A stretch of 64,000 bases of DNA, taken from Halobacteriovoraceae bacterium (lineage in GTDB: Bacteria > Bdellovibrionota > Bacteriovoracia > Bacteriovoracales > Bacteriovoracaceae). Every line of letters starts with the position of its first letter. The stretch's first letter is position 1. The position numbers and the translations under genes were made by a program. The notes beneath the pieces were generated by a model that saw only the letters and a list, made by a program, of their open reading frames with translations, made no database searches and was not told the origin of the DNA. Positions 1 through 64,000 of the stretch are shown piece by piece. The stretch lies in assembly GCA_002718735.1 (NCBI GenBank), contig PBFR01000019.1, forward strand, positions 1 through 64,000, written 5' to 3'.

Positions 1-19
1 CAGATCCAGTTTAAAGAAG

Positions 20-95
20 TGGTGGGCGTTGACGGGATCGAACCGCCGACATCCACCTTGTAAGGGTGGCGCTCTCCCAGCTGAGCTAAACGCCC
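20..95 (-). tRNA. tRNA-Val (anticodon TAC)
   Basis: Read on the minus strand the sequence folds as a full cloverleaf: a 7-bp acceptor stem GGGCGTT/AACGCCC, a D arm with GCTC/GAGC, an anticodon stem CCACC/GGTGG around the loop CTTACAA, and a T arm containing TTCGATC. The anticodon TAC reads valine codons. The 3' CCA is encoded in the DNA at 20-22. It lies downstream of lon on the same strand but beyond the lon terminator, so it is probably transcribed separately. Confidence 0.95.
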
Positions 96-162
96 ACTTC
101 GTTAAGAGCCTATAATTTAGAGAAATAGTCTCTTGCTGTCAATGTGTTTTTTCAATTTTTTC

Positions 163-190
163 AAAAAAAGGGGAGGCCAACGCCTCCCCT
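163..190 (-). terminator. Intrinsic terminator of lon
   Basis: On the minus strand an 8-bp GC-rich stem (GGGGAGGC/GCCTCCCC, arms 170-177 and 182-189) with a 4-base loop is followed by seven T residues. It lies about 30 bases past the lon stop codon, which is the classic layout of a Rho-independent terminator. Confidence 0.9.
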
Positions 191-221
191 AATGTCCATA
201 AGTCATCGAATATTTAAAGGC

Positions 222-2648
222 CTAGTTGGCAACATGCTGTCTAGTGTCCTCATTTTCACCATCAAGCACTTTGAAAGCTCTCTCTTTCATGAAGTCTTCT
301 GGCTTTTTAAGATCTAGAGCGATCTTAAGAACTTTTTCGGCCTGATCCACTGGGTGGATGTTAAGACCTTGCTTGATCTCGTCTGGAACTTTAACAAGAT
401 CTTTAGCATTCTTTTCTGGGATGATCACAGTTTGAATTCCAGATTGCTTAGCAGCTAAAAGTTTCTCTTTTAGACCGCCGATTGGAAGAACTCTCCCTCT
501 AAGCGTGATCTCACCAGTCATTGCAACATCCTGTCTTACAGGGATGTCTGTAATGGCGCTGGTTAGAGCTGTTGCCATAGTGATACCCGCACTTGGCCCA
601 TCCTTTGGAGTTGCCCCCTCTGGAACGTGGATATGGATATCATTTTTGTTGTACCATTCGTGGTCTACTTGAAGTCTGTCGCTGATGCTTCTTACATAAC
701 TAAGAGCAGCTTTTGCAGATTCCTGCATTACCTCTCCAAGCTTTCCAGTAACCTGAATTTTTCCATTACCTGGAACAGTTACTACTTCAATATTCAAGAT
801 CTCACCACCGACACTTGTCCAAGCAAGTCCGTTAACAAGACCAATTTGAGCTTCTTCCTCTACAGACTTGCTCTCATACTTCCAAGGGCCTAGGTATTTC
901 TCAACAGACTTCATAGTCACGTTGTACTTCTTTCCCTGCTCCACATCGTTAGTAACAACGTCAGTGGCGATCTTTCTAGCGATCGTGTTTGCAAGTCTTT
1001 CAAGCTCTCTAACACCCGCTTCTTTAGTGTAAGAGCGGATTACGTGCATAAACACGTTGTCAGAGATATTTACTGGGTACTTACCAAGTCCATGGTTATC
1101 AACCGCTTTCTTGATTAAGTACTTCTTAGCAATCTGAAGCTTCTCGTGTGGAGTGTATCCAGCAAGGTGGATGATCTCCATTCTATCTCTTAAAGGTCCT
1201 GGGATCTTAGAGATATCGTTAGCTGTCATAACAAACATTACTTTAGACAGGTCATACTCTACTTCCACATAGTGGTCTGCAAAGTTTTTGTTCTGAGCTG
1301 GATCCAATACCTCTAGCATTGCTGAAGCAGGATCACCTCTAAAGTCATTGCTCATCTTGTCGATCTCATCCAGAAGAACAACTGGGTTTCCGCTTCCAGC
1401 TTTTTTCATCGCTTGGATGATCTTGCCTGGCATAGCGCCTACGTATGTTCTTCTGTGGCCTCTAATTTCAGCTTCATCTCTTACACCACCTAGAGAAATT
1501 CTTACGAACTTTCTATTCATGGACTCTGCAAGAGACTTACAGATAGATGTTTTACCAACACCTGGAGGCCCTGCAAGACAAAGGATTGTTCCATTGCCTT
1601 TTTCTGGATCTTCAACTAAAGACCTTACGGCCATGTATTCCAAAATTCTTTCTTTTACATCCTCAAGACCAAAGTGCTCATCATCCAATACTTGTTTGGC
1701 GTGTTTTACACTATTGTCATCTTCAGTGTACTCGTCCCATGGAAGATTAAGCATCCAATCAACATAGTTTCTAACAACAGCACTTTCCGCTGACATTGGA
1801 GACATTGATTTAAGCTTCTTAATCTCTTTGGCAACTTTCTCTTTTGCTTCCTGAGGCATTCTCTTTTTGGCAAGTTTATCTTCCATATCGCCAAGCTCGC
1901 CTTTGCCATCATCCTTGTTTCCAAGCTCTTTTTGGATGGCGTTCATCTGCTCATTTAGATAGTACTCTTTTTGAGATTTCTCCATCTGCTGCTTAACGCG
2001 TGAGCGGATTTTCTTTTCTACATTTATTACTTCGATCTCGCCTTGCATCTTCTCTAAAAGAAGCTGAAGCCTAGTTTGAACGTTAGTTGCGTCCAAAATC
2101 TCTTGCTTCTCAGGAATCTTCATAGTCAAGTGAGCGACAATGATGTCGGCCAGTCTTGAAGGATCCGTGATTGAAGAGATGCTCATTAAAAGCTCTGGCG
2201 GGATTCTCTTATTAAGTTTCACGTAAGATTCAAAGATGTTCTTTACACTTCTAACAACGGCCTCAAGTTCTACTTCGTCCATTGCTTCGTCAGGGCATTG
2301 CTCAACATCAGCAAAATAGCCTTCAGTCTTGCATTCGAAATCTTTGATTTTTGCTCTGTGCTTTCCTTCAATCAATACCTTTACAGTATTATCCGGAAGC
2401 CTAAGCATTTGAATGATATTGACAACAGTGCCGATATCATAAACGTCTTCCCTTTCAGGGTTAAGAACGCTTGCATCTTTTTGGGTAACTAGAAACAGTT
2501 CGTTTCCGTTTTTAGCAGCCTTTTCCAGTGCCGCGATGGACTTCTCTCTGCCTACAAATAGTGGAACCACCATGTGTGGAAAGATAATTACATCCCGCAA
2601 TGGCAATAAGGGATAGTTTTTTGTGTTCGATGACTTCTTGTCCGTCAT
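222..2648 (-). CDS. lon: ATP-dependent protease La (Lon)
   Basis: This 808-residue protein has the full bacterial Lon layout: an N-terminal substrate-binding (LAN) domain over about the first 200 residues, a coiled-coil segment, an AAA+ module with Walker A GPPGVGKT near residue 355, and a C-terminal serine protease domain with the catalytic motif PKDGPSAG and the downstream catalytic lysine in GGLKEK. Lon degrades misfolded and short-lived regulatory proteins in the cytoplasm. The ATG is preceded by the strong ribosome site AGGAGGTG. It lies after clpP and clpX on the same strand, but a terminator separates it from clpX, so it probably has its own promoter (2714-2742). Length is normal for the family. 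Confidence 0.97.
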   Translation of the reverse strand: MTDKKSSNTKNYPLLPLRDVIIFPHMVVPLFVGREKSIAALEKAAKNGNELFLVTQKDASVLNPEREDVYDIGTVVNIIQMLRLPDNTVKVLIEGKHRAKIKDFECKTEGYFADVEQCPDEAMDEVELEAVVRSVKNIFESYVKLNKRIPPELLMSISSITDPSRLADIIVAHLTMKIPEKQEILDATNVQTRLQLLLEKMQGEIEVINVEKKIRSRVKQQMEKSQKEYYLNEQMNAIQKELGNKDDGKGELGDMEDKLAKKRMPQEAKEKVAKEIKKLKSMSPMSAESAVVRNYVDWMLNLPWDEYTEDDNSVKHAKQVLDDEHFGLEDVKERILEYMAVRSLVEDPEKGNGTILCLAGPPGVGKTSICKSLAESMNRKFVRISLGGVRDEAEIRGHRRTYVGAMPGKIIQAMKKAGSGNPVVLLDEIDKMSNDFRGDPASAMLEVLDPAQNKNFADHYVEVEYDLSKVMFVMTANDISKIPGPLRDRMEIIHLAGYTPHEKLQIAKKYLIKKAVDNHGLGKYPVNISDNVFMHVIRSYTKEAGVRELERLANTIARKIATDVVTNDVEQGKKYNVTMKSVEKYLGPWKYESKSVEEEAQIGLVNGLAWTSVGGEILNIEVVTVPGNGKIQVTGKLGEVMQESAKAALSYVRSISDRLQVDHEWYNKNDIHIHVPEGATPKDGPSAGITMATALTSAITDIPVRQDVAMTGEITLRGRVLPIGGLKEKLLAAKQSGIQTVIIPEKNAKDLVKVPDEIKQGLNIHPVDQAEKVLKIALDLKKPEDFMKERAFKVLDGENEDTRQHVAN

Positions 2649-2680
2649 AGCACCTCCTGCGCATGATCTTCTACAAAAAT

Positions 2681-2702
2681 GCCGGTTATGGACTAAACCG
2701 GC
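2681..2702 (-). promoter_or_regulatory. Hairpin in the lon leader, terminator-like
   Basis: On the minus strand GCCGGTT and AACCGGC (7 bp, 8-base loop) are followed by ATTTTTG. If the promoter at 2714-2742 is right, this stem sits within a few bases of the 5' end of the lon transcript. It could be an early attenuator or a 5' stabilising stem. Alternatively it is a second terminator for clpX. The structure is visible; its role is inference. Confidence 0.5.
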
Positions 2703-2713
2703 GACTTATATTT

Positions 2714-2742
2714 ATTGTGACCTAAAAGGGAATTCAGGTCAA
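2714..2742 (-). promoter_or_regulatory. Probable sigma-70 promoter of lon with overlapping palindrome
   Basis: On the minus strand TTGACC (2737-2742) and CACAAT (2714-2719) are separated by exactly 17 bases, a good housekeeping -35/-10 pair. The inverted repeat TGACCT-N12-AGGTCA (2718-2741) spans the promoter and could be an operator. The clpX terminator immediately upstream supports independent transcription of lon. Confidence 0.55.
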
Positions 2743-2772
2743 AAAAAAAGCCTAGGAAAATAACTCCTAGGC
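2741..2772 (-). terminator. Intrinsic terminator of clpX
   Basis: On the minus strand the 8-bp stem TCCTAGGC/GCCTAGGA (arms 2765-2772 and 2750-2757) with a 7-base loop is followed by nine T residues. It lies about 50 bases after the clpX stop. Confidence 0.85.
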
Positions 2773-2820
2773 CCTTATTTAATCTTACAGTACGAAGATA
2801 TTCGGTAAATTATTCAGGCT

Positions 2821-4137
2821 TTACGACGCATTTTCAATGTCTTTGGCCGACTTAATTGATGACTTACTCGGTTCAGTTTTTTTTCGCTCGCCTTCAATTA
2901 ATTTTGGTCGCTCTTTTCCTAGGATGGAATCCTTGGTAACAACGCATTTTCCAATCTTCTCATTTGCTGGGATTTCATACATTACATCAAGCATAGTCTG
3001 CTCAAGAATAGAACGTAGTCCCCTTGCACCTGTTTTCTTGCTAATTGCCGTTTTAGCAACCTCTCTAAGTGCTTCTTCTTCAAATTCAAGCTCTAGCCCA
3101 TCAAAGTCAAAAAGCTTTTTATACTGCTTAGTGATGGCATTCTTAGGCTCAGTAAGAATTTGCATTAAAGCTTCTTCATCGAGTTCCTGCAGCATTGCAT
3201 TTACTGGCAAACGGCCAATAAATTCAGGAATAAGACCATATTTAGATAGATCTTCCGGCTCAATTCCGCCCATTTGCTCAATTGCAGACTTCTCAACCTT
3301 TTCTTCTTTCTTAGTTGAGGCCGCAAGACCAAGAGCTGGTTTCTTGTTTTGTCTCTGCTCAATAACCTTGTCTAGTCCTACAAATGCTCCGGCAACAATA
3401 AATAGGATGTTGCTTGTATCAACTTGCAAAAACTCTTGTTGAGGGTGTTTTCTCCCGCCTTTTGGTGGAACACTTGCGATAGTGCCCTCAATAAGCTTTA
3501 AAAGTGCCTGCTGAACACCCTCTCCAGAAACATCTCTGGTAATTGATGGGTTTTCAGATTTTTTGGCAATCTTGTCGATCTCGTCAATATATACGATGCC
3601 TCTTTGAGCTCTTTCAATGTCGTAGTCACAGTTTTGAAGAAGATGAAGAATAATGTTTTCAACATCCTCGCCTACGTAACCAGCTTCAGTTAGAGATGTC
3701 GCATCTGCAATTGCAAAAGGAACATTCAAGTATTTGGCCAAAGACTGTGCCAAGAGCGTCTTACCAGAACCAGTAGGACCGGCGAGAAGAATGTTTGATT
3801 TCGCCAATTCAACCTCATCGCCTTTTGCAGGACGGTGAGTAATTCTCTTATAGTGATTGTGCACAGCTACTGAGATAATTTTCTTAGCTCTGTCTTGTCC
3901 AATTACATATTGGTCAAGATGCTCTTTAATTTCATGTGGCTTAGGAACGTTGTCTAGAGAGGTCTTTGAAACCGACTTCACTGAATCTTCATAAATAATG
4001 TCGTTACAAAGCTCAATACACTCGTCACAGATGTAGACTCCAGGTCCAGCAATAAGCTTTTTAACCTCTTTTTGAGATTTGCCGCAAAAATTGCAGTGTA
4101 GTGTTCCGTAGCTTCCGCTTTCTTTCTTGTTACTCAT
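2821..4137 (-). CDS. clpX: ClpX, ATPase subunit of the ClpXP protease
   Basis: This 438-residue protein begins with a zinc-binding domain (CNFC and CDEC cysteine pairs, residues about 16-42), followed by an AAA+ module with Walker A GPTGSGKT near residue 119 and Walker B YIDEID. ClpX recognises tagged or specific substrates, unfolds them and feeds them to ClpP. It is encoded 30 bases downstream of clpP on the same strand, the usual clpP-clpX order, and ends at a strong terminator. The acidic/basic C-terminal tail of about 30 residues is unremarkable. Length is normal. Confidence 0.97.
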
Positions 4138-4167
4138 ATGTTTCCTTCAAAATCTCAATAATTACGT

Positions 4168-4794
4168 CTAATCTTTTGACTTGCTCTTACCTTTCGGTTG
4201 AATAATGTTATCTATTAAGCCCATTTCTTTAGCTAGACCTGGGTTCAAATAACGATCTCTATCCATTGCCAATTCGTACTCTTCAAAGCTCTTTCCTGTT
4301 GAAGTGTGGTCTACATAGATTTGAGTTAGTTGCTTTTTAAGGTCAAGGATCTCTTTTGCCTGAATTTCAATATCAGACGCCTGTCCTCTTGCACCACCAA
4401 GTGGTTGGTGGATCATGATTCTACTGTGAGGAAGAGCGTATCTATTATCTTTCTCACCTGCTGCCAACAGCAAAGAGCCCATAGAGGCAGCAAGACCTAC
4501 ACAGTATGTGTAAACAGGACATGAAATGTGTTGCATAATATCGTAGATCCCAAGACCTGCGTAAACGCTTCCACCTGGACTATTTATATAGAAGTGAATT
4601 GGAGCCTCAGAATCGTTTTGCTCCAGGAACAACATCTGGGCAATCAAAAGGTTTGCCACGGTATCGTTAACTTCAGTTCCTAAAAAGATAATTCTATCTA
4701 GCAACAATCTTGAATATATGTCGTATTGACGCTCTCCTCTAGCAGTTTGCTCAATAACTACAGGATTAGGGATGTACATTTTAGGGGCTGTCAT
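4168..4794 (-). CDS. clpP: ClpP, proteolytic subunit of the Clp protease
   Basis: This 208-residue serine peptidase has catalytic Ser104 in GLAASMGS, His129 in MIHQPLGG and the catalytic Asp near residue 180 in DRDRYLNP. It forms the tetradecameric proteolytic chamber that works with ClpX, encoded next downstream. Many bacteria carry trigger factor (tig) directly upstream, but the 440 bases upstream here hold no tig-like gene. An AT-rich region upstream probably carries the promoter; I could not single out a convincing -35/-10 pair. Confidence 0.97.
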
Positions 4795-5177
4795 TGATAC
4801 CTCATTTTCATTTGTTTGATTATTTCAATCGTATTATTCGGATTAATTAGTGATAAACTTGAGTAATATTTCGCCTTAAAGCGAGCTTTTTTAGTTATTA
4901 AAACATAACTAAATTAATAACTTATATCGAGTTTATGTCAATCGATATATCTTAGACGGCCAAAGCCTTTTCATTACTGACCTGGTGACATATTAGCTCC
5001 GGAAAAAATTGCTGGTGACACAGTGACGATGTAAATTTTATTCATTTTTCGCGCCCTATTAACAGTAAAGATTACAATGCCTTGAAAATACGAGTGTTGT
5101 TTCTTGAACAAGCGTATTCCAGGCCCTATAAATGCTCTGTTCTAAGGGAAAAAAAGCAGGTGTCTTTATTAGGGAAT
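4795..5177. other. Intergenic region between clpP and the sigma-54 operon
   Basis: This divergent intergenic stretch has no convincing gene. The part nearest clpP is very AT-rich and must contain the clpP promoter. The part nearest 5178 contains direct repeats (4982-5029) that may be an upstream activator site. An open frame that begins at 5082 runs into the following gene, but the sigma-54 promoter lies inside it, so it is unlikely to be translated that far upstream. Confidence 0.6.
4982..5029 (+). promoter_or_regulatory. Direct repeats, possible enhancer-binding-protein site
   Basis: The nonamer CTGGTGACA occurs exactly at 4982-4990 and again at 5012-5020, offset by 30 bases, about three helical turns. 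A related half, CAGTGACGA, follows directly at 5021-5029. The repeats lie roughly 175-220 bases upstream of the predicted start of the sigma-54 transcript, the usual distance for an upstream activator sequence. Binding is inference. Confidence 0.4.
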
Positions 5178-5194
5178 TGGCACGATCATTGCTT
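5178..5194 (+). promoter_or_regulatory. Sigma-54 (RpoN) promoter
   Basis: TGGCACG-N4-TTGCTT matches the -24/-12 consensus essentially perfectly. GG (5179-5180) and GC (5191-5192) are separated by exactly ten bases. The predicted transcript start is about 5204, 30 bases upstream of the ATG of the first small gene, whose ribosome site CAGGGAG lies between them. Such promoters need an ATP-driven enhancer-binding protein. Confidence 0.88.
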
Positions 5195-5234
5195 TATATT
5201 GAGGGGAAGAGGCCAAGAGGCTACAGGGAGTATC

Positions 5235-5528
5235 ATGAAAAAAGTTGTTTCACTTGCTGAAAAAAGAGAAGAGATCTACTTCAAACGCAAAGAAAGCGAA
5301 TTCAAAAGCTATCTTGGTAAATTAAAAATTGGCGAACTTCGCCACGAGGCAAACTACATTATTGAGAGAATGAAAGAGGAAAACTTGGATGACGAGTTCC
5401 TTTTAAAGGGTGCTATGCTGATGGAAGAGCTTGCAAATAGAGTTAATGAGAAAAGCATGTCTGACCAAATAAGCACCTTTGCCTACAATCTAAAATCAAA
5501 AGTGGATGAACCACCAACTCTGCACTAA
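5235..5528 (+). CDS. Small helical protein, first gene of a sigma-54 operon
   Basis: The product is 97 residues, strongly charged (Lys/Glu-rich) and probably almost wholly alpha-helical, with no signal peptide, membrane segment or cysteine. I do not recognise the family. The ATG at 5235 is chosen because GGGAG lies just upstream and the sigma-54 start falls near 5204; the longer open frame from 5082 would begin before the promoter. The next gene begins six bases after the stop codon, so the two are almost certainly co-transcribed. A segment around residues 34-44 (LRHEANYII) faintly resembles a phosphoacceptor helix but lacks the correct spacing. Function unknown, cytoplasmic by inference. Confidence 0.8.
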   Translation: MKKVVSLAEKREEIYFKRKESEFKSYLGKLKIGELRHEANYIIERMKEENLDDEFLLKGAMLMEELANRVNEKSMSDQISTFAYNLKSKVDEPPTLH

Positions 5529-5533
5529 CCATC

Positions 5534-5716
5534 ATGAAGGCAAAACTTAAACATGACTTCACAAATAATTGTTTAAGACTTGAAATCCTTCACAAGATCA
5601 TCCTTGAATCACTTGATAAAGGTGAAGGTATCAAAGAGCAACTCGCCGACTATGGCGAGTTCTTGGACTATCAAAAAGAACTAATCAAAAACATTCTAGA
5701 AGACAATCAGTATTAA
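5534..5716 (+). CDS. 60-residue H-box mini-protein (DHp-like hairpin)
   Basis: This is a 60-residue protein predicted to form two helices joined by a short turn around DKGEG (residues 29-33). The first helix carries HDFTNN at residues 7-12, which fits the histidine-kinase H-box pattern His-Asp/Glu-x-x-Asn/Thr and resembles the Spo0B/CitA-type RHDFxN motif. A two-helix hairpin of this length is the size of one DHp protomer, without any ATPase domain. It follows the preceding small gene by five bases with no strong ribosome site, suggesting translational coupling. A phosphotransfer or kinase-decoy role is inference; I recognise no named family. Confidence 0.75.
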   Translation: MKAKLKHDFTNNCLRLEILHKIILESLDKGEGIKEQLADYGEFLDYQKELIKNILEDNQY

Positions 5717-5786
5717 CTAATTCCTCATAATTAAATCACTAAGTAAGATTGCTAGATGGTATCAATAACTTGATTGGCAAAAGAAA

Positions 5787-5814
5787 GGCCCTCGTGCTGA
5801 AGGCCAATTTTTTT
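5787..5814. terminator. Bidirectional terminator between convergent genes
   Basis: The stem arms at 5787-5793 and 5799-5805 with a 5-base loop pair fully on the minus strand (one G-U) and with one mismatch on the plus strand. On the plus strand T residues follow at 5808-5814; on the minus strand a TTTCTTTT tract follows. It ends both the sigma-54 operon and the convergent secreted-protein gene. Confidence 0.65.
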
Positions 5815-5818
5815 GAAC

Positions 5819-6331
5819 TTAAAATGGAGTGCTTGAACTAAATCCAGGATTAAAAAAATAGCACCGGATTTTATCCACCCCTTCAATATTATTCTCAAGT
5901 AATAAGTACTCCCCATGAATACCAAGTTTAACTCGATCATCTATTTCATTTGAAGTGTCATGACCTTCACCAATCTGAGGTACATAATCGTAAACGTAGT
6001 TAAAATTCAGATTATCAAATGGAACATCATCATATTTGTTAGAACTCTCATCGAGTCCCCATCTAAAAACATACTTCGGATACTCATCGCCGATAGGCCC
6101 AACATCTAAATCAACTTTACTAAAGCTTATGACACCTCCAGAGACTGAATCCCGATCAGACCTACTGAAACAACGTCCAACCTGATGACTACTCAGTAAA
6201 TCCTCAATAGCAGGAACCTGACTATCAGCAAGCATATCGCCTACAATGTCGAAATAATTAACGCGATAATCTTCACTCGCTTGTCCAAAACTTAAGAATG
6301 GCAATGCCATAAGAAAAAGTACTACTTTCAT
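5819..6331 (-). CDS. Secreted protein of unknown function
   Basis: The 170-residue product starts with a clear signal peptide: Lys2 followed by a hydrophobic core, with likely cleavage after FGQA near residue 17. The mature part is acidic, rich in Asp, Tyr and Asn, and has two cysteines that could form a disulfide. I recognise no family. The ATG at 6331 is preferred because GGAG lies six bases upstream; a start four codons earlier would include that ribosome site. It stands alone, convergent with the sigma-54 operon, and its export suggests a periplasmic or extracellular location. Confidence 0.75.
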   Translation of the reverse strand: MKVVLFLMALPFLSFGQASEDYRVNYFDIVGDMLADSQVPAIEDLLSSHQVGRCFSRSDRDSVSGGVISFSKVDLDVGPIGDEYPKYVFRWGLDESSNKYDDVPFDNLNFNYVYDYVPQIGEGHDTSNEIDDRVKLGIHGEYLLLENNIEGVDKIRCYFFNPGFSSSTPF

Positions 6332-6440
6332 AACTTGCTCCAATATATTTTTATTGAAATATTAAAGCCTATTCAGTACATCACCCCAACGCCACGCACA
6401 ATAAAAATGTAAAACTTTTATAGTTATAGCTCTTTGAATC

Positions 6441-7016
6441 TTAAAGCCATTGCAGTGACTTATAATCGTGGTGAATTTCTTTTCTAAGCTGTGAGATTTT
6501 CATACCAGGCTCATAGCCCATAATCTTTGAAAGCTCCCTCACCTTCTCAAGACCTTCATCATCGGAGTTCATGTTATCAAGAAGGATTTGGAGGTAGATC
6601 AAATTGCCAGCGAAGACATTCACATATGCAGATATGGCCTTTTTATCCGAAGGGTTAAGGTTTAAGAACCTTGCACCAACCTTGGTTGAAAAAACCGCCT
6701 CTAGCCTATTTGACTCTCCAAATTTTCTAATGACTTCGCACTCCAATCTCAAAACCTTTGGTTTTAAGATCTCATCATTAAATGACTTAAGCCTCTCTAA
6801 TGAGAAATTTTTAAATAAAGGATACTGAGGAAGAGAGATTAATAAAGGTGCTGATTGACCAGGCTCTGGAAAGTGAGGGACTTGATCCAAGAGCATTCCA
6901 CCTTCTGATATGTTTACGGCCCTTGCCTTGAAAGCAAAGTTGTCATCAACATAGAGGACGCAGTATTTAAACGGCGCCCTTAGGTGTTTTCTTTGGTAGT
7001 CCCTATCAGTAATCAT
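6441..7016 (-). CDS. PilZ-domain protein, probable c-di-GMP receptor
   Basis: The N-terminal half of this 191-residue protein has the two PilZ signatures: an arginine cluster RKHLR at residues 9-13 and NISEGG near residue 38, matching RxxxR and (D/N)xSxxG. PilZ domains bind the second messenger c-di-GMP and control motility, adhesion or development. The C-terminal 70 residues are helical and not recognised. The gene starts seven bases after the PIN-PhoH stop codon, with AGGAAA as ribosome site, so the two are probably co-transcribed. No membrane segment is visible. Confidence 0.85.
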   Translation of the reverse strand: MITDRDYQRKHLRAPFKYCVLYVDDNFAFKARAVNISEGGMLLDQVPHFPEPGQSAPLLISLPQYPLFKNFSLERLKSFNDEILKPKVLRLECEVIRKFGESNRLEAVFSTKVGARFLNLNPSDKKAISAYVNVFAGNLIYLQILLDNMNSDDEGLEKVRELSKIMGYEPGMKISQLRKEIHHDYKSLQWL

Positions 7017-7023
7017 TTTCCTA

Positions 7024-8343
7024 TTAAAGCAATTCGCTGGCTATCTCTGACAGTGGAGATCTTTCGCCTTGCTGTAATTTAGTATGGGCAACAATATCCA
7101 CATTCTTCAACTTATCGATAGAATAAACCAAACCATTGTTTATAGAGTCAAGGTAAGGATTGTCGATTTGCTCACTATCACCGGTCAGAACAATTTTTGT
7201 TCCCTCACCCGCTCTAGTGATAATCGTTTTAATTTCATGAGGTGTCAGGTTCTGGGCCTCATCCACAATCATATATTGGTTTGGAAGTGAGCGCCCTCTA
7301 ATATAAGTAAGCGGCTCCACATGCAATAGGCCTTCATTAATTAGCTCATCCCAAGTAGTTGCTTGATTATTTGATCTTTGGTTTCCAAAAAGAAAGTCAA
7401 TATTATCAAATATAGGCTGCATCCATGGACCAAGCTTTTCATTTACATCACCAGGAAGAAAACCAAGGTCTCTTCCCATTGGAACAATTGGTCTTGAAAC
7501 TAAAACTCGAGAAAACTGCTGTTGTGTAATTGCACACTCAAGGCCAGCTGCAATCGCTAAGAGAGTCTTTCCTGTTCCTGCTTTCCCAACAAGACTCACA
7601 AGCTTAATTTCGTTATTCATTAAAGCGTCAAATGCGAATTGTTGCTCGACATTCTTCGGGTAAATACCCCAAACACCCTCTCTGGATTTAATCAATGGAA
7701 CGATGCCACCCTTTTTGGCAAAGTACCTTCCAAGTTGTCTTCTTTGAGGATTGTTTTCCTCATGAACAATAAGATATTCGTTTGGATAGAATTGCTTTTG
7801 TTCTTCCTCACTAAGTTCCAAGAATCTGTTTTGCTCGAAATCTGTCAATCTCTGCCCAGTGACTTCAAAGTTTCTCTGTCCAGAATACAACTCTTCAATT
7901 GTTATTTCACTTGTCTCGTAGTCTTCGGCCTTTAGTCCAAGAGCATCGCCTTTTAGCCTTAAGTTAATGTCTTTACTAATAACAACACACTCTTCCCCCT
8001 GCTCTTTAAGATATAAAGCGTTGGCCAAAATAAGGTTGTCATTAATACTAAGGTCAATCCCTGCATGCTTTGTTGCAGGCTCTCTAAGGATGCTTATTTG
8101 AAGAGTTCCACCGTTGGCAAGCTTAACACCCTTAACCAATGATCCTTCTTCTCTCAACTCGTCTACTAGCCTTGCAAAGTAACGAGCGTTTCTTCCGTTT
8201 TCGTTTTGATCTTTTTTGAACCGGTCCAGTTCTTCGATTACAACAAGAGGGATGAAAACTTTGTTTTCTCCAAACTTATTTATAGCTGAGGGGTCAAATA
8301 GTAGAACATTTGTGTCAAGAATAAAGGTTTTTGGTGTTGCCAA
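7024..8343 (-). CDS. PIN domain-PhoH family ATPase (PhoH2 type)
   Basis: The protein has 439 residues. Residues 1-140 form a PIN ribonuclease domain with conserved acids (LDTNVLL, VVIEELDRFK, INDNLILA). Residues about 220-439 form a PhoH ATPase domain with Walker A GKAGTGKT and Walker B IVDEAQNL. PhoH2 proteins in other bacteria are RNA helicases coupled to a PIN RNase, acting in cytoplasmic RNA metabolism. The family assignment is firm; the specific substrate is unknown. The PilZ gene follows directly, which may place RNA turnover under a shared promoter with c-di-GMP sensing. Length is typical. Confidence 0.92.
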   Translation of the reverse strand: MATPKTFILDTNVLLFDPSAINKFGENKVFIPLVVIEELDRFKKDQNENGRNARYFARLVDELREEGSLVKGVKLANGGTLQISILREPATKHAGIDLSINDNLILANALYLKEQGEECVVISKDINLRLKGDALGLKAEDYETSEITIEELYSGQRNFEVTGQRLTDFEQNRFLELSEEEQKQFYPNEYLIVHEENNPQRRQLGRYFAKKGGIVPLIKSREGVWGIYPKNVEQQFAFDALMNNEIKLVSLVGKAGTGKTLLAIAAGLECAITQQQFSRVLVSRPIVPMGRDLGFLPGDVNEKLGPWMQPIFDNIDFLFGNQRSNNQATTWDELINEGLLHVEPLTYIRGRSLPNQYMIVDEAQNLTPHEIKTIITRAGEGTKIVLTGDSEQIDNPYLDSINNGLVYSIDKLKNVDIVAHTKLQQGERSPLSEIASELL

Positions 8344-8395
8344 TGAATTTTCCTCCAGAACTGGTGAACGTTAATTCATTGTAAGTCAGAAAAGT

Positions 8396-9478
8396 TTAAC
8401 CATCAAATGTAAAGTCCAACATGCTCAGATAAATAACTGCTCTTTCAGACTTTTGCTGACCCAGAGTTTCTCCAATATCCATAGAGAAAATACCTGCATA
8501 GATTTTTAAAAGTCCGGAGTTCAGTTTTAATCCATAGCTGTACTGGCCTGCATTTAAACCGCCCATAACAGATAATGCCGGTGTTAACCCCAATTCCATT
8601 CCCAAACGAACTCTTCTCATAAAATCCATCTGTTGCTCAAGATTTCTTAGGTCTCCAGACAATGTGAAGTCTAATCCAGGACCAATTTCAACATTCCAAG
8701 CTGTTCCCAAGTTAACCTGCATCGGCTGAGGCTGAACCTCCCTGTTATCAGGATTGCTTTCTGTGGATAGTTTTGTGTACACATCAAGCATCGCAAGACC
8801 TACACTGATGGTTTGTGGCCCAGACTTTGTTTGATAGTCTAGCCCAAAGTCAAAGCCCCAACCATCTCCATTTACTTTACCAAGAGCATTAAAAACATCT
8901 TGAATTTCACCTGAGCCAAATGCATCTATAACCGTTGGACTGGTCAAGTTATAAGTTCCAAAAATAGATTCTCTTTTTAGGTACTTAGTTGAGACACCAA
9001 CTGAGAGACCTTGCTTAAGTGGAAACCCATACCCCATGATAAATCCTTTATCATAACGGTAGTCAACATCAAGCATTGGGGTTACCTGGTTCATCAGAGT
9101 GAAATTTGAGTTGTAGTTTAGAATTGCGTTTATTCCGAAGCGACCCATTTTAAAACCAGGGGCTGCTCCAAATCCAATGTGAATTGGTTGGTCCATCAAA
9201 GCATCAGATATACTGCTTGGATCTGATCCAAGATTGCTAAAAGAGTCTAAATCTACCTTCATAGGGTTTGTGACAGTAATTGAAGGATCTATAGGCCAAA
9301 AAGAAAAACCTTCATGTCTTCCCAAAACCGCTGGATTGTAGAAAAGTGTGTATTCATCATCAGCAACGGCAGTATAGGCATCACCCATTAATATGCCACG
9401 GGCACTTCGGCCTAGATACCTCTCCTCTCTGGCCTGTGCACAGGTGATAATTAATATCAATGCCGCTGCTATTCTCAC
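8396..9478 (-). CDS. Outer-membrane beta-barrel protein, PorV/UPF0164-like
   Basis: This 360-residue protein has a signal peptide (hydrophobic residues 3-14, cleavage after AQA) and then RSARGILMGDAYTA, an N-terminal pattern seen in PorV/PorQ and FadL-like proteins whose N-terminus begins with a conserved Gly-rich segment, followed by FYNPA. The rest shows alternating strand patterns consistent with a barrel. It starts with GTG, which overlaps the TAG stop of the upstream lipoprotein gene by one base (TAGTG). The pair is probably translationally coupled and works together at the outer membrane. Exact function unknown. Confidence 0.7.
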   Translation of the reverse strand: MRIAAALILIITCAQAREERYLGRSARGILMGDAYTAVADDEYTLFYNPAVLGRHEGFSFWPIDPSITVTNPMKVDLDSFSNLGSDPSSISDALMDQPIHIGFGAAPGFKMGRFGINAILNYNSNFTLMNQVTPMLDVDYRYDKGFIMGYGFPLKQGLSVGVSTKYLKRESIFGTYNLTSPTVIDAFGSGEIQDVFNALGKVNGDGWGFDFGLDYQTKSGPQTISVGLAMLDVYTKLSTESNPDNREVQPQPMQVNLGTAWNVEIGPGLDFTLSGDLRNLEQQMDFMRRVRLGMELGLTPALSVMGGLNAGQYSYGLKLNSGLLKIYAGIFSMDIGETLGQQKSERAVIYLSMLDFTFDG

Positions 9479-10455
9479 TAATCGTTGTCCGGTAGAGCTG
9501 TTTCAAAAATGATTGAGTACCACTTCTCAAGTCTCTGTCTAGGAAGAGCTTCGCAGTCACTTTTGCTTGTTATTGTTTTAATTGCCGCTATTGAATCCTG
9601 GTAGGCCACTTCTGTATTAAGACCTGCACTTTCAGCACTCTCAGCATCGGCGATCATATCATCAAGAACATCACCAACATCCTTGAGTGATCCAAAGGTG
9701 CTGCTGTTTCCAATGGTAACATTGCTAAGAATATCCCTTAAATTGTTGAATAAGTAGATGCCCTCACATAGCCTTGCGTCTATTTCATCATCTGTAACCG
9801 GTGATTCTAGAAAGTCACTTCCTTCGTCGCCACCAACACTATTACATGTAGGTAAGATGGTATTAGCATAGTTGACGGCATCAACTTGGGTGTATGTAAA
9901 AATACAAGTGTTAGTAAAACTTCCATCAGACTTGTCCCCGGCAGCATCGGTGTTTCCGTATAACTGAAGAAATTTTCCAAATTCGACAAGAATTAAATAA
10001 AGGGCCTGAAAACTTAAATTTGTAGCACCAGTAACACCAAACTTTGACTCTCTTGCAGTGGCACTTGGGGAGGTTCCTGCAGAATTAAGAAGTACATCAA
10101 TTGCATTCATTATATTTGTGTAGCTAGTTGAGTCCGGAGCGGTCTCATTGCTAGTTCCAAGTGTTGTAAGGGAGCCTAGAAGTTGGGAGCTGTTTGCAGC
10201 GATTGTTGTAACTTCATCGAGAAGGTCAAACTCAGAGTACCCAGCTTTACACGCATACATGGAAGCATATAGTGACAGATACTCAGCATCGTCGTTTTGA
10301 TAGCCGGCCTCATCCAAAACCTTCTGAGCCTTGGAGCAATTATTATCGCTGAGATAATACTTTGCTTCTTGCTTTGCTGAATCAATAATTTGTTCGTCTG
10401 TTTTTGCGCATGAGACTAGCAAAATGAGACTAAATATTGCGGATAATCTTAACAC
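9478..10455 (-). CDS. Lipoprotein of unknown function
   Basis: The 325-residue product has a lipoprotein signal with lipobox LVSC at about residues 13-16. The mature protein is acidic and helical, with scattered cysteines and a repeat-like N-terminal region that may be TPR-like (SKAQKVLDEAGY). The start chosen is GTG at 10455, five bases after GGAGG. A longer reading from 10470 would begin upstream of the predicted transcript start near 10466. It is the first gene of a two-gene operon with the barrel protein downstream. No family recognised. Confidence 0.75.
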   Translation of the reverse strand: MLRLSAIFSLILLVSCAKTDEQIIDSAKQEAKYYLSDNNCSKAQKVLDEAGYQNDDAEYLSLYASMYACKAGYSEFDLLDEVTTIAANSSQLLGSLTTLGTSNETAPDSTSYTNIMNAIDVLLNSAGTSPSATARESKFGVTGATNLSFQALYLILVEFGKFLQLYGNTDAAGDKSDGSFTNTCIFTYTQVDAVNYANTILPTCNSVGGDEGSDFLESPVTDDEIDARLCEGIYLFNNLRDILSNVTIGNSSTFGSLKDVGDVLDDMIADAESAESAGLNTEVAYQDSIAAIKTITSKSDCEALPRQRLEKWYSIIFETALPDND

Positions 10456-10472
10456 ATACCCCTCCACCACTA

Positions 10473-10501
10473 ATTATACCGGAGAGAGTGATAGGACTTA
10501 A
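10473..10501 (-). promoter_or_regulatory. Sigma-70-type promoter of the lipoprotein-barrel operon
   Basis: On the minus strand a perfect TATAAT (10473-10478) lies 17 bases downstream of TTAAGT (10496-10501). The start would be near 10466, leaving about ten leader bases with a GGAGGGG ribosome site before the GTG at 10455. Confidence 0.6.
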
Positions 10502-10529
10502 CCTCGCAACATTTGCCTCTTAACCCCTC

Positions 10530-11747
10530 TTAAGAGTTCTTTTTGGCCATATAGTTTACGAGTCTATCCATGGCCTCTTCAAATGGAGCCGTTTCTAGGG
10601 TCATGCTCATTCTCGCACTATTTGAATGTCCAAAAGCTGTTCCTGGCACCAAAGCCACACCAATTTTATCAAATATATCTTGGACTATTTCTTCTGATTT
10701 ATCTTCTGAGGGAGCATCGAAGGCCTCAAAGAAAGGCATTCTGGAAAAATCCACCAAACAATAAAACGCTGAAGTTGTCTGATACCAACAATGAGAAAGT
10801 CCGTGATCTCTAAATTTCTCTCTAAGAATTTGTGCACATGTTCTGAGTTGCTGTTTTACTGGATCGAAGAAATTTTGAAGAAGATCAAAGTCAAAATCTT
10901 CAAGCGCTCTCTGAGTAAGACTGTTTGGAGCGGAAGTGGTTTGACTTTGAATTTTTGCCACGGCGTCAGCGATCTTTTTTGGAGCGATACAGTGCCCTAG
11001 TCTAAGGCCTGTGCATGCAAAAGTTTTACTAATGCCGTCTATAATAACGGTTTGTCCTAAAAGCTCAGGATCATGTTGGTAGAAATAACTTGGTTTTGGA
11101 TCAAAGTAGCTGACCTCAGAGTAAAGTTCATCTGAAATAACCACTAGCTCAGGATAGTTCTTTATTAACTTGGCAAATCCTATCATCCATTCTTCAGGAT
11201 AGTGAATACCCGCTGGATTATTAGGGCTATTAACTATAATGGCCTTTGTTCTTGGAGTAAGAGCTCTTTCAATCTCTTCTAAGGCAGGAGTGTAATTATC
11301 AAAAGTTTTAGACTTTACAAGTGTACTTACTCCCCCCCAAAGTTTAACCATCTCTGGATATGAGACCCAATAAGGAGTTAATACGACAACTTCGTCCCCT
11401 GGATTTACCAGTGCTCCAAGTACATTAAAAATTGATTGCTTTGAGCCATTGCTCAAGACACAGTCAAAGTCTCCTTGTGCAAAACTAATTTTTCTCTTGG
11501 AGGCAGTTCTTTCTAAAATCTTGGTTCGCAAATTTTGAAAGCCAGCATTCGGACTGTACTGATAGCTCTTTAAAAAGTTTAGCTGCCTTTCAAGTGAATT
11601 AATAAACTCCGGTGAAGGCTTAAAGGGAAGCTGCCCGGCAGTCATGTTGTAAACATGTTGTCCTGATGCAGAAAGTTCAGCTATTCTTTCATTTATCTTT
11701 AGCGTTACACTTTCACTGAGATCGAGCACTCTGGAGCTCAAATACAT
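10530..11747 (-). CDS. PLP-dependent aminotransferase, class I/II
   Basis: The 405-residue protein has the aspartate-aminotransferase fold I pattern: SNGSKQSIFN for phosphate binding, NSPNNPAG with the substrate/PLP asparagine, ISDELYSEV with the PLP aspartate, and IDGISKTFACTGLRLG with the Schiff-base lysine. It transfers amino groups between an amino acid and a 2-oxo acid; aspartate is the commonest substrate in this subgroup but cannot be confirmed here. The ATG overlaps the coaD stop codon (TAATG), so it is translated from the rsmD-coaD operon. Length is normal. Confidence 0.9.
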   Translation of the reverse strand: MYLSSRVLDLSESVTLKINERIAELSASGQHVYNMTAGQLPFKPSPEFINSLERQLNFLKSYQYSPNAGFQNLRTKILERTASKRKISFAQGDFDCVLSNGSKQSIFNVLGALVNPGDEVVVLTPYWVSYPEMVKLWGGVSTLVKSKTFDNYTPALEEIERALTPRTKAIIVNSPNNPAGIHYPEEWMIGFAKLIKNYPELVVISDELYSEVSYFDPKPSYFYQHDPELLGQTVIIDGISKTFACTGLRLGHCIAPKKIADAVAKIQSQTTSAPNSLTQRALEDFDFDLLQNFFDPVKQQLRTCAQILREKFRDHGLSHCWYQTTSAFYCLVDFSRMPFFEAFDAPSEDKSEEIVQDIFDKIGVALVPGTAFGHSNSARMSMTLETAPFEEAMDRLVNYMAKKNS

Positions 11748-12229
11748 TAACTACCCCGTTTTTTTTCCATTTCTTCCTGGACTATTTTTGGCACAAACTC
11801 TGAAATGTCGCCACCGTGATTAAAGACCTCTCTAACCAAGCTTGAAGAAATATAATATAGTTTCTCACCTGTTGCGAAAAAAACTGTTTCGCACTCAGAG
11901 TTCAGTTTTCTATTCATTGACGCCATTTGAAATTCAAATTCAAAGTCCCCAGTAGGACGCAGGCCTCTAACAATTGATTTTATTTCATTTTCACGGGCGT
12001 AGTCCACTAAAAGACCATCCCACATATCAACTTTAATTCTAGGTTCGTCTGCAAATATCTTTTGCAGTAATTCCTTGCGCAAGGGTCTTTCCAAAAAGGC
12101 CTTCTTTGATGGAGAGACTGCAATCACAATGTAGATTTCATCGAAAATGCTAAGTGCACGCCTAACAATATCTAAATGGCCGTTGGTAAACGGATCAAAT
12201 GAGCCGGCGTAAAGCGCTTTCTTTTTCAT
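11747..12229 (-). CDS. coaD: Phosphopantetheine adenylyltransferase
   Basis: The 160-residue enzyme carries the nucleotidyltransferase motif GSFDPFTNGHL near the N-terminus and ISSSLVRE near residue 128, both diagnostic of CoaD. It makes dephospho-CoA from 4'-phosphopantetheine and ATP in coenzyme A synthesis. The ATG at 12229 is preferred because AAGGAG lies seven bases upstream; a TTG further upstream would put the ribosome site inside the gene. It follows rsmD by 32 bases, a very common pairing, and overlaps the aminotransferase start by one base. Confidence 0.96.
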   Translation of the reverse strand: MKKKALYAGSFDPFTNGHLDIVRRALSIFDEIYIVIAVSPSKKAFLERPLRKELLQKIFADEPRIKVDMWDGLLVDYARENEIKSIVRGLRPTGDFEFEFQMASMNRKLNSECETVFFATGEKLYYISSSLVREVFNHGGDISEFVPKIVQEEMEKKRGS

Positions 12230-12261
12230 GAATAGTCTCCTTGCCAATTATTATAGATCAT

Positions 12262-12831
12262 TTAGTTCAAATCATAAATGTAGAGAAAACTAGTACCCTG
12301 TCGATAAGATTTGTCAGGTTTACCCAGCCACTCTTGCACCTCTTTCTCGGGTGCTGTTTTTTGCCTGCAAAACTCCACAATAATTTTTGTGAATAACTTT
12401 GGCCTCTCTCTTAGCAACTCTCCGAGTGCAATATACAGATCTTTACTTTCATAGGGAGGATCAAAGAAGAGAACTTTTTCCCCCTCACCTTCCTGCATTT
12501 GCTTTAAAAACTTAATGGCGTCAGATTTTATAAATTGAGTTTCTGCCTCGAGAGGATACTTCTTTTTCAGTTCCTGGCAGTTCTTCTTAGCTATGCCTAA
12601 TGCTTTTTGATTAGACTCAACAAAAATAACCTTTTCAGCACCTCTAGACATTGCTTCAATGCCCATAGAACCACTGCCAGCGCAGATGTCGTAAAATTCG
12701 ATGCCTTCAAAAGACTGGTGGGAGTCAAAAAGTCTTCTTTTTAAAAGTACTGATGTGGGACGAGTATTATGGGAACTAGGAGTCGCCAGCTTTGCGCCTT
12801 TAGCAACTCCTCCCAAAATGGAAATGGACAT
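12262..12831 (-). CDS. rsmD: 16S rRNA m2G966 methyltransferase
   Basis: The 189-residue protein has the RsmD pattern: an N-terminal GGVAKGAKL and TRPTS segment, the SAM-binding motif DICAGSGSMGIEA, and the catalytic FFDPPYES (DPPY motif) near residue 130. RsmD methylates G966 of 16S rRNA during 30S assembly. It starts five bases after the acidic-protein gene and precedes coaD, a common arrangement. Normal length. Confidence 0.93.
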   Translation of the reverse strand: MSISILGGVAKGAKLATPSSHNTRPTSVLLKRRLFDSHQSFEGIEFYDICAGSGSMGIEAMSRGAEKVIFVESNQKALGIAKKNCQELKKKYPLEAETQFIKSDAIKFLKQMQEGEGEKVLFFDPPYESKDLYIALGELLRERPKLFTKIIVEFCRQKTAPEKEVQEWLGKPDKSYRQGTSFLYIYDLN

Positions 12832-12836
12832 TAATT

Positions 12837-13466
12837 CTAAGACGCTTTTTTATGCTCAGCGCCGTGTTCTACAGGAATAGTGAACTTTGCTCCACCATCA
12901 AGGCCAATCTCAAGTCCTTCTTCTGTTACAGTAAGTCCAACAAATTTTCCTGAAATATGAAATGAAAGCTCAAACTTCATGTCGCCTTCAACATGAAAGC
13001 TCATAGCTGTGTGTCCTTTTGGTTGTTGCTGTTGTTTATGACTCACAGTTTCCCTCTCTTTGATATGATGTACATTCTCTTCATGCTCATCGTTATTTAC
13101 CGCCGTTGGTACAATGTCCTCAACTGGCATTTCGCTTAGGTTCCCAAGAACTTCAGCCATTTCTTCTTTTACTTCTTGGATCGGTGCCATCTCTTTAACT
13201 GGCTCCTCAGTGTGCACTGGCGCATCATGTTCATGAGCGGCATGTACCTCTTCCATATCTACAACTTCTTCAGCTTCAGCATGGGGCTCAACAACTTCTT
13301 CGACCTCATTGACTGACGGCGTCTCAACAGTTTCTGTTTCCTCAGTTGACTTCATTTCAACATTTTCAGCTTCTTCTGCTTTGTCATCGTGCGCAAATTC
13401 TTTTTCCAATGATTCAATTTCGTTCATGATGTCTGCTAGTTCATCATCATTAAAGCCCTTTTCCAT
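12837..13466 (-). CDS. Acidic, histidine-containing protein of unknown function
   Basis: The product has 209 residues. Residues 1-150 are very rich in Glu, Val and His and look disordered (low-complexity runs of EE, EV and HA). The last 55 residues form a compact hydrophobic beta-like segment (FHVEGDMKFELSFH, FVGLTVTEEGLEIGLDGG). No signal peptide or membrane segment. The ATG at 13466 has AGGAG six bases upstream; a longer frame to 13511 lacks a ribosome site. It is the first gene of the run leading to rsmD and coaD. I do not recognise the family; a scaffold or binding role is only a guess. Confidence 0.7.
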   Translation of the reverse strand: MEKGFNDDELADIMNEIESLEKEFAHDDKAEEAENVEMKSTEETETVETPSVNEVEEVVEPHAEAEEVVDMEEVHAAHEHDAPVHTEEPVKEMAPIQEVKEEMAEVLGNLSEMPVEDIVPTAVNNDEHEENVHHIKERETVSHKQQQQPKGHTAMSFHVEGDMKFELSFHISGKFVGLTVTEEGLEIGLDGGAKFTIPVEHGAEHKKAS

Positions 13467-13786
13467 GTGCTTCTCCTGTGTCCATTGTCCATATTCCAAG
13501 CGGTTGTCCACCGACTATATAAATTCTTCTCGACTTGAGTCTGTGCCAGCTTTAAGAAAAAAAACTTTTGCTTACATTCTTAAATTATGGTGACAAAACT
13601 TGCCTAGTTGGATACAAATTCCCCTCACAAAAAACCACGCAAGCAACTAATTTTATTGAAGAGTGTAGAGAGAGAGGACGCTTGAATAAAAGATCGTTTC
13701 ACGCTGGGCATTGGTTCCTAAAGGAATCTAATGAACCAGAACATTCAGAAGCTAAAATCTCTGACGAAATTGATCAGGGCACGGCT

Positions 13787-16525
13787 ATGTCTGAAACTGT
13801 CAAAAACGCTCTAAGCCCTTTTGTTCCGAAGTCTGACCAGGAGTCCGACAGTAGTTTGCAAAAATACTTTATTCCCGGCTGGAAGGGTGAATCTTTAATT
13901 TCAAAAGAAGTAAAAAAGTTCAAAGAACTCTTGGACGAATTTTACAAAGACGCCAAAGTTAATTTTCTTAAAAGAAACAACTTTAACCGCAAACTTCGAA
14001 TTTCAATTTACGAAGAGTTCATCTCTTACGTTGAATTTAAAACATGTATATGCTCTGAGATGGATGACTATACTGTTTTTTGGAAGGAGATTGAGAACCC
14101 GGACTCTAAATACAGAGACCTCCTTGATGAGTTCATCAATATTTTTAGCTTTAGAGTTTCTGTAATTTATATTCTAAAAATAAGATTCATTAGCGTTTTA
14201 ATGGAACAGACTGCCATTGACTCTGATCCAAAGAAGCTTCTTTATCCAAATTCTTTTCTAACCAATGTTTTTCAAAAGGGTGGAAGTAGCGAACTAAAAT
14301 CGAAAGCTTTAGAACAAAATATCTACAGTTGGTATCGTCCATCTGAGAGATGTCAGTCGCTACTTGGAGAGCTACAAAGAACCTCTTTCAACCTAAATGT
14401 TACAGAGATTATTAAAAACATCTCAATCAAGTCAGAAGAGCTTCTTAGAACAAACACTTTGTATTCTCACGCGTTGTCTCACAAAAACTTTGGACTGTTT
14501 TTAAACTCACTGTTCATCAACTTTCCACTTTGGTTAAATACTCAAAGCAATAGGCCATTTAACGGTTTTAAAACTAGCTCCCAGGACATGGAAGTTATAA
14601 GCTGCAAGTTTGCTGGCGATTACCTTGAGTCCCTGGCCCTATCACACTGGCTTGCTCAAGAGGCAAATAAGAAAGAAAAGTGGGATCAAATTCTTTGTCC
14701 AGACTTCAAAAGAAACGACTTTGAGGCCGGACAATATTGGAAAATAGTAAATGAACTTCAATTTTTGACATTCTTGGCACAAATCGCAAGAGACAAGGGT
14801 AAAGAGCCAGTTACTTTCGTCAGCCAGGTTGCTGGTGGACACTTGAGAAACAGAAAAAACTCAAGTGTTGGTCAAAAAAGTTTAATGATAAACGATATTT
14901 CATTGAACCATTCAACATACGATAGAATTACTCTAAACCTTACAGAGTATCCAAAGAATAATTCTCAGCACTTTCTGCTTGGAAAAATTCAAGAGCAGAG
15001 CACATTTCTTAAAGAAGATGGATTCCTCTTTGTTATAAGCTCTAAAAAGCTATTTGTTCCAAGTCAGAAGAATAAAGTTGAGGGCCTTTTAAAACAGTTT
15101 AGAGTTGAAGGTATTTTCAATCTGGAGGAAGTTAAAGGCAAAGGTGAAGTTGGTTCTTACATCTACATTTTCTCAAAGCAGAGCACGACCTTCACCAACC
15201 CTAAGAAGCAGACTTGTTTTACTTTTAGACTTAGTGCAAACTTAGACACTTTTCAGCACTACTCTCAGCTTACAAAACTGATACAAGACTTTTTTATTGC
15301 CAACTTGGGAGATGCTCCAGCTCTTTATCAAAAGAGCTTCCACGAAGCAAAGTTTGAATTCTTTCAAGATGCTATTGTAAATGGAAGACTTATTCATTCT
15401 TCCTCAAAGGACGCAAATAAAATCACACATCCGCAATTCTTTAACAACCTTCTAAAGAACTGCATGCCACTGGACTTCTTTTTTGATATTCAAAATATTG
15501 ACTTTAATAATACATATAGGGATGAGGACCCATTATTTGAGTATTCTCACGCAAATAGTGCAAACCTAGCTCCTTTTGTAATAATTGTGGACCAAAGAAG
15601 AAAAGAAAAGGTTCGCTTAGAAATAATCCTATCCAGCTCTCTTGAAGTGAAGTCTTATGAATACGGACACTCCATGTGCTTTTACTTTGGAGCGTATCCA
15701 AAGTGGCCAAAACTTAGTATTGACGCCGTTAGAGATTTTTTCGACTCCCCTATTGGAGAGCAAATTATTGACCTTACCTTCACGAGTGAACTTAAGAAAG
15801 TTAAAGCAAGCCTAAACAAGCTTCTGCTTCCAAAATTTTTCTATCAATACAAAGACCTACCTGATCATATTGCCTCCGGACTATCCCTTCTTTCAGCGGA
15901 TTCCGACGATATTTTAGAAATGAGGCCAAGCCTGGTTCAGGAACAGTTCTCTTCAATTGAAAAGTTTCTTGGAGAGGTTGCCAAAAATTACCCTTGTGCG
16001 GCTTTGGATAAGCTTTCTGGTTTTAAGAGAATGATTACTAGGGCCTTGGATACTCTGGGCAATAGCGAAACACATAAGGCAATTAACTTTAATAACCCAA
16101 TTTTAAAGACACCATTAGTGCTTTCAAAGACATATTCGATCTACCCTGAGAATGAGGATATTTTCGTAAACTTTGACAACGAAGGCCCAATGAATTTGAT
16201 CCACTCCCCACTTCAAAAAACTAAGAAGAAGGTGGAGGTGCATGAGGGACTTGAGTCTACTTGTCTTAAGCTTTTTGTTCAAGATCACCCTATAATTACT
16301 CTTTACTCAGATGAAGAAATGATTGCTTTTCTCCAGTTCATATTGGAAAACCTTAAAGGAATTCCAGTGTCTCAAATCCTTCAAGGAGTTTCCGCTCCAA
16401 GACTAGATGATCTAAAGTCTATAATTGCAGGCTTTAATTCACTTAGACAGACATTGGAAGAGACAAGAGAAAAAATTCCAAGACTTTACAGCACGTTAAT
16501 AAATCAATCGATAGCACGCGGCTAA
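13787..16525 (+). CDS. Large orphan protein with N6-methylase-like segments
   Basis: From the ATG at 13787 (AGGG seven bases upstream) the product is 912 residues. The frame stays open to a TTG at 13682 (GAGG four bases upstream) and to 13568, so the start is uncertain. There is no signal peptide or membrane segment. A middle segment (LKEDGFLFVISSKKLF, later YIYIFSK) resembles the strands of type I restriction-modification N6-adenine methylases, and a later part (SIDAVRDFFDSPIGEQII, then LLLPKFF) resembles their target-recognition domains. The catalytic NPPY/F motif is not visible; TLNLTEYPKN stands roughly where it should be. Possibly a dead methylase homologue. No hsdR or hsdS neighbour. 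Confidence 0.7.
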   Translation: MSETVKNALSPFVPKSDQESDSSLQKYFIPGWKGESLISKEVKKFKELLDEFYKDAKVNFLKRNNFNRKLRISIYEEFISYVEFKTCICSEMDDYTVFWKEIENPDSKYRDLLDEFINIFSFRVSVIYILKIRFISVLMEQTAIDSDPKKLLYPNSFLTNVFQKGGSSELKSKALEQNIYSWYRPSERCQSLLGELQRTSFNLNVTEIIKNISIKSEELLRTNTLYSHALSHKNFGLFLNSLFINFPLWLNTQSNRPFNGFKTSSQDMEVISCKFAGDYLESLALSHWLAQEANKKEKWDQILCPDFKRNDFEAGQYWKIVNELQFLTFLAQIARDKGKEPVTFVSQVAGGHLRNRKNSSVGQKSLMINDISLNHSTYDRITLNLTEYPKNNSQHFLLGKIQEQSTFLKEDGFLFVISSKKLFVPSQKNKVEGLLKQFRVEGIFNLEEVKGKGEVGSYIYIFSKQSTTFTNPKKQTCFTFRLSANLDTFQHYSQLTKLIQDFFIANLGDAPALYQKSFHEAKFEFFQDAIVNGRLIHSSSKDANKITHPQFFNNLLKNCMPLDFFFDIQNIDFNNTYRDEDPLFEYSHANSANLAPFVIIVDQRRKEKVRLEIILSSSLEVKSYEYGHSMCFYFGAYPKWPKLSIDAVRDFFDSPIGEQIIDLTFTSELKKVKASLNKLLLPKFFYQYKDLPDHIASGLSLLSADSDDILEMRPSLVQEQFSSIEKFLGEVAKNYPCAALDKLSGFKRMITRALDTLGNSETHKAINFNNPILKTPLVLSKTYSIYPENEDIFVNFDNEGPMNLIHSPLQKTKKKVEVHEGLESTCLKLFVQDHPIITLYSDEEMIAFLQFILENLKGIPVSQILQGVSAPRLDDLKSIIAGFNSLRQTLEETREKIPRLYSTLINQSIARG

Positions 16526-16590
16526 ATTTTTTACCTTAACTTTTAAAACTTTCCCTCTTAAACTAAATTAAAGCAATTTAAGGGTTTTCT

Positions 16591-18180
16591 TTGAAAAAGC
16601 AATTAAACGATCTGCGTCGAAAAATTTATCGCAATCTAAAACAAAAAGCTTATTCTTTGGAAGGCTCAGTGTCGGAAGAATTAATAGCCTACCGCGACGA
16701 TCAACTTTCCTTTTCAAAGCGTCCCTTCTCTCCCTCAAATATCGAAGCACTTAAAAAGAGTGTACTTTCTTCCAATGTAGTTTACCTTGGGGACTTTCAC
16801 ACATTTGACCAGAATATAAGAAATGTTTTAAGAATTCTTAGGGTGTCTGCTCAAGAAAATAGAAAGTGTATTATTGCCTTAGAGATGGTTGATGCCAGAT
16901 ACCAGTATTGTATTGACGCATACATGGAAGGCCATTTAACAGAACTAGAATTCCTTGAAAGCGTTCACTACCACGATTCCTGGCGCTTTCCTTGGACGCA
17001 TTACAAATTAGTTTTTGAGTTGGCCAAAGAAAGCGACGCAAGAATCTTGGCAATAAACACAAGGGGTGGTTTGAGAGAGCGTGATGAATTTGCAGCCGAA
17101 ACCCTTGCTAAAACATTGGAAAGAGAACCTAAGACCCACATAATGGTTGTATATGGTGAACTTCACATTTCACCGAACAAGATACCTGCCCTGTTATCCA
17201 GTAAAAGACCTGACACTATCCAAACCATCGTCCATCAAAACCTGGATGAAGTTTATTGGACTATGAAAGAAGAAAGTGCCAATGATCCAATCATTGCATT
17301 TAGAGAAAGAGAGTTTTGTATAAATTCCGCACCTCCATGGGTCAAGTATGAAAGTATGATCTATTGGTATGAGAACCTAGACAGCGATCCCGACTTTGAT
17401 ATCCATGAATATATTATTGAGAAGGGTAAAAAGATTTTTAGCGAGGACACCCACGAAAACTTTCTTGGAATTTGCCTTGAACTCGTTAATATTGCAAACG
17501 TGAACATTTCAGAAGAAGAACTGGAAGACTTTAATCTTCACGATCACACAGGGCTAGAATTTATTGAAGAAAAGATTGAAGAGCTTGGAGATAAGGAGCT
17601 GCTTGAATTTTATCAAGAGCTAATAGCCACAGGCCAATCATTTAGGCTACCTTCTGGTAAAGTATTTTATTGCTCAAGCTACTCTATGAATAGAATTTCG
17701 TATTTGGCAGGGATTCACATTTTTCATAGTTATTTAGAGTGCATCGATCAAAAGCGTTCAAAAATAAGTAAAGATCCGAAGTTGCTCGCATCCCTATTTA
17801 TTCTTGAAAGTATGTATGCTTTCTTTTTCTCAAAGATAATGAATCCCCACAGAAAATGTGAAATGTATTGGAACCTTAAAAAGTCTTTTCATACAACTGG
17901 CAACAAGGCCATGGAAGCTTCTCTGAAAATCCTAGATGGTGAAGACTTATCAGAAACGATAAGGGCCTATTCGCTGTTTGACATTCATCAGATGGCCCAA
18001 TATGTGGGTCATATTTTTGGTGAGTACATATATTTAAGACTCTTCCAGATGGATGAAAGTGAACTCAAACTTCAAGAGGACTTCTTGGACAAAGGCCTAA
18101 ACGCCCAAACGTTCGATACAATAAGAAAAATTCTTTTAAAAGATCTAGATTATAAGTCACACAAGAAAAGGTATTTTTAG
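16591..18180 (+). CDS. ChaN/DUF399-like protein with C-terminal extension
   Basis: The N-terminal 270 residues of this 529-residue protein match the ChaN (DUF399, Tiki-like) pattern: VVYLGDFHTFDQN, ALEMVDARYQ, HYHDSWRFPW and VVYGELHIS, with conserved histidines and acids. ChaN family members bind haem or are putative metal-dependent hydrolases. There is no signal peptide, unlike lipoprotein ChaN, so it is probably cytoplasmic. Residues 270-529 are mostly helical and not recognised. The start is TTG at 16591 with AAGGG six bases upstream. The stop overlaps the dtd start (TAGTG). Confidence 0.75.
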   Translation: MKKQLNDLRRKIYRNLKQKAYSLEGSVSEELIAYRDDQLSFSKRPFSPSNIEALKKSVLSSNVVYLGDFHTFDQNIRNVLRILRVSAQENRKCIIALEMVDARYQYCIDAYMEGHLTELEFLESVHYHDSWRFPWTHYKLVFELAKESDARILAINTRGGLRERDEFAAETLAKTLEREPKTHIMVVYGELHISPNKIPALLSSKRPDTIQTIVHQNLDEVYWTMKEESANDPIIAFREREFCINSAPPWVKYESMIYWYENLDSDPDFDIHEYIIEKGKKIFSEDTHENFLGICLELVNIANVNISEEELEDFNLHDHTGLEFIEEKIEELGDKELLEFYQELIATGQSFRLPSGKVFYCSSYSMNRISYLAGIHIFHSYLECIDQKRSKISKDPKLLASLFILESMYAFFFSKIMNPHRKCEMYWNLKKSFHTTGNKAMEASLKILDGEDLSETIRAYSLFDIHQMAQYVGHIFGEYIYLRLFQMDESELKLQEDFLDKGLNAQTFDTIRKILLKDLDYKSHKKRYF

Positions 18181-18617
18181 TGAAAGTCGTAATTCAGAGA
18201 GTGCTCGAAGCAGAAGTAAAAATTGATGGTGAAACATCTGGAAAAATAGGCCAAGGCCTTCTACTCTATGTTTGTCTTGAAAGCGACGACACCATAGAGT
18301 CAGTTGAGATGGCCAGCGACAAGATTTTCAAACTAAGAATCTTTGAAGATGAAAAGGGTAAGATGAATAAGAGCATTCAAGACGCTCAGGGTTCTATCCT
18401 ATCAATAAGCCAATTTACACTTTCATGGGATGGGAAAAAGGGGCATCGTCCAAGCTTTGATCGCTCAATGGCGCCATCTAAGGCCAAAGACTTTTACGAG
18501 AAGTTCAATCAAAGTTTAGTCGAAAAAGGTGTAAGTGTTGAGGCCGGCAGGTTTGGCGCAGATATGAAAGTTTCTTCTATCAACGATGGCCCAGTTACCT
18601 TTCACCTAAATTTCTAG
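18180..18617 (+). CDS. dtd: D-aminoacyl-tRNA deacylase
   Basis: The 145-residue protein has the Dtd motifs: VIQRVLEAEVKIDG at the N-terminus, the catalytic SQFTL near residue 78, HRPSFDRSM, and the C-terminal GPVTF. Dtd removes D-amino acids (and glycine misloaded on tRNA-Ala) from tRNA. The GTG start overlaps the stop of the ChaN-like gene by one base, so translation is probably coupled. Length is typical. Confidence 0.95.
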   Translation: MKVVIQRVLEAEVKIDGETSGKIGQGLLLYVCLESDDTIESVEMASDKIFKLRIFEDEKGKMNKSIQDAQGSILSISQFTLSWDGKKGHRPSFDRSMAPSKAKDFYEKFNQSLVEKGVSVEAGRFGADMKVSSINDGPVTFHLNF

Positions 18618-18618
18618 C

Positions 18619-18646
18619 AAAAAAAATCCCAGCTCAAGGCCGGGAT
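18619..18646 (-). terminator. Terminator between convergent dtd and sensor-like gene
   Basis: On the minus strand ATCCCGGC pairs with GCTGGGAT (8 bp, one G-U, 5-base loop) and is followed by eight T residues, a good intrinsic terminator for the minus-strand gene ending at 18679. On the plus strand it may also slow transcription leaving dtd. Confidence 0.75.
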
Positions 18647-18678
18647 CTTTAAATTCAATAAATTTTTAATACTCAGTT

Positions 18679-20061
18679 TTATGCTTCTGATTGCATTGCC
18701 CTAAGAATATCTTTCTTAGAACCTTTCATTAATGTCCTAAGTCCTGACTGCTTCTTTAAAGGCTTAAGTCTTTTAAAGATGAGTTCTATTTCAGCCCCAG
18801 AAAAGTTGCCATTACTGTTAAGAATGTTCTTTGCACCTAGATTAGCATCGAGATCCGTAGCAAGCTCCTTCAATACTGCAAGATTAACATTGCTGGAGCT
18901 TGAATCCATAGGGCTGTGGAAGAATTCCATTTCATCTGAATTTAAAACAAGATCTGATATTCTTACCTTACAGTATGATATTCCACCCAAAGCCTTAGAG
19001 CGAATATTTATCTTTTTTTGCCCTTCACTTGAGGCTGATTTTTCGATTGCAAAAGAAAATAAGTTAAATAGAAGTTGCTCTAGGCCCTCTTCATTGCCTT
19101 TTACAAAAATCTCGTCCTCCAAGCTCTCCTCTATTGCAATGCCCTCAGAATCAATTTTTGTTCTCATTCTGTTGATCAGGGACCTGGCGTGAGAGTTGAA
19201 CTCCACTTTTTCAACGTTTTCTTGAGCTTCTTCTTTTGAAGAACTTGCAGCGAGATTTTCACCCTGCTCTTCATAGCTGCCAATTTTAGATAAGTGAGTG
19301 CTTCTGCTCTCTAATAGATCTGTTTGGACTTGGTTAAAAAGCTCAAAGCAAAAAGGGGCCTGTAATTTTTTGAAAACCTTCTCCATGAGTCTTTGAGTTC
19401 TAATACTGGACATCTCGAGATCGTTGAAATTTTCTAGCGTGTCCTTGGCCTGGTCATTTAAATCTTTGAAAAAGCTTTTCTCGGCCTGACGCTCTCTAGA
19501 CACCAAGAGGTTTAGTGCTGTCATAAGGAGTGCTCCAAAAATAGCCAATCCAAGCCAAATATTCTTCCAAAGATTTAGTGAACTAATTTTTTCGTTTAAC
19601 TTCTCTTGTAATTGAAAATTTAGAGTTTCAAGCTCAGAGAACTTACTTAAGATATTTGAACCAACTGTTAATTGAATCTTTCCACTTTGGGCCATCTCCA
19701 TAAGTTTTTGTGTCTTCTCATGAAACCAAAATAAATCAGAGTTTAGCTTGTTAAGAGGCTTACCTGCAGCTGCGTAAGTTGCACCATAAAGAGACTCAAA
19801 ACTTTTATTGAGCTCCGCAAAGCACTCCCCTGTCATCGACATAAATGAGCTCTTTAAGTATGGTGAAGAAAAGTCCTTAATCATCAGGGCCGTGAATGTT
19901 TGCCCAACTCTTGCAAAGCAAGTTGATGAACCTTCATTCAAATTCCTAGTAGAGCTTATCTTAGAGCCTGTAAACTCTGACAGCCCAAAGGGTATAACAA
20001 GCATGGCACATGCCAACACTGACATCATCACGTTCTTCCTTGAAGCGATAAAACTTTTCAT
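18679..20061 (-). CDS. Membrane sensor protein with degenerate histidine-kinase ATPase domain
   Basis: This 460-residue protein has a membrane segment at about residues 12-28, an extracytoplasmic helical region to about 165, a second membrane segment at about 168-187, a coiled coil, and a C-terminal region resembling a histidine-kinase ATPase domain. The N-box-like EGLEQLLFNLFSFAIEKS keeps one asparagine but not the second. The glycine-rich D/G1 box is absent (ISDLVLNS instead). No HExxN/T H-box is visible. It is therefore probably a pseudokinase or adaptor. It sits alone between convergent dtd and the divergent TonB-like gene. Function unknown. Confidence 0.7.
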   Translation of the reverse strand: MKSFIASRKNVMMSVLACAMLVIPFGLSEFTGSKISSTRNLNEGSSTCFARVGQTFTALMIKDFSSPYLKSSFMSMTGECFAELNKSFESLYGATYAAAGKPLNKLNSDLFWFHEKTQKLMEMAQSGKIQLTVGSNILSKFSELETLNFQLQEKLNEKISSLNLWKNIWLGLAIFGALLMTALNLLVSRERQAEKSFFKDLNDQAKDTLENFNDLEMSSIRTQRLMEKVFKKLQAPFCFELFNQVQTDLLESRSTHLSKIGSYEEQGENLAASSSKEEAQENVEKVEFNSHARSLINRMRTKIDSEGIAIEESLEDEIFVKGNEEGLEQLLFNLFSFAIEKSASSEGQKKINIRSKALGGISYCKVRISDLVLNSDEMEFFHSPMDSSSSNVNLAVLKELATDLDANLGAKNILNSNGNFSGAEIELIFKRLKPLKKQSGLRTLMKGSKKDILRAMQSEA

Positions 20062-20256
20062 TTAAACCTCTGAAATTATTAATTGGCAAGCCGACCAAAC
20101 GGCTTCAATTTATTATTCCAATACCAGCAAACAAACGTCAAGGAAGGGAAAGTTTTGCTATGTAATTTTAATCAGTTAGAGACGTCATAAATGTACTTTT
20201 TTGTATAGTTTTTACATTTACGGCCATAATCAAGGCCCTAGCGTCTTGTCCTGTTA

Positions 20257-20287
20257 TATAATCAAATGTAACCTTGCGTTGAGGAGG
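20257..20287 (+). promoter_or_regulatory. Probable -10 box and ribosome site of the TonB-like gene
   Basis: TATAAT lies at 20257-20262 and a perfect AGGAGG at 20282-20287. The -35 is weak. The ribosome site decides the start: six bases after it is an in-frame ATA (20294). An ATG at 20289 is one base from the site, is out of frame and ends after two codons. Confidence 0.5.
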
Positions 20288-20293
20288 CATGAT

Positions 20294-21118
20294 ATAAGAT
20301 CACGTAAAGGAATACTCCTATTGGCCCTAACAATAAGTTTTATTGTTCACCTAGCCATTATTTGGTTGGGAGGCAGCTCTGGGTCTGAATCTAAAGTCGC
20401 TCAAAAACCTCATCAATTTAAAGTTAACTCCATCAGAACTGTGGGTGTGCCAGAAAAGAAAAATAAAAATATGGTTCACATCCCCAAGCAGGTAAAAACT
20501 CAAACTCCTACTGACAAAAAACAAGCTCCTAAAGGAAAGGAGTTAAGTCTCTCCGACCTAAGTGCAAAAACAGCAAAGGTTACTCCACCCACGCCTTCAA
20601 TGAAGGCTCCCATAAAAACTGGAACAAAGCCTATTCAGGCCCTAAGCTTAGATAATAAGAGTGTTCAAAACTTTCTTCAAAGCACTCCAAATGCCGGAGC
20701 CGCTGGAGAATACGCTAAGGCCTTCGGTGAAAGTGATGTGGTTGTTGAAATGGAAGTTCCAGAGGGTGTGCCAGAGGATGAGTTAAACAAGTACGAACTT
20801 GTTTTTTATAGTTTTAGAAAAAGGACAGCCTTAAATTACATTAATTCGTTCTACACAAAATTAAATGATTTTCAGCGCGCAAATCCTCACCTTAGATTCC
20901 CACTCACAGAGGATAAAGAGTCTATGACTGGCAGAATTACTTATGATGAGAAAGGCGATATCGTCAGAATAAAAATGCTAAGATGGACAAATAAAAAGAA
21001 GCTTCAAGAGTTCTTCCTTCAAGTTCTAAAGAACATGAATAGTTTGCCCAACCCACCAGAGATCATCATAAAAGATGGTGAGTTTCACGTTTATTACTCG
21101 CTTACTGTAAATGGTTAG
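20294..21118 (+). CDS. TonB-like protein, probably AUA-initiated
   Basis: From 20294 the product has 274 residues: a basic N-terminus, one membrane anchor (ILLLALTISFIVHLAIIWLG), a Lys/Pro/Thr-rich periplasmic linker with PTPS and PKG patches, and a C-terminal domain of about 110 residues resembling TonB/TolA C-terminal domains (GRITYDEKGDIVRIKMLR, NMNSLPNPP). Such proteins transmit inner-membrane energy or signals to the outer membrane. No ATG, GTG or TTG has good spacing from AGGAGG, whereas ATA at 20294 does. TTG at 20279 or about 20324 are alternatives. The stop codon overlaps the convergent anti-sigma-like gene. Confidence 0.75.
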   Translation: MRSRKGILLLALTISFIVHLAIIWLGGSSGSESKVAQKPHQFKVNSIRTVGVPEKKNKNMVHIPKQVKTQTPTDKKQAPKGKELSLSDLSAKTAKVTPPTPSMKAPIKTGTKPIQALSLDNKSVQNFLQSTPNAGAAGEYAKAFGESDVVVEMEVPEGVPEDELNKYELVFYSFRKRTALNYINSFYTKLNDFQRANPHLRFPLTEDKESMTGRITYDEKGDIVRIKMLRWTNKKKLQEFFLQVLKNMNSLPNPPEIIIKDGEFHVYYSLTVNG

Positions 21119-21438
21119 AATTCAAAAATAGTGGTATTTAAGACAGAGCTTATTCGGGAGGCAATAGAAGTTTTCTTAGTCTTCATCAAGTTCTTATTTA
21201 TATCCCTAACCTCTCGTTTAAGGGTTCTAAGGGAATCTTTGGTTATCTCTACATGTGGTATTAGAGATTTAATTTTATCTCTTTCATTAGACCTTTGCTG
21301 AAAGATCTTGGAAGCGCTTGGATTGGTTGCAACAATCTCTTCAACATAAGACTCTTTTTCTGAAGTCAGACTGCCATCAAGATAAGCGTTCACCATTGCG
21401 GAGAAGCCACCAGGAACTTGATTTTTTAATTCATCCAT
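21115..21438 (-). CDS. Anti-sigma-factor-like small protein
   Basis: The 107-residue product has an N-terminal segment (MVNAYLDGSLTSEKES, FQQRSNERDKIKSL) like the anti-sigma domain that begins many ECF anti-sigma factors, but without the zinc-binding HxxxCxxC motif and with no membrane segment. The C-terminal half is basic and helical. Its ATG overlaps the end of the sigma-like gene by eight bases, the classic coupling of an anti-sigma to its sigma. The assignment rests on this context plus weak pattern similarity. Confidence 0.6.
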   Translation of the reverse strand: MDELKNQVPGGFSAMVNAYLDGSLTSEKESYVEEIVATNPSASKIFQQRSNERDKIKSLIPHVEITKDSLRTLKREVRDINKNLMKTKKTSIASRISSVLNTTIFEF

Positions 21439-21904
21439 TTCTCAACTCCGAGGTGTTTTTTTCATTCAAAAGCATTTTACCGTTATACAATGCCTCCATG
21501 ACCTGATGTTTTTCCAAAACAAGAACCTCTTGTAGCATCGAGACAGTCATTCCTAGACTCTCTTTAAGGTACAAGGCCGATCTTTGATGAAGGTCTAATC
21601 TATAAAAAGCTGACTCTTCACCCTTTCTTCTAAAAAGTGATAGTAGGTGACCTGCTCTTTTTGATGCCAACTCAACCATATCAGAACAAATTTGGGATTG
21701 AACAAACCTCTTAACTTTGGCCCTCTCCCTTGATTCATTAAGTTCACACTCCTGAATAAATTCATCCTCTCTAATGACAAATACTGAATAGGCGTCCATA
21801 ACCAACTGTTCCGCCTCCAATTCATCAGGAATTAGAGCGTATCCAAAGCTATAAAGCCCGGGAATTAAAGAGTCTATCAATGTCATAAATTGGCCATCTT
21901 TCAT
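21431..21904 (-). CDS. Degenerate ECF sigma-factor-like protein
   Basis: The 157-residue product resembles ECF sigma factors: an N-terminal region-2-like segment (GYALIPDELEAEQLVMDAYSVF, split here as GYALIPDELEAEQLV and MDAYSVF) and a C-terminal region-4-like segment (LDLHQRSALYLKESLGM, then an HTH-like stretch LQEVLVLEKHQVMEALYNG). Sequence conservation in the DNA-reading parts looks low, so it may have lost promoter recognition or be highly diverged. It is followed by an overlapping anti-sigma-like gene. AGGA lies upstream of the ATG at 21904. Confidence 0.6.
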   Translation of the reverse strand: MKDGQFMTLIDSLIPGLYSFGYALIPDELEAEQLVMDAYSVFVIREDEFIQECELNESRERAKVKRFVQSQICSDMVELASKRAGHLLSLFRRKGEESAFYRLDLHQRSALYLKESLGMTVSMLQEVLVLEKHQVMEALYNGKMLLNEKNTSELRNG

Positions 21905-22056
21905 ACCATCCTATCTTATCAAGAAAGAATCTAACATTGCAATAGAGCTTATTTTGATTCCAAATACTTAAAATTACGATTATTTAATCTTTCTGCTCAA
22001 GTTTATGCCACAACCTCCGATTAATATATTAGAAAACTGAAAAAGCGAGCCTTTTT

Positions 22057-22884
22057 ATGAAGACGAAAACTTTACTTATTGCTCTAAGCCTATTTGCTTT
22101 TACTTCTTGTTTAAGCCCTGAGGCTACATCCACCAGTAACACCACAGTCAACAATGATGGTGATTCTGGCGGTGGCTCCTCTTCTGGTGAGGATTCAGGA
22201 ACTGGAGGTGGAGGAACTGGAAGTGGCGGCTCCACAGGAGGCGGCGGAGCAGGAGCAACATGCTACGGTTCCCAGTCTGACGGCCAGGGCCAAGGCTTCC
22301 CTCTTAGAGAAAAAGAATTTTTACTAGCAGGCCAAACAAGCTGGAAACCTTGGAATAATAGTGACAACTATAATCAGCTGGGTAAAGACTCTATATGGGC
22401 AATCGATGTAGCGGCCAATGCACTTCAAACAGACTCAAGATTTAAGTTTAGAGTTAAACTTCATGCCCAGCCTGAACCAGGCGGATCACCTCAAACAGAA
22501 TACTGTTTTGGTAGATCTTACCCTGGAGCAGATGATCAGCATCTCTACACCAAGATTAAGTTCAAAGTTAGCTTAAGAGATGTTCAGTGTCCAAACGGAC
22601 AACTTGACAGGAACTGCACCCTTGGTGCTCGCTATTCAACAGAAACAATTGGACCAGTTTCCGTTTCGCAATGCTCACCAATCGTGGATTTTACTAACAA
22701 AAGAAACTTCTCCACTTACGGCACAGTAGTCGAAATTTGGGATGTTCGCTCTGACAACGCTTGCCAAGTAACGGGAAGCGAGCATGATTGTGGTAGTGAT
22801 GAAACAAGAACATTACTGAGAAAGCAAAGCTGTTGGTCAGCAACAATGCAGATCTCAACAGACTACACTCAAGACTTTAAATAA
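22057..22884 (+). CDS. Lipoprotein with Gly/Ser linker
   Basis: The 275-residue product has a lipoprotein signal with lipobox FTSC (Cys19), then about 45 residues of Gly/Ser/Thr-rich linker, then a globular domain with about eight cysteines that probably form disulfides (motifs CYGSQSDG, YCFGRSYPG, NCTLGARYS). It should be anchored in the outer membrane with the domain displayed at the surface or in the periplasm. No family recognised. It is divergent from the sigma-like gene and stands alone on its strand. Confidence 0.8.
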   Translation: MKTKTLLIALSLFAFTSCLSPEATSTSNTTVNNDGDSGGGSSSGEDSGTGGGGTGSGGSTGGGGAGATCYGSQSDGQGQGFPLREKEFLLAGQTSWKPWNNSDNYNQLGKDSIWAIDVAANALQTDSRFKFRVKLHAQPEPGGSPQTEYCFGRSYPGADDQHLYTKIKFKVSLRDVQCPNGQLDRNCTLGARYSTETIGPVSVSQCSPIVDFTNKRNFSTYGTVVEIWDVRSDNACQVTGSEHDCGSDETRTLLRKQSCWSATMQISTDYTQDFK

Positions 22885-22894
22885 TAATTACCTA

Positions 22895-22926
22895 AAGGCC
22901 TCTTACTAATTGTAGTTTGAGGTCTT
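22895..22926 (+). terminator. Weak terminator hairpin after the lipoprotein gene
   Basis: AAGGCCTC (22895-22902) pairs with GAGGTCTT (22919-22926), 8 bp with one G-U, across a 16-base loop. The following tract is only ATTT, so termination may be weak. Confidence 0.4.
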
Positions 22927-23070
22927 ATTTGCTAAATCACTTCGCCCAATAAACCAATAGTCCCTATTTTATAAAGAAGTAAAAGCGACACTCAGAGCAC
23001 CCATTACATGTTTTAGTCACTATGATTTGAACGGAATCTAGCACGCTAGGAATGGAAATTAACTAAGTAA

Positions 23071-23092
23071 TTAGCTGGCTGACTGAAGCTAA
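23071..23092 (-). terminator. Possible terminator of the receptor-like gene
   Basis: On the minus strand TTAGCT and AGCTAA form a 6-bp stem with a 10-base loop just after the stop codon at 23097, followed by an AT-rich but not T-only tract. The rest of 22927-23096 holds no gene I can support. Confidence 0.3.
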
Positions 23093-23096
23093 ATAA

Positions 23097-24938
23097 CTAT
23101 GCAGCTTTCTTGTTTTTTAAGGACTTGCTTGACGTCTTCTTGTCTTTTTTATCGAAATTAAGATCAATACCAAGCTTCTCTATGCTAGCTTGGGTTTTAA
23201 GCAATTCAGCTTTAAATTCTTCCATTGATTCTTTGGAATGAGCATAGCTTTGCATGAAGTCACCCCATTTCTTTAACCAATTCGTCTGGGATAGCTCTCT
23301 CCCCTCATTATAGCGATTCCAACTTTCCATGTGTACTTTAACCTGATTTAGATTTTCTACGATCTGGTCTTTCCCATCATTTAAAATACTAAATTGTGAA
23401 TTCCACACTTCTGTAATATTGTCACTTCCACTATGAATTAGCTTACTAAGAGCCCTAGAACAAATCTGGGCGTCCCTACGTGAGGACCTAAGCTCCTCTA
23501 GTAAAGTATCTAAGACTCGGAACTCTTTTGCTTTTACATCTAACTTTAAAGACTTCTCCTTCAACTTTAAGGTTACAGAGTCTAATTTTTCAAGATGCTT
23601 AGTTAATAGTCTCAGTTCGGACTCGGATCTTTCAAGCATAGAAACAGCTTGGTTAAACCTTTGGTCTAGTTTTTTAAAGTTTAAGGATTTAATTGTTTGT
23701 CCTTGCTTATCTATCGATTCTTCCAAATTCAACTGAGCTCTAGACAGTTTATTAGAGTCGGAAAGATCAGGCTTTGGAATTTCAGGTTCAAGTGTAAGCA
23801 GTTTAGAGCTTCTAAGTCCGTCTAATGCCCTATAAGTTGATTTTAGTGCACGGGTTGCAGCTTTTAGCTGTTTAGTCTTGGAGAAGGAGTCCTCAGCACT
23901 CTTCCACGCTTTAGACACTTCCAGCTTTAACATTTTTTGAATTCTAATGTTATATACAAATCCTACAATAAAAAGAATTCCCATTGCACCTGTTGCTAGC
24001 AAGAGATTTTTCCAGATTGAAGCAAGGGCATTCTCTTTGCCAAACTTAACGATTAAAGACCAGTCAAAGTCATTTATGAAGTTCTGGTGATTAAATTTTG
24101 AAACAATAAAGAAAGGGTTATTAAAAAAAACCTTCAGTGACTTTAATCCATCTAAAATTTTTCCTTCCCCCCACAACTTAGAAAACTGTGCGGTTTTTAC
24201 GTCAAAAGATAATTTAGAAAGCGGAGCAAGTCCCAGAGCTTTATTGGAGGCTAACACTTCATTTTTAGAATTAACTAAAACTGCTTCAAATCCAGACTCC
24301 TTATCTCTCAAGACTTCGGAAGATGCTGAATGTAATAGCTTGGAAAGCCACTGATCATTTACAAAGGTAGTAAGGTATCCTACAACTTTCTCATTTCTAT
24401 CCCTTACTGCAGAACTGAAATGCATACCATACTTTTTTCTTTTATAAATAGACGATGCCGTCCCACTTTCCTGAACGTCCAAACTAAGAGAGCCAAAAAG
24501 TTTTTTAGTGAAGTCTTCACTTTTTTGGCTGGTGCTCATTGACTGGAACCATTTGCTCTGAGAAAAATCATCACTTCTTTTCCAATCAAGGGCCTCCCCT
24601 GCAGATCCAATTGTATTTGCGGCGACAAGCCTGCCAGAGGTGTCGGTTAGGATGATTAAATCATAGCTTGGGTAAAGGGCCACAAGGGAATCAAAGTAAA
24701 GGATACTATTGGTGGGATTCAACCTTTTGACACTAGAATTGAAAGAGATGTTTTGTACATTGTGGTAAAAAAAATCAAACTTACCTGAAAGCCTTTGGCT
24801 TATTCTTTTAACGACATTTAGGTAGTCAGAGCGAAGATCTGTATAGTGGTTGTATTGTGCCACCCCAAATATACATATGATCGTAAGAAACACGATTATG
24901 TTAAATTTAAGGTGCAATTTAGACAATTTTCTATTCAT
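23097..24938 (-). CDS. Receptor-like membrane protein with Cache-type sensor and coiled coil
   Basis: This 613-residue protein has a membrane segment at about 12-28, a periplasmic region of about 280 residues with a double-Cache look (YPSYDLIILTDTSGRLVAAN, then GMHFSSAVRDRNEKVVGYL), a second membrane segment near 310-330, and about 270 cytoplasmic residues that are coiled coil. It has neither a HAMP domain nor the conserved chemoreceptor signalling tip, kinase or GGDEF motif. The C-terminus is lysine-rich. It may be a receptor that works through a partner or a structural protein. The mRNA leader is structured (24941-25008). Confidence 0.75.
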   Translation of the reverse strand: MNRKLSKLHLKFNIIVFLTIICIFGVAQYNHYTDLRSDYLNVVKRISQRLSGKFDFFYHNVQNISFNSSVKRLNPTNSILYFDSLVALYPSYDLIILTDTSGRLVAANTIGSAGEALDWKRSDDFSQSKWFQSMSTSQKSEDFTKKLFGSLSLDVQESGTASSIYKRKKYGMHFSSAVRDRNEKVVGYLTTFVNDQWLSKLLHSASSEVLRDKESGFEAVLVNSKNEVLASNKALGLAPLSKLSFDVKTAQFSKLWGEGKILDGLKSLKVFFNNPFFIVSKFNHQNFINDFDWSLIVKFGKENALASIWKNLLLATGAMGILFIVGFVYNIRIQKMLKLEVSKAWKSAEDSFSKTKQLKAATRALKSTYRALDGLRSSKLLTLEPEIPKPDLSDSNKLSRAQLNLEESIDKQGQTIKSLNFKKLDQRFNQAVSMLERSESELRLLTKHLEKLDSVTLKLKEKSLKLDVKAKEFRVLDTLLEELRSSRRDAQICSRALSKLIHSGSDNITEVWNSQFSILNDGKDQIVENLNQVKVHMESWNRYNEGRELSQTNWLKKWGDFMQSYAHSKESMEEFKAELLKTQASIEKLGIDLNFDKKDKKTSSKSLKNKKAA

Positions 24939-24940
24939 AC

Positions 24941-25008
24941 TTCCCGCCCGTCTAACAACCTATCGGCTTTTGGCCTTCGAGTTGTGAGTGGGTAGAGCCA
25001 GGCGGGAA
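24941..25008 (-). promoter_or_regulatory. Structured leader occluding the ribosome site
   Basis: On the minus strand TTCCCGCC (25001-25008) can pair with GGCGGGAA (24941-24948), which contains the GGGA ribosome site just upstream of the ATG at 24938. Inside are ACAAC/GTTGT and GGC/GCC stems. No T-run follows, so it is not an intrinsic terminator. This is a candidate translational switch; it does not match a riboswitch class I know. Confidence 0.45.
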
Positions 25009-25016
25009 ACTAATGC

Positions 25017-25499
25017 CTATTTTTTCTGAATGTACTCAGGAACCTTAGATTTTTCCCTAGTCCACTCAGTTGTTTTTCCAAATAAAGGGACTCCTACATA
25101 CCCTCTAAGCTCTAGTTCATTTTTATCATCAAGCTCCATTTTTGCACTATAGGTCTTGCCAGTCTTAGGATCATAAATGCTTCCACCACTCCATTCATCA
25201 TCGCCGTCAAACTTAAAGCCCCAAGTATTCTTCATTCCCAGGATGGGGCGCTTGCGTAGTTTTTCTTCAGGGTTTTCAGTATCAAACCTTTCTTTGACTT
25301 TTCCGGTATGGATATCCTTAATCCAGACAATCTCTCCGTAATAGGTATTGTCTTTATCTTTTTGAATGTGAATAACACCAGTCTTTTCCTCTGTTAACCA
25401 GTAGCCTAGGATATCGTCTGCTTTGACATGATCGTCAGCAAAAGCTCCAAAACTAAAAAAGAGAAGCGTACAAATCAGCGAGATTTTTTTTATTAGCAT
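25017..25499 (-). CDS. Secreted DUF2147-family protein
   Basis: The 160-residue product has a signal peptide (basic start, hydrophobic core, cleavage after AFA near residue 22). The mature part matches DUF2147: ILGYWLTEEKTGVIHI, YYGEIVWIKD, GGSIYDPKTGKTY and ELRGYVGVPLFGKT. The function of this periplasmic family is not established; it is small and beta-rich. The ATG at 25499 has GGAGG six bases upstream. The first 47 bases overlap the end of gshB in another frame. Confidence 0.85.
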   Translation of the reverse strand: MLIKKISLICTLLFFSFGAFADDHVKADDILGYWLTEEKTGVIHIQKDKDNTYYGEIVWIKDIHTGKVKERFDTENPEEKLRKRPILGMKNTWGFKFDGDDEWSGGSIYDPKTGKTYSAKMELDDKNELELRGYVGVPLFGKTTEWTREKSKVPEYIQKK

Positions 25500-26406
25500 A
25501 TGATACCTCCACAAATAATCCAGGACATGTAATATTAACTTCTGTTATCGCCTCACCTAAAACATCAAAGGCGATTATTCTGATTCCATCTTTCAGTAAT
25601 TCACGAGCAGTTTGATCGCAACTCTCTTTGACACCTGGAGGCAGTTCAACCTTCTCATAGGCTGCCCCTTGAGCGATGTTGGTCAAGAACTCCCCGTCTT
25701 TAGGTCTTTTCATTATTGAACCGACCTCGTTGCCATCAAAGTAAACGGCGCGATACTCACCATCGTATACGGCCTTTAGAAAAGGTTGAGCTATAATCGC
25801 TCCGTGGTACTCTTCCACTTTATTGGTAAATTTTTGTATTAGCTTTTCATCTGAAATTGAGAATTTTTCAACACCAATTCCACTATAAAGATCTAAAGGT
25901 TTAAGTATAATTTCGTCACAACCCTGTTCTTTCAGCTCCTCAACGTATTGTTCAAACCCTTGCCTACTTGCTCCAACAAAGCTATCGACACTTTTTTTCT
26001 GTTTGAACGCTTCAATCTTGTCATTGCGTTTCATAATGCCAACTGGATTGTTAACAACATTACAACCTGAAGCAATAGATATAAAGTCGAGCATCCACAG
26101 ATACCTGTGGTAACGCATATCGTATGGTGGATCTATACGCATATGGATTGTATCATTTCTAGAGACTTTGACTTCTTTTGCCTTTTTAAGACTAAATTGA
26201 TCAATGTAATAACCGTCTTCTTTCATTTTCCCTTCAAAGTCATAGACCCGAAGTTTTGTTTCTTTAAGGTTATTTACATAAAAGTCTTCTTCAAATAACA
26301 GGTAAACCTCTTTATTCTGTTTTTGAAAAGAGATTGCGGCCATCAGACTAGAATCTTTTTTTATGTTAAGTTTCTCTATAGGATCAATAAATAAAATATG
26401 GGCCAC
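25453..26406 (-). CDS. gshB: Glutathione synthetase
   Basis: The 317-residue ATP-grasp enzyme matches GshB: the N-terminal MDPI-like segment FIDPIEKLNIKKDSS, RIDPPYDMRY, NNPVGIMKRNDK, LKPLDLYSGIGV, YRAVYFDG and VNITCPG. It joins gamma-glutamylcysteine and glycine. The GTG start at 26406 has AAGGAG seven bases upstream and lies one base after the aminopeptidase stop codon, so they form an operon. No gshA is visible in this window. The 3' end overlaps the DUF2147 gene by 47 bases. Confidence 0.93.
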   Translation of the reverse strand: MAHILFIDPIEKLNIKKDSSLMAAISFQKQNKEVYLLFEEDFYVNNLKETKLRVYDFEGKMKEDGYYIDQFSLKKAKEVKVSRNDTIHMRIDPPYDMRYHRYLWMLDFISIASGCNVVNNPVGIMKRNDKIEAFKQKKSVDSFVGASRQGFEQYVEELKEQGCDEIILKPLDLYSGIGVEKFSISDEKLIQKFTNKVEEYHGAIIAQPFLKAVYDGEYRAVYFDGNEVGSIMKRPKDGEFLTNIAQGAAYEKVELPPGVKESCDQTARELLKDGIRIIAFDVLGEAITEVNITCPGLFVEVSYANKKNLADLYASLF

Positions 26407-26407
26407 T

Positions 26408-27451
26408 CTAAATCTCCTTAAATAGCTTTTTGCCAAAAGAACCTTCACTGCTTAAATGATTCTCTCTTTCGTTTACCAAGAATGCGAAAAAGGTCTTTAG
26501 ATCTGGAAGGTTTTTATGTTTTCTCAGTTTTTGTATTCTACCTTGGCCGCTCTCATAGGTTAAAAATGCGGCAAACCTGGCGTTATTCCAAGTCTTCTTT
26601 AATGGCCAACAGTTAGAAACCTTTAACTCTTCACAAGTTTTGCTGATTTCAGGTCTAAAAAGTGTTTCGAGAAACTCCTCTCTTACACTTTTTGCATTGG
26701 ATATGATTCTACCTTTATCCAAGTATTGAGCCTGCAGCTCCTTTGCTAACCCTGCAACTTTCCCTGTAAGGATTTTATCTTTTTTATGTTTCTCCCAATA
26801 AAGAGCCTTCTGTTGATCGCTATAATTAAAATATTCAAATACGAGTTCTCTGGAAAAGAATTGAGCTAAGTTTTCGTTAAGATCGACCTCATTTTTAATG
26901 AAAAATACCGTGTGAAATAACTCATGAAAAATCATCTCAGCGAGTTCAACTTCATTATACTCAAAGAAGGATGATAAAATATTATCGTCAAATATCCATT
27001 GGTTTAGCGTGGAGTAAGCATAAACTGGACGAGTATAAACTTCATAACCTTTATTTGTTAAATCCAAGGCAAAATTCTTTGCTTCCTTTTGACTAAAAAA
27101 ACCTAAGTAAGGAAACTCTCCAACTATCGGGAAAGAATGTCTTAAAGCTTCTACTTTATCTACAGGAGAAGCAATTACCAAATAAGTTACTGCAGGACGG
27201 TCTAAAAAAGTGGTTTGAGAATAGATATTAGTAGGTTCTTTATCAAAGTATTCGTAGAAGAACTTTTTATAGGCCATTATCTGCTTTATCTTCTCTTTGT
27301 GTTTTTTATCAACTTTCTCATCGGCGAGAACTTCTTCATTGCTTCTGGCCTTCCACTCCAAAGCAACTTGCCCCACTCCCTGATCCACAATATAAGAAAG
27401 TTTTGCACACGAAACAAAGATACTGCACAAAACAAGAACTATAAACTTCAT
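26408..27451 (-). CDS. Lipoprotein zinc aminopeptidase (PF10023-like)
   Basis: The 347-residue product has a lipoprotein signal (lipobox FVSC, Cys15) and the metallopeptidase motif HELFH near residue 175 with a downstream glutamate region NENLAQFF, matching the predicted aminopeptidase family PF10023. It should act on the periplasmic or outer-membrane side. The ATG at 27451 has GAGG upstream. gshB follows one base after the stop codon, an odd functional pairing that may only reflect co-expression. The substrate is unknown. Confidence 0.85.
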   Translation of the reverse strand: MKFIVLVLCSIFVSCAKLSYIVDQGVGQVALEWKARSNEEVLADEKVDKKHKEKIKQIMAYKKFFYEYFDKEPTNIYSQTTFLDRPAVTYLVIASPVDKVEALRHSFPIVGEFPYLGFFSQKEAKNFALDLTNKGYEVYTRPVYAYSTLNQWIFDDNILSSFFEYNEVELAEMIFHELFHTVFFIKNEVDLNENLAQFFSRELVFEYFNYSDQQKALYWEKHKKDKILTGKVAGLAKELQAQYLDKGRIISNAKSVREEFLETLFRPEISKTCEELKVSNCWPLKKTWNNARFAAFLTYESGQGRIQKLRKHKNLPDLKTFFAFLVNERENHLSSEGSFGKKLFKEI

Positions 27452-27515
27452 CAACTAACCTCATGTAAACAACAGAGAACCTACTGTCCTCTTTCTATAT
27501 TCAAAAAATGTTAAC

Positions 27516-28151
27516 TTAAAAGACCCAAGAAAATCCAGCTGAATATATAAGGTTGTCCTCCATCTTGGAAGTGTCAAAGTCAGGCATAACCGATTTTGCA
27601 GACAAAGAGAGTCCCATAAGTTTGGTGAGTCTAAATCTGAGCGATAATGTCACATAACCGGAATTGCTGGTTTCCTTGTCTCGCTCTAGAGATATTTCTT
27701 GATCGGTGCCATTATCATCAACCTTGTAAGTGGTTTCACCTGAGGTAATAAGTTGAGCGTAGCCTACTGAAATAGATGGAATAATTGTAGACTTTCTTGA
27801 AGCAAATGACTGTCTTAGTCCTGCACCTTGAACCTCTGTAACAACCAAGCTATCCACTTCCTTTATAGTAAAGGTTCCGTCGCTATTCGAGCTCTCTCTA
27901 TCATCAACCAGTCTTTCGCTTGTGCGGGAGTAATTGAGTTCCAAGGCTGTGTATTCCCAAATAAACCAACCCCAGTTTATTGACCAACCTTCTGTAGTTG
28001 TAACAGCCTGGCCTTGGTCTTCGTCTGATAACTCTGTGTCAGCTCCATCGATTTTTCGTTTAGAGAAGTTATAGTTAAGGCTCAAATCTACATAAGAGTA
28101 GGCAATGTCTGACATAAAAAACAATGTTAGTATTATAGCTAAGTGGCGCAT
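27516..28151 (-). CDS. Small outer-membrane beta-barrel protein
   Basis: The 211-residue product has a signal peptide (cleavage near SYS, residue 19) and alternating hydrophobic strands ending in SWVF, the terminal phenylalanine typical of Gram-negative barrels. The length suggests eight or ten strands. No family is recognised and no enzyme motif is seen. It stands alone on the minus strand with no strong terminator. Confidence 0.7.
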   Translation of the reverse strand: MRHLAIILTLFFMSDIAYSYVDLSLNYNFSKRKIDGADTELSDEDQGQAVTTTEGWSINWGWFIWEYTALELNYSRTSERLVDDRESSNSDGTFTIKEVDSLVVTEVQGAGLRQSFASRKSTIIPSISVGYAQLITSGETTYKVDDNGTDQEISLERDKETSNSGYVTLSLRFRLTKLMGLSLSAKSVMPDFDTSKMEDNLIYSAGFSWVF

Positions 28152-28215
28152 AAACCCTCCAAATGCACTAAAATTTTAACATGCAGGGTTATGTGAAAAG
28201 TGTCAGAGGCAATTC

Positions 28216-28605
28216 CTACCTGGAATTACGCGTGTAAATGAAGACTGAAACGCAGGCCCAAACAGTTAACATTACTAGCTTTATCCATAGATCACGCTCA
28301 GTGAAGAAAACTGTATACCCGATTGCCAAGCTCAGTAATGAAATTGCATAAAATTTCACTTTGGGCCTTATGGCCTTGTTCACTTCCCAATCATGGATCA
28401 TAGGTCCAAACGTAGGTAGGCCCAGCAGCCAGCGATGAAGTTTGGGCGAGCTTTTGGAAAAGAAAAAGCCGCTTAATAATAAAAATGGTGTTGTGGGGAG
28501 TATCGGCAGAAATGCGCCAACGACTCCCAGAAGGAGTGCAAAAATTCCAAGGACCATAAATAATGGCCTTAGAGTTGGCCTAATGAGCCCCTGGTCTTCT
28601 ACCAT
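28216..28605 (-). CDS. DUF454 (YbaN) membrane protein
   Basis: The 129-residue protein matches the DUF454/YbaN family: GVVGAFLPILPTTPFLLLSGFFF, split as GVVGAFLPILP and TTPFLLLSGFFF, and SSPKLHRWLL, HDWEVNKAI, with three or four membrane segments. Function is unknown. The ATG lies inside the end of miaB, overlapping it by 26 bases in another frame, so it is probably translated from the miaB transcript. Confidence 0.85.
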   Translation of the reverse strand: MVEDQGLIRPTLRPLFMVLGIFALLLGVVGAFLPILPTTPFLLLSGFFFSKSSPKLHRWLLGLPTFGPMIHDWEVNKAIRPKVKFYAISLLSLAIGYTVFFTERDLWIKLVMLTVWACVSVFIYTRNSR

Positions 28606-29989
28606 AATCTTTTACTATCTCGCCTTGGCAACTCAAAGCAGTAGCACTTGTAACCTTTAGATCTACCCAGTGCCACTGATAATCCGCCTCTGGTCTTTCT
28701 CCCTCAAAGTGTACAATTCTGAAACAACTGGTTCTGCCTTTCCACTTGGCCTGACCTTTCATAAAGCCTTTTCCTTCAACAAGAACACGATAGGTTTTTC
28801 CAACCATTTCTTGCCTTACCTCGGCCTGTATTTCCAATTGATGTGCTTGAATTTCTCTTAGTCTTCTTCCTCTAACATCTTTGGTTAAAATGTCTTTCAT
28901 TCTAGCGGCCTTAGTTCCTGGCCTTGAAGAAAAATTATAGGAATAGATGAAGTCGTACCTGGCCTTATCTAAGAGTCTTAGAGTTTCCCTATGTTCTTGT
29001 TCTGTTTCATTTGGAAAGCCAGCAATGATATCTGTACTTATTACGATATCAGGATTGGCCTCTCTTAACCTATCAAGTCTTTCTAAGTAGTGTTCAATCG
29101 AATACTGCCTTAGCATTCTTTGAAGTACGGTGTTAGAACCACTTTGCACTGGCAAATGTAAGTGATTTGCAAGTTTTTTACTCCTGCCGTGTACCTCTAT
29201 TAATTCGTCTGAAATATCGTAAGGGTGGCTGGTGGTATATCTAATAAGCTCAAGGCCATCAATCTTCTCAAGCTCCATAATCAATTCAGCAAGTGATTCG
29301 CCGTTTTTCTTGCCAAAAGAGTTCACATTTTGTCCCAACAGAGTCACCTCTTGGACACCTTGATGAGCCACTAGTCTAGCTGTATCGTTTACGATTTCAG
29401 TGATTGTCCTAGACTTTTCTCTTCCTCTAGTAAAAGGAACAATGCAATAGGAACAAAACTTATCACAGCCTTTAATAATATTTACAAATGCCTGCGGAGA
29501 ACCATGGGAAATTTTGGTCTCAATTGAATAGTTGTCGCTTCTATCCCAGCTTGTTACCGCAAACTTTTTATCTCCGGCATAAGCTCTGTAAACAAGCTCT
29601 CCAACGTTGTCTATGACATCTGTTCCAAAAGCAAAGTCCAATTGAGGATACTTCTTTAAAAGCTCTTTAGATTCGGTCTGAGCAATACAGCCAGCAGCCG
29701 CAACCTTTACTTCTCTTTGTTTTTTCTGGTGTTTTGCGTTTCCAAGGTGGGAATAAAACTTCTGATTCGCTAGATCCCTAATCGCACAGGTATTAAAGAT
29801 CATAAGATCAGCATCATCTTTGTCTTCTGTTAGGGAAAAGTTTAGGCCCTCTAAATGACTAACGATTCTTTCGGTGTCGTGATAATTCATCTGACAACCG
29901 TAGGTTTTAATCCAAACTTTCCTTGGAGGAAACTCAATATCGCCAACAACTTTAACGTTGGCGTCAACATTTACTTCTGTAGTGGACAT
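28580..29989 (-). CDS. miaB: tRNA-2-methylthio-N6-dimethylallyladenosine synthase
   Basis: The 469-residue enzyme has the MiaB layout: an N-terminal MTTase domain (KTYGCQMNYHD, NTCAIRD, GCIAQ supply three cluster cysteines), a radical-SAM domain with CDKFCSYCIVPFTRG (CxxxCxxC) near residue 180, and a C-terminal TRAM domain. It adds a methylthio group to i6A37 of tRNAs reading UNN codons. The ATG at 29989 has AGGG seven bases upstream; an ATG two codons earlier is too close to it. Length is normal. Confidence 0.95.
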   Translation of the reverse strand: MSTTEVNVDANVKVVGDIEFPPRKVWIKTYGCQMNYHDTERIVSHLEGLNFSLTEDKDDADLMIFNTCAIRDLANQKFYSHLGNAKHQKKQREVKVAAAGCIAQTESKELLKKYPQLDFAFGTDVIDNVGELVYRAYAGDKKFAVTSWDRSDNYSIETKISHGSPQAFVNIIKGCDKFCSYCIVPFTRGREKSRTITEIVNDTARLVAHQGVQEVTLLGQNVNSFGKKNGESLAELIMELEKIDGLELIRYTTSHPYDISDELIEVHGRSKKLANHLHLPVQSGSNTVLQRMLRQYSIEHYLERLDRLREANPDIVISTDIIAGFPNETEQEHRETLRLLDKARYDFIYSYNFSSRPGTKAARMKDILTKDVRGRRLREIQAHQLEIQAEVRQEMVGKTYRVLVEGKGFMKGQAKWKGRTSCFRIVHFEGERPEADYQWHWVDLKVTSATALSCQGEIVKDYGRRPGAH

Positions 29990-30059
29990 AAGCATACCCT
30001 GTTTAATGGTTCTTATTGTGTCGCGCAAAAATAACAGAAGCGAAATTAGCTGTAAATGG

Positions 30060-30677
30060 TTAAATTATTCCTTTAATTACAGCAACATAGAATAGAAGGT
30101 TGAAAATAAAATGAAGAATAATTGGCTCCAGCACTCCTCCGGTTCTTATTCTTGCCTTCCCTATGATCCAGCCCATACAAAATGTATAGCCTAGTTGAAT
30201 GTACACAAAAGCCGCAAACTCTTGAGGTAGATGCCACATGCCTGGAAGGTGGGAAATTGAAAATAAAACTGAACTTGCGAGAAGCCCAACATTTTTGGAT
30301 TTAATTCTTTGAAGATAAAGTCCAAGAAGTGCATACCTAAACACGAACTCTTCAACAATAGGTGCCAGTATTAACAGTTGAATTATTGGGTGTTCGAGAA
30401 ATTTGAATGGAACTTCAACGCCACTGTAGTTAAGTACAAAAAGTGACAGGCACCCTAGGGCCGTAATGGCCAAAATTCTAACCACCATTCCATTTAGGTT
30501 TGAGCCTTTTAATGGAACAGAAAAAGTTCCACCAACAACGACACAAAAGAGAATATCCCACAGGTAGGAAATAGAAATAGTAGAGTTAATTTGAAAAAGT
30601 TTCCATGGGAAGAACCACGCGACACCAAAGTAGATGAGAGTGGTGCCAATCGCAATAATTGAGTGTTTATTTGTCAT
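30060..30677 (-). CDS. CPBP-family intramembrane metalloprotease
   Basis: This 205-residue membrane protein of about six segments has the CPBP (Abi) motifs EEFVFR, FSISHL and ILHFIFNL, which supply the glutamates and histidines of the intramembrane active site. Bacterial members process lipoproteins or membrane proteins or take part in bacteriocin immunity; the role here is unknown. It starts four bases after the stop of the WYL-domain regulator gene, with only a weak ribosome site, so the two are coupled. Confidence 0.85.
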   Translation of the reverse strand: MTNKHSIIAIGTTLIYFGVAWFFPWKLFQINSTISISYLWDILFCVVVGGTFSVPLKGSNLNGMVVRILAITALGCLSLFVLNYSGVEVPFKFLEHPIIQLLILAPIVEEFVFRYALLGLYLQRIKSKNVGLLASSVLFSISHLPGMWHLPQEFAAFVYIQLGYTFCMGWIIGKARIRTGGVLEPIILHFIFNLLFYVAVIKGII

Positions 30678-30681
30678 TGGC

Positions 30682-31563
30682 CTAGGCTAGCTTTTTTAAC
30701 TTGGCTTCGCAATAATTCAAAAACTCTTTTTTAAAGGTACTTGGATCAAGAATCTCAACATCAGCTCCAAGCTCATAAACCCATTGAAAAATTTCATCAC
30801 TGGGTTCTACGGAAGCTGCCCATATATGCTCCCCTTCAGCATTGGTAACCATGCACTGATTGCCTAAATGGTGGTTTCTTAAATTTGAGTTAAAGTTTTC
30901 CTGTGAATAAACTTTTAAGACAAGTCTTACTTCCGATTCATCCACTGCCCTGATGCTGCTTAGAAAGTCTTCAACTTCTATTGAAGAGAACATCCTCTTT
31001 CTACAAACTTCAATCTCTGAAGCACTCTGAACTCTTTCTACTTCAATATTTAGCAAGCAGTTGTCAATCGCACTCTCCCCCACAATGGATAGGGACCCAT
31101 CAATAAAAACAACTCGGTGGGGAAATACAACAAGACTTTGAACATTTGTAAGATTAATTTTTAAGCAGACTTCCTCTTCAATCGCTTCCTCAATAAACTC
31201 AACTAAATCCCCTCTGACGTTCAGCTCTTTAACAGGAGCTTCAAACACGATGCTCTCGAGGTCAAAGCTTTCACTTTCCAAGTCTTCTAAGGTTAAAACT
31301 TCATCTTGTTCTTGTGTGTAGTCTTTCATAAGTTCCATTAATTTTGTTCTTTGGTTCGGATTAGACAACGTTATTTGATCATCTTCAGTTATAGTTAACT
31401 CACAGTTGGCCTCATGAAGATAGTCAATGAAATTCAGCAATTCCTCTCTACTCAGCCCTGCTTCCTCACACACTTCACTCAGGCCTTTTTCCACGCTAAA
31501 CTCAGTGAAATACTCTAAAATTTCGCACATTCTCTTATTACTCAACATTAACGGAGAACTCAT
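30682..31563 (-). CDS. WYL-domain transcriptional regulator (probable)
   Basis: The 293-residue protein begins with a winged-helix-like region (residues 10-70, EILEYFTEF, SREELLNFIDYLHE), then a long acidic spacer, then a WYL-like domain (VVFPHRVVFIDGSLSIV, CLLNIEVERV) and a C-terminal WCX-like extension (VRLVLKVYSQENF, FQWVYELGADVEILDPS). WYL domains bind nucleic acid or ligand and often control DNA-damage or stress genes. The ATG at 31563 has GAGAGG four bases upstream. It is coupled to a CPBP protease gene. Confidence 0.65.
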   Translation of the reverse strand: MSSPLMLSNKRMCEILEYFTEFSVEKGLSEVCEEAGLSREELLNFIDYLHEANCELTITEDDQITLSNPNQRTKLMELMKDYTQEQDEVLTLEDLESESFDLESIVFEAPVKELNVRGDLVEFIEEAIEEEVCLKINLTNVQSLVVFPHRVVFIDGSLSIVGESAIDNCLLNIEVERVQSASEIEVCRKRMFSSIEVEDFLSSIRAVDESEVRLVLKVYSQENFNSNLRNHHLGNQCMVTNAEGEHIWAASVEPSDEIFQWVYELGADVEILDPSTFKKEFLNYCEAKLKKLA

Positions 31564-31581
31564 AAAACCTCTCAATCATTC

Positions 31582-31612
31582 TTGACTAGACTTGTCGGCT
31601 TATTGTTATAAT
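31582..31612 (+). promoter_or_regulatory. Probable sigma-70 promoter
   Basis: TTGACT (31582-31587) and TATAAT (31607-31612) are 19 bases apart, slightly long. The start would be near 31619, giving a leader of about 35 bases before the ATG at 31654. Confidence 0.45.
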
Positions 31613-31653
31613 TCTTTAGTGATTTTTACTGATATCTCAGGCATAATTTATCT

Positions 31654-32139
31654 ATGTTTGGTAAAAATGCTATGAAATATCCAGCACTTGTAGCCGGAGT
31701 TATAATGTTCGCACTCTTTCTTGCGGACCCTAAGACCAAGGTTTGGTGGAACTCTCTAGGTGACAGGTTCATCCCTAGTACATGCAAGGCACTAGTAGAC
31801 AGGGTCTCTCCAAAGAGCCCCGAAAACTGGTCAATAGAGTGTCCTGGCACCTCAAGACTCGTACTTTCAGTAGAATCAGAGTTAGAGCCTTCAAATCCTG
31901 AGTTGAGAAAACTCATGTACCGATCAATGGCCAATACTTTAAAATCTTTTGCCGTCATGGCAAACCCTGAAACTCTTCAAAACCTCAAAGTTTTTGAAGT
32001 AGTTCTTAAAAATGATGATTTTTCAATTTTAGGAAAAACTGATGGCCAGGCATTGGCTAAACTGGGAAGAATTGATGGGGCCAATAAAATCGCCCAACAC
32101 CTAAGACTAACTGTTAAGGTTAAAGAACAATTCAAATAG
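31654..32139 (+). CDS. Small membrane-anchored protein of unknown function
   Basis: The 161-residue product has one hydrophobic segment at about residues 8-24 (ALVAGVIMFALFLA) that is either an uncleaved signal anchor or a signal peptide. The remainder is soluble, with two cysteines (STCKAL, IECPG). No family recognised. Neither the ATG at 31654 nor the one at 31672 has a strong ribosome site, so the start is uncertain. The 3' end overlaps the convergent pseudouridine-synthase gene by 33 bases. Confidence 0.65.
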   Translation: MFGKNAMKYPALVAGVIMFALFLADPKTKVWWNSLGDRFIPSTCKALVDRVSPKSPENWSIECPGTSRLVLSVESELEPSNPELRKLMYRSMANTLKSFAVMANPETLQNLKVFEVVLKNDDFSILGKTDGQALAKLGRIDGANKIAQHLRLTVKVKEQFK

Positions 32140-32967
32140 GTCCATATGCGGATCTTCGAAGACCTTTCCTTCTATACTATATGAGTAACAATGCAAAAAA
32201 AGCCTCTGTGCCTCGCTTGCACCGTATAAGGTATCACCAAGTATTGGAGTGCCCTCGGCTGCTAACTGAACTCTAATTTGATGTCTGTGCCCTTCTTTGA
32301 GTTTAACTTGAAGAAGAGTCAAGTTGTGCTCTTGATTGTGGTCAACTCTCTTGGCCTCTAGGCTTGCGGTAATCCCCTCTGAGTGAGATATATCCATTGC
32401 TTTTGCTTTTGAATTTTTTTCTCCGCCGTAAATTAGTTTATGAGTCAGAGATCTGCTGGCAAAGTTTCCTTCAACAACTGCATAATAAGTTTTTTCTTTA
32501 ACAAGAGTTGAAAAACTCTCTCGCAGTTCCTTATGAAGAAAATCTCTCTTGCAGTAAATTAAAAGACCCGAAGTTTCATAGTCTAAGCGATACAACAATC
32601 CCCTATCATAATGACTAGGGTTCACTTTAAGAGTGGTGTCTTTCCACTTTGATCTTATAAAGCTTAAAACATTATTTGTGTCTGAGTACTTCAGAGGGTG
32701 TGAGTGACATTTAAATGGTTTTGATAAAACTATGAATTCGTTTGTTTCATCTATTACCTTTACTTGGTGCTCGCAAACGGGATTAACTTTCAAAAAGTTT
32801 AGTGCATCCAAAGGTATGTCCCTGCAAGCCCCTTTTTCAATTGGAGCCTCCCAGTACTTCTTTTTTTCACCAAGTTTTTTCACCTGACTTTTAGTCACCG
32901 AACTGAAAGAGCTTATTGCTTCATATAGGTTTGGATGAGAATCAAGAAAACAGATACCGACCTTCAT
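32107..32967 (-). CDS. RluA-family pseudouridine synthase
   Basis: The 286-residue protein has the RluA catalytic motif RLDYETSGL with its aspartate near residue 130, KTYYAVVEG, and the C-terminal HRHQIRVQLA and PILGDTLYG. RluA enzymes isomerise uridine in rRNA or tRNA; the target cannot be told from sequence. The N-terminal 80 residues do not look like a typical S4 domain. The ATG overlaps the motB stop codon (TAATG), so it is translated from the motAB transcript. Confidence 0.88.
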   Translation of the reverse strand: MKVGICFLDSHPNLYEAISSFSSVTKSQVKKLGEKKKYWEAPIEKGACRDIPLDALNFLKVNPVCEHQVKVIDETNEFIVLSKPFKCHSHPLKYSDTNNVLSFIRSKWKDTTLKVNPSHYDRGLLYRLDYETSGLLIYCKRDFLHKELRESFSTLVKEKTYYAVVEGNFASRSLTHKLIYGGEKNSKAKAMDISHSEGITASLEAKRVDHNQEHNLTLLQVKLKEGHRHQIRVQLAAEGTPILGDTLYGASEAQRLFLHCYSYSIEGKVFEDPHMDLFELFFNLNS

Positions 32968-33779
32968 TATTGGGCCGGCACCTCACGGCCTTTGGATTTC
33001 AGATCGCGTTTGCGAAGGATGAACTCAACTTTTCTGTCTGATATTTCACCAGTCGAGCGAGTGTCACCATAAAAGACCGTTGTGATTTTTTCCGGACGAA
33101 CTCCCCTTTTGATTAGGGCCTTGGTCACCTCTTGGGCCCTCAACGCACTCAATTCAAATGGTCCTTGATTTGGCTCTTTGGCATATACCTCGCCTTCTGC
33201 GGCGTAACCTTCAACAAACAATGTCCAATCATTGTCTCTCATAAGTTTAATAATCTTTTGAAAGACGGGGACGACGCTCGAGTTTGCCATGACAGTGCTT
33301 CCTTTCTCAAAGAGGATTTTGTCCTTAACTCGTATTTTTACACCTTCGGACATTTGCTGCATAGTCACGGACTCAGACAAACGGTAATCCTGCAAAGTTT
33401 TACGCATTTGTGCAATATCTTCGTCAGACTCTCTATTTATTTCGTGTTTATCCAAGATACCTTCAGTTGTTAGAAGGTCGATTGGAAACGGTTGAACTGG
33501 CTCTTGAGACTCAATCATTGTTGGAGCGTCATCGGGTGACTTCCCCAACTGAATTGTTTCCCCTATTTTCATCGCGTTTCCTGCGAATGCCTTTCTAATC
33601 GAGCCAGCTACGGACTCAAATTTAGAATCATCTTGCTTGCTCATTGCGTACAGAAGAACGAAGAATGTTAGAAGCAATGTTACCAGATCCGAGAAGGTTG
33701 CCATCCACGCGGGGGCACCCGGTGGTGGACATTCCTCGCACTTTGGCGGTTCTGGACATTCCATAGTGTCGTCGGCCAT
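32967..33779 (-). CDS. motB: Flagellar stator protein MotB
   Basis: This 270-residue protein has a cytoplasmic N-terminus with three cysteines, PAWMATFSDLVTLLLTFF (membrane segment with the proton-binding aspartate), and a C-terminal OmpA-like peptidoglycan-binding domain (LFEKGSTVM, FVEGYA, SALRAQEV, FYGDTR). With MotA it forms the ion-driven stator. The ATG overlaps the motA stop codon. The N-terminal cysteine cluster is seen in related MotB proteins, as far as I recall. Length is normal. Confidence 0.94.
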   Translation of the reverse strand: MADDTMECPEPPKCEECPPPGAPAWMATFSDLVTLLLTFFVLLYAMSKQDDSKFESVAGSIRKAFAGNAMKIGETIQLGKSPDDAPTMIESQEPVQPFPIDLLTTEGILDKHEINRESDEDIAQMRKTLQDYRLSESVTMQQMSEGVKIRVKDKILFEKGSTVMANSSVVPVFQKIIKLMRDNDWTLFVEGYAAEGEVYAKEPNQGPFELSALRAQEVTKALIKRGVRPEKITTVFYGDTRSTGEISDRKVEFILRKRDLKSKGREVPAQ

Positions 33780-34549
33780 TACGCAGCTTCCTCTTCACCT
33801 TTTGATCTCTCGCCAGGAGGCAAGAAAGAATCAAGTTTTTCACGTATTACTCTTGGGTTTTCACCCGCCACAATCCCAAGAACTCCTGCGATGATAATAT
33901 TCATCTTTAGTGCTTCGGACTCTGATCTAAATTTTAGTTTGTTTGCGATAGGAAGGGCAAAAACGTTTGCCAAAACCGCTCCATAAAAGGTTGTTAAAAT
34001 CGCAACTGCCATTGACTTACCAAGCTCTTCAGGCCCCCCAGAGAGGTTCTGAAGCATGATTACCAGACCAATAAGAGTACCAATCATTCCAAATGCAGGT
34101 CCGTCATTTCCAACCTCAGTCATAATTGCAATACCAGTCTTATGTCTTTCAACCATTGAGTCGATTTCAAGTTGCAGAATAGATGTAATAACTTCAGGTG
34201 GACGATTGTCCGCCGCCAATGTTACGGCCTTTTTTAAGAAGGTATCTTCAACAGGAACCTTTTCAAGAGCAAAGACTGATTCTCTTCTTGCAGTTTCAGC
34301 AAGCTTTTGAATCTCTTCAATCATTCCCTTTGGGTCTGTTGGTGTGGTAAAGATTGACTTCATGTAAACAGGAACCAAAGTTTTGATTTGGTCCATTGGC
34401 CATTTAATAAAGACCGCCGATATAACCCCTCCCCCAACAACTAGAAGTGAAGGAGTATCAATAAAGGCTAGGATCGTTCCGCCCGATAAAATCGAGCCCA
34501 CGATTGCGGCCATTGCTAAGACCAGTCCGACGATGGTTGCTATATCCAT
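33779..34549 (-). CDS. motA: Flagellar stator protein MotA
   Basis: The 256-residue protein has four membrane segments, GTILAFIDTPSLLVVGGG near the N-terminus, and the conserved DGPAFGMIGTLIGLVIML and AVLANVFALPIANKL segments. It transmits torque to FliG and, with MotB, conducts the coupling ion. A GGGAT ribosome site precedes the ATG. A sigma-28-like promoter lies about 30 bases upstream. The stop codon overlaps motB. Confidence 0.95.
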   Translation of the reverse strand: MDIATIVGLVLAMAAIVGSILSGGTILAFIDTPSLLVVGGGVISAVFIKWPMDQIKTLVPVYMKSIFTTPTDPKGMIEEIQKLAETARRESVFALEKVPVEDTFLKKAVTLAADNRPPEVITSILQLEIDSMVERHKTGIAIMTEVGNDGPAFGMIGTLIGLVIMLQNLSGGPEELGKSMAVAILTTFYGAVLANVFALPIANKLKFRSESEALKMNIIIAGVLGIVAGENPRVIREKLDSFLPPGERSKGEEEAA

Positions 34550-34586
34550 AGTTTATCCCATTGCAAAGTTTGCTAGTTCGTCTATA

Positions 34587-34614
34587 GGATCGGACTTACC
34601 AGGAATGAACTTTA
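34587..34614 (-). promoter_or_regulatory. Sigma-28 (FliA)-like promoter of motAB
   Basis: On the minus strand TTTAAAG (containing TAAA, 34611-34614) is followed after 16 bases by TCCGATCC (34587-34594). The FliA consensus is TAAA-N15-GCCGATAA. The match is partial, but it sits directly upstream of stator genes that are commonly under this sigma factor. Confidence 0.45.
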
Positions 34615-34660
34615 AAAAAATTTAAAAAATTTAGCAACTTACAGGACTAAAGGGATCAAC

Positions 34661-36043
34661 TTATGCACTAATTTTAATGGGAATGTCTTTTGTTAAGGCC
34701 TTTACCTCTTCTTCAAAACTACGTTTTATGACACCTTTGGCGGTCTTTTCTTCCACGATCTTGAAGAAGATATTATCTTCATAAGATATAGAGCACATTA
34801 TCGTAAGTAAATGAGTCAGCTTTAAATTTAGCTCTTTAAGTTCAGAGTTTGATAAGGTGCTTGGAGCTGCAACTAAGTTTTTCATCCAATCCTTAATAGA
34901 GATCAGACTTCTAAGCTTTGAATCAAGAGCACGGCAGGTAAAAGACTCTACTAAACTCTCCTGGCGACATAGGAAATTTTCAAGCAATAGATACTCTTCT
35001 TTGCCAATTTTTTTAACAAATCGACTTTTCAAAGAAAACAATAAGGATTTGGCGGTATCAAGATACTCTAAAAAGGTTTCTAAGGATTTTAATTGATCGC
35101 TATCGCTCTCAAGAATGTCATTAATGATTACTTGCACCTTTGGATGGATAAGACCTGACTGCATCTCATCCCAAGCTTCACGTAGACATGGATAATTCAC
35201 GAAGGCCTTAATCAGCGGCCTAATGTAAACCTCATTTAATTCGTTTATGACAGCGCTAATGTAATTTTCCAAACTTTCTTTTAGAAGTTCAGTTTTTTCC
35301 AGGTCTCTATACATGAAGGCCTTGTGCCTTGCTTGCTCGGCCACAATCAGAAAGTGTTGAGTACGCTTACTAAGAACCTCCCAGGACTGTTGATAAACGT
35401 TGTCCTGAAGCTCGCAATTTCTTATGAAATAGTCATAAGTAAGGTTTCTCTTCATCTCCAACCAACGAGGGTACTGATTGTATGTTTCCCCCTCTTTCTT
35501 TCCCAACGCGATAGTATGAGCGGTCACGAAAAGATTTTGGGTTTGCTGCGAAACAATTAAATCCTCCAAGGCCTGCCTGATATCCCCAGTGTCCCTTGCA
35601 TGATTTGCCTTATATACAAAAAGATCACCCACCTCAAACCAAACATTGTATTTATGTGTGCTGTTCTGGAAGTCTTCTAAACATTGATTCTGCCTCTGTT
35701 TTATTTCATCAGGTTTAAAGATCCCATCAATACGCAAGATATGAATCGAGTCATAGTTTGACATTACCAGGTGAGTCTCCACTCCATTTTCAATCTGTGC
35801 TCGTATCTCTTGATAGACCTGATCTTTCAGGTGCCCAGCTCTTAAGTCCTTTTCCATAAATGGAACAAGTGAGCTTCCTTTGTTCTCTATCACCTCTTTT
35901 AATCTAAACATGAGATCATGGGCCTCTTTTTGATTCCAAGGTATAAAAATGTGCTTTCTGATGTTTTTTTGAAGGAGGGGATCTTTTGAAAAAGTGTAGA
36001 TATTGGAGACTCTTTCAAAGACCTTGCACTGGGCCCATTTCAT
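34661..36043 (-). CDS. Helical protein of unknown function
   Basis: The 460-residue product is mostly alpha-helical with no signal peptide, membrane segment or motif I recognise. The N-terminal 100 residues contain basic and aromatic stretches (RKHIFIPWNQKEAH). The rest is Leu/Glu/Lys-rich. The ATG at 36043 has AGGAG five bases upstream; the frame extends to 36106 without a better start. It lies upstream of motAB but is separated from it by the FliA-like promoter. No reliable function can be offered. Confidence 0.7.
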   Translation of the reverse strand: MKWAQCKVFERVSNIYTFSKDPLLQKNIRKHIFIPWNQKEAHDLMFRLKEVIENKGSSLVPFMEKDLRAGHLKDQVYQEIRAQIENGVETHLVMSNYDSIHILRIDGIFKPDEIKQRQNQCLEDFQNSTHKYNVWFEVGDLFVYKANHARDTGDIRQALEDLIVSQQTQNLFVTAHTIALGKKEGETYNQYPRWLEMKRNLTYDYFIRNCELQDNVYQQSWEVLSKRTQHFLIVAEQARHKAFMYRDLEKTELLKESLENYISAVINELNEVYIRPLIKAFVNYPCLREAWDEMQSGLIHPKVQVIINDILESDSDQLKSLETFLEYLDTAKSLLFSLKSRFVKKIGKEEYLLLENFLCRQESLVESFTCRALDSKLRSLISIKDWMKNLVAAPSTLSNSELKELNLKLTHLLTIMCSISYEDNIFFKIVEEKTAKGVIKRSFEEEVKALTKDIPIKISA

Positions 36044-36172
36044 TGGAGCTCCTAGGACAAAGGTTAATGACTTAGATCTCCATACTAAGGCAGTGCACAA
36101 TACCAAACAAGAACAATCGTGAATTTTTTAGGATAATTATTAAAAATTAAGGACTTAAAGGAAACAAACTCC

Positions 36173-36370
36173 CTACGAGTCTGCTTCCTCTAACATAGTG
36201 GCATCAATGTAGTTGACCATTGCTTTTCTCAACTCGTCCAAGCTGATCTTCTCGTCCGCCACGTCAGAACTAAAAAGTTCCTCTTTAATCATTTTCACTG
36301 GAAAGCCGGTCAAATTGGCCAAGGACTCCAAAGAAATCAATTCTTGGTCTTGGTTCGTTTTTTCCAACAT
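36173..36370 (-). CDS. Small protein, 65 residues
   Basis: The product begins with a disordered acidic start, then SLESLANLTGFPVKMIKEEL, a pattern like the helix-turn-helix of MerR or excisionase-type small regulators, then an acidic helical tail. A strong ribosome site (AAGGAG, six-base spacing) supports translation. The leader carries a GGA-loop hairpin (36393-36416). A DNA-binding role is only suggested. It lies alone between the orphan gene and pabB. Confidence 0.7.
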   Translation of the reverse strand: MLEKTNQDQELISLESLANLTGFPVKMIKEELFSSDVADEKISLDELRKAMVNYIDATMLEEADS

Positions 36371-36392
36371 GCTAAGCTCCTTGCTGTTGCTA

Positions 36393-36416
36393 AACCGAGC
36401 CTTTCCTTGGCCGGTT
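36393..36416 (-). promoter_or_regulatory. Leader hairpin with GGA loop, possible CsrA site
   Basis: On the minus strand AACCG-GCC pairs with GGC-U-CGGTT (8 bp, one bulge) around the loop AAGGAAA. CsrA/RsmA recognises GGA in hairpin loops and often a second GGA at the ribosome site, which here is AAGGAG. Binding is inference. Confidence 0.3.
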
Positions 36417-36538
36417 CCCCTCTCTTGAAACCAAGCATATCCGTATCAAAAAACTTATGTCAAACTTTCTTGATCAGATGTAAGTTTTTTTAATTTTTAC
36501 TTCATATTTTTTGATTAAGTTACTGTTTTTATTTAGGT

Positions 36539-37732
36539 TTAAACCTTAAGAAGCTGAAGAAAGCTTTCCATTTTCGCATAGGTCTCATCGAACTCTGAGG
36601 CCTCATTACTACCAAGAGTGATTCCGCCACCTGAGCAGTACTTCATCTCTAAGCTGCCAAAGTCCAATTCACAGGAGCGTATATTTATTGATGCTGCCTT
36701 CATATTTTTATGAATTGCTACCGTGCTGCCACAATAAAATCCCCTATCGTAACCCTCTAGTGATTTTAAAATTTTCAATACGTTTCTTTTAGGAGCACCG
36801 GTAATACTTCCACCAGGAAAAAGACCTTTTATGACTTGCAAAAGGTTTAGACCTTTCATTGCGTGAGTTTTCACAATGGAAAATTGGTGAACAATACCTG
36901 GGACATTTAAGGCCTGTTTTTTGGCACATATGATTGATGGCGAAAGTTGAATCCGGGTGAGGTCATTTCTTACAAGGTCAGTAATCATAAAAAGCTCGGC
37001 CTCATTCTTCTTACAACTCTTGAGCTTTTGCCATGCTTTATTTCTATCTCCATTACTAAGCACCGCTTCGGTCCCTTTTATCGGCATAGAGTAGATTGTT
37101 GGTGTGGGAGAAGGTTTAAATTGAAATAAGCACTCTGGTGAGTTCGAAAGAAAAAGTTGATTTAACTCGCTAACAAAAGTGCAGTGGGCAAATGCACCTA
37201 TTTTATTCTTATTCTTCCAAACCTTTCCTATAAAGTCCTCTGGTGAGAACGACTGTGAGAACTTAAAGAAAAATGGAGAGGTTAGATTAAACTGATAGCA
37301 CTCCCCATTAAGAAGCTTCTCTCTTCCCTTCCTAAATTGTTGTTTATACTTTTTAAAAGAGGGATACTGAACAGGCTCAGGCGTTGGCACCTCGCCAGAT
37401 TCCGGTAAGTCAAACATGGCACTGTTTTGATAAACAAACTCCATGGCCAAAGGAATATTCTCCTTGGCCAACTCCTCGCAGTTCTCAACTATGTAGCCTA
37501 CTTCATAAAATAGATGAAAGACATGTGCGTTATCAAGGTTGTTAAAGAGTTTAATATCCTCCAAGCGACTTAGAAAATCTTGAACCTCTATGTTCTCTCT
37601 AGTTCCAGTAAGGAGATTGATTCGGAAACTTTTATATATAATGTATGCACTTGTCGGGGCGCTAAACTTTACAAAGCGCCCCTTGTCCTGAAGGTAAAAA
37701 AGACTATATGTTTGGCTATTGACCTTGGTCAT
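36539..37732 (-). CDS. pabB: Aminodeoxychorismate synthase component I
   Basis: The 397-residue chorismate-utilising enzyme has SMPIKGTEA with the PabB-type lysine (anthranilate synthase has PIAGT), ELFMITDLVRNDL, PGGSITGAPKR, and GGGITLGSNEASEFDET. It makes 4-amino-4-deoxychorismate for folate. No pabA or pabC is visible nearby. The ATG at 37732 overlaps the dnaB stop codon by 17 bases in another frame with no strong ribosome site, so translation is probably coupled to dnaB. Confidence 0.9.
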   Translation of the reverse strand: MTKVNSQTYSLFYLQDKGRFVKFSAPTSAYIIYKSFRINLLTGTRENIEVQDFLSRLEDIKLFNNLDNAHVFHLFYEVGYIVENCEELAKENIPLAMEFVYQNSAMFDLPESGEVPTPEPVQYPSFKKYKQQFRKGREKLLNGECYQFNLTSPFFFKFSQSFSPEDFIGKVWKNKNKIGAFAHCTFVSELNQLFLSNSPECLFQFKPSPTPTIYSMPIKGTEAVLSNGDRNKAWQKLKSCKKNEAELFMITDLVRNDLTRIQLSPSIICAKKQALNVPGIVHQFSIVKTHAMKGLNLLQVIKGLFPGGSITGAPKRNVLKILKSLEGYDRGFYCGSTVAIHKNMKAASINIRSCELDFGSLEMKYCSGGGITLGSNEASEFDETYAKMESFLQLLKV

Positions 37733-39062
37733 TTGGATTAAATTGCAACTCAGCAAACTTCGTTTGTGCCGCAATCCATGCTGTTTTCACGGTCCCTGGT
37801 TCTCCGGCCCTGTTCTTTGCAACGATAATCTCGGCAACGCCTTTTTCAGCAGTATTCTCGTCGTAGTAATCTTCCCTATGAATAAGCATAACAACGTCGG
37901 CATCTTGCTCTATGGAGCCAGATTCTCTCAAGTCTTGAAGTTGAGGACGTCTATCGGTTCTTGAGGTGGCGGAACGGTTAAGCTGAGACAATGCCATAAT
38001 TGGACATCCCAACTCCTTTGCAAGCTCCTTAATCCCTCTCGAAATTTCAGCAATTTCTTGTTCTCTAGAGCTCTTTTTCACATGGGGCTGCATCAGCTGC
38101 AAGTAGTCGATAACAATCATCCCCATGCCCTGATCAGCTTTAATTTTTCTACACTGCGACTTCATATCCAACAAAGTGGTAGCAGAGTTATCGTTTATAT
38201 AAATTGGAAGCTTAGATATGTTTTGAACGGCATGCCCTAAATTTCTAAGATCCATTTCATTATAATCATTTGTTCTAATTTTTCTTGAGTCAATATTTGC
38301 CTCAGAACTTAAGATCCTTCCACTTAATTCCGGAGCTAACATCTCGTATGAATAAAGCATGACGGGAAGATTGTGTGCTTTACATGCATTCATAGCAATA
38401 TTTAAAGCAAGTGCAGTCTTTCCCATACCAGGCCTTGCAGCAACAATAATCATTTGTCCTGGCTGCATTCCTAATAGTCTTGTATCTAAAGATTGAAAAC
38501 CTGTTGATAGGCCGAGGATCTCTCCTTCCTCTCTTTTACCTTTCTCAAGTTGGCGCAAGTTTTCCTTCAAGGCCTCCTTTAAAGTAACAACTGTGTTTTT
38601 CTTGGACTGTGCCGCCAAGTTAAAGAAACTCGACTCAACCTCGTCAATAAACTCCTCTACATCTCCGACAAAGTTTACACCTTGATCAGTTATCTTCATT
38701 GAAGTTCTAACGATATCCCGCAGGATTGATTTGTTTTTAATTATTTTGGCGTAGTGATAAATATTCGCAGATGAAGCAGTGTCCTCAATTAGATCAACCA
38801 TCGCACTTTGTCCGCCAACAGCTTCAAGCTTGCCCATATCTGTAAGCTTTGAGCAAATACTGACTAGATCAAAAGGCTTGCTGTCAATTGACAACTCTCT
38901 AATTCCCTTAAAGATAATTCCATATTGAGGATGGTAAAAGTCTGTATCGATAAGTCCTACATCGGTGACCTCATCAAAAGATCTGTTATCCACCAATAGA
39001 CAACCCAAGAAAGCTCTTTCGGCCATTAGGTCGTGAGGCAACTCTCTTCCTTCTCTAGACAT
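37716..39062 (-). CDS. dnaB: Replicative DNA helicase DnaB
   Basis: This 448-residue protein has an N-terminal DnaB domain (PHDLMAERAFLGCLLVD), a linker, and a RecA-like motor with Walker A ARPGMGKTAL, Walker B MIVIDYLQLM, and SREQEIAEISRGIKELAKEL, split as SREQEIAEISR and GIKELAKEL. It unwinds DNA at the fork. The ATG at 39062 has AAGGAG four bases upstream. A terminator-like hairpin separates it from rplI, and pabB overlaps its 3' end. Confidence 0.96.
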   Translation of the reverse strand: MSREGRELPHDLMAERAFLGCLLVDNRSFDEVTDVGLIDTDFYHPQYGIIFKGIRELSIDSKPFDLVSICSKLTDMGKLEAVGGQSAMVDLIEDTASSANIYHYAKIIKNKSILRDIVRTSMKITDQGVNFVGDVEEFIDEVESSFFNLAAQSKKNTVVTLKEALKENLRQLEKGKREEGEILGLSTGFQSLDTRLLGMQPGQMIIVAARPGMGKTALALNIAMNACKAHNLPVMLYSYEMLAPELSGRILSSEANIDSRKIRTNDYNEMDLRNLGHAVQNISKLPIYINDNSATTLLDMKSQCRKIKADQGMGMIVIDYLQLMQPHVKKSSREQEIAEISRGIKELAKELGCPIMALSQLNRSATSRTDRRPQLQDLRESGSIEQDADVVMLIHREDYYDENTAEKGVAEIIVAKNRAGEPGTVKTAWIAAQTKFAELQFNPNDQGQ

Positions 39063-39090
39063 ACTTCTCCTTAAAGTGAACACTTAAAAT

Positions 39091-39121
39091 ACAAAAGGGG
39101 GACCTCTGCGAAGTCCCCCTT
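39091..39121 (-). terminator. Terminator between rplI and dnaB
   Basis: On the minus strand AAGGGGGAC pairs with GTCCCCCTT (9 bp, 9-base loop), followed by TTGTATTTT. It lies between the rplI stop and the dnaB start and probably ends or attenuates the ribosomal transcript. Confidence 0.7.
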
Positions 39122-39140
39122 AGGTTTGTTTTGACTAAAA

Positions 39141-39719
39141 TTACGCTTCAGTTTCTTCAGCGTTTTCTTGAGCTTCAGTGCCTTCAGCTTTCGCTTCTTC
39201 GCCTTCTTTAGCTCCTTTTCTGCCAGCTTTTTTAGCAGCGGCTTCCTGCTTTTTCTTCTCTTCTTCAACTTGCTTAGGATCCATTTCAACTTTAACTTTG
39301 AAAGTAGCATCTACGCCTTGGAAAAGCTGAGCTTTAACTTCAAAATCACCCAAAGTCTTAATTGGATCGTCAACGTTGATAAGTCTTTTTTCTACAACAA
39401 CACCTTGTTTTTCTAATTCTTTAGAAAGCTCAGTGCTTGTAACTGTACCAAAAAGTCTACCGTTCCCACCAACTTTCTTAGTAACTGTAATAGTCTTTCC
39501 ATTAAGTTGTTTTGCAAGGTCAGTAGCAGCTTTCTTTTCTTCTTCAACTTTCTTAGAAAGCATTTTTTGGTAATCTTCCATTTGCTTAGTATTACCTTCG
39601 TCAGCAAGAAGGGCTAGCTTATTAGGAATCAAATAGTTTCTGGCATAACCTTGAGATACGTTTACTACCTCACCTACGTTGCCAAGAGTCTTAACTCTAT
39701 CAGTAAGTATAACTTTCAT
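39141..39719 (-). CDS. rplI: 50S ribosomal protein bL9 with charged C-terminal extension
   Basis: The N-terminal 150 residues match bL9: MKVILTDRVKTLGNVGEVVNV, split as MKVILTDRVKTLG and NVGEVVNVSQGYARNY, followed by the long central helix and the C-terminal domain (GRLFGTVTS). An extra tail of about 40 residues is an Ala/Glu/Lys low-complexity run. L9 binds 23S rRNA near the L1 stalk and reaches across neighbouring ribosomes. It sits in the S6-S18, DUF2232, L9 operon order. Confidence 0.95.
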   Translation of the reverse strand: MKVILTDRVKTLGNVGEVVNVSQGYARNYLIPNKLALLADEGNTKQMEDYQKMLSKKVEEEKKAATDLAKQLNGKTITVTKKVGGNGRLFGTVTSTELSKELEKQGVVVEKRLINVDDPIKTLGDFEVKAQLFQGVDATFKVKVEMDPKQVEEEKKKQEAAAKKAGRKGAKEGEEAKAEGTEAQENAEETEA

Positions 39720-39720
39720 T

Positions 39721-40689
39721 TTATTCTCCTTGATCTTTTCTTTTCATAAATTTTCTGAAGTTGACAAACATGTCAAACAATCCAAACAAGGCCAACACTT
39801 GAGCGGCCATCATAACAGTTAGAATAACCAAAATAGTTCTTAGAAAACCGCCTATTCTTAAAAAGTTCAAGAAAGATAAATAAAGACCAAAACCTTGGAA
39901 AAAATAGAAAACTCCCAGGCCCATAAGCATCGTCATTCCGATGGCCGGAGCATTGGAGTGAAAATCTTCTCCAAACACGGTTAATGTTAACGCTGCAATC
40001 ACCCCCCAGATCAAAAAGTCTGGATTTTTAAAATGAAGAAGATCATAATCGGTGTATGGTAACTTTGCACCTAGCATAGTTCTTTTACTTTTCAGTAATA
40101 GAAATAAGTTAGCCCATACAATTAAAAAAGAACCAATCAGTAAATATCCTGGTGCTTCCTTAATTATATCTTCAGCCATTTTTTCAGGTTTTTGCAACAT
40201 GGCCAACATTTTAAACGCGTCATCAGTTGGTTTGTCTTTTAACTCTTTTTCAAACTGCCCTTTATTCTTTTGAATCTCTTGGCTCAGATACTCTTTAGGA
40301 CTCATTTCAATGGAATTAAATGTTGCAAAGAACAAGCCTGCCACTAATGCAACGATCAAGCTTCCGCCGACCAAAATTCCTTTAATTGGCCTAACATTTC
40401 TCAGGACCAGTTCCGCGCCAATCACAGTAACAATAATGCTACAGGTGTAAGTCGCGAACATAATAGGATTTCGCAAAATAAAAAACGAGATTACAAAGCT
40501 TGCAATCCAAGCGATTACCATGGCGCTATATCCTTTCGCCCTTCCATAAATTACTGTTGCCAAAGCTACAGGAAAGGAAGTGAAAATAGACATAATCATA
40601 CTCAAACACAACAGGAGCGACGCAAGGGTTAAAACCGCCAAGCGTTTAAGGCTGTCATGCTGGGATTGAGTGTCTCGCCCTAGAACCAT
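39721..40689 (-). CDS. DUF2232-like multi-pass membrane protein
   Basis: This 322-residue protein has about eight hydrophobic segments and no catalytic motif I recognise. Position between rpsR-type and rplI sequences is typical of DUF2232/YybS membrane proteins, whose function is not established. A short basic N-terminus (TQSQHDSLKRL) precedes the first segment. It starts five bases after the S6-S18 stop with no clear ribosome site, suggesting coupling. Membrane topology is inferred from hydrophobicity. Confidence 0.75.
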   Translation of the reverse strand: MVLGRDTQSQHDSLKRLAVLTLASLLLCLSMIMSIFTSFPVALATVIYGRAKGYSAMVIAWIASFVISFFILRNPIMFATYTCSIIVTVIGAELVLRNVRPIKGILVGGSLIVALVAGLFFATFNSIEMSPKEYLSQEIQKNKGQFEKELKDKPTDDAFKMLAMLQKPEKMAEDIIKEAPGYLLIGSFLIVWANLFLLLKSKRTMLGAKLPYTDYDLLHFKNPDFLIWGVIAALTLTVFGEDFHSNAPAIGMTMLMGLGVFYFFQGFGLYLSFLNFLRIGGFLRTILVILTVMMAAQVLALFGLFDMFVNFRKFMKRKDQGE

Positions 40690-40694
40690 ATCAA

Positions 40695-41294
40695 TTATCT
40701 AGCAGTCTGGTTGGACATGTAGCTAATAAGACCCATACATCTACCACGCTTAATAGCAGTAGTAGCCATTCTTTGGAACTTAGGTCTTAGACCAGTAACA
40801 CGAGCTGGAGAAATCTTTCCAAATTCGTTTACAAGCCAAGCGTAAGAAGAAGGATCTTTCCAATCTGGTTGAGTTTTCTTAGCTGAGAAGTAGCAAGACT
40901 TTCTCTTTTGAAACATCTTCTTTTCTTTTTCAGCATCTCTACCAGCTTCGTCTTTACTTCCGTGGTTAGGGTTGCTGTAGGCCTTAACAATGCTTTCTTG
41001 GTCGCTGTCTTCTCCAAGTCTAACAAAGATAAATTTCTCAACTTCTTCGTTAATGTTAAAACGTCTCTCGATCTCTTTGTTAGTTTGAGAGTCAGTTTTG
41101 TACATTACATAAAAGTAGTTACCTTTAGTGTGACCTTTTGAAGTTGGTTGAGCGTAAGTTTTTACACCCCAATGGTCTTCTAGTAGAATTTCACCTTTGT
41201 TCTCTTCTACTACTTCTTTAACGATAGACGCCACTTTTTGGATGGCCTCTTCATTTGCCTCTGGACGAAGCGCGTAGGCTGTCTCATAAATCAT
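40695..41294 (-). CDS. rpsF-rpsR: Fused ribosomal proteins bS6 and bS18
   Basis: One uninterrupted 199-codon frame encodes bS6 (residues about 1-104: YETAYALRPEANEEAI, TKGNYFYVMYKT, RRFNINEEVEKFIFVRL), a charged linker of about 22 residues, and bS18 (127-199: FQKRKSCYFSAKK, FGKISPARVTG, FQRMATTAIKRGRCMGL). These two proteins bind each other on the 30S platform and are normally encoded by adjacent genes. The first ATG has a strong AGGAGG. An internal ATG at 40916 begins the S18 part but has only an A-rich, weak ribosome site. I see no stop or frame break between them. Confidence 0.9.
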   Translation of the reverse strand: MIYETAYALRPEANEEAIQKVASIVKEVVEENKGEILLEDHWGVKTYAQPTSKGHTKGNYFYVMYKTDSQTNKEIERRFNINEEVEKFIFVRLGEDSDQESIVKAYSNPNHGSKDEAGRDAEKEKKMFQKRKSCYFSAKKTQPDWKDPSSYAWLVNEFGKISPARVTGLRPKFQRMATTAIKRGRCMGLISYMSNQTAR

Positions 41295-41305
41295 ACAATT
41301 CCTCC

Positions 41306-41325
41306 TGGGTTTATATTTAAGCCCA
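41306..41325 (-). promoter_or_regulatory. Hairpin directly upstream of the S6-S18 ribosome site
   Basis: On the minus strand TGGG-C-TTA and TAA-A-CCCA form a small stem directly before AGGAGG. Ribosomal-protein operons of this kind are often self-regulated by S6:S18 binding to the leader. The known CCG-containing S6:S18 motif is not apparent, so a regulatory role is uncertain. Confidence 0.3.
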
Positions 41326-41402
41326 AAGCATTTTACTTTGAGCGAGTAAATTGTTTTTAAATGTCAGCACAATTTAGCGCAAGGCAAGTTAAAAGGAAAG
41401 AG

Positions 41403-41408
41403 ATTATA
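41403..41408 (-). promoter_or_regulatory. -10 box of the S6-S18-L9 operon
   Basis: A perfect TATAAT on the minus strand lies about 110 bases upstream of the S6-S18 ATG. The -35 (GGTTTG, 17 bases upstream) is weak. The predicted leader of about 100 bases is long enough to hold a regulatory structure. Confidence 0.45.
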
Positions 41409-41514
41409 ACGCTTTACACAGTGCCCAAACCTCTGTTTTTTAAAGAAATTGAATAAACTATTCTAGTTTTCTTTCCTTCCTTATCCTTAAGGTTTCAACT
41501 ACAATCAACCCTTC

Positions 41515-42192
41515 ATGAAGTACTTATTGAGTTTTATATTGCTACACGGGATAAGAATATTCGCAAAAATATTCTATCGCTTTAAGATAAACTGGTTAAC
41601 CGGCAGTCAAGCAGACTGGGACGAGATACGCTATGTGGTTTTTCTAAACCACACCTCTCTTTTTGAGCCTCTCTACTTGGGAGCCGCCCCTAGTTGGTTC
41701 GTAACCAAACTTTCAAAGAAAATGGTGGCCCCAGCCGCCGACAAGACTTTAAATAGGCCAATTGTTGGTAAGTTCTGGAAACTTCTCTTTCCTGGGATCA
41801 TCTCTATTTCGAGAAAAATGGATGCAACCTGGAGACAGTTCATGCAGGCCTTAGAGAATAAATCCATTATTATCATCGCGGCCGAAGGTCGAATGAAAAG
41901 GGCCAATGGTCTAGATGCAAATGGTCGCCCAATGACTGTTAGAAGTGGAGTTGCTGACATACTTGATCAATTAGATGAAGGTAAAATGCTAGTGGCCTAT
42001 AGTGGAGGTCTTCACCACATTCAAATTCCAGGTCAAAAGATTCCCAGATTATTTAAAACAATGAAGCTTAACTTCGATATTTTGGATATTTCAGATTATA
42101 AGAATAGTTTCCCCGTTGAGGGTATTCAGTGGAAGCGGGCAGTTGTAAGAGATATGCAGGAGAGACTCGAAACCAGGTGTCCAAAGATTTAA
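41515..42192 (+). CDS. PlsC-like acyltransferase
   Basis: The 225-residue protein has VVFLNHTSLFEPLYLG, a variant of the acyltransferase NHxSxxD motif with Glu for Asp, and AAEGRMKRANG resembling the EGTR substrate-binding motif. One hydrophobic N-terminal segment may anchor it at the membrane. Such enzymes acylate lysophosphatidic acid or related acceptors; the acceptor here cannot be specified. The ribosome site is weak. The stop overlaps the convergent secreted-protein gene by four bases. Confidence 0.75.
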   Translation: MKYLLSFILLHGIRIFAKIFYRFKINWLTGSQADWDEIRYVVFLNHTSLFEPLYLGAAPSWFVTKLSKKMVAPAADKTLNRPIVGKFWKLLFPGIISISRKMDATWRQFMQALENKSIIIIAAEGRMKRANGLDANGRPMTVRSGVADILDQLDEGKMLVAYSGGLHHIQIPGQKIPRLFKTMKLNFDILDISDYKNSFPVEGIQWKRAVVRDMQERLETRCPKI

Positions 42193-42590
42193 GGCTCACA
42201 TTCAACGTGAATTTGTTTGATGATACAATTAAGGTCTAACTCAGAACTAACATCTCTGTCGTAAATAGAGCGCAGACTCCCCTTCCCCATTTCATGTGGT
42301 AAGTTAAGCTCGAGAATAAACTCATTTTCATCAATTGTTTGTTTAAATTTAAAAACAGCACCTGACTCGGTACTAGTTAAAGTTCCATCGTAAACCGTAG
42401 CACCATAGCGTGACTCTTTTACGAGTGTGGCAGGGTGAGTTGGGTTTTCCTGACAGTAAACTTTAGGATTGAAAAACACTCGAACGGCAACTTCCCCAAA
42501 GTTATTAGTACAGGAGTAGATTTCTTCCTTAATGGTTTTGCCCATTAGACTGCCGGAAATAAATGTAAGCATTATTAAAAGTTTGATCAT
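42189..42590 (-). CDS. Small secreted protein
   Basis: The 133-residue product has a signal peptide (cleavage near LMG, residue 17) and four cysteines (YSCTNN, VYCQEN, LNCIIK, VECEP) that suggest two disulfides. The rest is beta-rich. No family is recognised. The stop codon overlaps the plus-strand acyltransferase stop. Confidence 0.65.
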   Translation of the reverse strand: MIKLLIMLTFISGSLMGKTIKEEIYSCTNNFGEVAVRVFFNPKVYCQENPTHPATLVKESRYGATVYDGTLTSTESGAVFKFKQTIDENEFILELNLPHEMGKGSLRSIYDRDVSSELDLNCIIKQIHVECEP

Positions 42591-42670
42591 CGATCGCAGA
42601 ATACGGCCTTTTTGATGTAAGAGAAAGTGGTGTTGAATATATTTCCACCAAATGGGACTAAAAGAATGTT

Positions 42671-43405
42671 TTAATTCTCAATAATTGAGTAATCGTCTAA
42701 CAGGTAGAATTCCGTATCATCTTTGGCAAATTTTTCAAGCTCAGGCTTTAAAATCTTATGATCCTCCCCCCTTCTTTGAAGCCTCTTAAATCCAGCAATA
42801 AGAGGTTCTAAAAGGTGGGCATGTTCTTTCTTTACAATTAGCCCCGCGTGGTCTTCGTAAGAGGGCTGCTTCCTAGTAACAATATAATTTTTCCTTTGGT
42901 CCACTTCCTTCGAAATAAAATGCCGCATAGTCAGTTCTACGGCCTGAATTCCATCAATTCTGTCGGCCAGAAGCATTTTTATTCCAGCAGGATAATTCAC
43001 CATCTCAGTCGGAATGTAACCCTTGCCCTTCAAAAGGTTTTTAATTTTATAAAGCCCTCTTTCATAAGCTATTTTCTTTAAGACTTTCTTATCTTTCATT
43101 CCAAAGATATTGGATTTAACTTTTGTAATCGGAATCATTCTATATTCGCCGGGAGGAATAACCCTCATAGTGGCTAGAATGAGAGACTCTGATTCGAGAA
43201 ATTTTTTAAATGCCCTCTTAACTGGATAGAATTGAATTTTTATATCTACTCCAGAACCCTCCATTGCTGCGTGAATAAATCTTGGTGCCATTCCTTGATC
43301 TTCTCTTGCAGCTTCCATGTATGGTGGATACTCAACGGAGATAATGTTAATTTCCTTTGAGAGCAGAGTGCTAGATAAAAGAATGGCCAGAAGACTAATC
43401 TTCAT
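42671..43405 (-). CDS. Periplasmic solute-binding-like protein (SBP_bac_3 type)
   Basis: The 244-residue product has a signal peptide (ISLLAILLSSTLL) and the pattern of amino-acid-type binding proteins: INIISVEYPPYME, the MAPRFIHAAMEGSG segment, FYPVKRAFKKF, and IDGIQAVE. It may bind a small ligand in the periplasm without a transporter; no ABC genes lie nearby. The ATG at 43405 overlaps the end of rng by 11 bases in another frame, with GAG as ribosome site. Confidence 0.75.
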   Translation of the reverse strand: MKISLLAILLSSTLLSKEINIISVEYPPYMEAAREDQGMAPRFIHAAMEGSGVDIKIQFYPVKRAFKKFLESESLILATMRVIPPGEYRMIPITKVKSNIFGMKDKKVLKKIAYERGLYKIKNLLKGKGYIPTEMVNYPAGIKMLLADRIDGIQAVELTMRHFISKEVDQRKNYIVTRKQPSYEDHAGLIVKKEHAHLLEPLIAGFKRLQRRGEDHKILKPELEKFAKDDTEFYLLDDYSIIEN

Positions 43406-44975
43406 GGGCAAAAATCTCATACTGCTCAATGTGGTATGAGTTGTCGGCTCTTATAACCAACTGGGCCCCATAGTTTTCTTCTATGGCCTCTATTATTTCA
43501 AAGTCTTCACTAGTTAGTTGTGCACTAACTTCAGGGTGTGCAAAAACGCTCACACGAGCGCCATTTGAACGCTTCACCGTTTTAGTAATTTCTCTTAAGA
43601 CCTCATAGCAAACAGTGGTGACACTTTTAACCCTTCCGGTTCCTTCACAGTATGGACATGGCTCGCACATAACTCTGGTCAATGTGTCTCTAGTTCTCTT
43701 TCTAGTCATTTCAACAAGACCAAACCCTGAAATCGGTAGAACATTTGTTTTTGCTCTGTCTTTTTTCAGTGCTTCAAGAAGCGAGGTAAAAACCATTTCT
43801 CTGTGTTCTTCCCTTTCCATGTCAATAAAGTCGATAATGATAATACCACCACAGTTTCTCACTCGGAGCTGGTAAGCAATCTCTTTTACGGCCTCAAGAT
43901 TTGTTCGAAGAATTGTTTCTTCAAGAGTCTTTCTTCCAACATACTTTCCAGTATTAACGTCTATGGATACAAGGGCCTCTGTTTGATCAATATTAATTGA
44001 GCCCCCAGACTTCAAGTAAACTTTATTTGAAATTGCCCTTTCAATCTCAATGTCCACACCATAGTGCTCAAAAACAGGTATGTCCTGCTCGTAGAAAGAG
44101 ACCTTTCCCTTCATATTTGGAAGATATTTTGAAACAAATTTATCAACTTGTTTTTGTACGGATTTAGAATCAACTACAATAGAATCAACATCTTCATCAG
44201 TAATATCCCTCAAGGCACGTTGAATAAAGTTTAAATCTCTGTGAGCCTCATACGGAGCTTTTTGCTTTTCAAGCTTCTTCTGCACGTCTTTCCAAATTTT
44301 AACCAACAAGGAATAATCAGACTTTAGGGTTTTATGTGATTGTCCTTCAGCAACGGTCCTTGCAATGATTCCTTTGCCTTCTGGTTTAATAGACTCCAAG
44401 ATGCCTTTTAGCCTATCACGCTCTTCATCGCTTTCAATTCTTCTTGAAACGCCAACATGCTCTATGAATGGCATGAAAACGATATGCCTTCCTGCCAATG
44501 TGATATGTCTTGTTACTCGTGGACCTTTAGTTGATATTGGCTCTTTTGCAATCTGTACCAAAATTTCATCACCCTCTTTTAGAAAGTCTTGGATCTTGAT
44601 ATCAGGTCGATACTTCATATCAACAGTTTCGGAGAGAGAGCTCAATTCGTCAGGAATTGTTTTGGAAAGGCTTGCTCTTGCCTCCTCCTTCTCCTTCTCT
44701 TCAATTCTTTTTGCCATTTCCCTTTGTTCATCGAGAGTTGGAATATACGCATCATCAACATATAAAAATGCCGCCCTCTCAAAGCCAATATCTACAAACG
44801 CAGACTGCATTCCAGGAAGAACTCTTAGAACCCTACCCAAGTAGATGTTTCCTACACTTGGCTTGTCTTTTAATGTTGAGCTTCTATCAATAAGGAAGTC
44901 GAGCATTTCCCCGCTCTCAATGAGGGCAACCCGACTCTCATTGTGAGTCTGGTTGATAACTAATTCTTTTGCCAT
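43395..44975 (-). CDS. rng: Ribonuclease G
   Basis: The 526-residue enzyme has the RNase E/G layout: an S1 domain (NIYLGRVLRVLPGMQSAFVDIG, split here as NIYLGRVLRVLPG and MQSAFVDIG), the DNase-I-like catalytic part with VSIDVNTGKYVG and IIDFIDM carrying the magnesium aspartates, and the zinc-link CPYCEGTGR. It processes 16S rRNA and decays mRNA. It lacks the long C-terminal scaffold of RNase E, hence RNase G. The ATG at 44975 has AAGG upstream. A secreted-protein gene overlaps its 3' end. Confidence 0.93.
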   Translation of the reverse strand: MAKELVINQTHNESRVALIESGEMLDFLIDRSSTLKDKPSVGNIYLGRVLRVLPGMQSAFVDIGFERAAFLYVDDAYIPTLDEQREMAKRIEEKEKEEARASLSKTIPDELSSLSETVDMKYRPDIKIQDFLKEGDEILVQIAKEPISTKGPRVTRHITLAGRHIVFMPFIEHVGVSRRIESDEERDRLKGILESIKPEGKGIIARTVAEGQSHKTLKSDYSLLVKIWKDVQKKLEKQKAPYEAHRDLNFIQRALRDITDEDVDSIVVDSKSVQKQVDKFVSKYLPNMKGKVSFYEQDIPVFEHYGVDIEIERAISNKVYLKSGGSINIDQTEALVSIDVNTGKYVGRKTLEETILRTNLEAVKEIAYQLRVRNCGGIIIIDFIDMEREEHREMVFTSLLEALKKDRAKTNVLPISGFGLVEMTRKRTRDTLTRVMCEPCPYCEGTGRVKSVTTVCYEVLREITKTVKRSNGARVSVFAHPEVSAQLTSEDFEIIEAIEENYGAQLVIRADNSYHIEQYEIFAHED

Positions 44976-45047
44976 TTTTAATACCTTAAACTTCAAACTT
45001 AAATCTATACAAGTTTACACCCTAACAGATTTAATAGAAAGATATTT

Positions 45048-45065
45048 GCGGGCACCAGGGCCCGC
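45048..45065. other. GC-rich hairpin downstream of nupC
   Basis: GCGGGC and GCCCGC (6 bp, 6-base loop) lie between nupC and rng, both read on the minus strand. No good T-run follows, so termination strength is doubtful; it may separate the two transcripts weakly. Confidence 0.35.
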
Positions 45066-45101
45066 TGCAGGTTGGCAAAAGCTTTGATTTTATTAAGGTT
45101 A

Positions 45102-46322
45102 TTATATAAGAAGGCCTGCAATGCACGCAGTCATGAAGCATGCAAGAGTTCCACCGATCAATGCCTTGATTCCCAAGCGGGCAAGGTCATGTCTTCTTCG
45201 CGGTGCAATCCCTCCAATACCGCCAAGTTGAATTGCTATAGAGGAAAAGTTTGCAAAGCCACACAGTGCATAAGTTGCAATTGTTGTAGATCTTGGACTG
45301 ACTGCAGCATTTTTAATCGCAGTTTGTAAGTCTAGATAAGCAACGAATTCATTAACAACCGTTTTCTTCCCTAGCATGATTCCCACTCTTACACATTCAT
45401 CCCAAGGTATTCCAAGTAGAAATGCAAATGGAGCAAAAGCATACCCAAGTAAAAATTCAAAGCTGAGTTCTGGGTGGCCAAACCATCCTCCGACGAACCC
45501 AAGGATCCCGTTGAGCATTGCGATTAAAGCTATAAATGCAAGTAACATAGCTCCAACATTTAGTGCCAAAGTCAATCCCTCGCCTGCTCCGTTCGCAGCA
45601 GCGTCTATAACATTGGCGTTTGTCTGTGGAAGATTTATATCTACAACACCAGCAGTGGTCGACTCTTCAGTTTCTGGAATCATAAGCTTTGCGATTGCCA
45701 AAGCCGCAGGAGCGGACATAACTGAAGCTGCCAAAAGGTGGCCTGCATCAATCCCCATCCCAACGTATGCAGCCAAAACACCACCAGCGACAGTGGCCAT
45801 GCCACCAGTCATAAGTGCCATTAGCTCAGAGTTTGTCATTTTGTCCACGAAGGGTTTAATTACGAGAGGAGCCTCTGTTTGCCCTGCAAATATGTTTGCA
45901 GCAGCAGCTAGTGATTCTGCACCCGAGGTTCCCATAAATTTCATCATGATCTTTGCAGTCCACTCTACCAGTTTCTGCATTATCCCTATGTGATAAAGAA
46001 CGCTCATTAGTGAGCTCATAAATATAATTGTTGGTAGAACCATAAAGGCAAAAACGAAACCAAATTTTGATGGATCTGAAAGTCCACCAAAAACGAAAGA
46101 AGATCCTTCATTTGTGAAGGCCAGAACATTATTAAATCCTTCCTTGATTAAGGCAAAGAACTGTCGTCCAAATGGTGTTTTTAGGATAAGGAGTCCAAAA
46201 ATGGCCTGTAAGGCAACACCCATTAACACCGTTTTCCACTTGATATGCTTTCTAGATGTGCTCATGGCATAAGCAATGCCAACCATTGTAATCAGTCCTA
46301 CTAAGGACATAATCCTTTCCAT
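45102..46322 (-). CDS. nupC: Concentrative nucleoside transporter (NupC/CNT family)
   Basis: The 406-residue membrane protein has the CNT pattern: AQKLVEW-like region (MQKLVEWTAKIMMKFMGTSGAESLAAAANIFAGQTEAPL, seen as GTSGAESLAAAANIF and AGQTEAPL), GGMATVAGGVLAAYV, and NEFVAYLDL. It imports nucleosides with sodium or protons. The ATG at 46322 has GGGGAA upstream. The phosphorylase genes pdp and punA lie close by on the other strand, making a nucleoside uptake and cleavage cluster. Confidence 0.92.
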   Translation of the reverse strand: MERIMSLVGLITMVGIAYAMSTSRKHIKWKTVLMGVALQAIFGLLILKTPFGRQFFALIKEGFNNVLAFTNEGSSFVFGGLSDPSKFGFVFAFMVLPTIIFMSSLMSVLYHIGIMQKLVEWTAKIMMKFMGTSGAESLAAAANIFAGQTEAPLVIKPFVDKMTNSELMALMTGGMATVAGGVLAAYVGMGIDAGHLLAASVMSAPAALAIAKLMIPETEESTTAGVVDINLPQTNANVIDAAANGAGEGLTLALNVGAMLLAFIALIAMLNGILGFVGGWFGHPELSFEFLLGYAFAPFAFLLGIPWDECVRVGIMLGKKTVVNEFVAYLDLQTAIKNAAVSPRSTTIATYALCGFANFSSIAIQLGGIGGIAPRRRHDLARLGIKALIGGTLACFMTACIAGLLI

Positions 46323-46400
46323 TAAATTCCCCTTCCACAAAGATTAATCAAAACCTAGATATTACTTTAGGAGAACTATTTCAAGGCAAGAATAAAGTTT

Positions 46401-46835
46401 TTAGTATCTGAATGAGTAGGTTATGCCAAAGGGCGTCAACTCGCTCTTTCTGGATTCAACAATATTTTCATTGTGCCATTCAACTCTAGCATAAGATCCA
46501 AAGTTGCTTTCAGCTTCGTAACTCGCTTCTGGCTCGCCATATAACATGTCTCTACTCTTATTTGCCTGAGAAAAAGCTACATAGCCTACACCAGCAATAA
46601 TACCCAGAGATGCGCCAACAAGAATGTTTTTAGTATGATCTTTTGGCTCGTCAACAAAGGACAGTGTGGAAAGTCCTAAAATTGCTCCGGCCAACCCTCC
46701 TCCAACAACGACAAGAAGGTCATTTTTTGATTCACTAACCAGTTCATCTACATCACCCTGGTTCTGAGCAAAGGCATTGAAGTTAAGACTAAATAATAAT
46801 GATAGAGATAATAATATTCTAAAAAAATTGCCCAT
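46401..46835 (-). CDS. Small membrane protein of unknown function
   Basis: The 144-residue product has a signal peptide (cleavage near AFAQ, residue 23), two glycine-rich hydrophobic segments (VVVGGGLAGAILGLS, ILVGASLGIIAGVGYV) and an acidic/aromatic tail ending in FRY. A GGAGG ribosome site lies four bases upstream. It may be a glycine-zipper envelope protein. It lies between nupC and the divergent pdp gene; any link to nucleoside use is unknown. Confidence 0.65.
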   Translation of the reverse strand: MGNFFRILLSLSLLFSLNFNAFAQNQGDVDELVSESKNDLLVVVGGGLAGAILGLSTLSFVDEPKDHTKNILVGASLGIIAGVGYVAFSQANKSRDMLYGEPEASYEAESNFGSYARVEWHNENIVESRKSELTPFGITYSFRY

Positions 46836-46870
46836 TAATCCTCCGATTCAAGGCGCGTGACTTTCTATGA

Positions 46871-46899
46871 TTGCAAGTATAGTTAATTTATCATAAATT
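46871..46899 (+). promoter_or_regulatory. Possible promoter of pdp-punA
   Basis: TTGCAA (46871-46876) and TAAATT (46894-46899) are 17 bases apart and lie 35 bases upstream of the pdp ATG. Both elements are imperfect. Confidence 0.3.
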
Positions 46900-46934
46900 T
46901 TGCTTTCAAATAATGCAACAAAACCGGAATTAAA

Positions 46935-48254
46935 ATGCAATATTATTCGATGTACGAAATCTTAGATAAGAAGAAGAATGGACATGAGCTTTCAAAAGAT
47001 GAGCTCAAGTGGGTCATTGACTCACTGATGAACAATTCAATTCATGAGTACCAAATGACAGCCCTACTAATGGCAATGTTTATCAAGGGACTTAATAAAA
47101 AAGAAACAGCTTGGCTAACAGACGCCATGCTCTATTCGGGAAAGACTTTAACCTTTGATGGTAAAAATGTTGTCGACAAACATTCAACAGGCGGTGTTGG
47201 CGACAAGGCATCCTTTATTTTGGCTCCAATCGCAGCAGCTTGTGGTGTAAAAGTACCAATGATAGCCGGAAGAGGTCTTGGCCATACAGGTGGAACAATA
47301 GACAAAGTAGAGTCAATTCCAGGCTTTAAAACAAACTTGCCACTTAGTGAGTTCAAAAGACTGCTTGACGAGAAAGGCGTTGCTCTAATTGGACAAACAA
47401 AAGAAATCGCTCCAGCAGATAAAATTATTTACTCTTTAAGAGACGTCACTGCCACGGTTGACTCAATTCCTTTAATCACAGCAAGTATCATGAGTAAAAA
47501 ACTTGCCGAAGGTGCGAATGGAATTGTTATGGATATAAAGCTTGGCTCTGGAGCATTCATGAAGAATAAGACAGAGGCCAGAAAACTTGCAAAGTCTATT
47601 CTTGAGACTGCAAAACGATTTGATAGAAAAGCAGTTGCCCTGATCACAAATATGTCTCAACCACTTGGCAATAAAGTCGGAAATGCAATGGAAATTGTTG
47701 AAAGTGTTCAGACTCTAAAGAATGAAGGTCCTAAAGATCTGACAGATCTTTCACTGGCCTTAGCTGCAAATATGATCCACGTCGGCGGTGTTGAATCAAG
47801 CTACTCAAAATCCCTAAAGGCTGCAAAAAAAGCCCTTAATAGTGGGGATGCCTATCGCTGCTTCTTGGATATCGTTAAAGAACAAGGCGGGGATGTTTCT
47901 TATCTCAAGGACCTATCAAAGCTTCCACAAACTAAAATCACCAGAGAGATCAAAGCTCCTAAGGCAGGTTATATTAAGAGTTTGAAAACCGATGAGATTG
48001 GGCTTCTTTTGACAGAACTTGGTGGAGGCAGAAAAAAGAAAACAGACAAAGTAGACTTTGCTGTTGGATTTGATTTTCACAAAAAAGTCGGAGAAAGGGT
48101 TAAAGAGGGTGATACAATCTTTACAGTTCACCACCATAAAAACCAATCATCTACGGTTGACCAAATTGAACAAAGATTCTTTAAGGATGTACTTAAAGTT
48201 GCAAAGGACAAAGTAGAAAAACCATCAATAATTATTGAAAAGATAGAACAATAA
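46935..48254 (+). CDS. pdp: Pyrimidine-nucleoside phosphorylase
   Basis: The 439-residue enzyme has the glycosyltransferase-family signature KHSTGGVGDKASF near residue 80, MIAGRGLGHTGGTIDK, and GANGIVMDIKLGSGAFMK. It cleaves uridine, thymidine or both to base and (deoxy)ribose-1-phosphate; whether it is DeoA- or Pdp-type cannot be fixed by eye. Two in-frame ATGs (46935, 46950) have weak ribosome sites. punA follows 13 bases after the stop, and a nucleoside transporter is encoded next to it. Confidence 0.92.
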   Translation: MQYYSMYEILDKKKNGHELSKDELKWVIDSLMNNSIHEYQMTALLMAMFIKGLNKKETAWLTDAMLYSGKTLTFDGKNVVDKHSTGGVGDKASFILAPIAAACGVKVPMIAGRGLGHTGGTIDKVESIPGFKTNLPLSEFKRLLDEKGVALIGQTKEIAPADKIIYSLRDVTATVDSIPLITASIMSKKLAEGANGIVMDIKLGSGAFMKNKTEARKLAKSILETAKRFDRKAVALITNMSQPLGNKVGNAMEIVESVQTLKNEGPKDLTDLSLALAANMIHVGGVESSYSKSLKAAKKALNSGDAYRCFLDIVKEQGGDVSYLKDLSKLPQTKITREIKAPKAGYIKSLKTDEIGLLLTELGGGRKKKTDKVDFAVGFDFHKKVGERVKEGDTIFTVHHHKNQSSTVDQIEQRFFKDVLKVAKDKVEKPSIIIEKIEQ

Positions 48255-48267
48255 AAAAGAGAAGAAC

Positions 48268-49089
48268 ATGTTTAAGAAACTACAAGAAGCAAGTGACTAC
48301 ATAAGATCAATCAATAATACTAAGCCAAAAATTGGTATTGTCCTAGGTTCTGGCCTGGGTGTATATGTTGATCGAATCGAAAATAAAACTGTAATTCCTT
48401 ATAAAGATATTCCCCACTTTCATGAAACAAGTGTTGAGGGACATGATGGCAAACTGATCTTGGGCCAAACCCAAGGTGTTGATGTTGCCGTTTTTCAGGG
48501 TCGTTTTCACGTTTATGAAGGACATGATTTGGAAGATGTAGTTCTCCCAGTTAGAACATTGTCATTCTTAGGAGCTGACTACTTACTATTAACTAATGCC
48601 AGTGGGGGCATTAACGAGAGTTATAGACCAGGAGAACTCGTCATTATAAAAGACCATATTAATATGACAGGGAAGAACCCATTAGTTGGTCCAAATATCT
48701 CAGAATTGGGACCAAGGTTTCCTGACATGACTCAGGCATATGACCTTGAGCTGCAAGACTTGATTCAAGAAAGTGCCAAGAAGATAGACATAGATATTAA
48801 GCGTGGAATTTACGCAGGTGTCTTGGGTCCAACTTACGAAACTCCAGCAGAGATCGGAATGCTTAAGGCCATCGGAGGAGATTTAGTCGGAATGAGTACC
48901 GTTCCGGAGGCAATTGCTGCAAACCATCTAGGTCTTAGAGTTGCCGGGATTAGCTGTGTTACTAATATGGCTGCTGGTATTGGCGGTGAAAAGCTAAAGC
49001 ACGAGGATGTTAAAATCGTTGCTCAACAAGCAATGCAAAAATTTTCCGACTTGGTGAACGAGACAGTTGCCGCGATTGGGAAGCTATAA
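48268..49089 (+). CDS. punA: Purine-nucleoside phosphorylase
   Basis: The 273-residue enzyme matches the trimeric PNP/MTAP family: GIVLGSGLGVY, HDGKLILG, FQGRFHVYEGH, NASGGINESY, DHINMTG and VGMSTVPEAIAANH. It phosphorolyses inosine and guanosine. AGAGAAG precedes the ATG. It is co-transcribed with pdp and followed three bases later by a DnaQ-like exonuclease gene. Confidence 0.94.
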   Translation: MFKKLQEASDYIRSINNTKPKIGIVLGSGLGVYVDRIENKTVIPYKDIPHFHETSVEGHDGKLILGQTQGVDVAVFQGRFHVYEGHDLEDVVLPVRTLSFLGADYLLLTNASGGINESYRPGELVIIKDHINMTGKNPLVGPNISELGPRFPDMTQAYDLELQDLIQESAKKIDIDIKRGIYAGVLGPTYETPAEIGMLKAIGGDLVGMSTVPEAIAANHLGLRVAGISCVTNMAAGIGGEKLKHEDVKIVAQQAMQKFSDLVNETVAAIGKL

Positions 49090-49092
49090 TTT

Positions 49093-50397
49093 ATGAATAA
49101 AATAGACTCTACAGAATTGTTGAAAGGTCTAAGCTTCTGTGTAATCGACTTGGAAACGACAGGTGGCAACCACGAAAATGATCAGATCATTGAAATTGGA
49201 ATGGTTCGCGTATCAGGACTTGAAGTCTGCGACGAAAAGAACTTTCTAATAGATCCCGAGATGCGCATTCCAGATTTTATCCAAAAACTAACATCGATTA
49301 GACAGAAAGATGTGGAAGGCTGTCCCAAGATCGAAGAAGTTATTGAGGAGATAATTGATTTTATTGGCGACGACATCATCGTCGCTCACAACATTTCTTT
49401 TGATCTTCCATTCCTAAACTCTGTACTAAAGAGACTTGGACGTCCCGAGCTTGAAAACAGAAACTTGTGCACGAATGTAATGACCAAGCATATGATCCCC
49501 GAGATCATGAGCAGCAACCTAAACTACATGAGCCAGTTGTTTGAAATCGACCACTCTAAGGCGCACAGAGCATACGACGATGCAAGAGCTACAGCGAAAC
49601 TACTTTTGAAATTCTTAGATATCTTTATTAAAAAAGGTATAAAGAAAATAAACCAGCTCTACTACCCTAGAAATAAATTCGAACTAGATAGAATTCATTT
49701 CAAGAACTCTCCAGGGCAAAAAGAGAAGGCACTGACCGCCATTGCAAACAACGAAACTTCAATGTCTATTACCCTTAAAGGGGAAAGAGGTCTTATCTTA
49801 GGCGTCCTGCCAATCGAAAGACCTTCTGAGCAAATGGACATCGTGGAAAAGTTCATTTCGGGCACAGATTGGGAAAGATTAACGATAAAGTTGATCAAGC
49901 CAGCTCTTGAGGGTTTATTTCAGTTGAACAACCATATTTTAAAATTCCCGCAGGAAAGTAAAGAGTTACTTCTTAATTACTTATCAGAACGATATAATGT
50001 GAACGGTAATGGCACAGAGTTCAACTTAGAAGAGTTAGACTTCGTTTTAGCCCATCATCTGGTTAAAGATCAGATTATTGTCTATTCTTTTTTAAACCTG
50101 AATACAAATACCAAATCTATTTTTAAATTCCCTGCTCAAAGAAAAAAGCTCATCAATTTCTTATCCTCTCAATCCAAGAAGTTTGAACAAAAGCAAAAGG
50201 GAAAAAGAAAGATCAGTATCAATAATGAAGTCCAGCCATTGATTGAGAACTTTCTGGCAATGAGTAAGTCCCAAAATAAGTACTTATTTCTTTCCAGGAA
50301 ACAACTTAAAGAGTCAGAGTCTTCAACGCTAAAACTTATTGAAGAGTTTAATCGCGAAGACGACATGGAATATCGTTTTCCAACAAAGCACTTATAA
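49093..50397 (+). CDS. DnaQ-like 3'-5' exonuclease with C-terminal extension
   Basis: The N-terminal 180 residues of this 434-residue protein are a DEDDh exonuclease: VIDLETTGGNHEND (Asp, Glu), HNISFDLPFLNS (Asp), and HRAYDDARAT (His, Asp). It resembles the DNA polymerase III epsilon family. Residues 180-434 are not recognised and contain no UvrC or helicase motif I can see. It is part of the nucleoside-phosphorylase operon by spacing, which would let it supply nucleotides from DNA by degradation; that link is inference. The stop overlaps the convergent kinase gene by six bases. Confidence 0.85.
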   Translation: MNKIDSTELLKGLSFCVIDLETTGGNHENDQIIEIGMVRVSGLEVCDEKNFLIDPEMRIPDFIQKLTSIRQKDVEGCPKIEEVIEEIIDFIGDDIIVAHNISFDLPFLNSVLKRLGRPELENRNLCTNVMTKHMIPEIMSSNLNYMSQLFEIDHSKAHRAYDDARATAKLLLKFLDIFIKKGIKKINQLYYPRNKFELDRIHFKNSPGQKEKALTAIANNETSMSITLKGERGLILGVLPIERPSEQMDIVEKFISGTDWERLTIKLIKPALEGLFQLNNHILKFPQESKELLLNYLSERYNVNGNGTEFNLEELDFVLAHHLVKDQIIVYSFLNLNTNTKSIFKFPAQRKKLINFLSSQSKKFEQKQKGKRKISINNEVQPLIENFLAMSKSQNKYLFLSRKQLKESESSTLKLIEEFNREDDMEYRFPTKHL

Positions 50398-52002
50398 AGA
50401 CTTCAGAAAAACTGAATGCGGCCTGGTCTCTACAGAGAGGCCTTGGATATCTAGAAGATGATTTAATAATTTGGAACTTAAAAAGTCTTCACCAAGCTTA
50501 AGGCTACCTTTTGTTTTTATCTCAAGCGATGTCTCTCTTTCAACAACTTCAAAATCAAATGTTGCAGACCTATCATTGGCAACTAGTTTTTGATGCCCAA
50601 AGTTGGTAAGCAAGTCACCCAACATAAGATATAGAGTCATAGAAAGAACATGAGGATTATAGTTAAATGAGACCATCCTCTCAGTTGAAAAGCTGGCCTC
50701 CAACTTAATATTGTTCTCTATAAGCCTAAAGCGAATAAGATCAACTGCAGAGTCCATACACGCCCTAATACTATATGATTCATCTTTTGAAACGCTTGCG
50801 GCATGAAGCTTTGAGAAACCAAGGAAGGTCTCAACCAGCTTCTTACACCTCGCAACACCAGCTTTCATTTCGTGGAGGCGCTGTTCAATGTCAGATGAAT
50901 GCTCATCAAGCAAAATAACATCCAGGGCCCCAGAGATTCCTCCCAAAGGATTATTAAGTTCATGTGCAATTGAGCTTGTAATAATTCCAAGTTCTTCAGA
51001 GGAAGGTGAAGAGCTCTCCCCTAAAAACTCTTTAATTGGAATAAAATAAAATAACCTGGAGTCTTGCTTTTCAAGTTCTATTATTTGGGCTCTATAGAGT
51101 TCACCAGATTGGGTAAACTGCTCGCCGTTCTCAAGGCCTAGACATTGCTTTGAGCTTAAGTTCAATTGAAAGAACATGGGGTTATGTAAAATTAACTCGT
51201 CTTTTTTATTAAAAAGAGCAAGTGCCACCGGCAGATCAGAGAGAATGATTTGCAAATCTTCTAGAGATGTTTCTTTCTTAAGCTTGATGGAGGCAGCCTC
51301 AAGTAAATCCTCAATTAAAGAAAAGAACCATAGAGTCTCAAGCTCTTTGTCATGGTAGCTCCGACACAAAAAGATTGGATTACCGTCAAGCATTCCAGCA
51401 AGTAAAATGTTCTTATGTGACTTATATGCGCTAGGTGCTTGAAGCAGAGACACTTCAATACCTAAGAAATCCTTTGCAATTCTTTGTGCACTTTCAACGC
51501 TTTGATAAAAGCTTGGTTGGCCAAATAATTCAGCCTCGACTTCCTGTATTTGGTCTTCAATTCTATCCATATTAGACTTAGAAACAACCCTAGAAAGCTT
51601 TTTAAGATTCTTTTGTGAGTCAGAGACCAAGCTATTTAGAGCTTTATGAAAAGAGTTTGCAAAAAGAGAGGACACTGACTCTAAAAAGTCCTTCCAGTCA
51701 GCTGTCTCATTTATGTTTCTAACAACACCTTCAAACTCTTTCTTCCCAAATAAACTCATATTTGAAGAGCCAAACAACAAGACATGGTCAGATTCTCTTA
51801 CTGAGGGTTCGGTGCTAGTGTCCGATAGAAGTAGAAAGATGTTCGGAAGATTTTCATCCTGTGTAAGTTCATCAAGATTTTCACACCAATCAAGTGCCAA
51901 ACTTTCGAAGTCTTGAACAACCTCTCTATAAAATTCTTTATCAAAGACTTTTAATTGAGGGTCCAGAAAAAATTTTAAGTTTTGGACCCAGTTAGGACTC
52001 AT
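50392..52002 (-). CDS. Sensor histidine kinase-like protein with degenerate ATPase domain
   Basis: The 536-residue soluble protein has a coiled N-terminal half, a PAS-like segment around residues 250-330 (LPVALALFNKKDELILHN), and a canonical H-box SIAHELNNPLGG near residue 350. The expected ATPase domain keeps overall length but lacks the N-box asparagines and the DxGxG motif (LEIKTKGSLKLGEDF instead). It may receive or pass phosphate rather than autophosphorylate. The ATG at 52002 overlaps the LytM lipoprotein stop codon by 11 bases, so it belongs to the ftsEX run. Confidence 0.75.
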   Translation of the reverse strand: MSPNWVQNLKFFLDPQLKVFDKEFYREVVQDFESLALDWCENLDELTQDENLPNIFLLLSDTSTEPSVRESDHVLLFGSSNMSLFGKKEFEGVVRNINETADWKDFLESVSSLFANSFHKALNSLVSDSQKNLKKLSRVVSKSNMDRIEDQIQEVEAELFGQPSFYQSVESAQRIAKDFLGIEVSLLQAPSAYKSHKNILLAGMLDGNPIFLCRSYHDKELETLWFFSLIEDLLEAASIKLKKETSLEDLQIILSDLPVALALFNKKDELILHNPMFFQLNLSSKQCLGLENGEQFTQSGELYRAQIIELEKQDSRLFYFIPIKEFLGESSSPSSEELGIITSSIAHELNNPLGGISGALDVILLDEHSSDIEQRLHEMKAGVARCKKLVETFLGFSKLHAASVSKDESYSIRACMDSAVDLIRFRLIENNIKLEASFSTERMVSFNYNPHVLSMTLYLMLGDLLTNFGHQKLVANDRSATFDFEVVERETSLEIKTKGSLKLGEDFLSSKLLNHLLDIQGLSVETRPHSVFLKSL

Positions 52003-52879
52003 CGCCAAGGTGCACTTTTGAGGCCTCTATTAAAGAAAAGCCATCAATCCAAGAGCCATTAACCCTAACTCCCCAGTGAAGGTGAGGTCCCGAAACTCGC
52101 CCAGTCGCGCCTGCAAGTCCAACAACATCCCCCTGGTTAACAACAGAGCCCTCAGTTACAAGAATTTTAGATAAGTGGCCATACATGGAGAAAATCCCCA
52201 TGCCATGATCTAGAACAACTACATTCCCGCTAAAAAATAAATTGCCGGTATAAACAACCCTGCCTCGGTTGGCTGCAGGAATTTTAGTTCCCGTTCTAGC
52301 TCTTAAGTCGTTGCCCAAATGCTGTGATTTCTTTTTATCATTGAACAATCTCTGGTTCCCATAGTGGCTGGTAATATAGCTATTAAGTGGTACTTTAAAA
52401 GGTTTATCAAAAAGAAAAACGTCAGAGCTGTTCATGTAGATTTTCTTTTTAATCGATTTCTCTCTGATAATTCTCGCCAAATCTTTTTTGCTATAAAAAA
52501 CTTTGCTTTTTGGAACATTTAAACTTTCTTTTGGGTAATCAAACTGATCTATATTAAGAGTTAAGGCCAATTCTTTCTCACCTCTTTCAGTATAGGTGCA
52601 ATCCACTTTCACCTTGTCTGAAAAGTAATTTGCAGGAAGGTAAATATTGGCAACTTTGTTTTTCACCTGAAATTTATGTGGTTTATCTGCACACTGAAGT
52701 GAGTAAACTCCATCAGGTCTATTAAAGCTAAAGCGCTTAAAAGCCACCTTTCCAGTGCCAACGGTTGCACTAGAGACAGATTCTATGGCCGGAGGGTCAG
52801 AGAAGACCACCATATTCTCTTTGATACTTGAGCAAGAGACCATTATAAAACTGAAAGATAGAAATTTTAATAAACTCAT
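51992..52879 (-). CDS. LytM/M23-domain lipoprotein
   Basis: The 295-residue product has a lipobox (MVSC, Cys16) and a C-terminal M23 domain with HLGNDLRA (HxxxD zinc ligands), YTGNLFFSGNVVVLDHGMG, split as YTGNLFFSG and NVVVLDHGMG, and GPHLHWGV (HxH ligand), so it keeps the residues for an active peptidoglycan endopeptidase. Anchored to a membrane, it would cut or bind cell-wall peptides. It lies three bases after xseA and overlaps the sensor-kinase gene. Confidence 0.88.
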   Translation of the reverse strand: MSLLKFLSFSFIMVSCSSIKENMVVFSDPPAIESVSSATVGTGKVAFKRFSFNRPDGVYSLQCADKPHKFQVKNKVANIYLPANYFSDKVKVDCTYTERGEKELALTLNIDQFDYPKESLNVPKSKVFYSKKDLARIIREKSIKKKIYMNSSDVFLFDKPFKVPLNSYITSHYGNQRLFNDKKKSQHLGNDLRARTGTKIPAANRGRVVYTGNLFFSGNVVVLDHGMGIFSMYGHLSKILVTEGSVVNQGDVVGLAGATGRVSGPHLHWGVRVNGSWIDGFSLIEASKVHLGDES

Positions 52880-52881
52880 TT

Positions 52882-54147
52882 TTATACCTTTTTGGCCTTT
52901 CCTTTGCCGTCTGAAAAATGAATGGTAAAAGTTTCGCTAGAGTCTAATTTATCATAATCTGACATCTTAGCAATAACGCCAGACTCCGACTGCACGTAGC
53001 TATAGCCTCTATTAAGAACATTTTTCGGATCGATACTTCTTAGGAGTTGTCCACTAAGATCGACTCTATTTTTAGACTTTTCTAATTTTTGCTCAAGAGC
53101 ATTTTTGGCCCTCTCCAAAAGCTCGGAAGCTCTCATTTCTTTGTCTTGAAGTCCAAGATAGAGCTCTTCATTCCTCGCCAAATCGATCCTTGAGAGACGA
53201 TATTTAAACTCGTTTATCCGCATTTGAATACCTCTTGCAAGATTTACGGGGTTTATTCTTTCAAGTCTCTTTTGAATATCGCTTTGGTGTTTATATAGAA
53301 AGCTCTTCAACATTTGCCCAAGACCATCTAATTGACGCATTATTTCAGTATGTGGTTGGGATAAATACTCTGCGGCAGCAGATGGCGTTTCCAGCCTTAA
53401 GTCAGCGGCGTAGTCTGATAAGGTAGTGTCCACTTGGTGGCCTACAGCACTTATAACTGGAATATGACACTCATAGATATGTTCAAGAAGTTTTTCATCG
53501 TTGAAAGACCAAAGGTCCTCCATTGCTCCGCCTCCCCTCGTTAGAACAATCACATCAATGTCTTCCAACTCTTGTGCCCTAAGAAGAGCTTCTGTTAGGG
53601 ATCTTGCTGATGACTCACCTTGAACAATTGCCGGAACGATTACAACATCGCACCATAGGGACCGTCTTTTAAAGACTTTTAAGAAGTCTTGCAAGGCGGC
53701 TCCATAAGGAGCGGTTATGACTGCGATCCTTTTTGGAAATTTTGGAATTGGTTTCTTATTTGAAGCATCAAAGAATCCTTGTTTCGCAAGTTTCTCTTTG
53801 AGAAGTTCAAATTGAAGAGCAAGATTTCCCTTGCCTGCAGGTGCGATTCTCTTAGCGACAACTTGGAAGACACCCCGCTTTGCATACACTCCAATAGAGC
53901 CAGTCACAACAATGTGGTCTCCATCTTTGAGCTTTCTTACTACAGAGGAATTTCTCATGGCATCACCACGAAACAGTGCACAACTTAAACTGGCCCTCTG
54001 GTCAGATAAGGTGAAATAAATGTGCCCAGCCACAGTTTTGGATATGTTTGAGACTTCCCCTTCCACCACAACTTGGCGAAATCGGGATTCTAATGAGGAC
54101 TTGATTTCGAAAACCAAGTCGCCGACTGATAAAGGTTTAAAGTTCAT
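52882..54147 (-). CDS. xseA: Exodeoxyribonuclease VII large subunit
   Basis: The 421-residue protein has the XseA layout: an N-terminal OB domain (VEGEVSNISKTVAGHIYFTL, split as VEGEVSNISKT and VAGHIYFTL), the catalytic VITAPYGAALQDF and VLTRGGGAMEDLW, and VGHQVDTTLSDYAADLR. It degrades single-stranded DNA with XseB. No xseB is visible here. It lies 40 bases after ctpA on the same strand. Confidence 0.94.
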   Translation of the reverse strand: MNFKPLSVGDLVFEIKSSLESRFRQVVVEGEVSNISKTVAGHIYFTLSDQRASLSCALFRGDAMRNSSVVRKLKDGDHIVVTGSIGVYAKRGVFQVVAKRIAPAGKGNLALQFELLKEKLAKQGFFDASNKKPIPKFPKRIAVITAPYGAALQDFLKVFKRRSLWCDVVIVPAIVQGESSARSLTEALLRAQELEDIDVIVLTRGGGAMEDLWSFNDEKLLEHIYECHIPVISAVGHQVDTTLSDYAADLRLETPSAAAEYLSQPHTEIMRQLDGLGQMLKSFLYKHQSDIQKRLERINPVNLARGIQMRINEFKYRLSRIDLARNEELYLGLQDKEMRASELLERAKNALEQKLEKSKNRVDLSGQLLRSIDPKNVLNRGYSYVQSESGVIAKMSDYDKLDSSETFTIHFSDGKGKAKKV

Positions 54148-54187
54148 CGTTCCAGCTTACCCTAGACGATGCAAGATGCCAAAATGC

Positions 54188-55567
54188 CTATTTTTTAACT
54201 TCTACCTTAGCGGATTCAAATCTTTTATAGACTTGAAATGTGCGCAGATAGTTAACGGCCTGAAGGACTTGGTAGTCCTCTTTTGGTTCGTACTTTTTAA
54301 AGATGTTATCATCATCTTTTTTATCTTTATCTTTTGTGTCTTTAATTCTTTTAGCTCTTGCAAGCCTAGCTTCACGCTCTTCTTTTAGTCTTCTTTTCTT
54401 CTCTTCAGGTGTTTCAATTGTTGCAGTGAGATGATTTCTCAAATCTTTTTCTCTAACAAAACCATCTTCCGATTTGTTTTGAGAAACTACCTTTGCATCA
54501 ATTTCACTCAGAGAAATATCTGGCTCAATACCCAGGGCCTGAATCTTTCGATTTTTTGGAGTCATATACTGAGCAATAGTTAATTTAACTCCATTCTCTT
54601 CATCAATTTTCGCAACTGTTTGAACAGAGCCCTTTCCAAAGGTCTGACTTCCCATAATTAGTGCTCTTTTGTGATCTTGCAGGGCACCCGCAACAATTTC
54701 GGAGGCGGAAGCTGATGCTCCGTTAACAAGGACAATCATTGGAGTTGAAAGATCTTTGTATCCACTCTTCTTAACATATCTTATATCTTTATTATTTGGA
54801 TCTCTTGCTTCAGTAGAAACAACAACCCCCTCTTTTAAAAAGAGTGAAGACACGTCAACGGCTTGGTCTAATAAACCGCCTGGATTGGAGCGAAGGTCCA
54901 GAATAATACCCTTTAGACCGCCATTTTTATCAGCTTGCTTCTTTAACTTTTTAAGAGACTTTTCAATTGAAGAGGCCGCTCTTCTTTGAAATTGAGTTAA
55001 TCTAATAAATGCAAAGTGGTCTTGAACTAATGCACTCTTAACCGGTTTAATCTTGATCAACTCTCGTTTAAGATCAAAGTGTTTAACACCTTTGACACCT
55101 TCTCTAGCGATTCCTAGATGGATACTTACACCAGGCTTACCTTTCATTCTCTCAATCGACTCATCTAGAGTTAGTCCTATTATAGGTTCATGATTAATTT
55201 CAACAATCTTATCTTTCGGTCTTATTCCGGCCCTATAAGCAGGCGTGTCGTCTATAGGTGTGACAACGTATAGAACGCCATCCTTTTGAGTGACTTCAAT
55301 CCCTAACCCACCAAACTCACCATCAGTGTCATTCTGCATTTTTTTAAAAAAATCTTTATCTAGGTAGGCGGAGTGCGGATCAAGAGTGTCCATCATTCCC
55401 TTCAGGGCTCCCTCAATCAACTTATTGGTGTCCACTTCACGATAATACTGGCTTTCGATAAGGTATAAGACTTTATTAAACAGCTCGAGCTCTTCAAAGC
55501 GAGACTTAGTTACACTATGAACATTTCCAATGCACAAAATGGCCACTGCCAGTATATATAATTTCAT
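54188..55567 (-). CDS. ctpA: C-terminal processing peptidase (CtpA/S41)
   Basis: The 459-residue product has a signal peptide, a PDZ domain (GIRPKDKIVEINHEPI), and the S41 catalytic centre NGASASASEIVAGALQD (Ser) with SQTFGKGSVQ (Lys). It trims or degrades periplasmic proteins, in other bacteria including peptidoglycan hydrolases. The C-terminal 90 residues are highly charged. The ATG at 55567 has AAGGA upstream. It follows envC by nine bases, a common pairing. Confidence 0.93.
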   Translation of the reverse strand: MKLYILAVAILCIGNVHSVTKSRFEELELFNKVLYLIESQYYREVDTNKLIEGALKGMMDTLDPHSAYLDKDFFKKMQNDTDGEFGGLGIEVTQKDGVLYVVTPIDDTPAYRAGIRPKDKIVEINHEPIIGLTLDESIERMKGKPGVSIHLGIAREGVKGVKHFDLKRELIKIKPVKSALVQDHFAFIRLTQFQRRAASSIEKSLKKLKKQADKNGGLKGIILDLRSNPGGLLDQAVDVSSLFLKEGVVVSTEARDPNNKDIRYVKKSGYKDLSTPMIVLVNGASASASEIVAGALQDHKRALIMGSQTFGKGSVQTVAKIDEENGVKLTIAQYMTPKNRKIQALGIEPDISLSEIDAKVVSQNKSEDGFVREKDLRNHLTATIETPEEKKRRLKEEREARLARAKRIKDTKDKDKKDDDNIFKKYEPKEDYQVLQAVNYLRTFQVYKRFESAKVEVKK

Positions 55568-55576
55568 CAAGTTTCC

Positions 55577-56605
55577 TTAAATTTTTGCTTTTGCAACTGT
55601 ATCAACAGTGTCCAACCACTCTAGAGTGTTTTGGGCAATGTTCTTCTTTCTCACTTCATAATACAGAGATTTTTTAAGCCCAGGTTCCGCCAAAGTGTAT
55701 CCAACAACCTGTCCCTTTTGGACAAGGTCCCCTTTCTTTGCCTTTATCTGAATATCTCCTAAAATTACCGATCTGACTTCGCTGCCGTGATCAATCATTA
55801 CAACTTTACCATAAGATGCCAGTTCTCCAGAATAAACAACTTTGCCGCTGGCACTGGCCTTTACAGGAGCACGTTTGTCGTACTTAAAAGTAACACCCTT
55901 TTTTCCACCCTTATAGCTAACAAAGTTTTCAAGCGGAGCAATTAATCCCAAGGATGTTGACTTGATAGGTTTCTTTTTTACAGCTGCGTACACCTTTTGT
56001 TTCGCCAATGCATTCTCAAGGGATTCTTCCAACGCGTTCTTATCTTCCATAGAAGAAATATATTTTTTACTCAGGTCTTTTTTCTTATTCTCAAGGTCTA
56101 CTATTAACGAATATAGACTTTCTTCATCACTTCTGGCCTGGGCCAGTCTTTGTTCGTAAATAGAGAAAGCTTCTTTAAGTTGTTGCGCTCTCTCTCTGAC
56201 TTCTTTGTATTCAGATGCTCGTTTTTGTGCAAGCCTTAATAAAATAGTTCGTTTTAAGAGGGCGTTTTCATCTTCCTCATCCTGACCTTCCAACGCATAT
56301 GTGCTTGCTAACTTCTTAGCGTACTCTTCCTCTTTCTTAAGCTCTACAAGAGTCTGTTCCAGTCCCTCTTTAAGTTTTACTGCCTTAGCTTCCAATGATC
56401 TGTTAGCTGAGTTTCTCTCCAAATACTTATTGTTTGCTTTACCAATCTGGTTTTCCAAAGACTTTATAGAGGCTGCCAACGTATTTGCCTTTCTGGCCTT
56501 AGCACCAAGTTCGTCTCTGATCTTGTTAATAGATTTGGTTTTGCCAGCAGTGGTTGCGGCAATGGAGGCTTGAGCGATTAAAAGTAAAATTAGACCTAAT
56601 TTCAT
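55577..56605 (-). CDS. envC: EnvC-like activator of murein hydrolases
   Basis: The 342-residue product has a signal peptide, about 180 residues of coiled coil, and a LytM domain. The zinc ligands are lost: the HxxxD site reads VTFKYDKRAP and the HxH site reads LYYEVRKK, as in EnvC, which activates amidases instead of cutting the wall. FtsEX recruits EnvC in other bacteria, and ftsX overlaps its start codon (TAATG) here. CtpA is encoded next. Confidence 0.9.
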   Translation of the reverse strand: MKLGLILLLIAQASIAATTAGKTKSINKIRDELGAKARKANTLAASIKSLENQIGKANNKYLERNSANRSLEAKAVKLKEGLEQTLVELKKEEEYAKKLASTYALEGQDEEDENALLKRTILLRLAQKRASEYKEVRERAQQLKEAFSIYEQRLAQARSDEESLYSLIVDLENKKKDLSKKYISSMEDKNALEESLENALAKQKVYAAVKKKPIKSTSLGLIAPLENFVSYKGGKKGVTFKYDKRAPVKASASGKVVYSGELASYGKVVMIDHGSEVRSVILGDIQIKAKKGDLVQKGQVVGYTLAEPGLKKSLYYEVRKKNIAQNTLEWLDTVDTVAKAKI

Positions 56606-57396
56606 TAAATAAATCTTTGCGGCTTTTTCTTGCCAATAAAGAAAACACTACCAATTAATATCAAAGCCATGATTGGCCCCAAAGTTACAAAGTTTGTTCT
56701 TCCACCCCACCAAAGTGTAGTTGCTAAAGAAATAGCGACAGGCACCAGACTTAAAATTCCATAGATTCTAAGAGCAGTTTTATCCTTGCGTTGAAACTTT
56801 TCTATAACGTAACTTTGCGCCTGAATTGAGTGAGACAATAACCATAGAGTAAACATCCAACCAAGCCCAACAGTTATACCGATATAGATGTCGGCCCACT
56901 TAGAAAACATAATGTATAGTGGGCTTTTTTGAATTTCCCAAGTTTTGGGTGTTTTAATTTGAGAGAATGTTACATCTTTGCCACCCACCAACCTTGAGAA
57001 GTACTCCTTGATAAGTTGAGCACTTTGAGGCTGAAGACCTTTTGTTAGGTTAATTTTAAAAGATTTATAATTGTTTGCAAGCTCTGCTGCTTCAGCTCCG
57101 ACTTCACTTACAAATCCTTTCAACTCAGCTGCAAGTTTCTTATCGTCTTTAAATACAACTTTTGAAACTCCAGGCAAATTGGACATTTTTCGGATGATAT
57201 AGTCTGGATTGCTATTACTTGCAATTAGAGCGTTAAAATAAGGAGTTGAACTTGCCTTTGAGTCCACAGCAAAGAAGTCGTTTATCTTAGAGCGATTTTG
57301 GGCGACACTCACAGTTAAAGCCAACAGCATAATATTAACCGTGGTCAACAGCTTATGGTCTCTAGCAATCAATAGGAGTTCTTTTAAATAAAACAT
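56605..57396 (-). CDS. ftsX: Cell-division membrane protein FtsX
   Basis: The 263-residue protein has the FtsX layout: membrane segment near 20-40, a periplasmic domain of about 120 residues (NPDYIIRKMSNLPGVSKVVF, split as NPDYIIRKMSN and LPGVSKVVF), then three further segments. It forms a complex with FtsE and activates EnvC. The ATG overlaps the ftsE end by 13 bases; GGGGAAAGC precedes it. Confidence 0.9.
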   Translation of the reverse strand: MFYLKELLLIARDHKLLTTVNIMLLALTVSVAQNRSKINDFFAVDSKASSTPYFNALIASNSNPDYIIRKMSNLPGVSKVVFKDDKKLAAELKGFVSEVGAEAAELANNYKSFKINLTKGLQPQSAQLIKEYFSRLVGGKDVTFSQIKTPKTWEIQKSPLYIMFSKWADIYIGITVGLGWMFTLWLLSHSIQAQSYVIEKFQRKDKTALRIYGILSLVPVAISLATTLWWGGRTNFVTLGPIMALILIGSVFFIGKKKPQRFI

Positions 57397-58079
57397 GCTT
57401 TCCCCGAATAAATCAATTTGCCGCTTTCCAGATGAGCAATTTCACCAGGAAACTGCTTTACCAATTCTCTATTATGAGTGGCCCACACTATGGTTAGCCC
57501 CTTTCTGACATTGTAGAAATTTAAAAGATCGAACATTTTAGTGGAACTTTCTTTATCCAATGCCGCTGTTGGTTCATCAGCAAGTAAAACTTCGGGTTTT
57601 GACAAAAGTGCTCTGAGCATTGCCACTTTTTGCTTCATGCCGCCATTGGCATCTTTGATTTTATGAGAAAGTCTATCTTTAATTCCTAGGACACTTGATA
57701 GTTCCATTAGGTCTTTTTGAAATTCATTCTTATTTTTATAGATTTTCTTATCGTAGGCATACCATAGATTTTCTTCGACAGTTCTATTTTCAAAAAGCTT
57801 CAGGTCTTGAAAGACTTGAGAGACGAAAACTTTGGATGTGGGCAATGTGACAGAGCCTGAAGTAGGTTCAACATCGCCGGAGAGAATATTTAGTAAAGTC
57901 GACTTTCCCGCCCCGGATTTTCCGGTGACAAACAACACCTCTCCTCTGCCGATTTGCAAATTGACATTTTTTAAAGCGCTAACTTTTCCAAAAACTACAT
58001 TAACATTGTTAAGTTTAAACAATGCTGAAGAATGTAAATGGTTAGAATTCTTAAGACTTTCTAGAAATCCTCTGTTCAT
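57384..58079 (-). CDS. ftsE: Cell-division ATP-binding protein FtsE
   Basis: The 231-residue ABC ATPase has Walker A TGKSGAGKST, the Q-loop in VFQDLKLFE, Walker B VLLADEPTAALD and the H-loop WATHNREL. The ABC signature is unusual: ANGGMKQKVA replaces the LSGGQ type. The ATG at 58079 has GGAAGG four bases upstream. It heads a run of seven minus-strand genes ending in a sensor-kinase-like gene. FtsE works with FtsX in the divisome. Confidence 0.92.
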   Translation of the reverse strand: MNRGFLESLKNSNHLHSSALFKLNNVNVVFGKVSALKNVNLQIGRGEVLFVTGKSGAGKSTLLNILSGDVEPTSGSVTLPTSKVFVSQVFQDLKLFENRTVEENLWYAYDKKIYKNKNEFQKDLMELSSVLGIKDRLSHKIKDANGGMKQKVAMLRALLSKPEVLLADEPTAALDKESSTKMFDLLNFYNVRKGLTIVWATHNRELVKQFPGEIAHLESGKLIYSGKACFI

Positions 58080-58220
58080 TCGACCTTCCAATTGTCACCC
58101 AACTTGTGGAGCAGATCCATCTGCTCTATTATTTTAACGCTACAGGCAGGACAAAGTAAAGATCTGTTTTTTCACCTACTTGCAATCAAGAGAGAAAATG
58201 TGCTAGACCGCCTTTGCTTG

Positions 58221-59651
58221 TCAGTTATTTAGGATATCTGACTTTACCAGTAGCTCATATGCCGACTTAGAACAAAACACATTCGGCACAAAGTTAAAGG
58301 TATTTTGAAGATGCGATATTGTGGAGTTGTCCACATCAACAAGCAATTGTGCCTCACCTGTTTCAGAAAGAATTTTCACAGGGTCACGCTCTAATAGAAC
58401 ATTCGATTGAGTCTTATTTTTGATAACCTGTCTCTTGGACTTTACAAAAACAATGCTTTTCTTAGGAATATCGGCAACAACCCAATCTTTTTCATCTCCA
58501 TGTTTTTTTAGATAATCTTTTATTTCTTGAACTTTTTCATGAGCTCTTTTAATGATTTTCTCAGTTTTTGATTGATCATCCTGGTTCAAGATCCTCTGTC
58601 TGAAGGCCTCTACCCTTATCGATTTTGGAGATTCTTCCAACAATAATGCGTGAGCGATATCTTTCATCCTTACATTTTTATCAAAGAAGCCCTCATTATA
58701 TAGTCTGTGTGTTAGACCCATAAAATACTGGTCATTAAAACCATAAAACTTCATTGGGTCATTGGCGGCCATGTCCAACAACTGTGAGTAAGTGTATATT
58801 TGCCCTTTTTCAAGCAAGTAGTAAGTAAGCTCTTCTGCAAGAGCATCGTACTTTGCACCTCTTCCAGATCTTACAACTTGAGAATACCATGCAAATCTCG
58901 CACTCAGGAAATCCTCAACACAGTGTAGAGCATTATGTTTGATGGCCAAAATTTCTTGATCACCAACTTTAACCACTCTAAAGTGATGCAGAAGATAATC
59001 TCTGTCATACGTACCGTAGTTAAGACCGGTGTAGTGAGCATCTCTTAAAAGATAGTCCATTCTATCGCAGTCTATTTCGGAATGGAGGATTTGATTGGCC
59101 AATGGATCATCAGCGATTCCTTTAACCAAATCAGAAATAGTTTGAGGGTTAATACCTCTATTTTTTAAAATGTAGGTTATGCCATTTTTAAAATTAGTAT
59201 TCTTTATAATCCACGAGCCTAAATGCTCATGATCATCAGGGTGGCCTTTTGAGTTTTTACTTTTTGTAGTTTCCCCGAAACGAATGTAGGCCATTTCAGT
59301 TGTGTGAGAAAAACAAAATGTTCCAAGATCATGTAGTAGTGCTGCAAGTCTTAGATTTTGATGCCAAGTCTTTCTTTTATTTTGAACTTTATCATCAAAA
59401 AGGTCTTCATCACTTGCCGCTTTGCCAATTGATTGGGCGATCTTGTGGGCATTATGCATAACACCAATGGAGTGTCCAAACCTTGAGTGCTCAGCACCCG
59501 GAAAAGTGTAGCAAGAAAAGCCAATTTGCTTTATCCAGCGAAGACGTTGATAAAAAGGAGTATGAATAATTTCCCACTCTAAGGCCGTAATGTGAACAAA
59601 GCCGTAAAGAGGATCAAAGATAATTTTTGAGTTTTTTGTTTTTGCTTCCAT
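58221..59651 (-). CDS. HD-domain phosphohydrolase (dNTPase-like)
   Basis: The 476-residue protein matches HD hydrolases of the SAMHD1/dGTPase-like group: FPGAEHSRFGHSIGV, the metal motif ALLHDLG (HD), HPDDHEHLG, EIDCDRMDYLLRD. Such enzymes hydrolyse dNTPs or other phosphates; the substrate is unknown. AAGGA is directly adjacent to the ATG, which is unusually close. It precedes a small protein gene across a hairpin. Confidence 0.88.
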   Translation of the reverse strand: MEAKTKNSKIIFDPLYGFVHITALEWEIIHTPFYQRLRWIKQIGFSCYTFPGAEHSRFGHSIGVMHNAHKIAQSIGKAASDEDLFDDKVQNKRKTWHQNLRLAALLHDLGTFCFSHTTEMAYIRFGETTKSKNSKGHPDDHEHLGSWIIKNTNFKNGITYILKNRGINPQTISDLVKGIADDPLANQILHSEIDCDRMDYLLRDAHYTGLNYGTYDRDYLLHHFRVVKVGDQEILAIKHNALHCVEDFLSARFAWYSQVVRSGRGAKYDALAEELTYYLLEKGQIYTYSQLLDMAANDPMKFYGFNDQYFMGLTHRLYNEGFFDKNVRMKDIAHALLLEESPKSIRVEAFRQRILNQDDQSKTEKIIKRAHEKVQEIKDYLKKHGDEKDWVVADIPKKSIVFVKSKRQVIKNKTQSNVLLERDPVKILSETGEAQLLVDVDNSTISHLQNTFNFVPNVFCSKSAYELLVKSDILNN

Positions 59652-59661
59652 TCCTTGGAAT

Positions 59662-59691
59662 AAGAAAGGGACTCATTTTGAGCCCTTTCTT
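59662..59691. terminator. Hairpin between small-protein gene and HD gene
   Basis: AAGAAAGGG and CCCTTTCTT form a 9-bp stem with a CTC/GAG inner extension. T-rich but interrupted tracts flank both sides. It may weakly terminate the minus-strand transcript from the small-protein gene. Confidence 0.4.
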
Positions 59692-59700
59692 CCTTTAATT

Positions 59701-59901
59701 TTATTGTAAAGTTCTTTTTGATCTTTTCTTCGAAGGAGCGATCTTCTCCAAAACTACTTTCATTAGTTCGTAGGCCTCACTTCTAAGGTTGTTATCTGCA
59801 ATATAACGGTAGAAGTTTTCTACTTCGCCACTGGCCTTAAACGTTTTAATCGCTGCATTATGTTCTTTTTGCTTGGCCGTAAGTTCTTTTTGTTTTGCCA
59901 T
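59701..59901 (-). CDS. Small helical protein, 66 residues
   Basis: The product has no signal or membrane segment. It starts with a charged, Lys-rich helix and has a central FYRYIADNNL segment and a basic C-terminus ending in KKRSKRTLQ. An AGGAG ribosome site at six-base spacing supports translation. No family recognised. It lies downstream of the enhancer-binding-like regulator on the same strand but with a 54-base gap. Confidence 0.65.
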   Translation of the reverse strand: MAKQKELTAKQKEHNAAIKTFKASGEVENFYRYIADNNLRSEAYELMKVVLEKIAPSKKRSKRTLQ

Positions 59902-59955
59902 ATTTAGCTCCTATTTGAGTATTTTAATTAAACCTTAACGTTTCATCAATTAATA

Positions 59956-61458
59956 TTATTCAGACTTGGCCTGCACTAATCCGTAGCTGTGAAGCTTATT
60001 GTATAGGGTCTTAACAGTGATGCCCAATGTTTTCGCAGCTCTGGTCTTATTTCCACCCAAGTGCTCCAAAGTTCTGATAATATGAAGCTTTTCAAGCTCA
60101 TGCAAAGTCATTTCGCTAAAATCTTCTTGAGGAGCTTCTTCTTCAATCACTTCCGCAACAAGGTTTGGTAAATGATGCTCATCAACATATCTGTCATCAG
60201 CAAGAATATATGTTCTCTCCATTACGTTTCTCAACTCTTGGATATTTCCAGGCCATCTGTAATTGATAAGCTTTTCTACAGCTTTGCTTGTTAAGATTTT
60301 GTAATCTTCTTGTGCTTTGCCTTGGTTCATGAAGAATTCTGAAAGAACCTTAATATCGTCTCTTCTTTCTTTAAGAGATGGCATATCGATTTTCACAATG
60401 TTTAATCTGTATAGAAGGTCTTCTCTAAATCTTCCCTCTTCCACTGCTGTTTCTAGAGATTCCTTATTAGTTGAAACCATTCTTACGTTAACAGAAGTTG
60501 GCGAGTTTGAACCTACTTTGTAAATTTCTCCACTTAGTAAAGTTCTTAAAATCTTTGCTTGGATGTTAAGCGACAGCTCTTCAATGCAATCTAGGATTAG
60601 AGTTCCGCCATTTGCCCTTTCAAAGATTCCTGGTCTCTCATTTGTTCCAAATAGCTCTATTTCCATTTGAGACTCTTCGATTGCTGAGCAGTGAAGAACT
60701 TCAACAGGGCTTTCATTTCTAGAGCTTAGAGAGTGGATCTTTTTAGCTAAGAGCTTTTTACCGCAACCAGACTCCCCAATGATCATTACTGGAAAGTCCT
60801 CTCCAGCAACTCTTTGCGCAATGTTTTTTACTTCCATAATTGCGTTTGAGTGCCCAATGATCTCAATTTTATCCATTATTTGCTTAAGCCCTTTGGACAC
60901 AGGTCCTCTCAGCTTTAGCTCTTCTTCTTTCGCTGCGATTTTTCCTTGCAACTCCCTATTAAGGTGCTTTGCAATCAAGTACATTTTTAAGTTTTTAAGT
61001 GGAGACTCAAGGCTGTCTAGAATCTCTTTAACTATTTCGATATCCGACTCGCTAAACTTGCGATCTTCTTTCTTACTTTGAACATGAATTGTTCCAAGAA
61101 TCATTCCCTCTACAATAATAGGTGTACAGAGTTCAGATTCAACACATGCATCTCTTTTAGTTGTTGCCAGTAAAGGATCTCTTTTTGAGTTTGAGTAGTA
61201 AGCTCTCTTCATTCTTGCAACGTAACCTGAAAGACCTTGGCCTTTTTCATAAGAAAGACCGTCTTCGATAACTTTGCCATTTTCGGCTTTCAATTGAGTT
61301 GATCCATCCTCAAATGCTTCGAATACTTGAACTTTGTACTCTCCGAACTGTTTTTTAACAAAATCAGAAATTTTGCTAAAGAATACATTCTCATCAAGGT
61401 TTGTAAGTAGAACTGTCGAAAGAGTTGATACTTCATTCTGATTCAAAGCGTTTTTCAT
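59956..61458 (-). CDS. Enhancer-binding-protein-like regulator lacking the GAFTGA loop
   Basis: The 500-residue protein has an N-terminal GAF domain (about 10-165), an AAA+ domain with Walker A GESGCGKK, and a C-terminal Fis-type HTH (RTLEHLGGNKTRAAKTLGI). The sigma-54-contact loop GAFTGA is missing: ELFGTNERPGIFERANGG goes straight on. Walker B reads GGTLILDCIEEL, with Cys where the catalytic Glu usually is. It therefore probably cannot remodel sigma-54 holoenzyme and may bind DNA as a repressor or co-factor. The ATG at 61458 has AAGGAG six bases upstream. Confidence 0.85.
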   Translation of the reverse strand: MKNALNQNEVSTLSTVLLTNLDENVFFSKISDFVKKQFGEYKVQVFEAFEDGSTQLKAENGKVIEDGLSYEKGQGLSGYVARMKRAYYSNSKRDPLLATTKRDACVESELCTPIIVEGMILGTIHVQSKKEDRKFSESDIEIVKEILDSLESPLKNLKMYLIAKHLNRELQGKIAAKEEELKLRGPVSKGLKQIMDKIEIIGHSNAIMEVKNIAQRVAGEDFPVMIIGESGCGKKLLAKKIHSLSSRNESPVEVLHCSAIEESQMEIELFGTNERPGIFERANGGTLILDCIEELSLNIQAKILRTLLSGEIYKVGSNSPTSVNVRMVSTNKESLETAVEEGRFREDLLYRLNIVKIDMPSLKERRDDIKVLSEFFMNQGKAQEDYKILTSKAVEKLINYRWPGNIQELRNVMERTYILADDRYVDEHHLPNLVAEVIEEEAPQEDFSEMTLHELEKLHIIRTLEHLGGNKTRAAKTLGITVKTLYNKLHSYGLVQAKSE

Positions 61459-61599
61459 GTTAATCTCCTTTACACTATAAATATGAAATGCATAAAAATG
61501 ACACAGTGTGTAATACATTCATAGTATAGCAGTGCGTAAACTTTTTACAAGACTAATCTACTCAGGCATGTAAAAAAACATGAGAAATGCTAATAATAT

Positions 61600-62952
61600 C
61601 TAGAAGTTAGACCACCTAGGTGTAAAGGTTTTTCCATAGTTGTTGGTGAGCTTCTTAATTATCTCTCCATCACGGTTCATAATGTATATATCTTGTTCGG
61701 CCTTTTTACTGCTTATTACCCTTTGGGACGTAAAAACAATGAATTGGCCATCTGGAGAGAACCAAGGCTCCTCATTTGAGCCAAAATCCTTGGTCAACCT
61801 GACAAGGTTATTGCCTGTACTGTCTATTTTATAGATATCAAAGCGGTTATCCACCCAAGATGAGAACACAATCTCTTTTCCATCAGGAGAGAACCTTGGA
61901 GCTGCGTTAAATCGACCTACATAGCTGATTCTCTTTACGTCTTTCTCAGCTTTTGAAGGATCCATTGTGTAAATCATTGCTTTCCCACTTCTACCAGACA
62001 GAAAGGTCATCATTGATCCATCTTCATTAATATGTGGATCAACATCGTCTAGAAAGTGCGTGGTTATTCTGTGCTTCTTTCCAGTCTTCAAATTCATCTT
62101 ATATATGTCTGCATTTTTTAGATTACTTAGGGTTAGGTAGATATCTTGGCCATCGGCACTAAATATTGCGCCTGAGTTTATCCCTTCCGTACTTGATATG
62201 ACCTTTTGCTTTCTTGTGACTAGATCATAAAGATATAGATTCAAGTTTTGAACTTTTCTAGGTCTTCCGTCTTTAGATTTCTGCCATCGACTTTCTATAG
62301 AGGTGAACAAAAGGCTTTTATTGTCTGGCGAAATGGCCGGTGAAAGGATTAAAGAGTTTTTAAATGTTATTCTTTGTTTTTTCTCACCATCAAAGTCCAT
62401 AATATAGACTTCCTTTCTTGAGTCATCTTTACGGCTAGTTCTGTCTGAAATAAAAACGATTTTAGTATTAAATATAGATTCATTGCCTGTGATGGATTTA
62501 TAAAGTCGATTAGCTACCGAGTGTCCAAACTTTCTAATATTGGATGTCCAGATTTTATCATTAACAGTGGCTGCAAGACGCTTATTCACAACATCATATA
62601 CTTTAAACTCGCCCCACAGAGCATTCTCCTGCTCATAGGTTTTCATTGTTATTAAGTACCTACTCTTAATAGAGTCATCTTCAAAGTTAGGGGAAGCTGT
62701 GTAGGCCGGTCTCTCTTCTTTTACTTCAAATAAATGACGATAGAATTTAAAATCTTCCATCAACAAAGTTTCTAGTTCTTTTACTTTTGAACCTTCTTCA
62801 CCTTTATACTTTGCATCTTCTTTGAACTTGGAAAAGACAAGAGCGTCTTTTTCTTGCTCGGCCTCTCCAACAGCGACGATTGTAACAGCATCTTCTTGAG
62901 AAAAAGCGTTTAGCCCAAATATCAGAAATACAACAGTAATCAACTTAAACAT
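61600..62952 (-). CDS. tolB: Tol-Pal system protein TolB
   Basis: The 450-residue product has a signal peptide, an N-terminal alpha/beta domain, and a C-terminal propeller of repeated FSPDGKEIVFSS-type blades (also SPDNKSLLFTS, SADGQDIYLTL). TolB links the TolQRA motor to Pal at the outer membrane during constriction. It follows tolA by 30 bases. No pal follows; the next gene is the regulator. Confidence 0.92.
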   Translation of the reverse strand: MFKLITVVFLIFGLNAFSQEDAVTIVAVGEAEQEKDALVFSKFKEDAKYKGEEGSKVKELETLLMEDFKFYRHLFEVKEERPAYTASPNFEDDSIKSRYLITMKTYEQENALWGEFKVYDVVNKRLAATVNDKIWTSNIRKFGHSVANRLYKSITGNESIFNTKIVFISDRTSRKDDSRKEVYIMDFDGEKKQRITFKNSLILSPAISPDNKSLLFTSIESRWQKSKDGRPRKVQNLNLYLYDLVTRKQKVISSTEGINSGAIFSADGQDIYLTLSNLKNADIYKMNLKTGKKHRITTHFLDDVDPHINEDGSMMTFLSGRSGKAMIYTMDPSKAEKDVKRISYVGRFNAAPRFSPDGKEIVFSSWVDNRFDIYKIDSTGNNLVRLTKDFGSNEEPWFSPDGQFIVFTSQRVISSKKAEQDIYIMNRDGEIIKKLTNNYGKTFTPRWSNF

Positions 62953-62982
62953 ACAACTCCCTTTGTATTGGTAGTTAAAGTA

Positions 62983-63774
62983 CTATAGCGGAAACCCCAG
63001 GATTACATCCCCAGAGGTCAGACGAGTCCAAATAGATTTATCTGGAGCGGGAAATGACCCTGTCTTCTTTAGTGCCTCAAGGGCCCTTTTATCAAACTCT
63101 GGAACTCCACTTGATTCATAAATTTCAGTTTTAATAATTCTTCCACTTTGTGAAACGAATACTCTTATTCTTGCTTTCAACTCTTTATTAAGTAGATAAG
63201 AAGGAAGCTTCCAATAAGGGCGCACATAAGATGGCATTGAAGACACATACTCGATATATGCTCCCTGAGCCCCTTTTAAAGAGTCCCCAACCAGCGACTG
63301 TCCTTCACTGACCTTGTTTCCCTCCAGTGCCAAAGAGTTGAGTTCTTTAGCGGAAAGAACGCTGCCTTTCTTTTTGATTTTCTTAGCTTTCTCTACTGGT
63401 CTGTTGCTTAAACTGCTAAACAAAGAGGAAAGTTTTATTTTTTTTTCAGTGGATTTAAATTCAACGTCTGACTTTGATTCAACTTCAGCCTTAGCAGGAG
63501 CACTATCAGCCTTCTGCCCTTTAGAAGTTGTGGCCGGATCCAAGTTCTTAAGTTCCTGCACTGTAAACTTTGGCATGCCCACGACATCAACCCTTACAGC
63601 AGATTGAATTATTTCCGCATTCTTATTTTTGGACTCAAAAAACTGAAAATTAAAAACAAATGAAATGATGTAAGCAATCATCGCCAACAGTATGTGGGCA
63701 CCTAAGGCCAGGGAGAAGAACTTCCCTAGCGGGTCGTTTTTAAAACGATGAGAATGCAAAAAGCTTTCTGTCAT
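62983..63774 (-). CDS. tolA: TolA/TonB-like protein
   Basis: The 263-residue protein has one membrane segment (ALGAHILLAMIAYIISF), a Lys/Ser-rich linker, and a C-terminal TonB-type domain (RIRVFVSQSGRIIKTEIYES, split as RIRVFVSQSGR and IIKTEIYES, and FDKRALEALKKTGSFPAP). With TolR upstream and TolB downstream the TolA role is likely. The ATG overlaps the tolR stop codon (ATGA). Confidence 0.8.
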   Translation of the reverse strand: MTESFLHSHRFKNDPLGKFFSLALGAHILLAMIAYIISFVFNFQFFESKNKNAEIIQSAVRVDVVGMPKFTVQELKNLDPATTSKGQKADSAPAKAEVESKSDVEFKSTEKKIKLSSLFSSLSNRPVEKAKKIKKKGSVLSAKELNSLALEGNKVSEGQSLVGDSLKGAQGAYIEYVSSMPSYVRPYWKLPSYLLNKELKARIRVFVSQSGRIIKTEIYESSGVPEFDKRALEALKKTGSFPAPDKSIWTRLTSGDVILGFPL

Positions 63775-64000
63775 TTTTTCTTTATCTCTGTTACTAGCGC
63801 GATTTTATGCACGCCAGACCTTTTGAGTTCCGCAATAAGATCAGCGATATTGCCATACTTTAGTTGGTAATCGGCTCTAAGATAGAGTGTATCTGTTTTG
63901 GTTTCTTTAAAGCGATTTGTTATTGCCTGCTGCAATTCTTCTTTTAAATACTTTTCTTTGCCTAAATAAAATTCGCCTGCACCACTAACAGAAAGTATCA
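63771..64000 (-). CDS. tolR: TolR/ExbD-family protein (partial, 5' end outside window)
   Basis: The last 75 codons of a TolR/ExbD protein are present: the periplasmic domain with FYLGKEKYLKEEL, LYLRADYQLKYG, IADLIAELKRSGVHKIALV, and a basic C-terminus. TolR and TolQ form the proton channel that drives TolA. The stop codon overlaps the tolA ATG by four bases. The N-terminus and membrane segment lie beyond position 64000. Confidence 0.85.
   Translation of the reverse strand, partial: ILSVSGAGEFYLGKEKYLKEELQQAITNRFKETKTDTLYLRADYQLKYGNIADLIAELKRSGVHKIALVTEIKKK

Follow-up and report, generated by a model that had tools for sequence, protein, structure and literature searches.

On the minus strand at 40695..41294 of the window (the whole 64,000-nucleotide stretch of Halobacteriovoraceae DNA that was analyzed) lies a single gene encoding ribosomal proteins bS6 and bS18 as one chain of 199 amino acids, starting with ATG and free of internal stops. 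S6 and S18 are partners that both reside on the platform of the 30S subunit and are ordinarily separate proteins. The bS6 domain (residues 3-92; 41019..41288, minus) was recognized by PF01250 (72.5 bits vs. a cut-off of 27, E 3.3e-20, residues 3-92) and by NCBIfam TIGR00166 (46.5 bits vs. 42.9, residues 1-92). The bS18 domain (residues 128-194; 40713..40913, minus) was recognized by TIGR00165 (58.3 bits vs. 38.75, E 6.5e-16, residues 128-194) and PF01084 (52 bits vs. 21, residues 139-190), and the curated Pfam and NCBIfam cut-offs were exceeded for both domains. Between them lies a joint (residues 95-127; 40914..41012, minus) composed of the S6 C-terminal tail, with K104, Y106 and P109, and a charged S18 lead. 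A Shine-Dalgarno sequence, AGGAGG (41301..41306, minus), is located 6 nt 5' of the ATG and forms a duplex of -10.3 kcal/mol with the 16S tail (ViennaRNA), while the corresponding value for the internal ATG at 40916 (Met127) is just -1.1 kcal/mol. An earlier, sequence-only reading of this DNA had described one 199-codon frame holding bS6, a linker and bS18, a single strong AGGAGG ahead of it and a weak ribosome site at the internal ATG; translation, the domain searches and the duplex energies bear out all of this. That reading gave no strand for 40695..41294, and the frame reads on the minus strand.

The gene order in the window is S6-S18, a DUF2232 membrane protein (PF09991; 39721..40689, minus), bL9 (39141..39719, minus; recognized by Pfam and NCBIfam) and DnaB, and the order S6, S18, DUF2232, bL9 is repeated in loci of the same class that extend that far. 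The bL9 protein carries a charged C-terminal extension of ∼45 residues past the Pfam L9 domains. Downstream of DnaB and chorismate-enzyme genes, a frame of 481 amino acids (34661-36106, minus) had no Pfam match at E ≤ 0.001.

A protein search identified 474 relatives of the fused protein at E ≤ 1e-3; both Pfam domains are present in all of the best 120 of these, whose taxon names are Bacteriovoracaceae or Halobacteriovoraceae. In a scan of assembled genome contigs, nine of nine S6-S18 loci were fused, three of them belonging to uncultured Oligoflexia, and the taxa of the fused relatives are Bacteriovoracaceae, Halobacteriovoraceae and "uncultured Oligoflexia" MAGs of Bdellovibrionota. Within the class that contains the closest genome, 129 genomes were searched, giving an S18 match in 118 and an S6 match in 119. 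Among the 118, 110 carry the fusion, five have separate genes, one has a stop in the linker and two are cut by contig ends. The S18 region was inspected directly in 91 of them, in addition to the window (83 fused; five separate, G028, G062, G063, G064 and G067; one stop, G074; two cut, G113 and G123), and the remaining 27 were counted as fused on the basis of S6 and S18 matches on one contig with frames equal in length. Away from contig ends the joint was open in 83 of the 89 inspected class genomes, with 17 different lengths; that gap lengths are multiples of three is a product of sorting loci by shared frame, and the evidence is the 83 of 89 open joints. The S6-S18 fusion is real and is kept across most of the class. 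The sequence-only reading had left it to an alignment of relatives whether the fusion is conserved or a lone event; since it is conserved, a lone sequencing event is ruled out. A sequencing or assembly artefact, which has nothing in its favor except the rarity of such fusions elsewhere, is rejected as having a negligible chance in view of the 474 relatives, the nine contig loci and the 110 class genomes.

A second ordinary S6 or S18 was not found by S18 and S6 searches in nearly all class genomes, with a single S18 match in 118 of 118 and a single S6 match in 118 of 119. Genome G077 contains a second S6 on a separate contig (G077:C102:487-744), which at 96.7 bits scores above the fused copy and is possibly foreign or a contamination, and G023 has an S6 match in a 137-amino-acid frame and no S18 match. 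The linker of G074 (locus L049) contains one in-frame TAA, with no ATG, GTG or TTG ahead of S18; this is either a base error of the assembly or a true split with an odd start. At the level of the phylum (368 genomes, 332 with S18), S18 frames outside the class are at most 155 amino acids long among the matches listed. In 20 outgroup genomes, S6 adjoins S18 in seven and is located elsewhere in 13; the S18 proteins of these 13 unlinked loci (L125-L137) are without the zinc-ligand cysteines.

The fused gene is preceded by a structured 5' leader (41295..41354, minus; MFE -16.4 kcal/mol, z -2.62), predicted to consist of an outer helix, H1 (41354-41344 with 41304-41295, minus), and an inner hairpin, H2 (41343-41334 with 41330-41321, minus). 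Within it, a conserved CUC (41344..41346, minus) is the partner of the Shine-Dalgarno GAG (paired in 98.2% of cells across 76 leaders). The 3' internal loop UUAAAUAUAAACCCAG (41305..41320, minus), defined from the alignment and the window fold, contains a conserved CC, with C in 71 of 76 and 76 of 76 leaders (alignment columns 124-125). In the upstream regions of 90 loci a pattern recurs in which CUCGCU and a stem that varies are followed by GGGC, a loop rich in A and U, CCAGGAGG and AUG. The motif CCAGGAGG resembles 16S ACACC(A/G)GAGG in five class genomes, 16S having been located in 11 for this comparison, and is a candidate for rRNA mimicry. Many members of the class also share a conserved ACATTTA motif 5' of the hairpin (41358-41364 in the window, minus), possibly near the transcript start; a consensus promoter and terminator scan gave results at chance level.

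The six-pair inner helix was paired in 97.8% of cells over the 76 leaders, with double changes in five of the six pairs, and a two-pair extension in 67.5%. Taken together, H2 and its extension contained 145 double-change cells, compared to 47.8 in shuffles, and had a covariation of 0.585, compared to 0.187, with 0 of 500 shuffles as high in either case; these figures are inflated by the alignment of 76 leaders having been fitted to the six-pair helix. When the H2 partner was slid by one column, covariation fell to 0.184 or 0.138. RNAalifold recovered the same H2 helix from a plain MAFFT alignment of 52 leaders, with double changes in four of the six pairs. Changes in CUC and the Shine-Dalgarno GAG were one-sided only among the 76 leaders, and therefore this pairing is without double-change support within the class. 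The leader flanks paired more strongly with their own partner than with those of other genomes (mean -5.38 vs. -4.14 kcal/mol, 0/2000 permutations) among 75 leaders, in a comparison that omitted 12 of 87 in which the anchors were absent and that ignored relatedness.

A covariance model of the leader, R1, was built from 52 of the 90 upstream sequences and searched over 97 sources. Matches directly 5' of the gene were obtained at 84 of 87 class loci, comprising all 82 fused loci (50 of them from the training set) and the loci of G074 and G067, which had also served for training. Scores in the class ranged down to 21.0 (E 0.065) and 22.6 bits for the two weakest matches, with 56.6 bits for the window. 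Among the 87 class loci searched, R1 had no match in the separate-gene clade G062-G064 (L045-L047), in which a different hairpin lies ahead of rpsF. The E. coli leader and six of the seven outgroup leaders with adjacent genes were likewise unmatched over the 97 sources; the outgroup match was in G288, directly ahead of rpsF (20.4 bits, E 0.1), and the six other matches scored at or below 19.1 bits.

Conversely, the Rfam model of the RpsF_leader, RF02893, which has a consensus near the E. coli sequence, gave zero matches in the 20 fused leaders tried (the window at E ≤ 5, 14 Bdellovibrionota loci at E ≤ 1, two of them fused, and a further 17 fused loci, again at E ≤ 5), with 110 bits for the E. 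coli positive control. Because the model matches none of the 20, we do not assign the leader to RF02893; the likeness is one of layout and, presumably, of mode of action. The E. coli rpsF leader, CCUUGCCUCC, stem, GGAGGCUGAAUAAUCCGUAAGGAG, fits the plan of the class leader, in which an outer helix sealing the Shine-Dalgarno sequence, an inner helix, an asymmetric CC loop and an adjacent rpsF were all found (partly by eye). A leader of the same plan was recognized by eye ahead of rpsF in all seven outgroup loci with adjacent rpsF and rpsR. Six of these read CUUUGC or CUUGC, stem, a GGGCUU-like 3' arm and then AAGGA, and G294 is a variant (CCUUAGACC, stem, GGUCU, AGAGGAGG); the leaders of G326 and G341 contain an additional hairpin in the loop. 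In most outgroups CUU or CCUU faces AAG/AAGG of the Shine-Dalgarno sequence, whereas in the class CUC faces GAG (by eye). The shared fold was not always the minimum when single outgroup sequences were folded with ViennaRNA. Because the same layout precedes a separate rpsF in seven of seven outgroup loci, the leader is probably older than the fusion. Given the plan shared by the outgroups and E. coli, we read the class leader as related to the widespread S6:S18 leader but diverged from it, and as retained through the fusion; Fu 2014 and Matelska 2013 are reportedly the founding papers on that leader.

The joint itself points to how the fusion may have arisen. The separate-gene genomes have an S6 tail of the form K-x-Y/F-x-x-P, more loosely so in G028, and an S18 lead such as D-K-D-R-R-M-F-x-R-K-K-S-C, each like its counterpart in the fused joint. 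Because both tails occur in genomes with separate genes, the fused joint resembles a merger of two pre-existing tails. At or near the class base, the C-terminal tail of S6 would have become continuous with the N-terminal lead of S18, giving the fusion. An RpoB tree and a tree of ribosomal proteins around L2 left G062-G064 unresolved at the class base, and also the position of G067 near it, while a quick tree of the operon placed G028 and G062-G064 outside the rest of the class with support 92; G028 is present in the operon tree only, as RpoB and L2 matches were not found in it. Free trees needed two changes for the fused state, and a single fused clade was not rejected by an AU test (p 0.475) in which G074 was grouped with the fused genomes and G028 was absent.

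The S18 part differs between fused and separate proteins. The zinc-ligand set CxxC...CxxH (CCCH) was found in 0 of 84 fused S18, the window included, and in five of five separate S18; the G074 S18 is also without it. Forms of bS18 with (C+) and without (C-) the zinc site are both described in PMC9976891, and therefore loss of the site is by itself ordinary. The window protein and the other fused S18 lack the full set of four ligands of C+ bS18 and are of the C- kind. The class has one S18 match per genome, with no C+/C- pair found. The new point is that within one class the fused S18 are C- and the separate ones C+, in few lineages, the five separate-gene CCCH proteins representing three lineages at most. 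With numbering matched by eye, Y23, K24, K60 and R63 of E. coli S18 correspond to W145, K146, K182 and R185, each found in 84 of 84 fused proteins, and R61 to R183, found in 71 of 84. Judged from this alignment, the fused chain retains residues used in E. coli for S6-S18 contact and RNA binding.

According to PMC4647458, the E. coli rpsF leader confers approximately fourfold repression, which requires an excess of both S6 and S18, and changes in the S6-S18 interface weaken this regulation. The same source places K60 and R63 of S18 at two conserved cytosines and reports that changes in these residues also weaken regulation. The conserved S18 residues and the behavior of the E. coli leader led us to a single-chain feedback model. 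One polypeptide would supply both bS6 and bS18 to the 30S platform, while the outer helix of the leader hairpin would seal the Shine-Dalgarno sequence. Chain in excess over 16S rRNA would bind the leader and stabilize the sealed form, and the leader-bound chain would thereby stop being translated; through coupling, translation of the operon would probably be halted as well. It is probable, in our judgment, that this is a single-chain S6-S18 protein retaining S6:S18 feedback; the uncut chain, the binding and the repression we infer from sequence and by analogy with E. coli. The sequence-only reading had likewise coupled a fusion with single-chain feedback: the fusion proved to be conserved, and the feedback gains support from the covarying leader at 82 of 82 fused loci and further from K182 and R185, kept in every fused protein. 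A further reading, which we hold less likely than not, is that S6 and S18 of this class form a permanent single chain, one molecule of which is enough to repress through the leader. Tethering to S6 would then compensate for the stabilization that S18 lost with its zinc site, and the tether may be close to the 16S 3' tail on the platform of the 30S subunit.

Across the 84 fused proteins (83 genomes and the window), P109 is present in 84, K104 in 83 and Y106 in 72. The linker differs in length and sequence between species, and its residues 113-128 have a pLDDT under 50 in the AlphaFold model (pTM 0.53), which does not resolve the linker, and therefore a claim about geometry is withheld. A flexible and variable linker would also suit a precursor that is cut by a protease, with separate S6 and S18 entering the ribosome, as in the eukaryotic ubiquitin-ribosomal protein precursors, which are cleaved fusions. 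However, there is no invariant column between residues 110 and 133 in the 84 proteins; moreover, the conserved parts of the joint need no cleavage role, since K104, P109 and the basic stretch ahead of Cys134 have counterparts in separate-gene genomes, and we find a precursor rather unlikely. It is very improbable that both forms are made, i.e., the long chain plus S18 from an internal start codon, although 52 of 84 fused genes have an ATG, GTG or TTG after the S6 domain and ahead of the first cysteine of S18 (ATG in 42) and nine have a duplex at or stronger than -6 kcal/mol there, so S18 alone could arise in some species. Against this, 32 of 84 have no start codon in the joint, and most joint codons are without strong pairing, compared to a mean of -9.5 kcal/mol at the S6 starts. 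With the weak duplex in the window and these 32 genes, an internal start was rejected as the main source of S18. The best 50 Foldseek rows were to S6 or ribosome entries and covered ∼92-112 aligned columns, the length of a single domain, and a PDB sequence search had no match spanning both domains among the best 60 of 68 rows.

Feedback through the leader also has an alternative, namely that the leader is genuine as an RNA but does not sense S6:S18, being instead, e.g., a thermosensor or a site for another ribosomal protein. The failure of RF02893 to match would agree with this, but the leader directly adjoins rpsF, its Shine-Dalgarno-sealing layout and the CC before the Shine-Dalgarno sequence are common to the E. 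coli leader, and the same layout stands ahead of the separate rpsF in the seven outgroup loci (by eye). This alternative is unlikely, though we give it some weight, and single-chain S6:S18 feedback remains our preferred reading.

Two conserved ribosomal proteins have thus been welded together and kept so across most of a class. Nature has in effect run an experiment on why S6 associates with S18 ahead of rRNA binding, on whether the partners in a ribosomal protein complex must be able to separate, and on feedback by a single-chain effector. The fusion also marks the class and calls for caution in annotation: relatives are named S6 alone, S18 alone or both in the sequence sources (some as "S18/S6"), and with such inconsistent names one of the two proteins can look missing. 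No publication on the S6-S18 fusion was among the results listed by searches of an open-licence literature library. A search based on the E. coli proteins, which scored just the 8000 candidates sharing most words, found both domains in 21 of the best 120 proteins, 20 of these 21 in single-member clusters. Among 13 sporadic S6-S18 frames inspected, several have an internal S18 start or are rearranged, and P0121, P0124 and P0126 look like plain fusions; these frames near E. coli also hold both domains in frame, but the clade-wide pattern was not seen among them. What we rate as new is the class-wide fixation of the fusion together with the covarying leader.

Among the closest known systems is the E. 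coli rpsF leader (RF02893; PMC4647458), which also has a sealing outer helix, an inner helix and a CC loop, and the RNA-binding Lys and Arg residues of S18 are likewise kept in the class protein. The E. coli effector, however, is a two-protein complex whose genes flank priB, whereas the class effector is proposed to be one chain, and the class leader sequence is too distant for the Rfam model. The Chlorobi S6:S18 r-leader is another lineage-restricted leader ascribed to S6:S18; PMC7247131 has it regulating rpsF, ssbA, rpsR and rplI, with a motif said to be unlike the rRNA site. In-frame joining of a ribosomal protein domain to another protein is likewise seen in the L9 fusion NF011110/PRK14538, but there L9 is joined to a signaling protein, whereas the class fusion unites two ribosomal proteins that bind each other.
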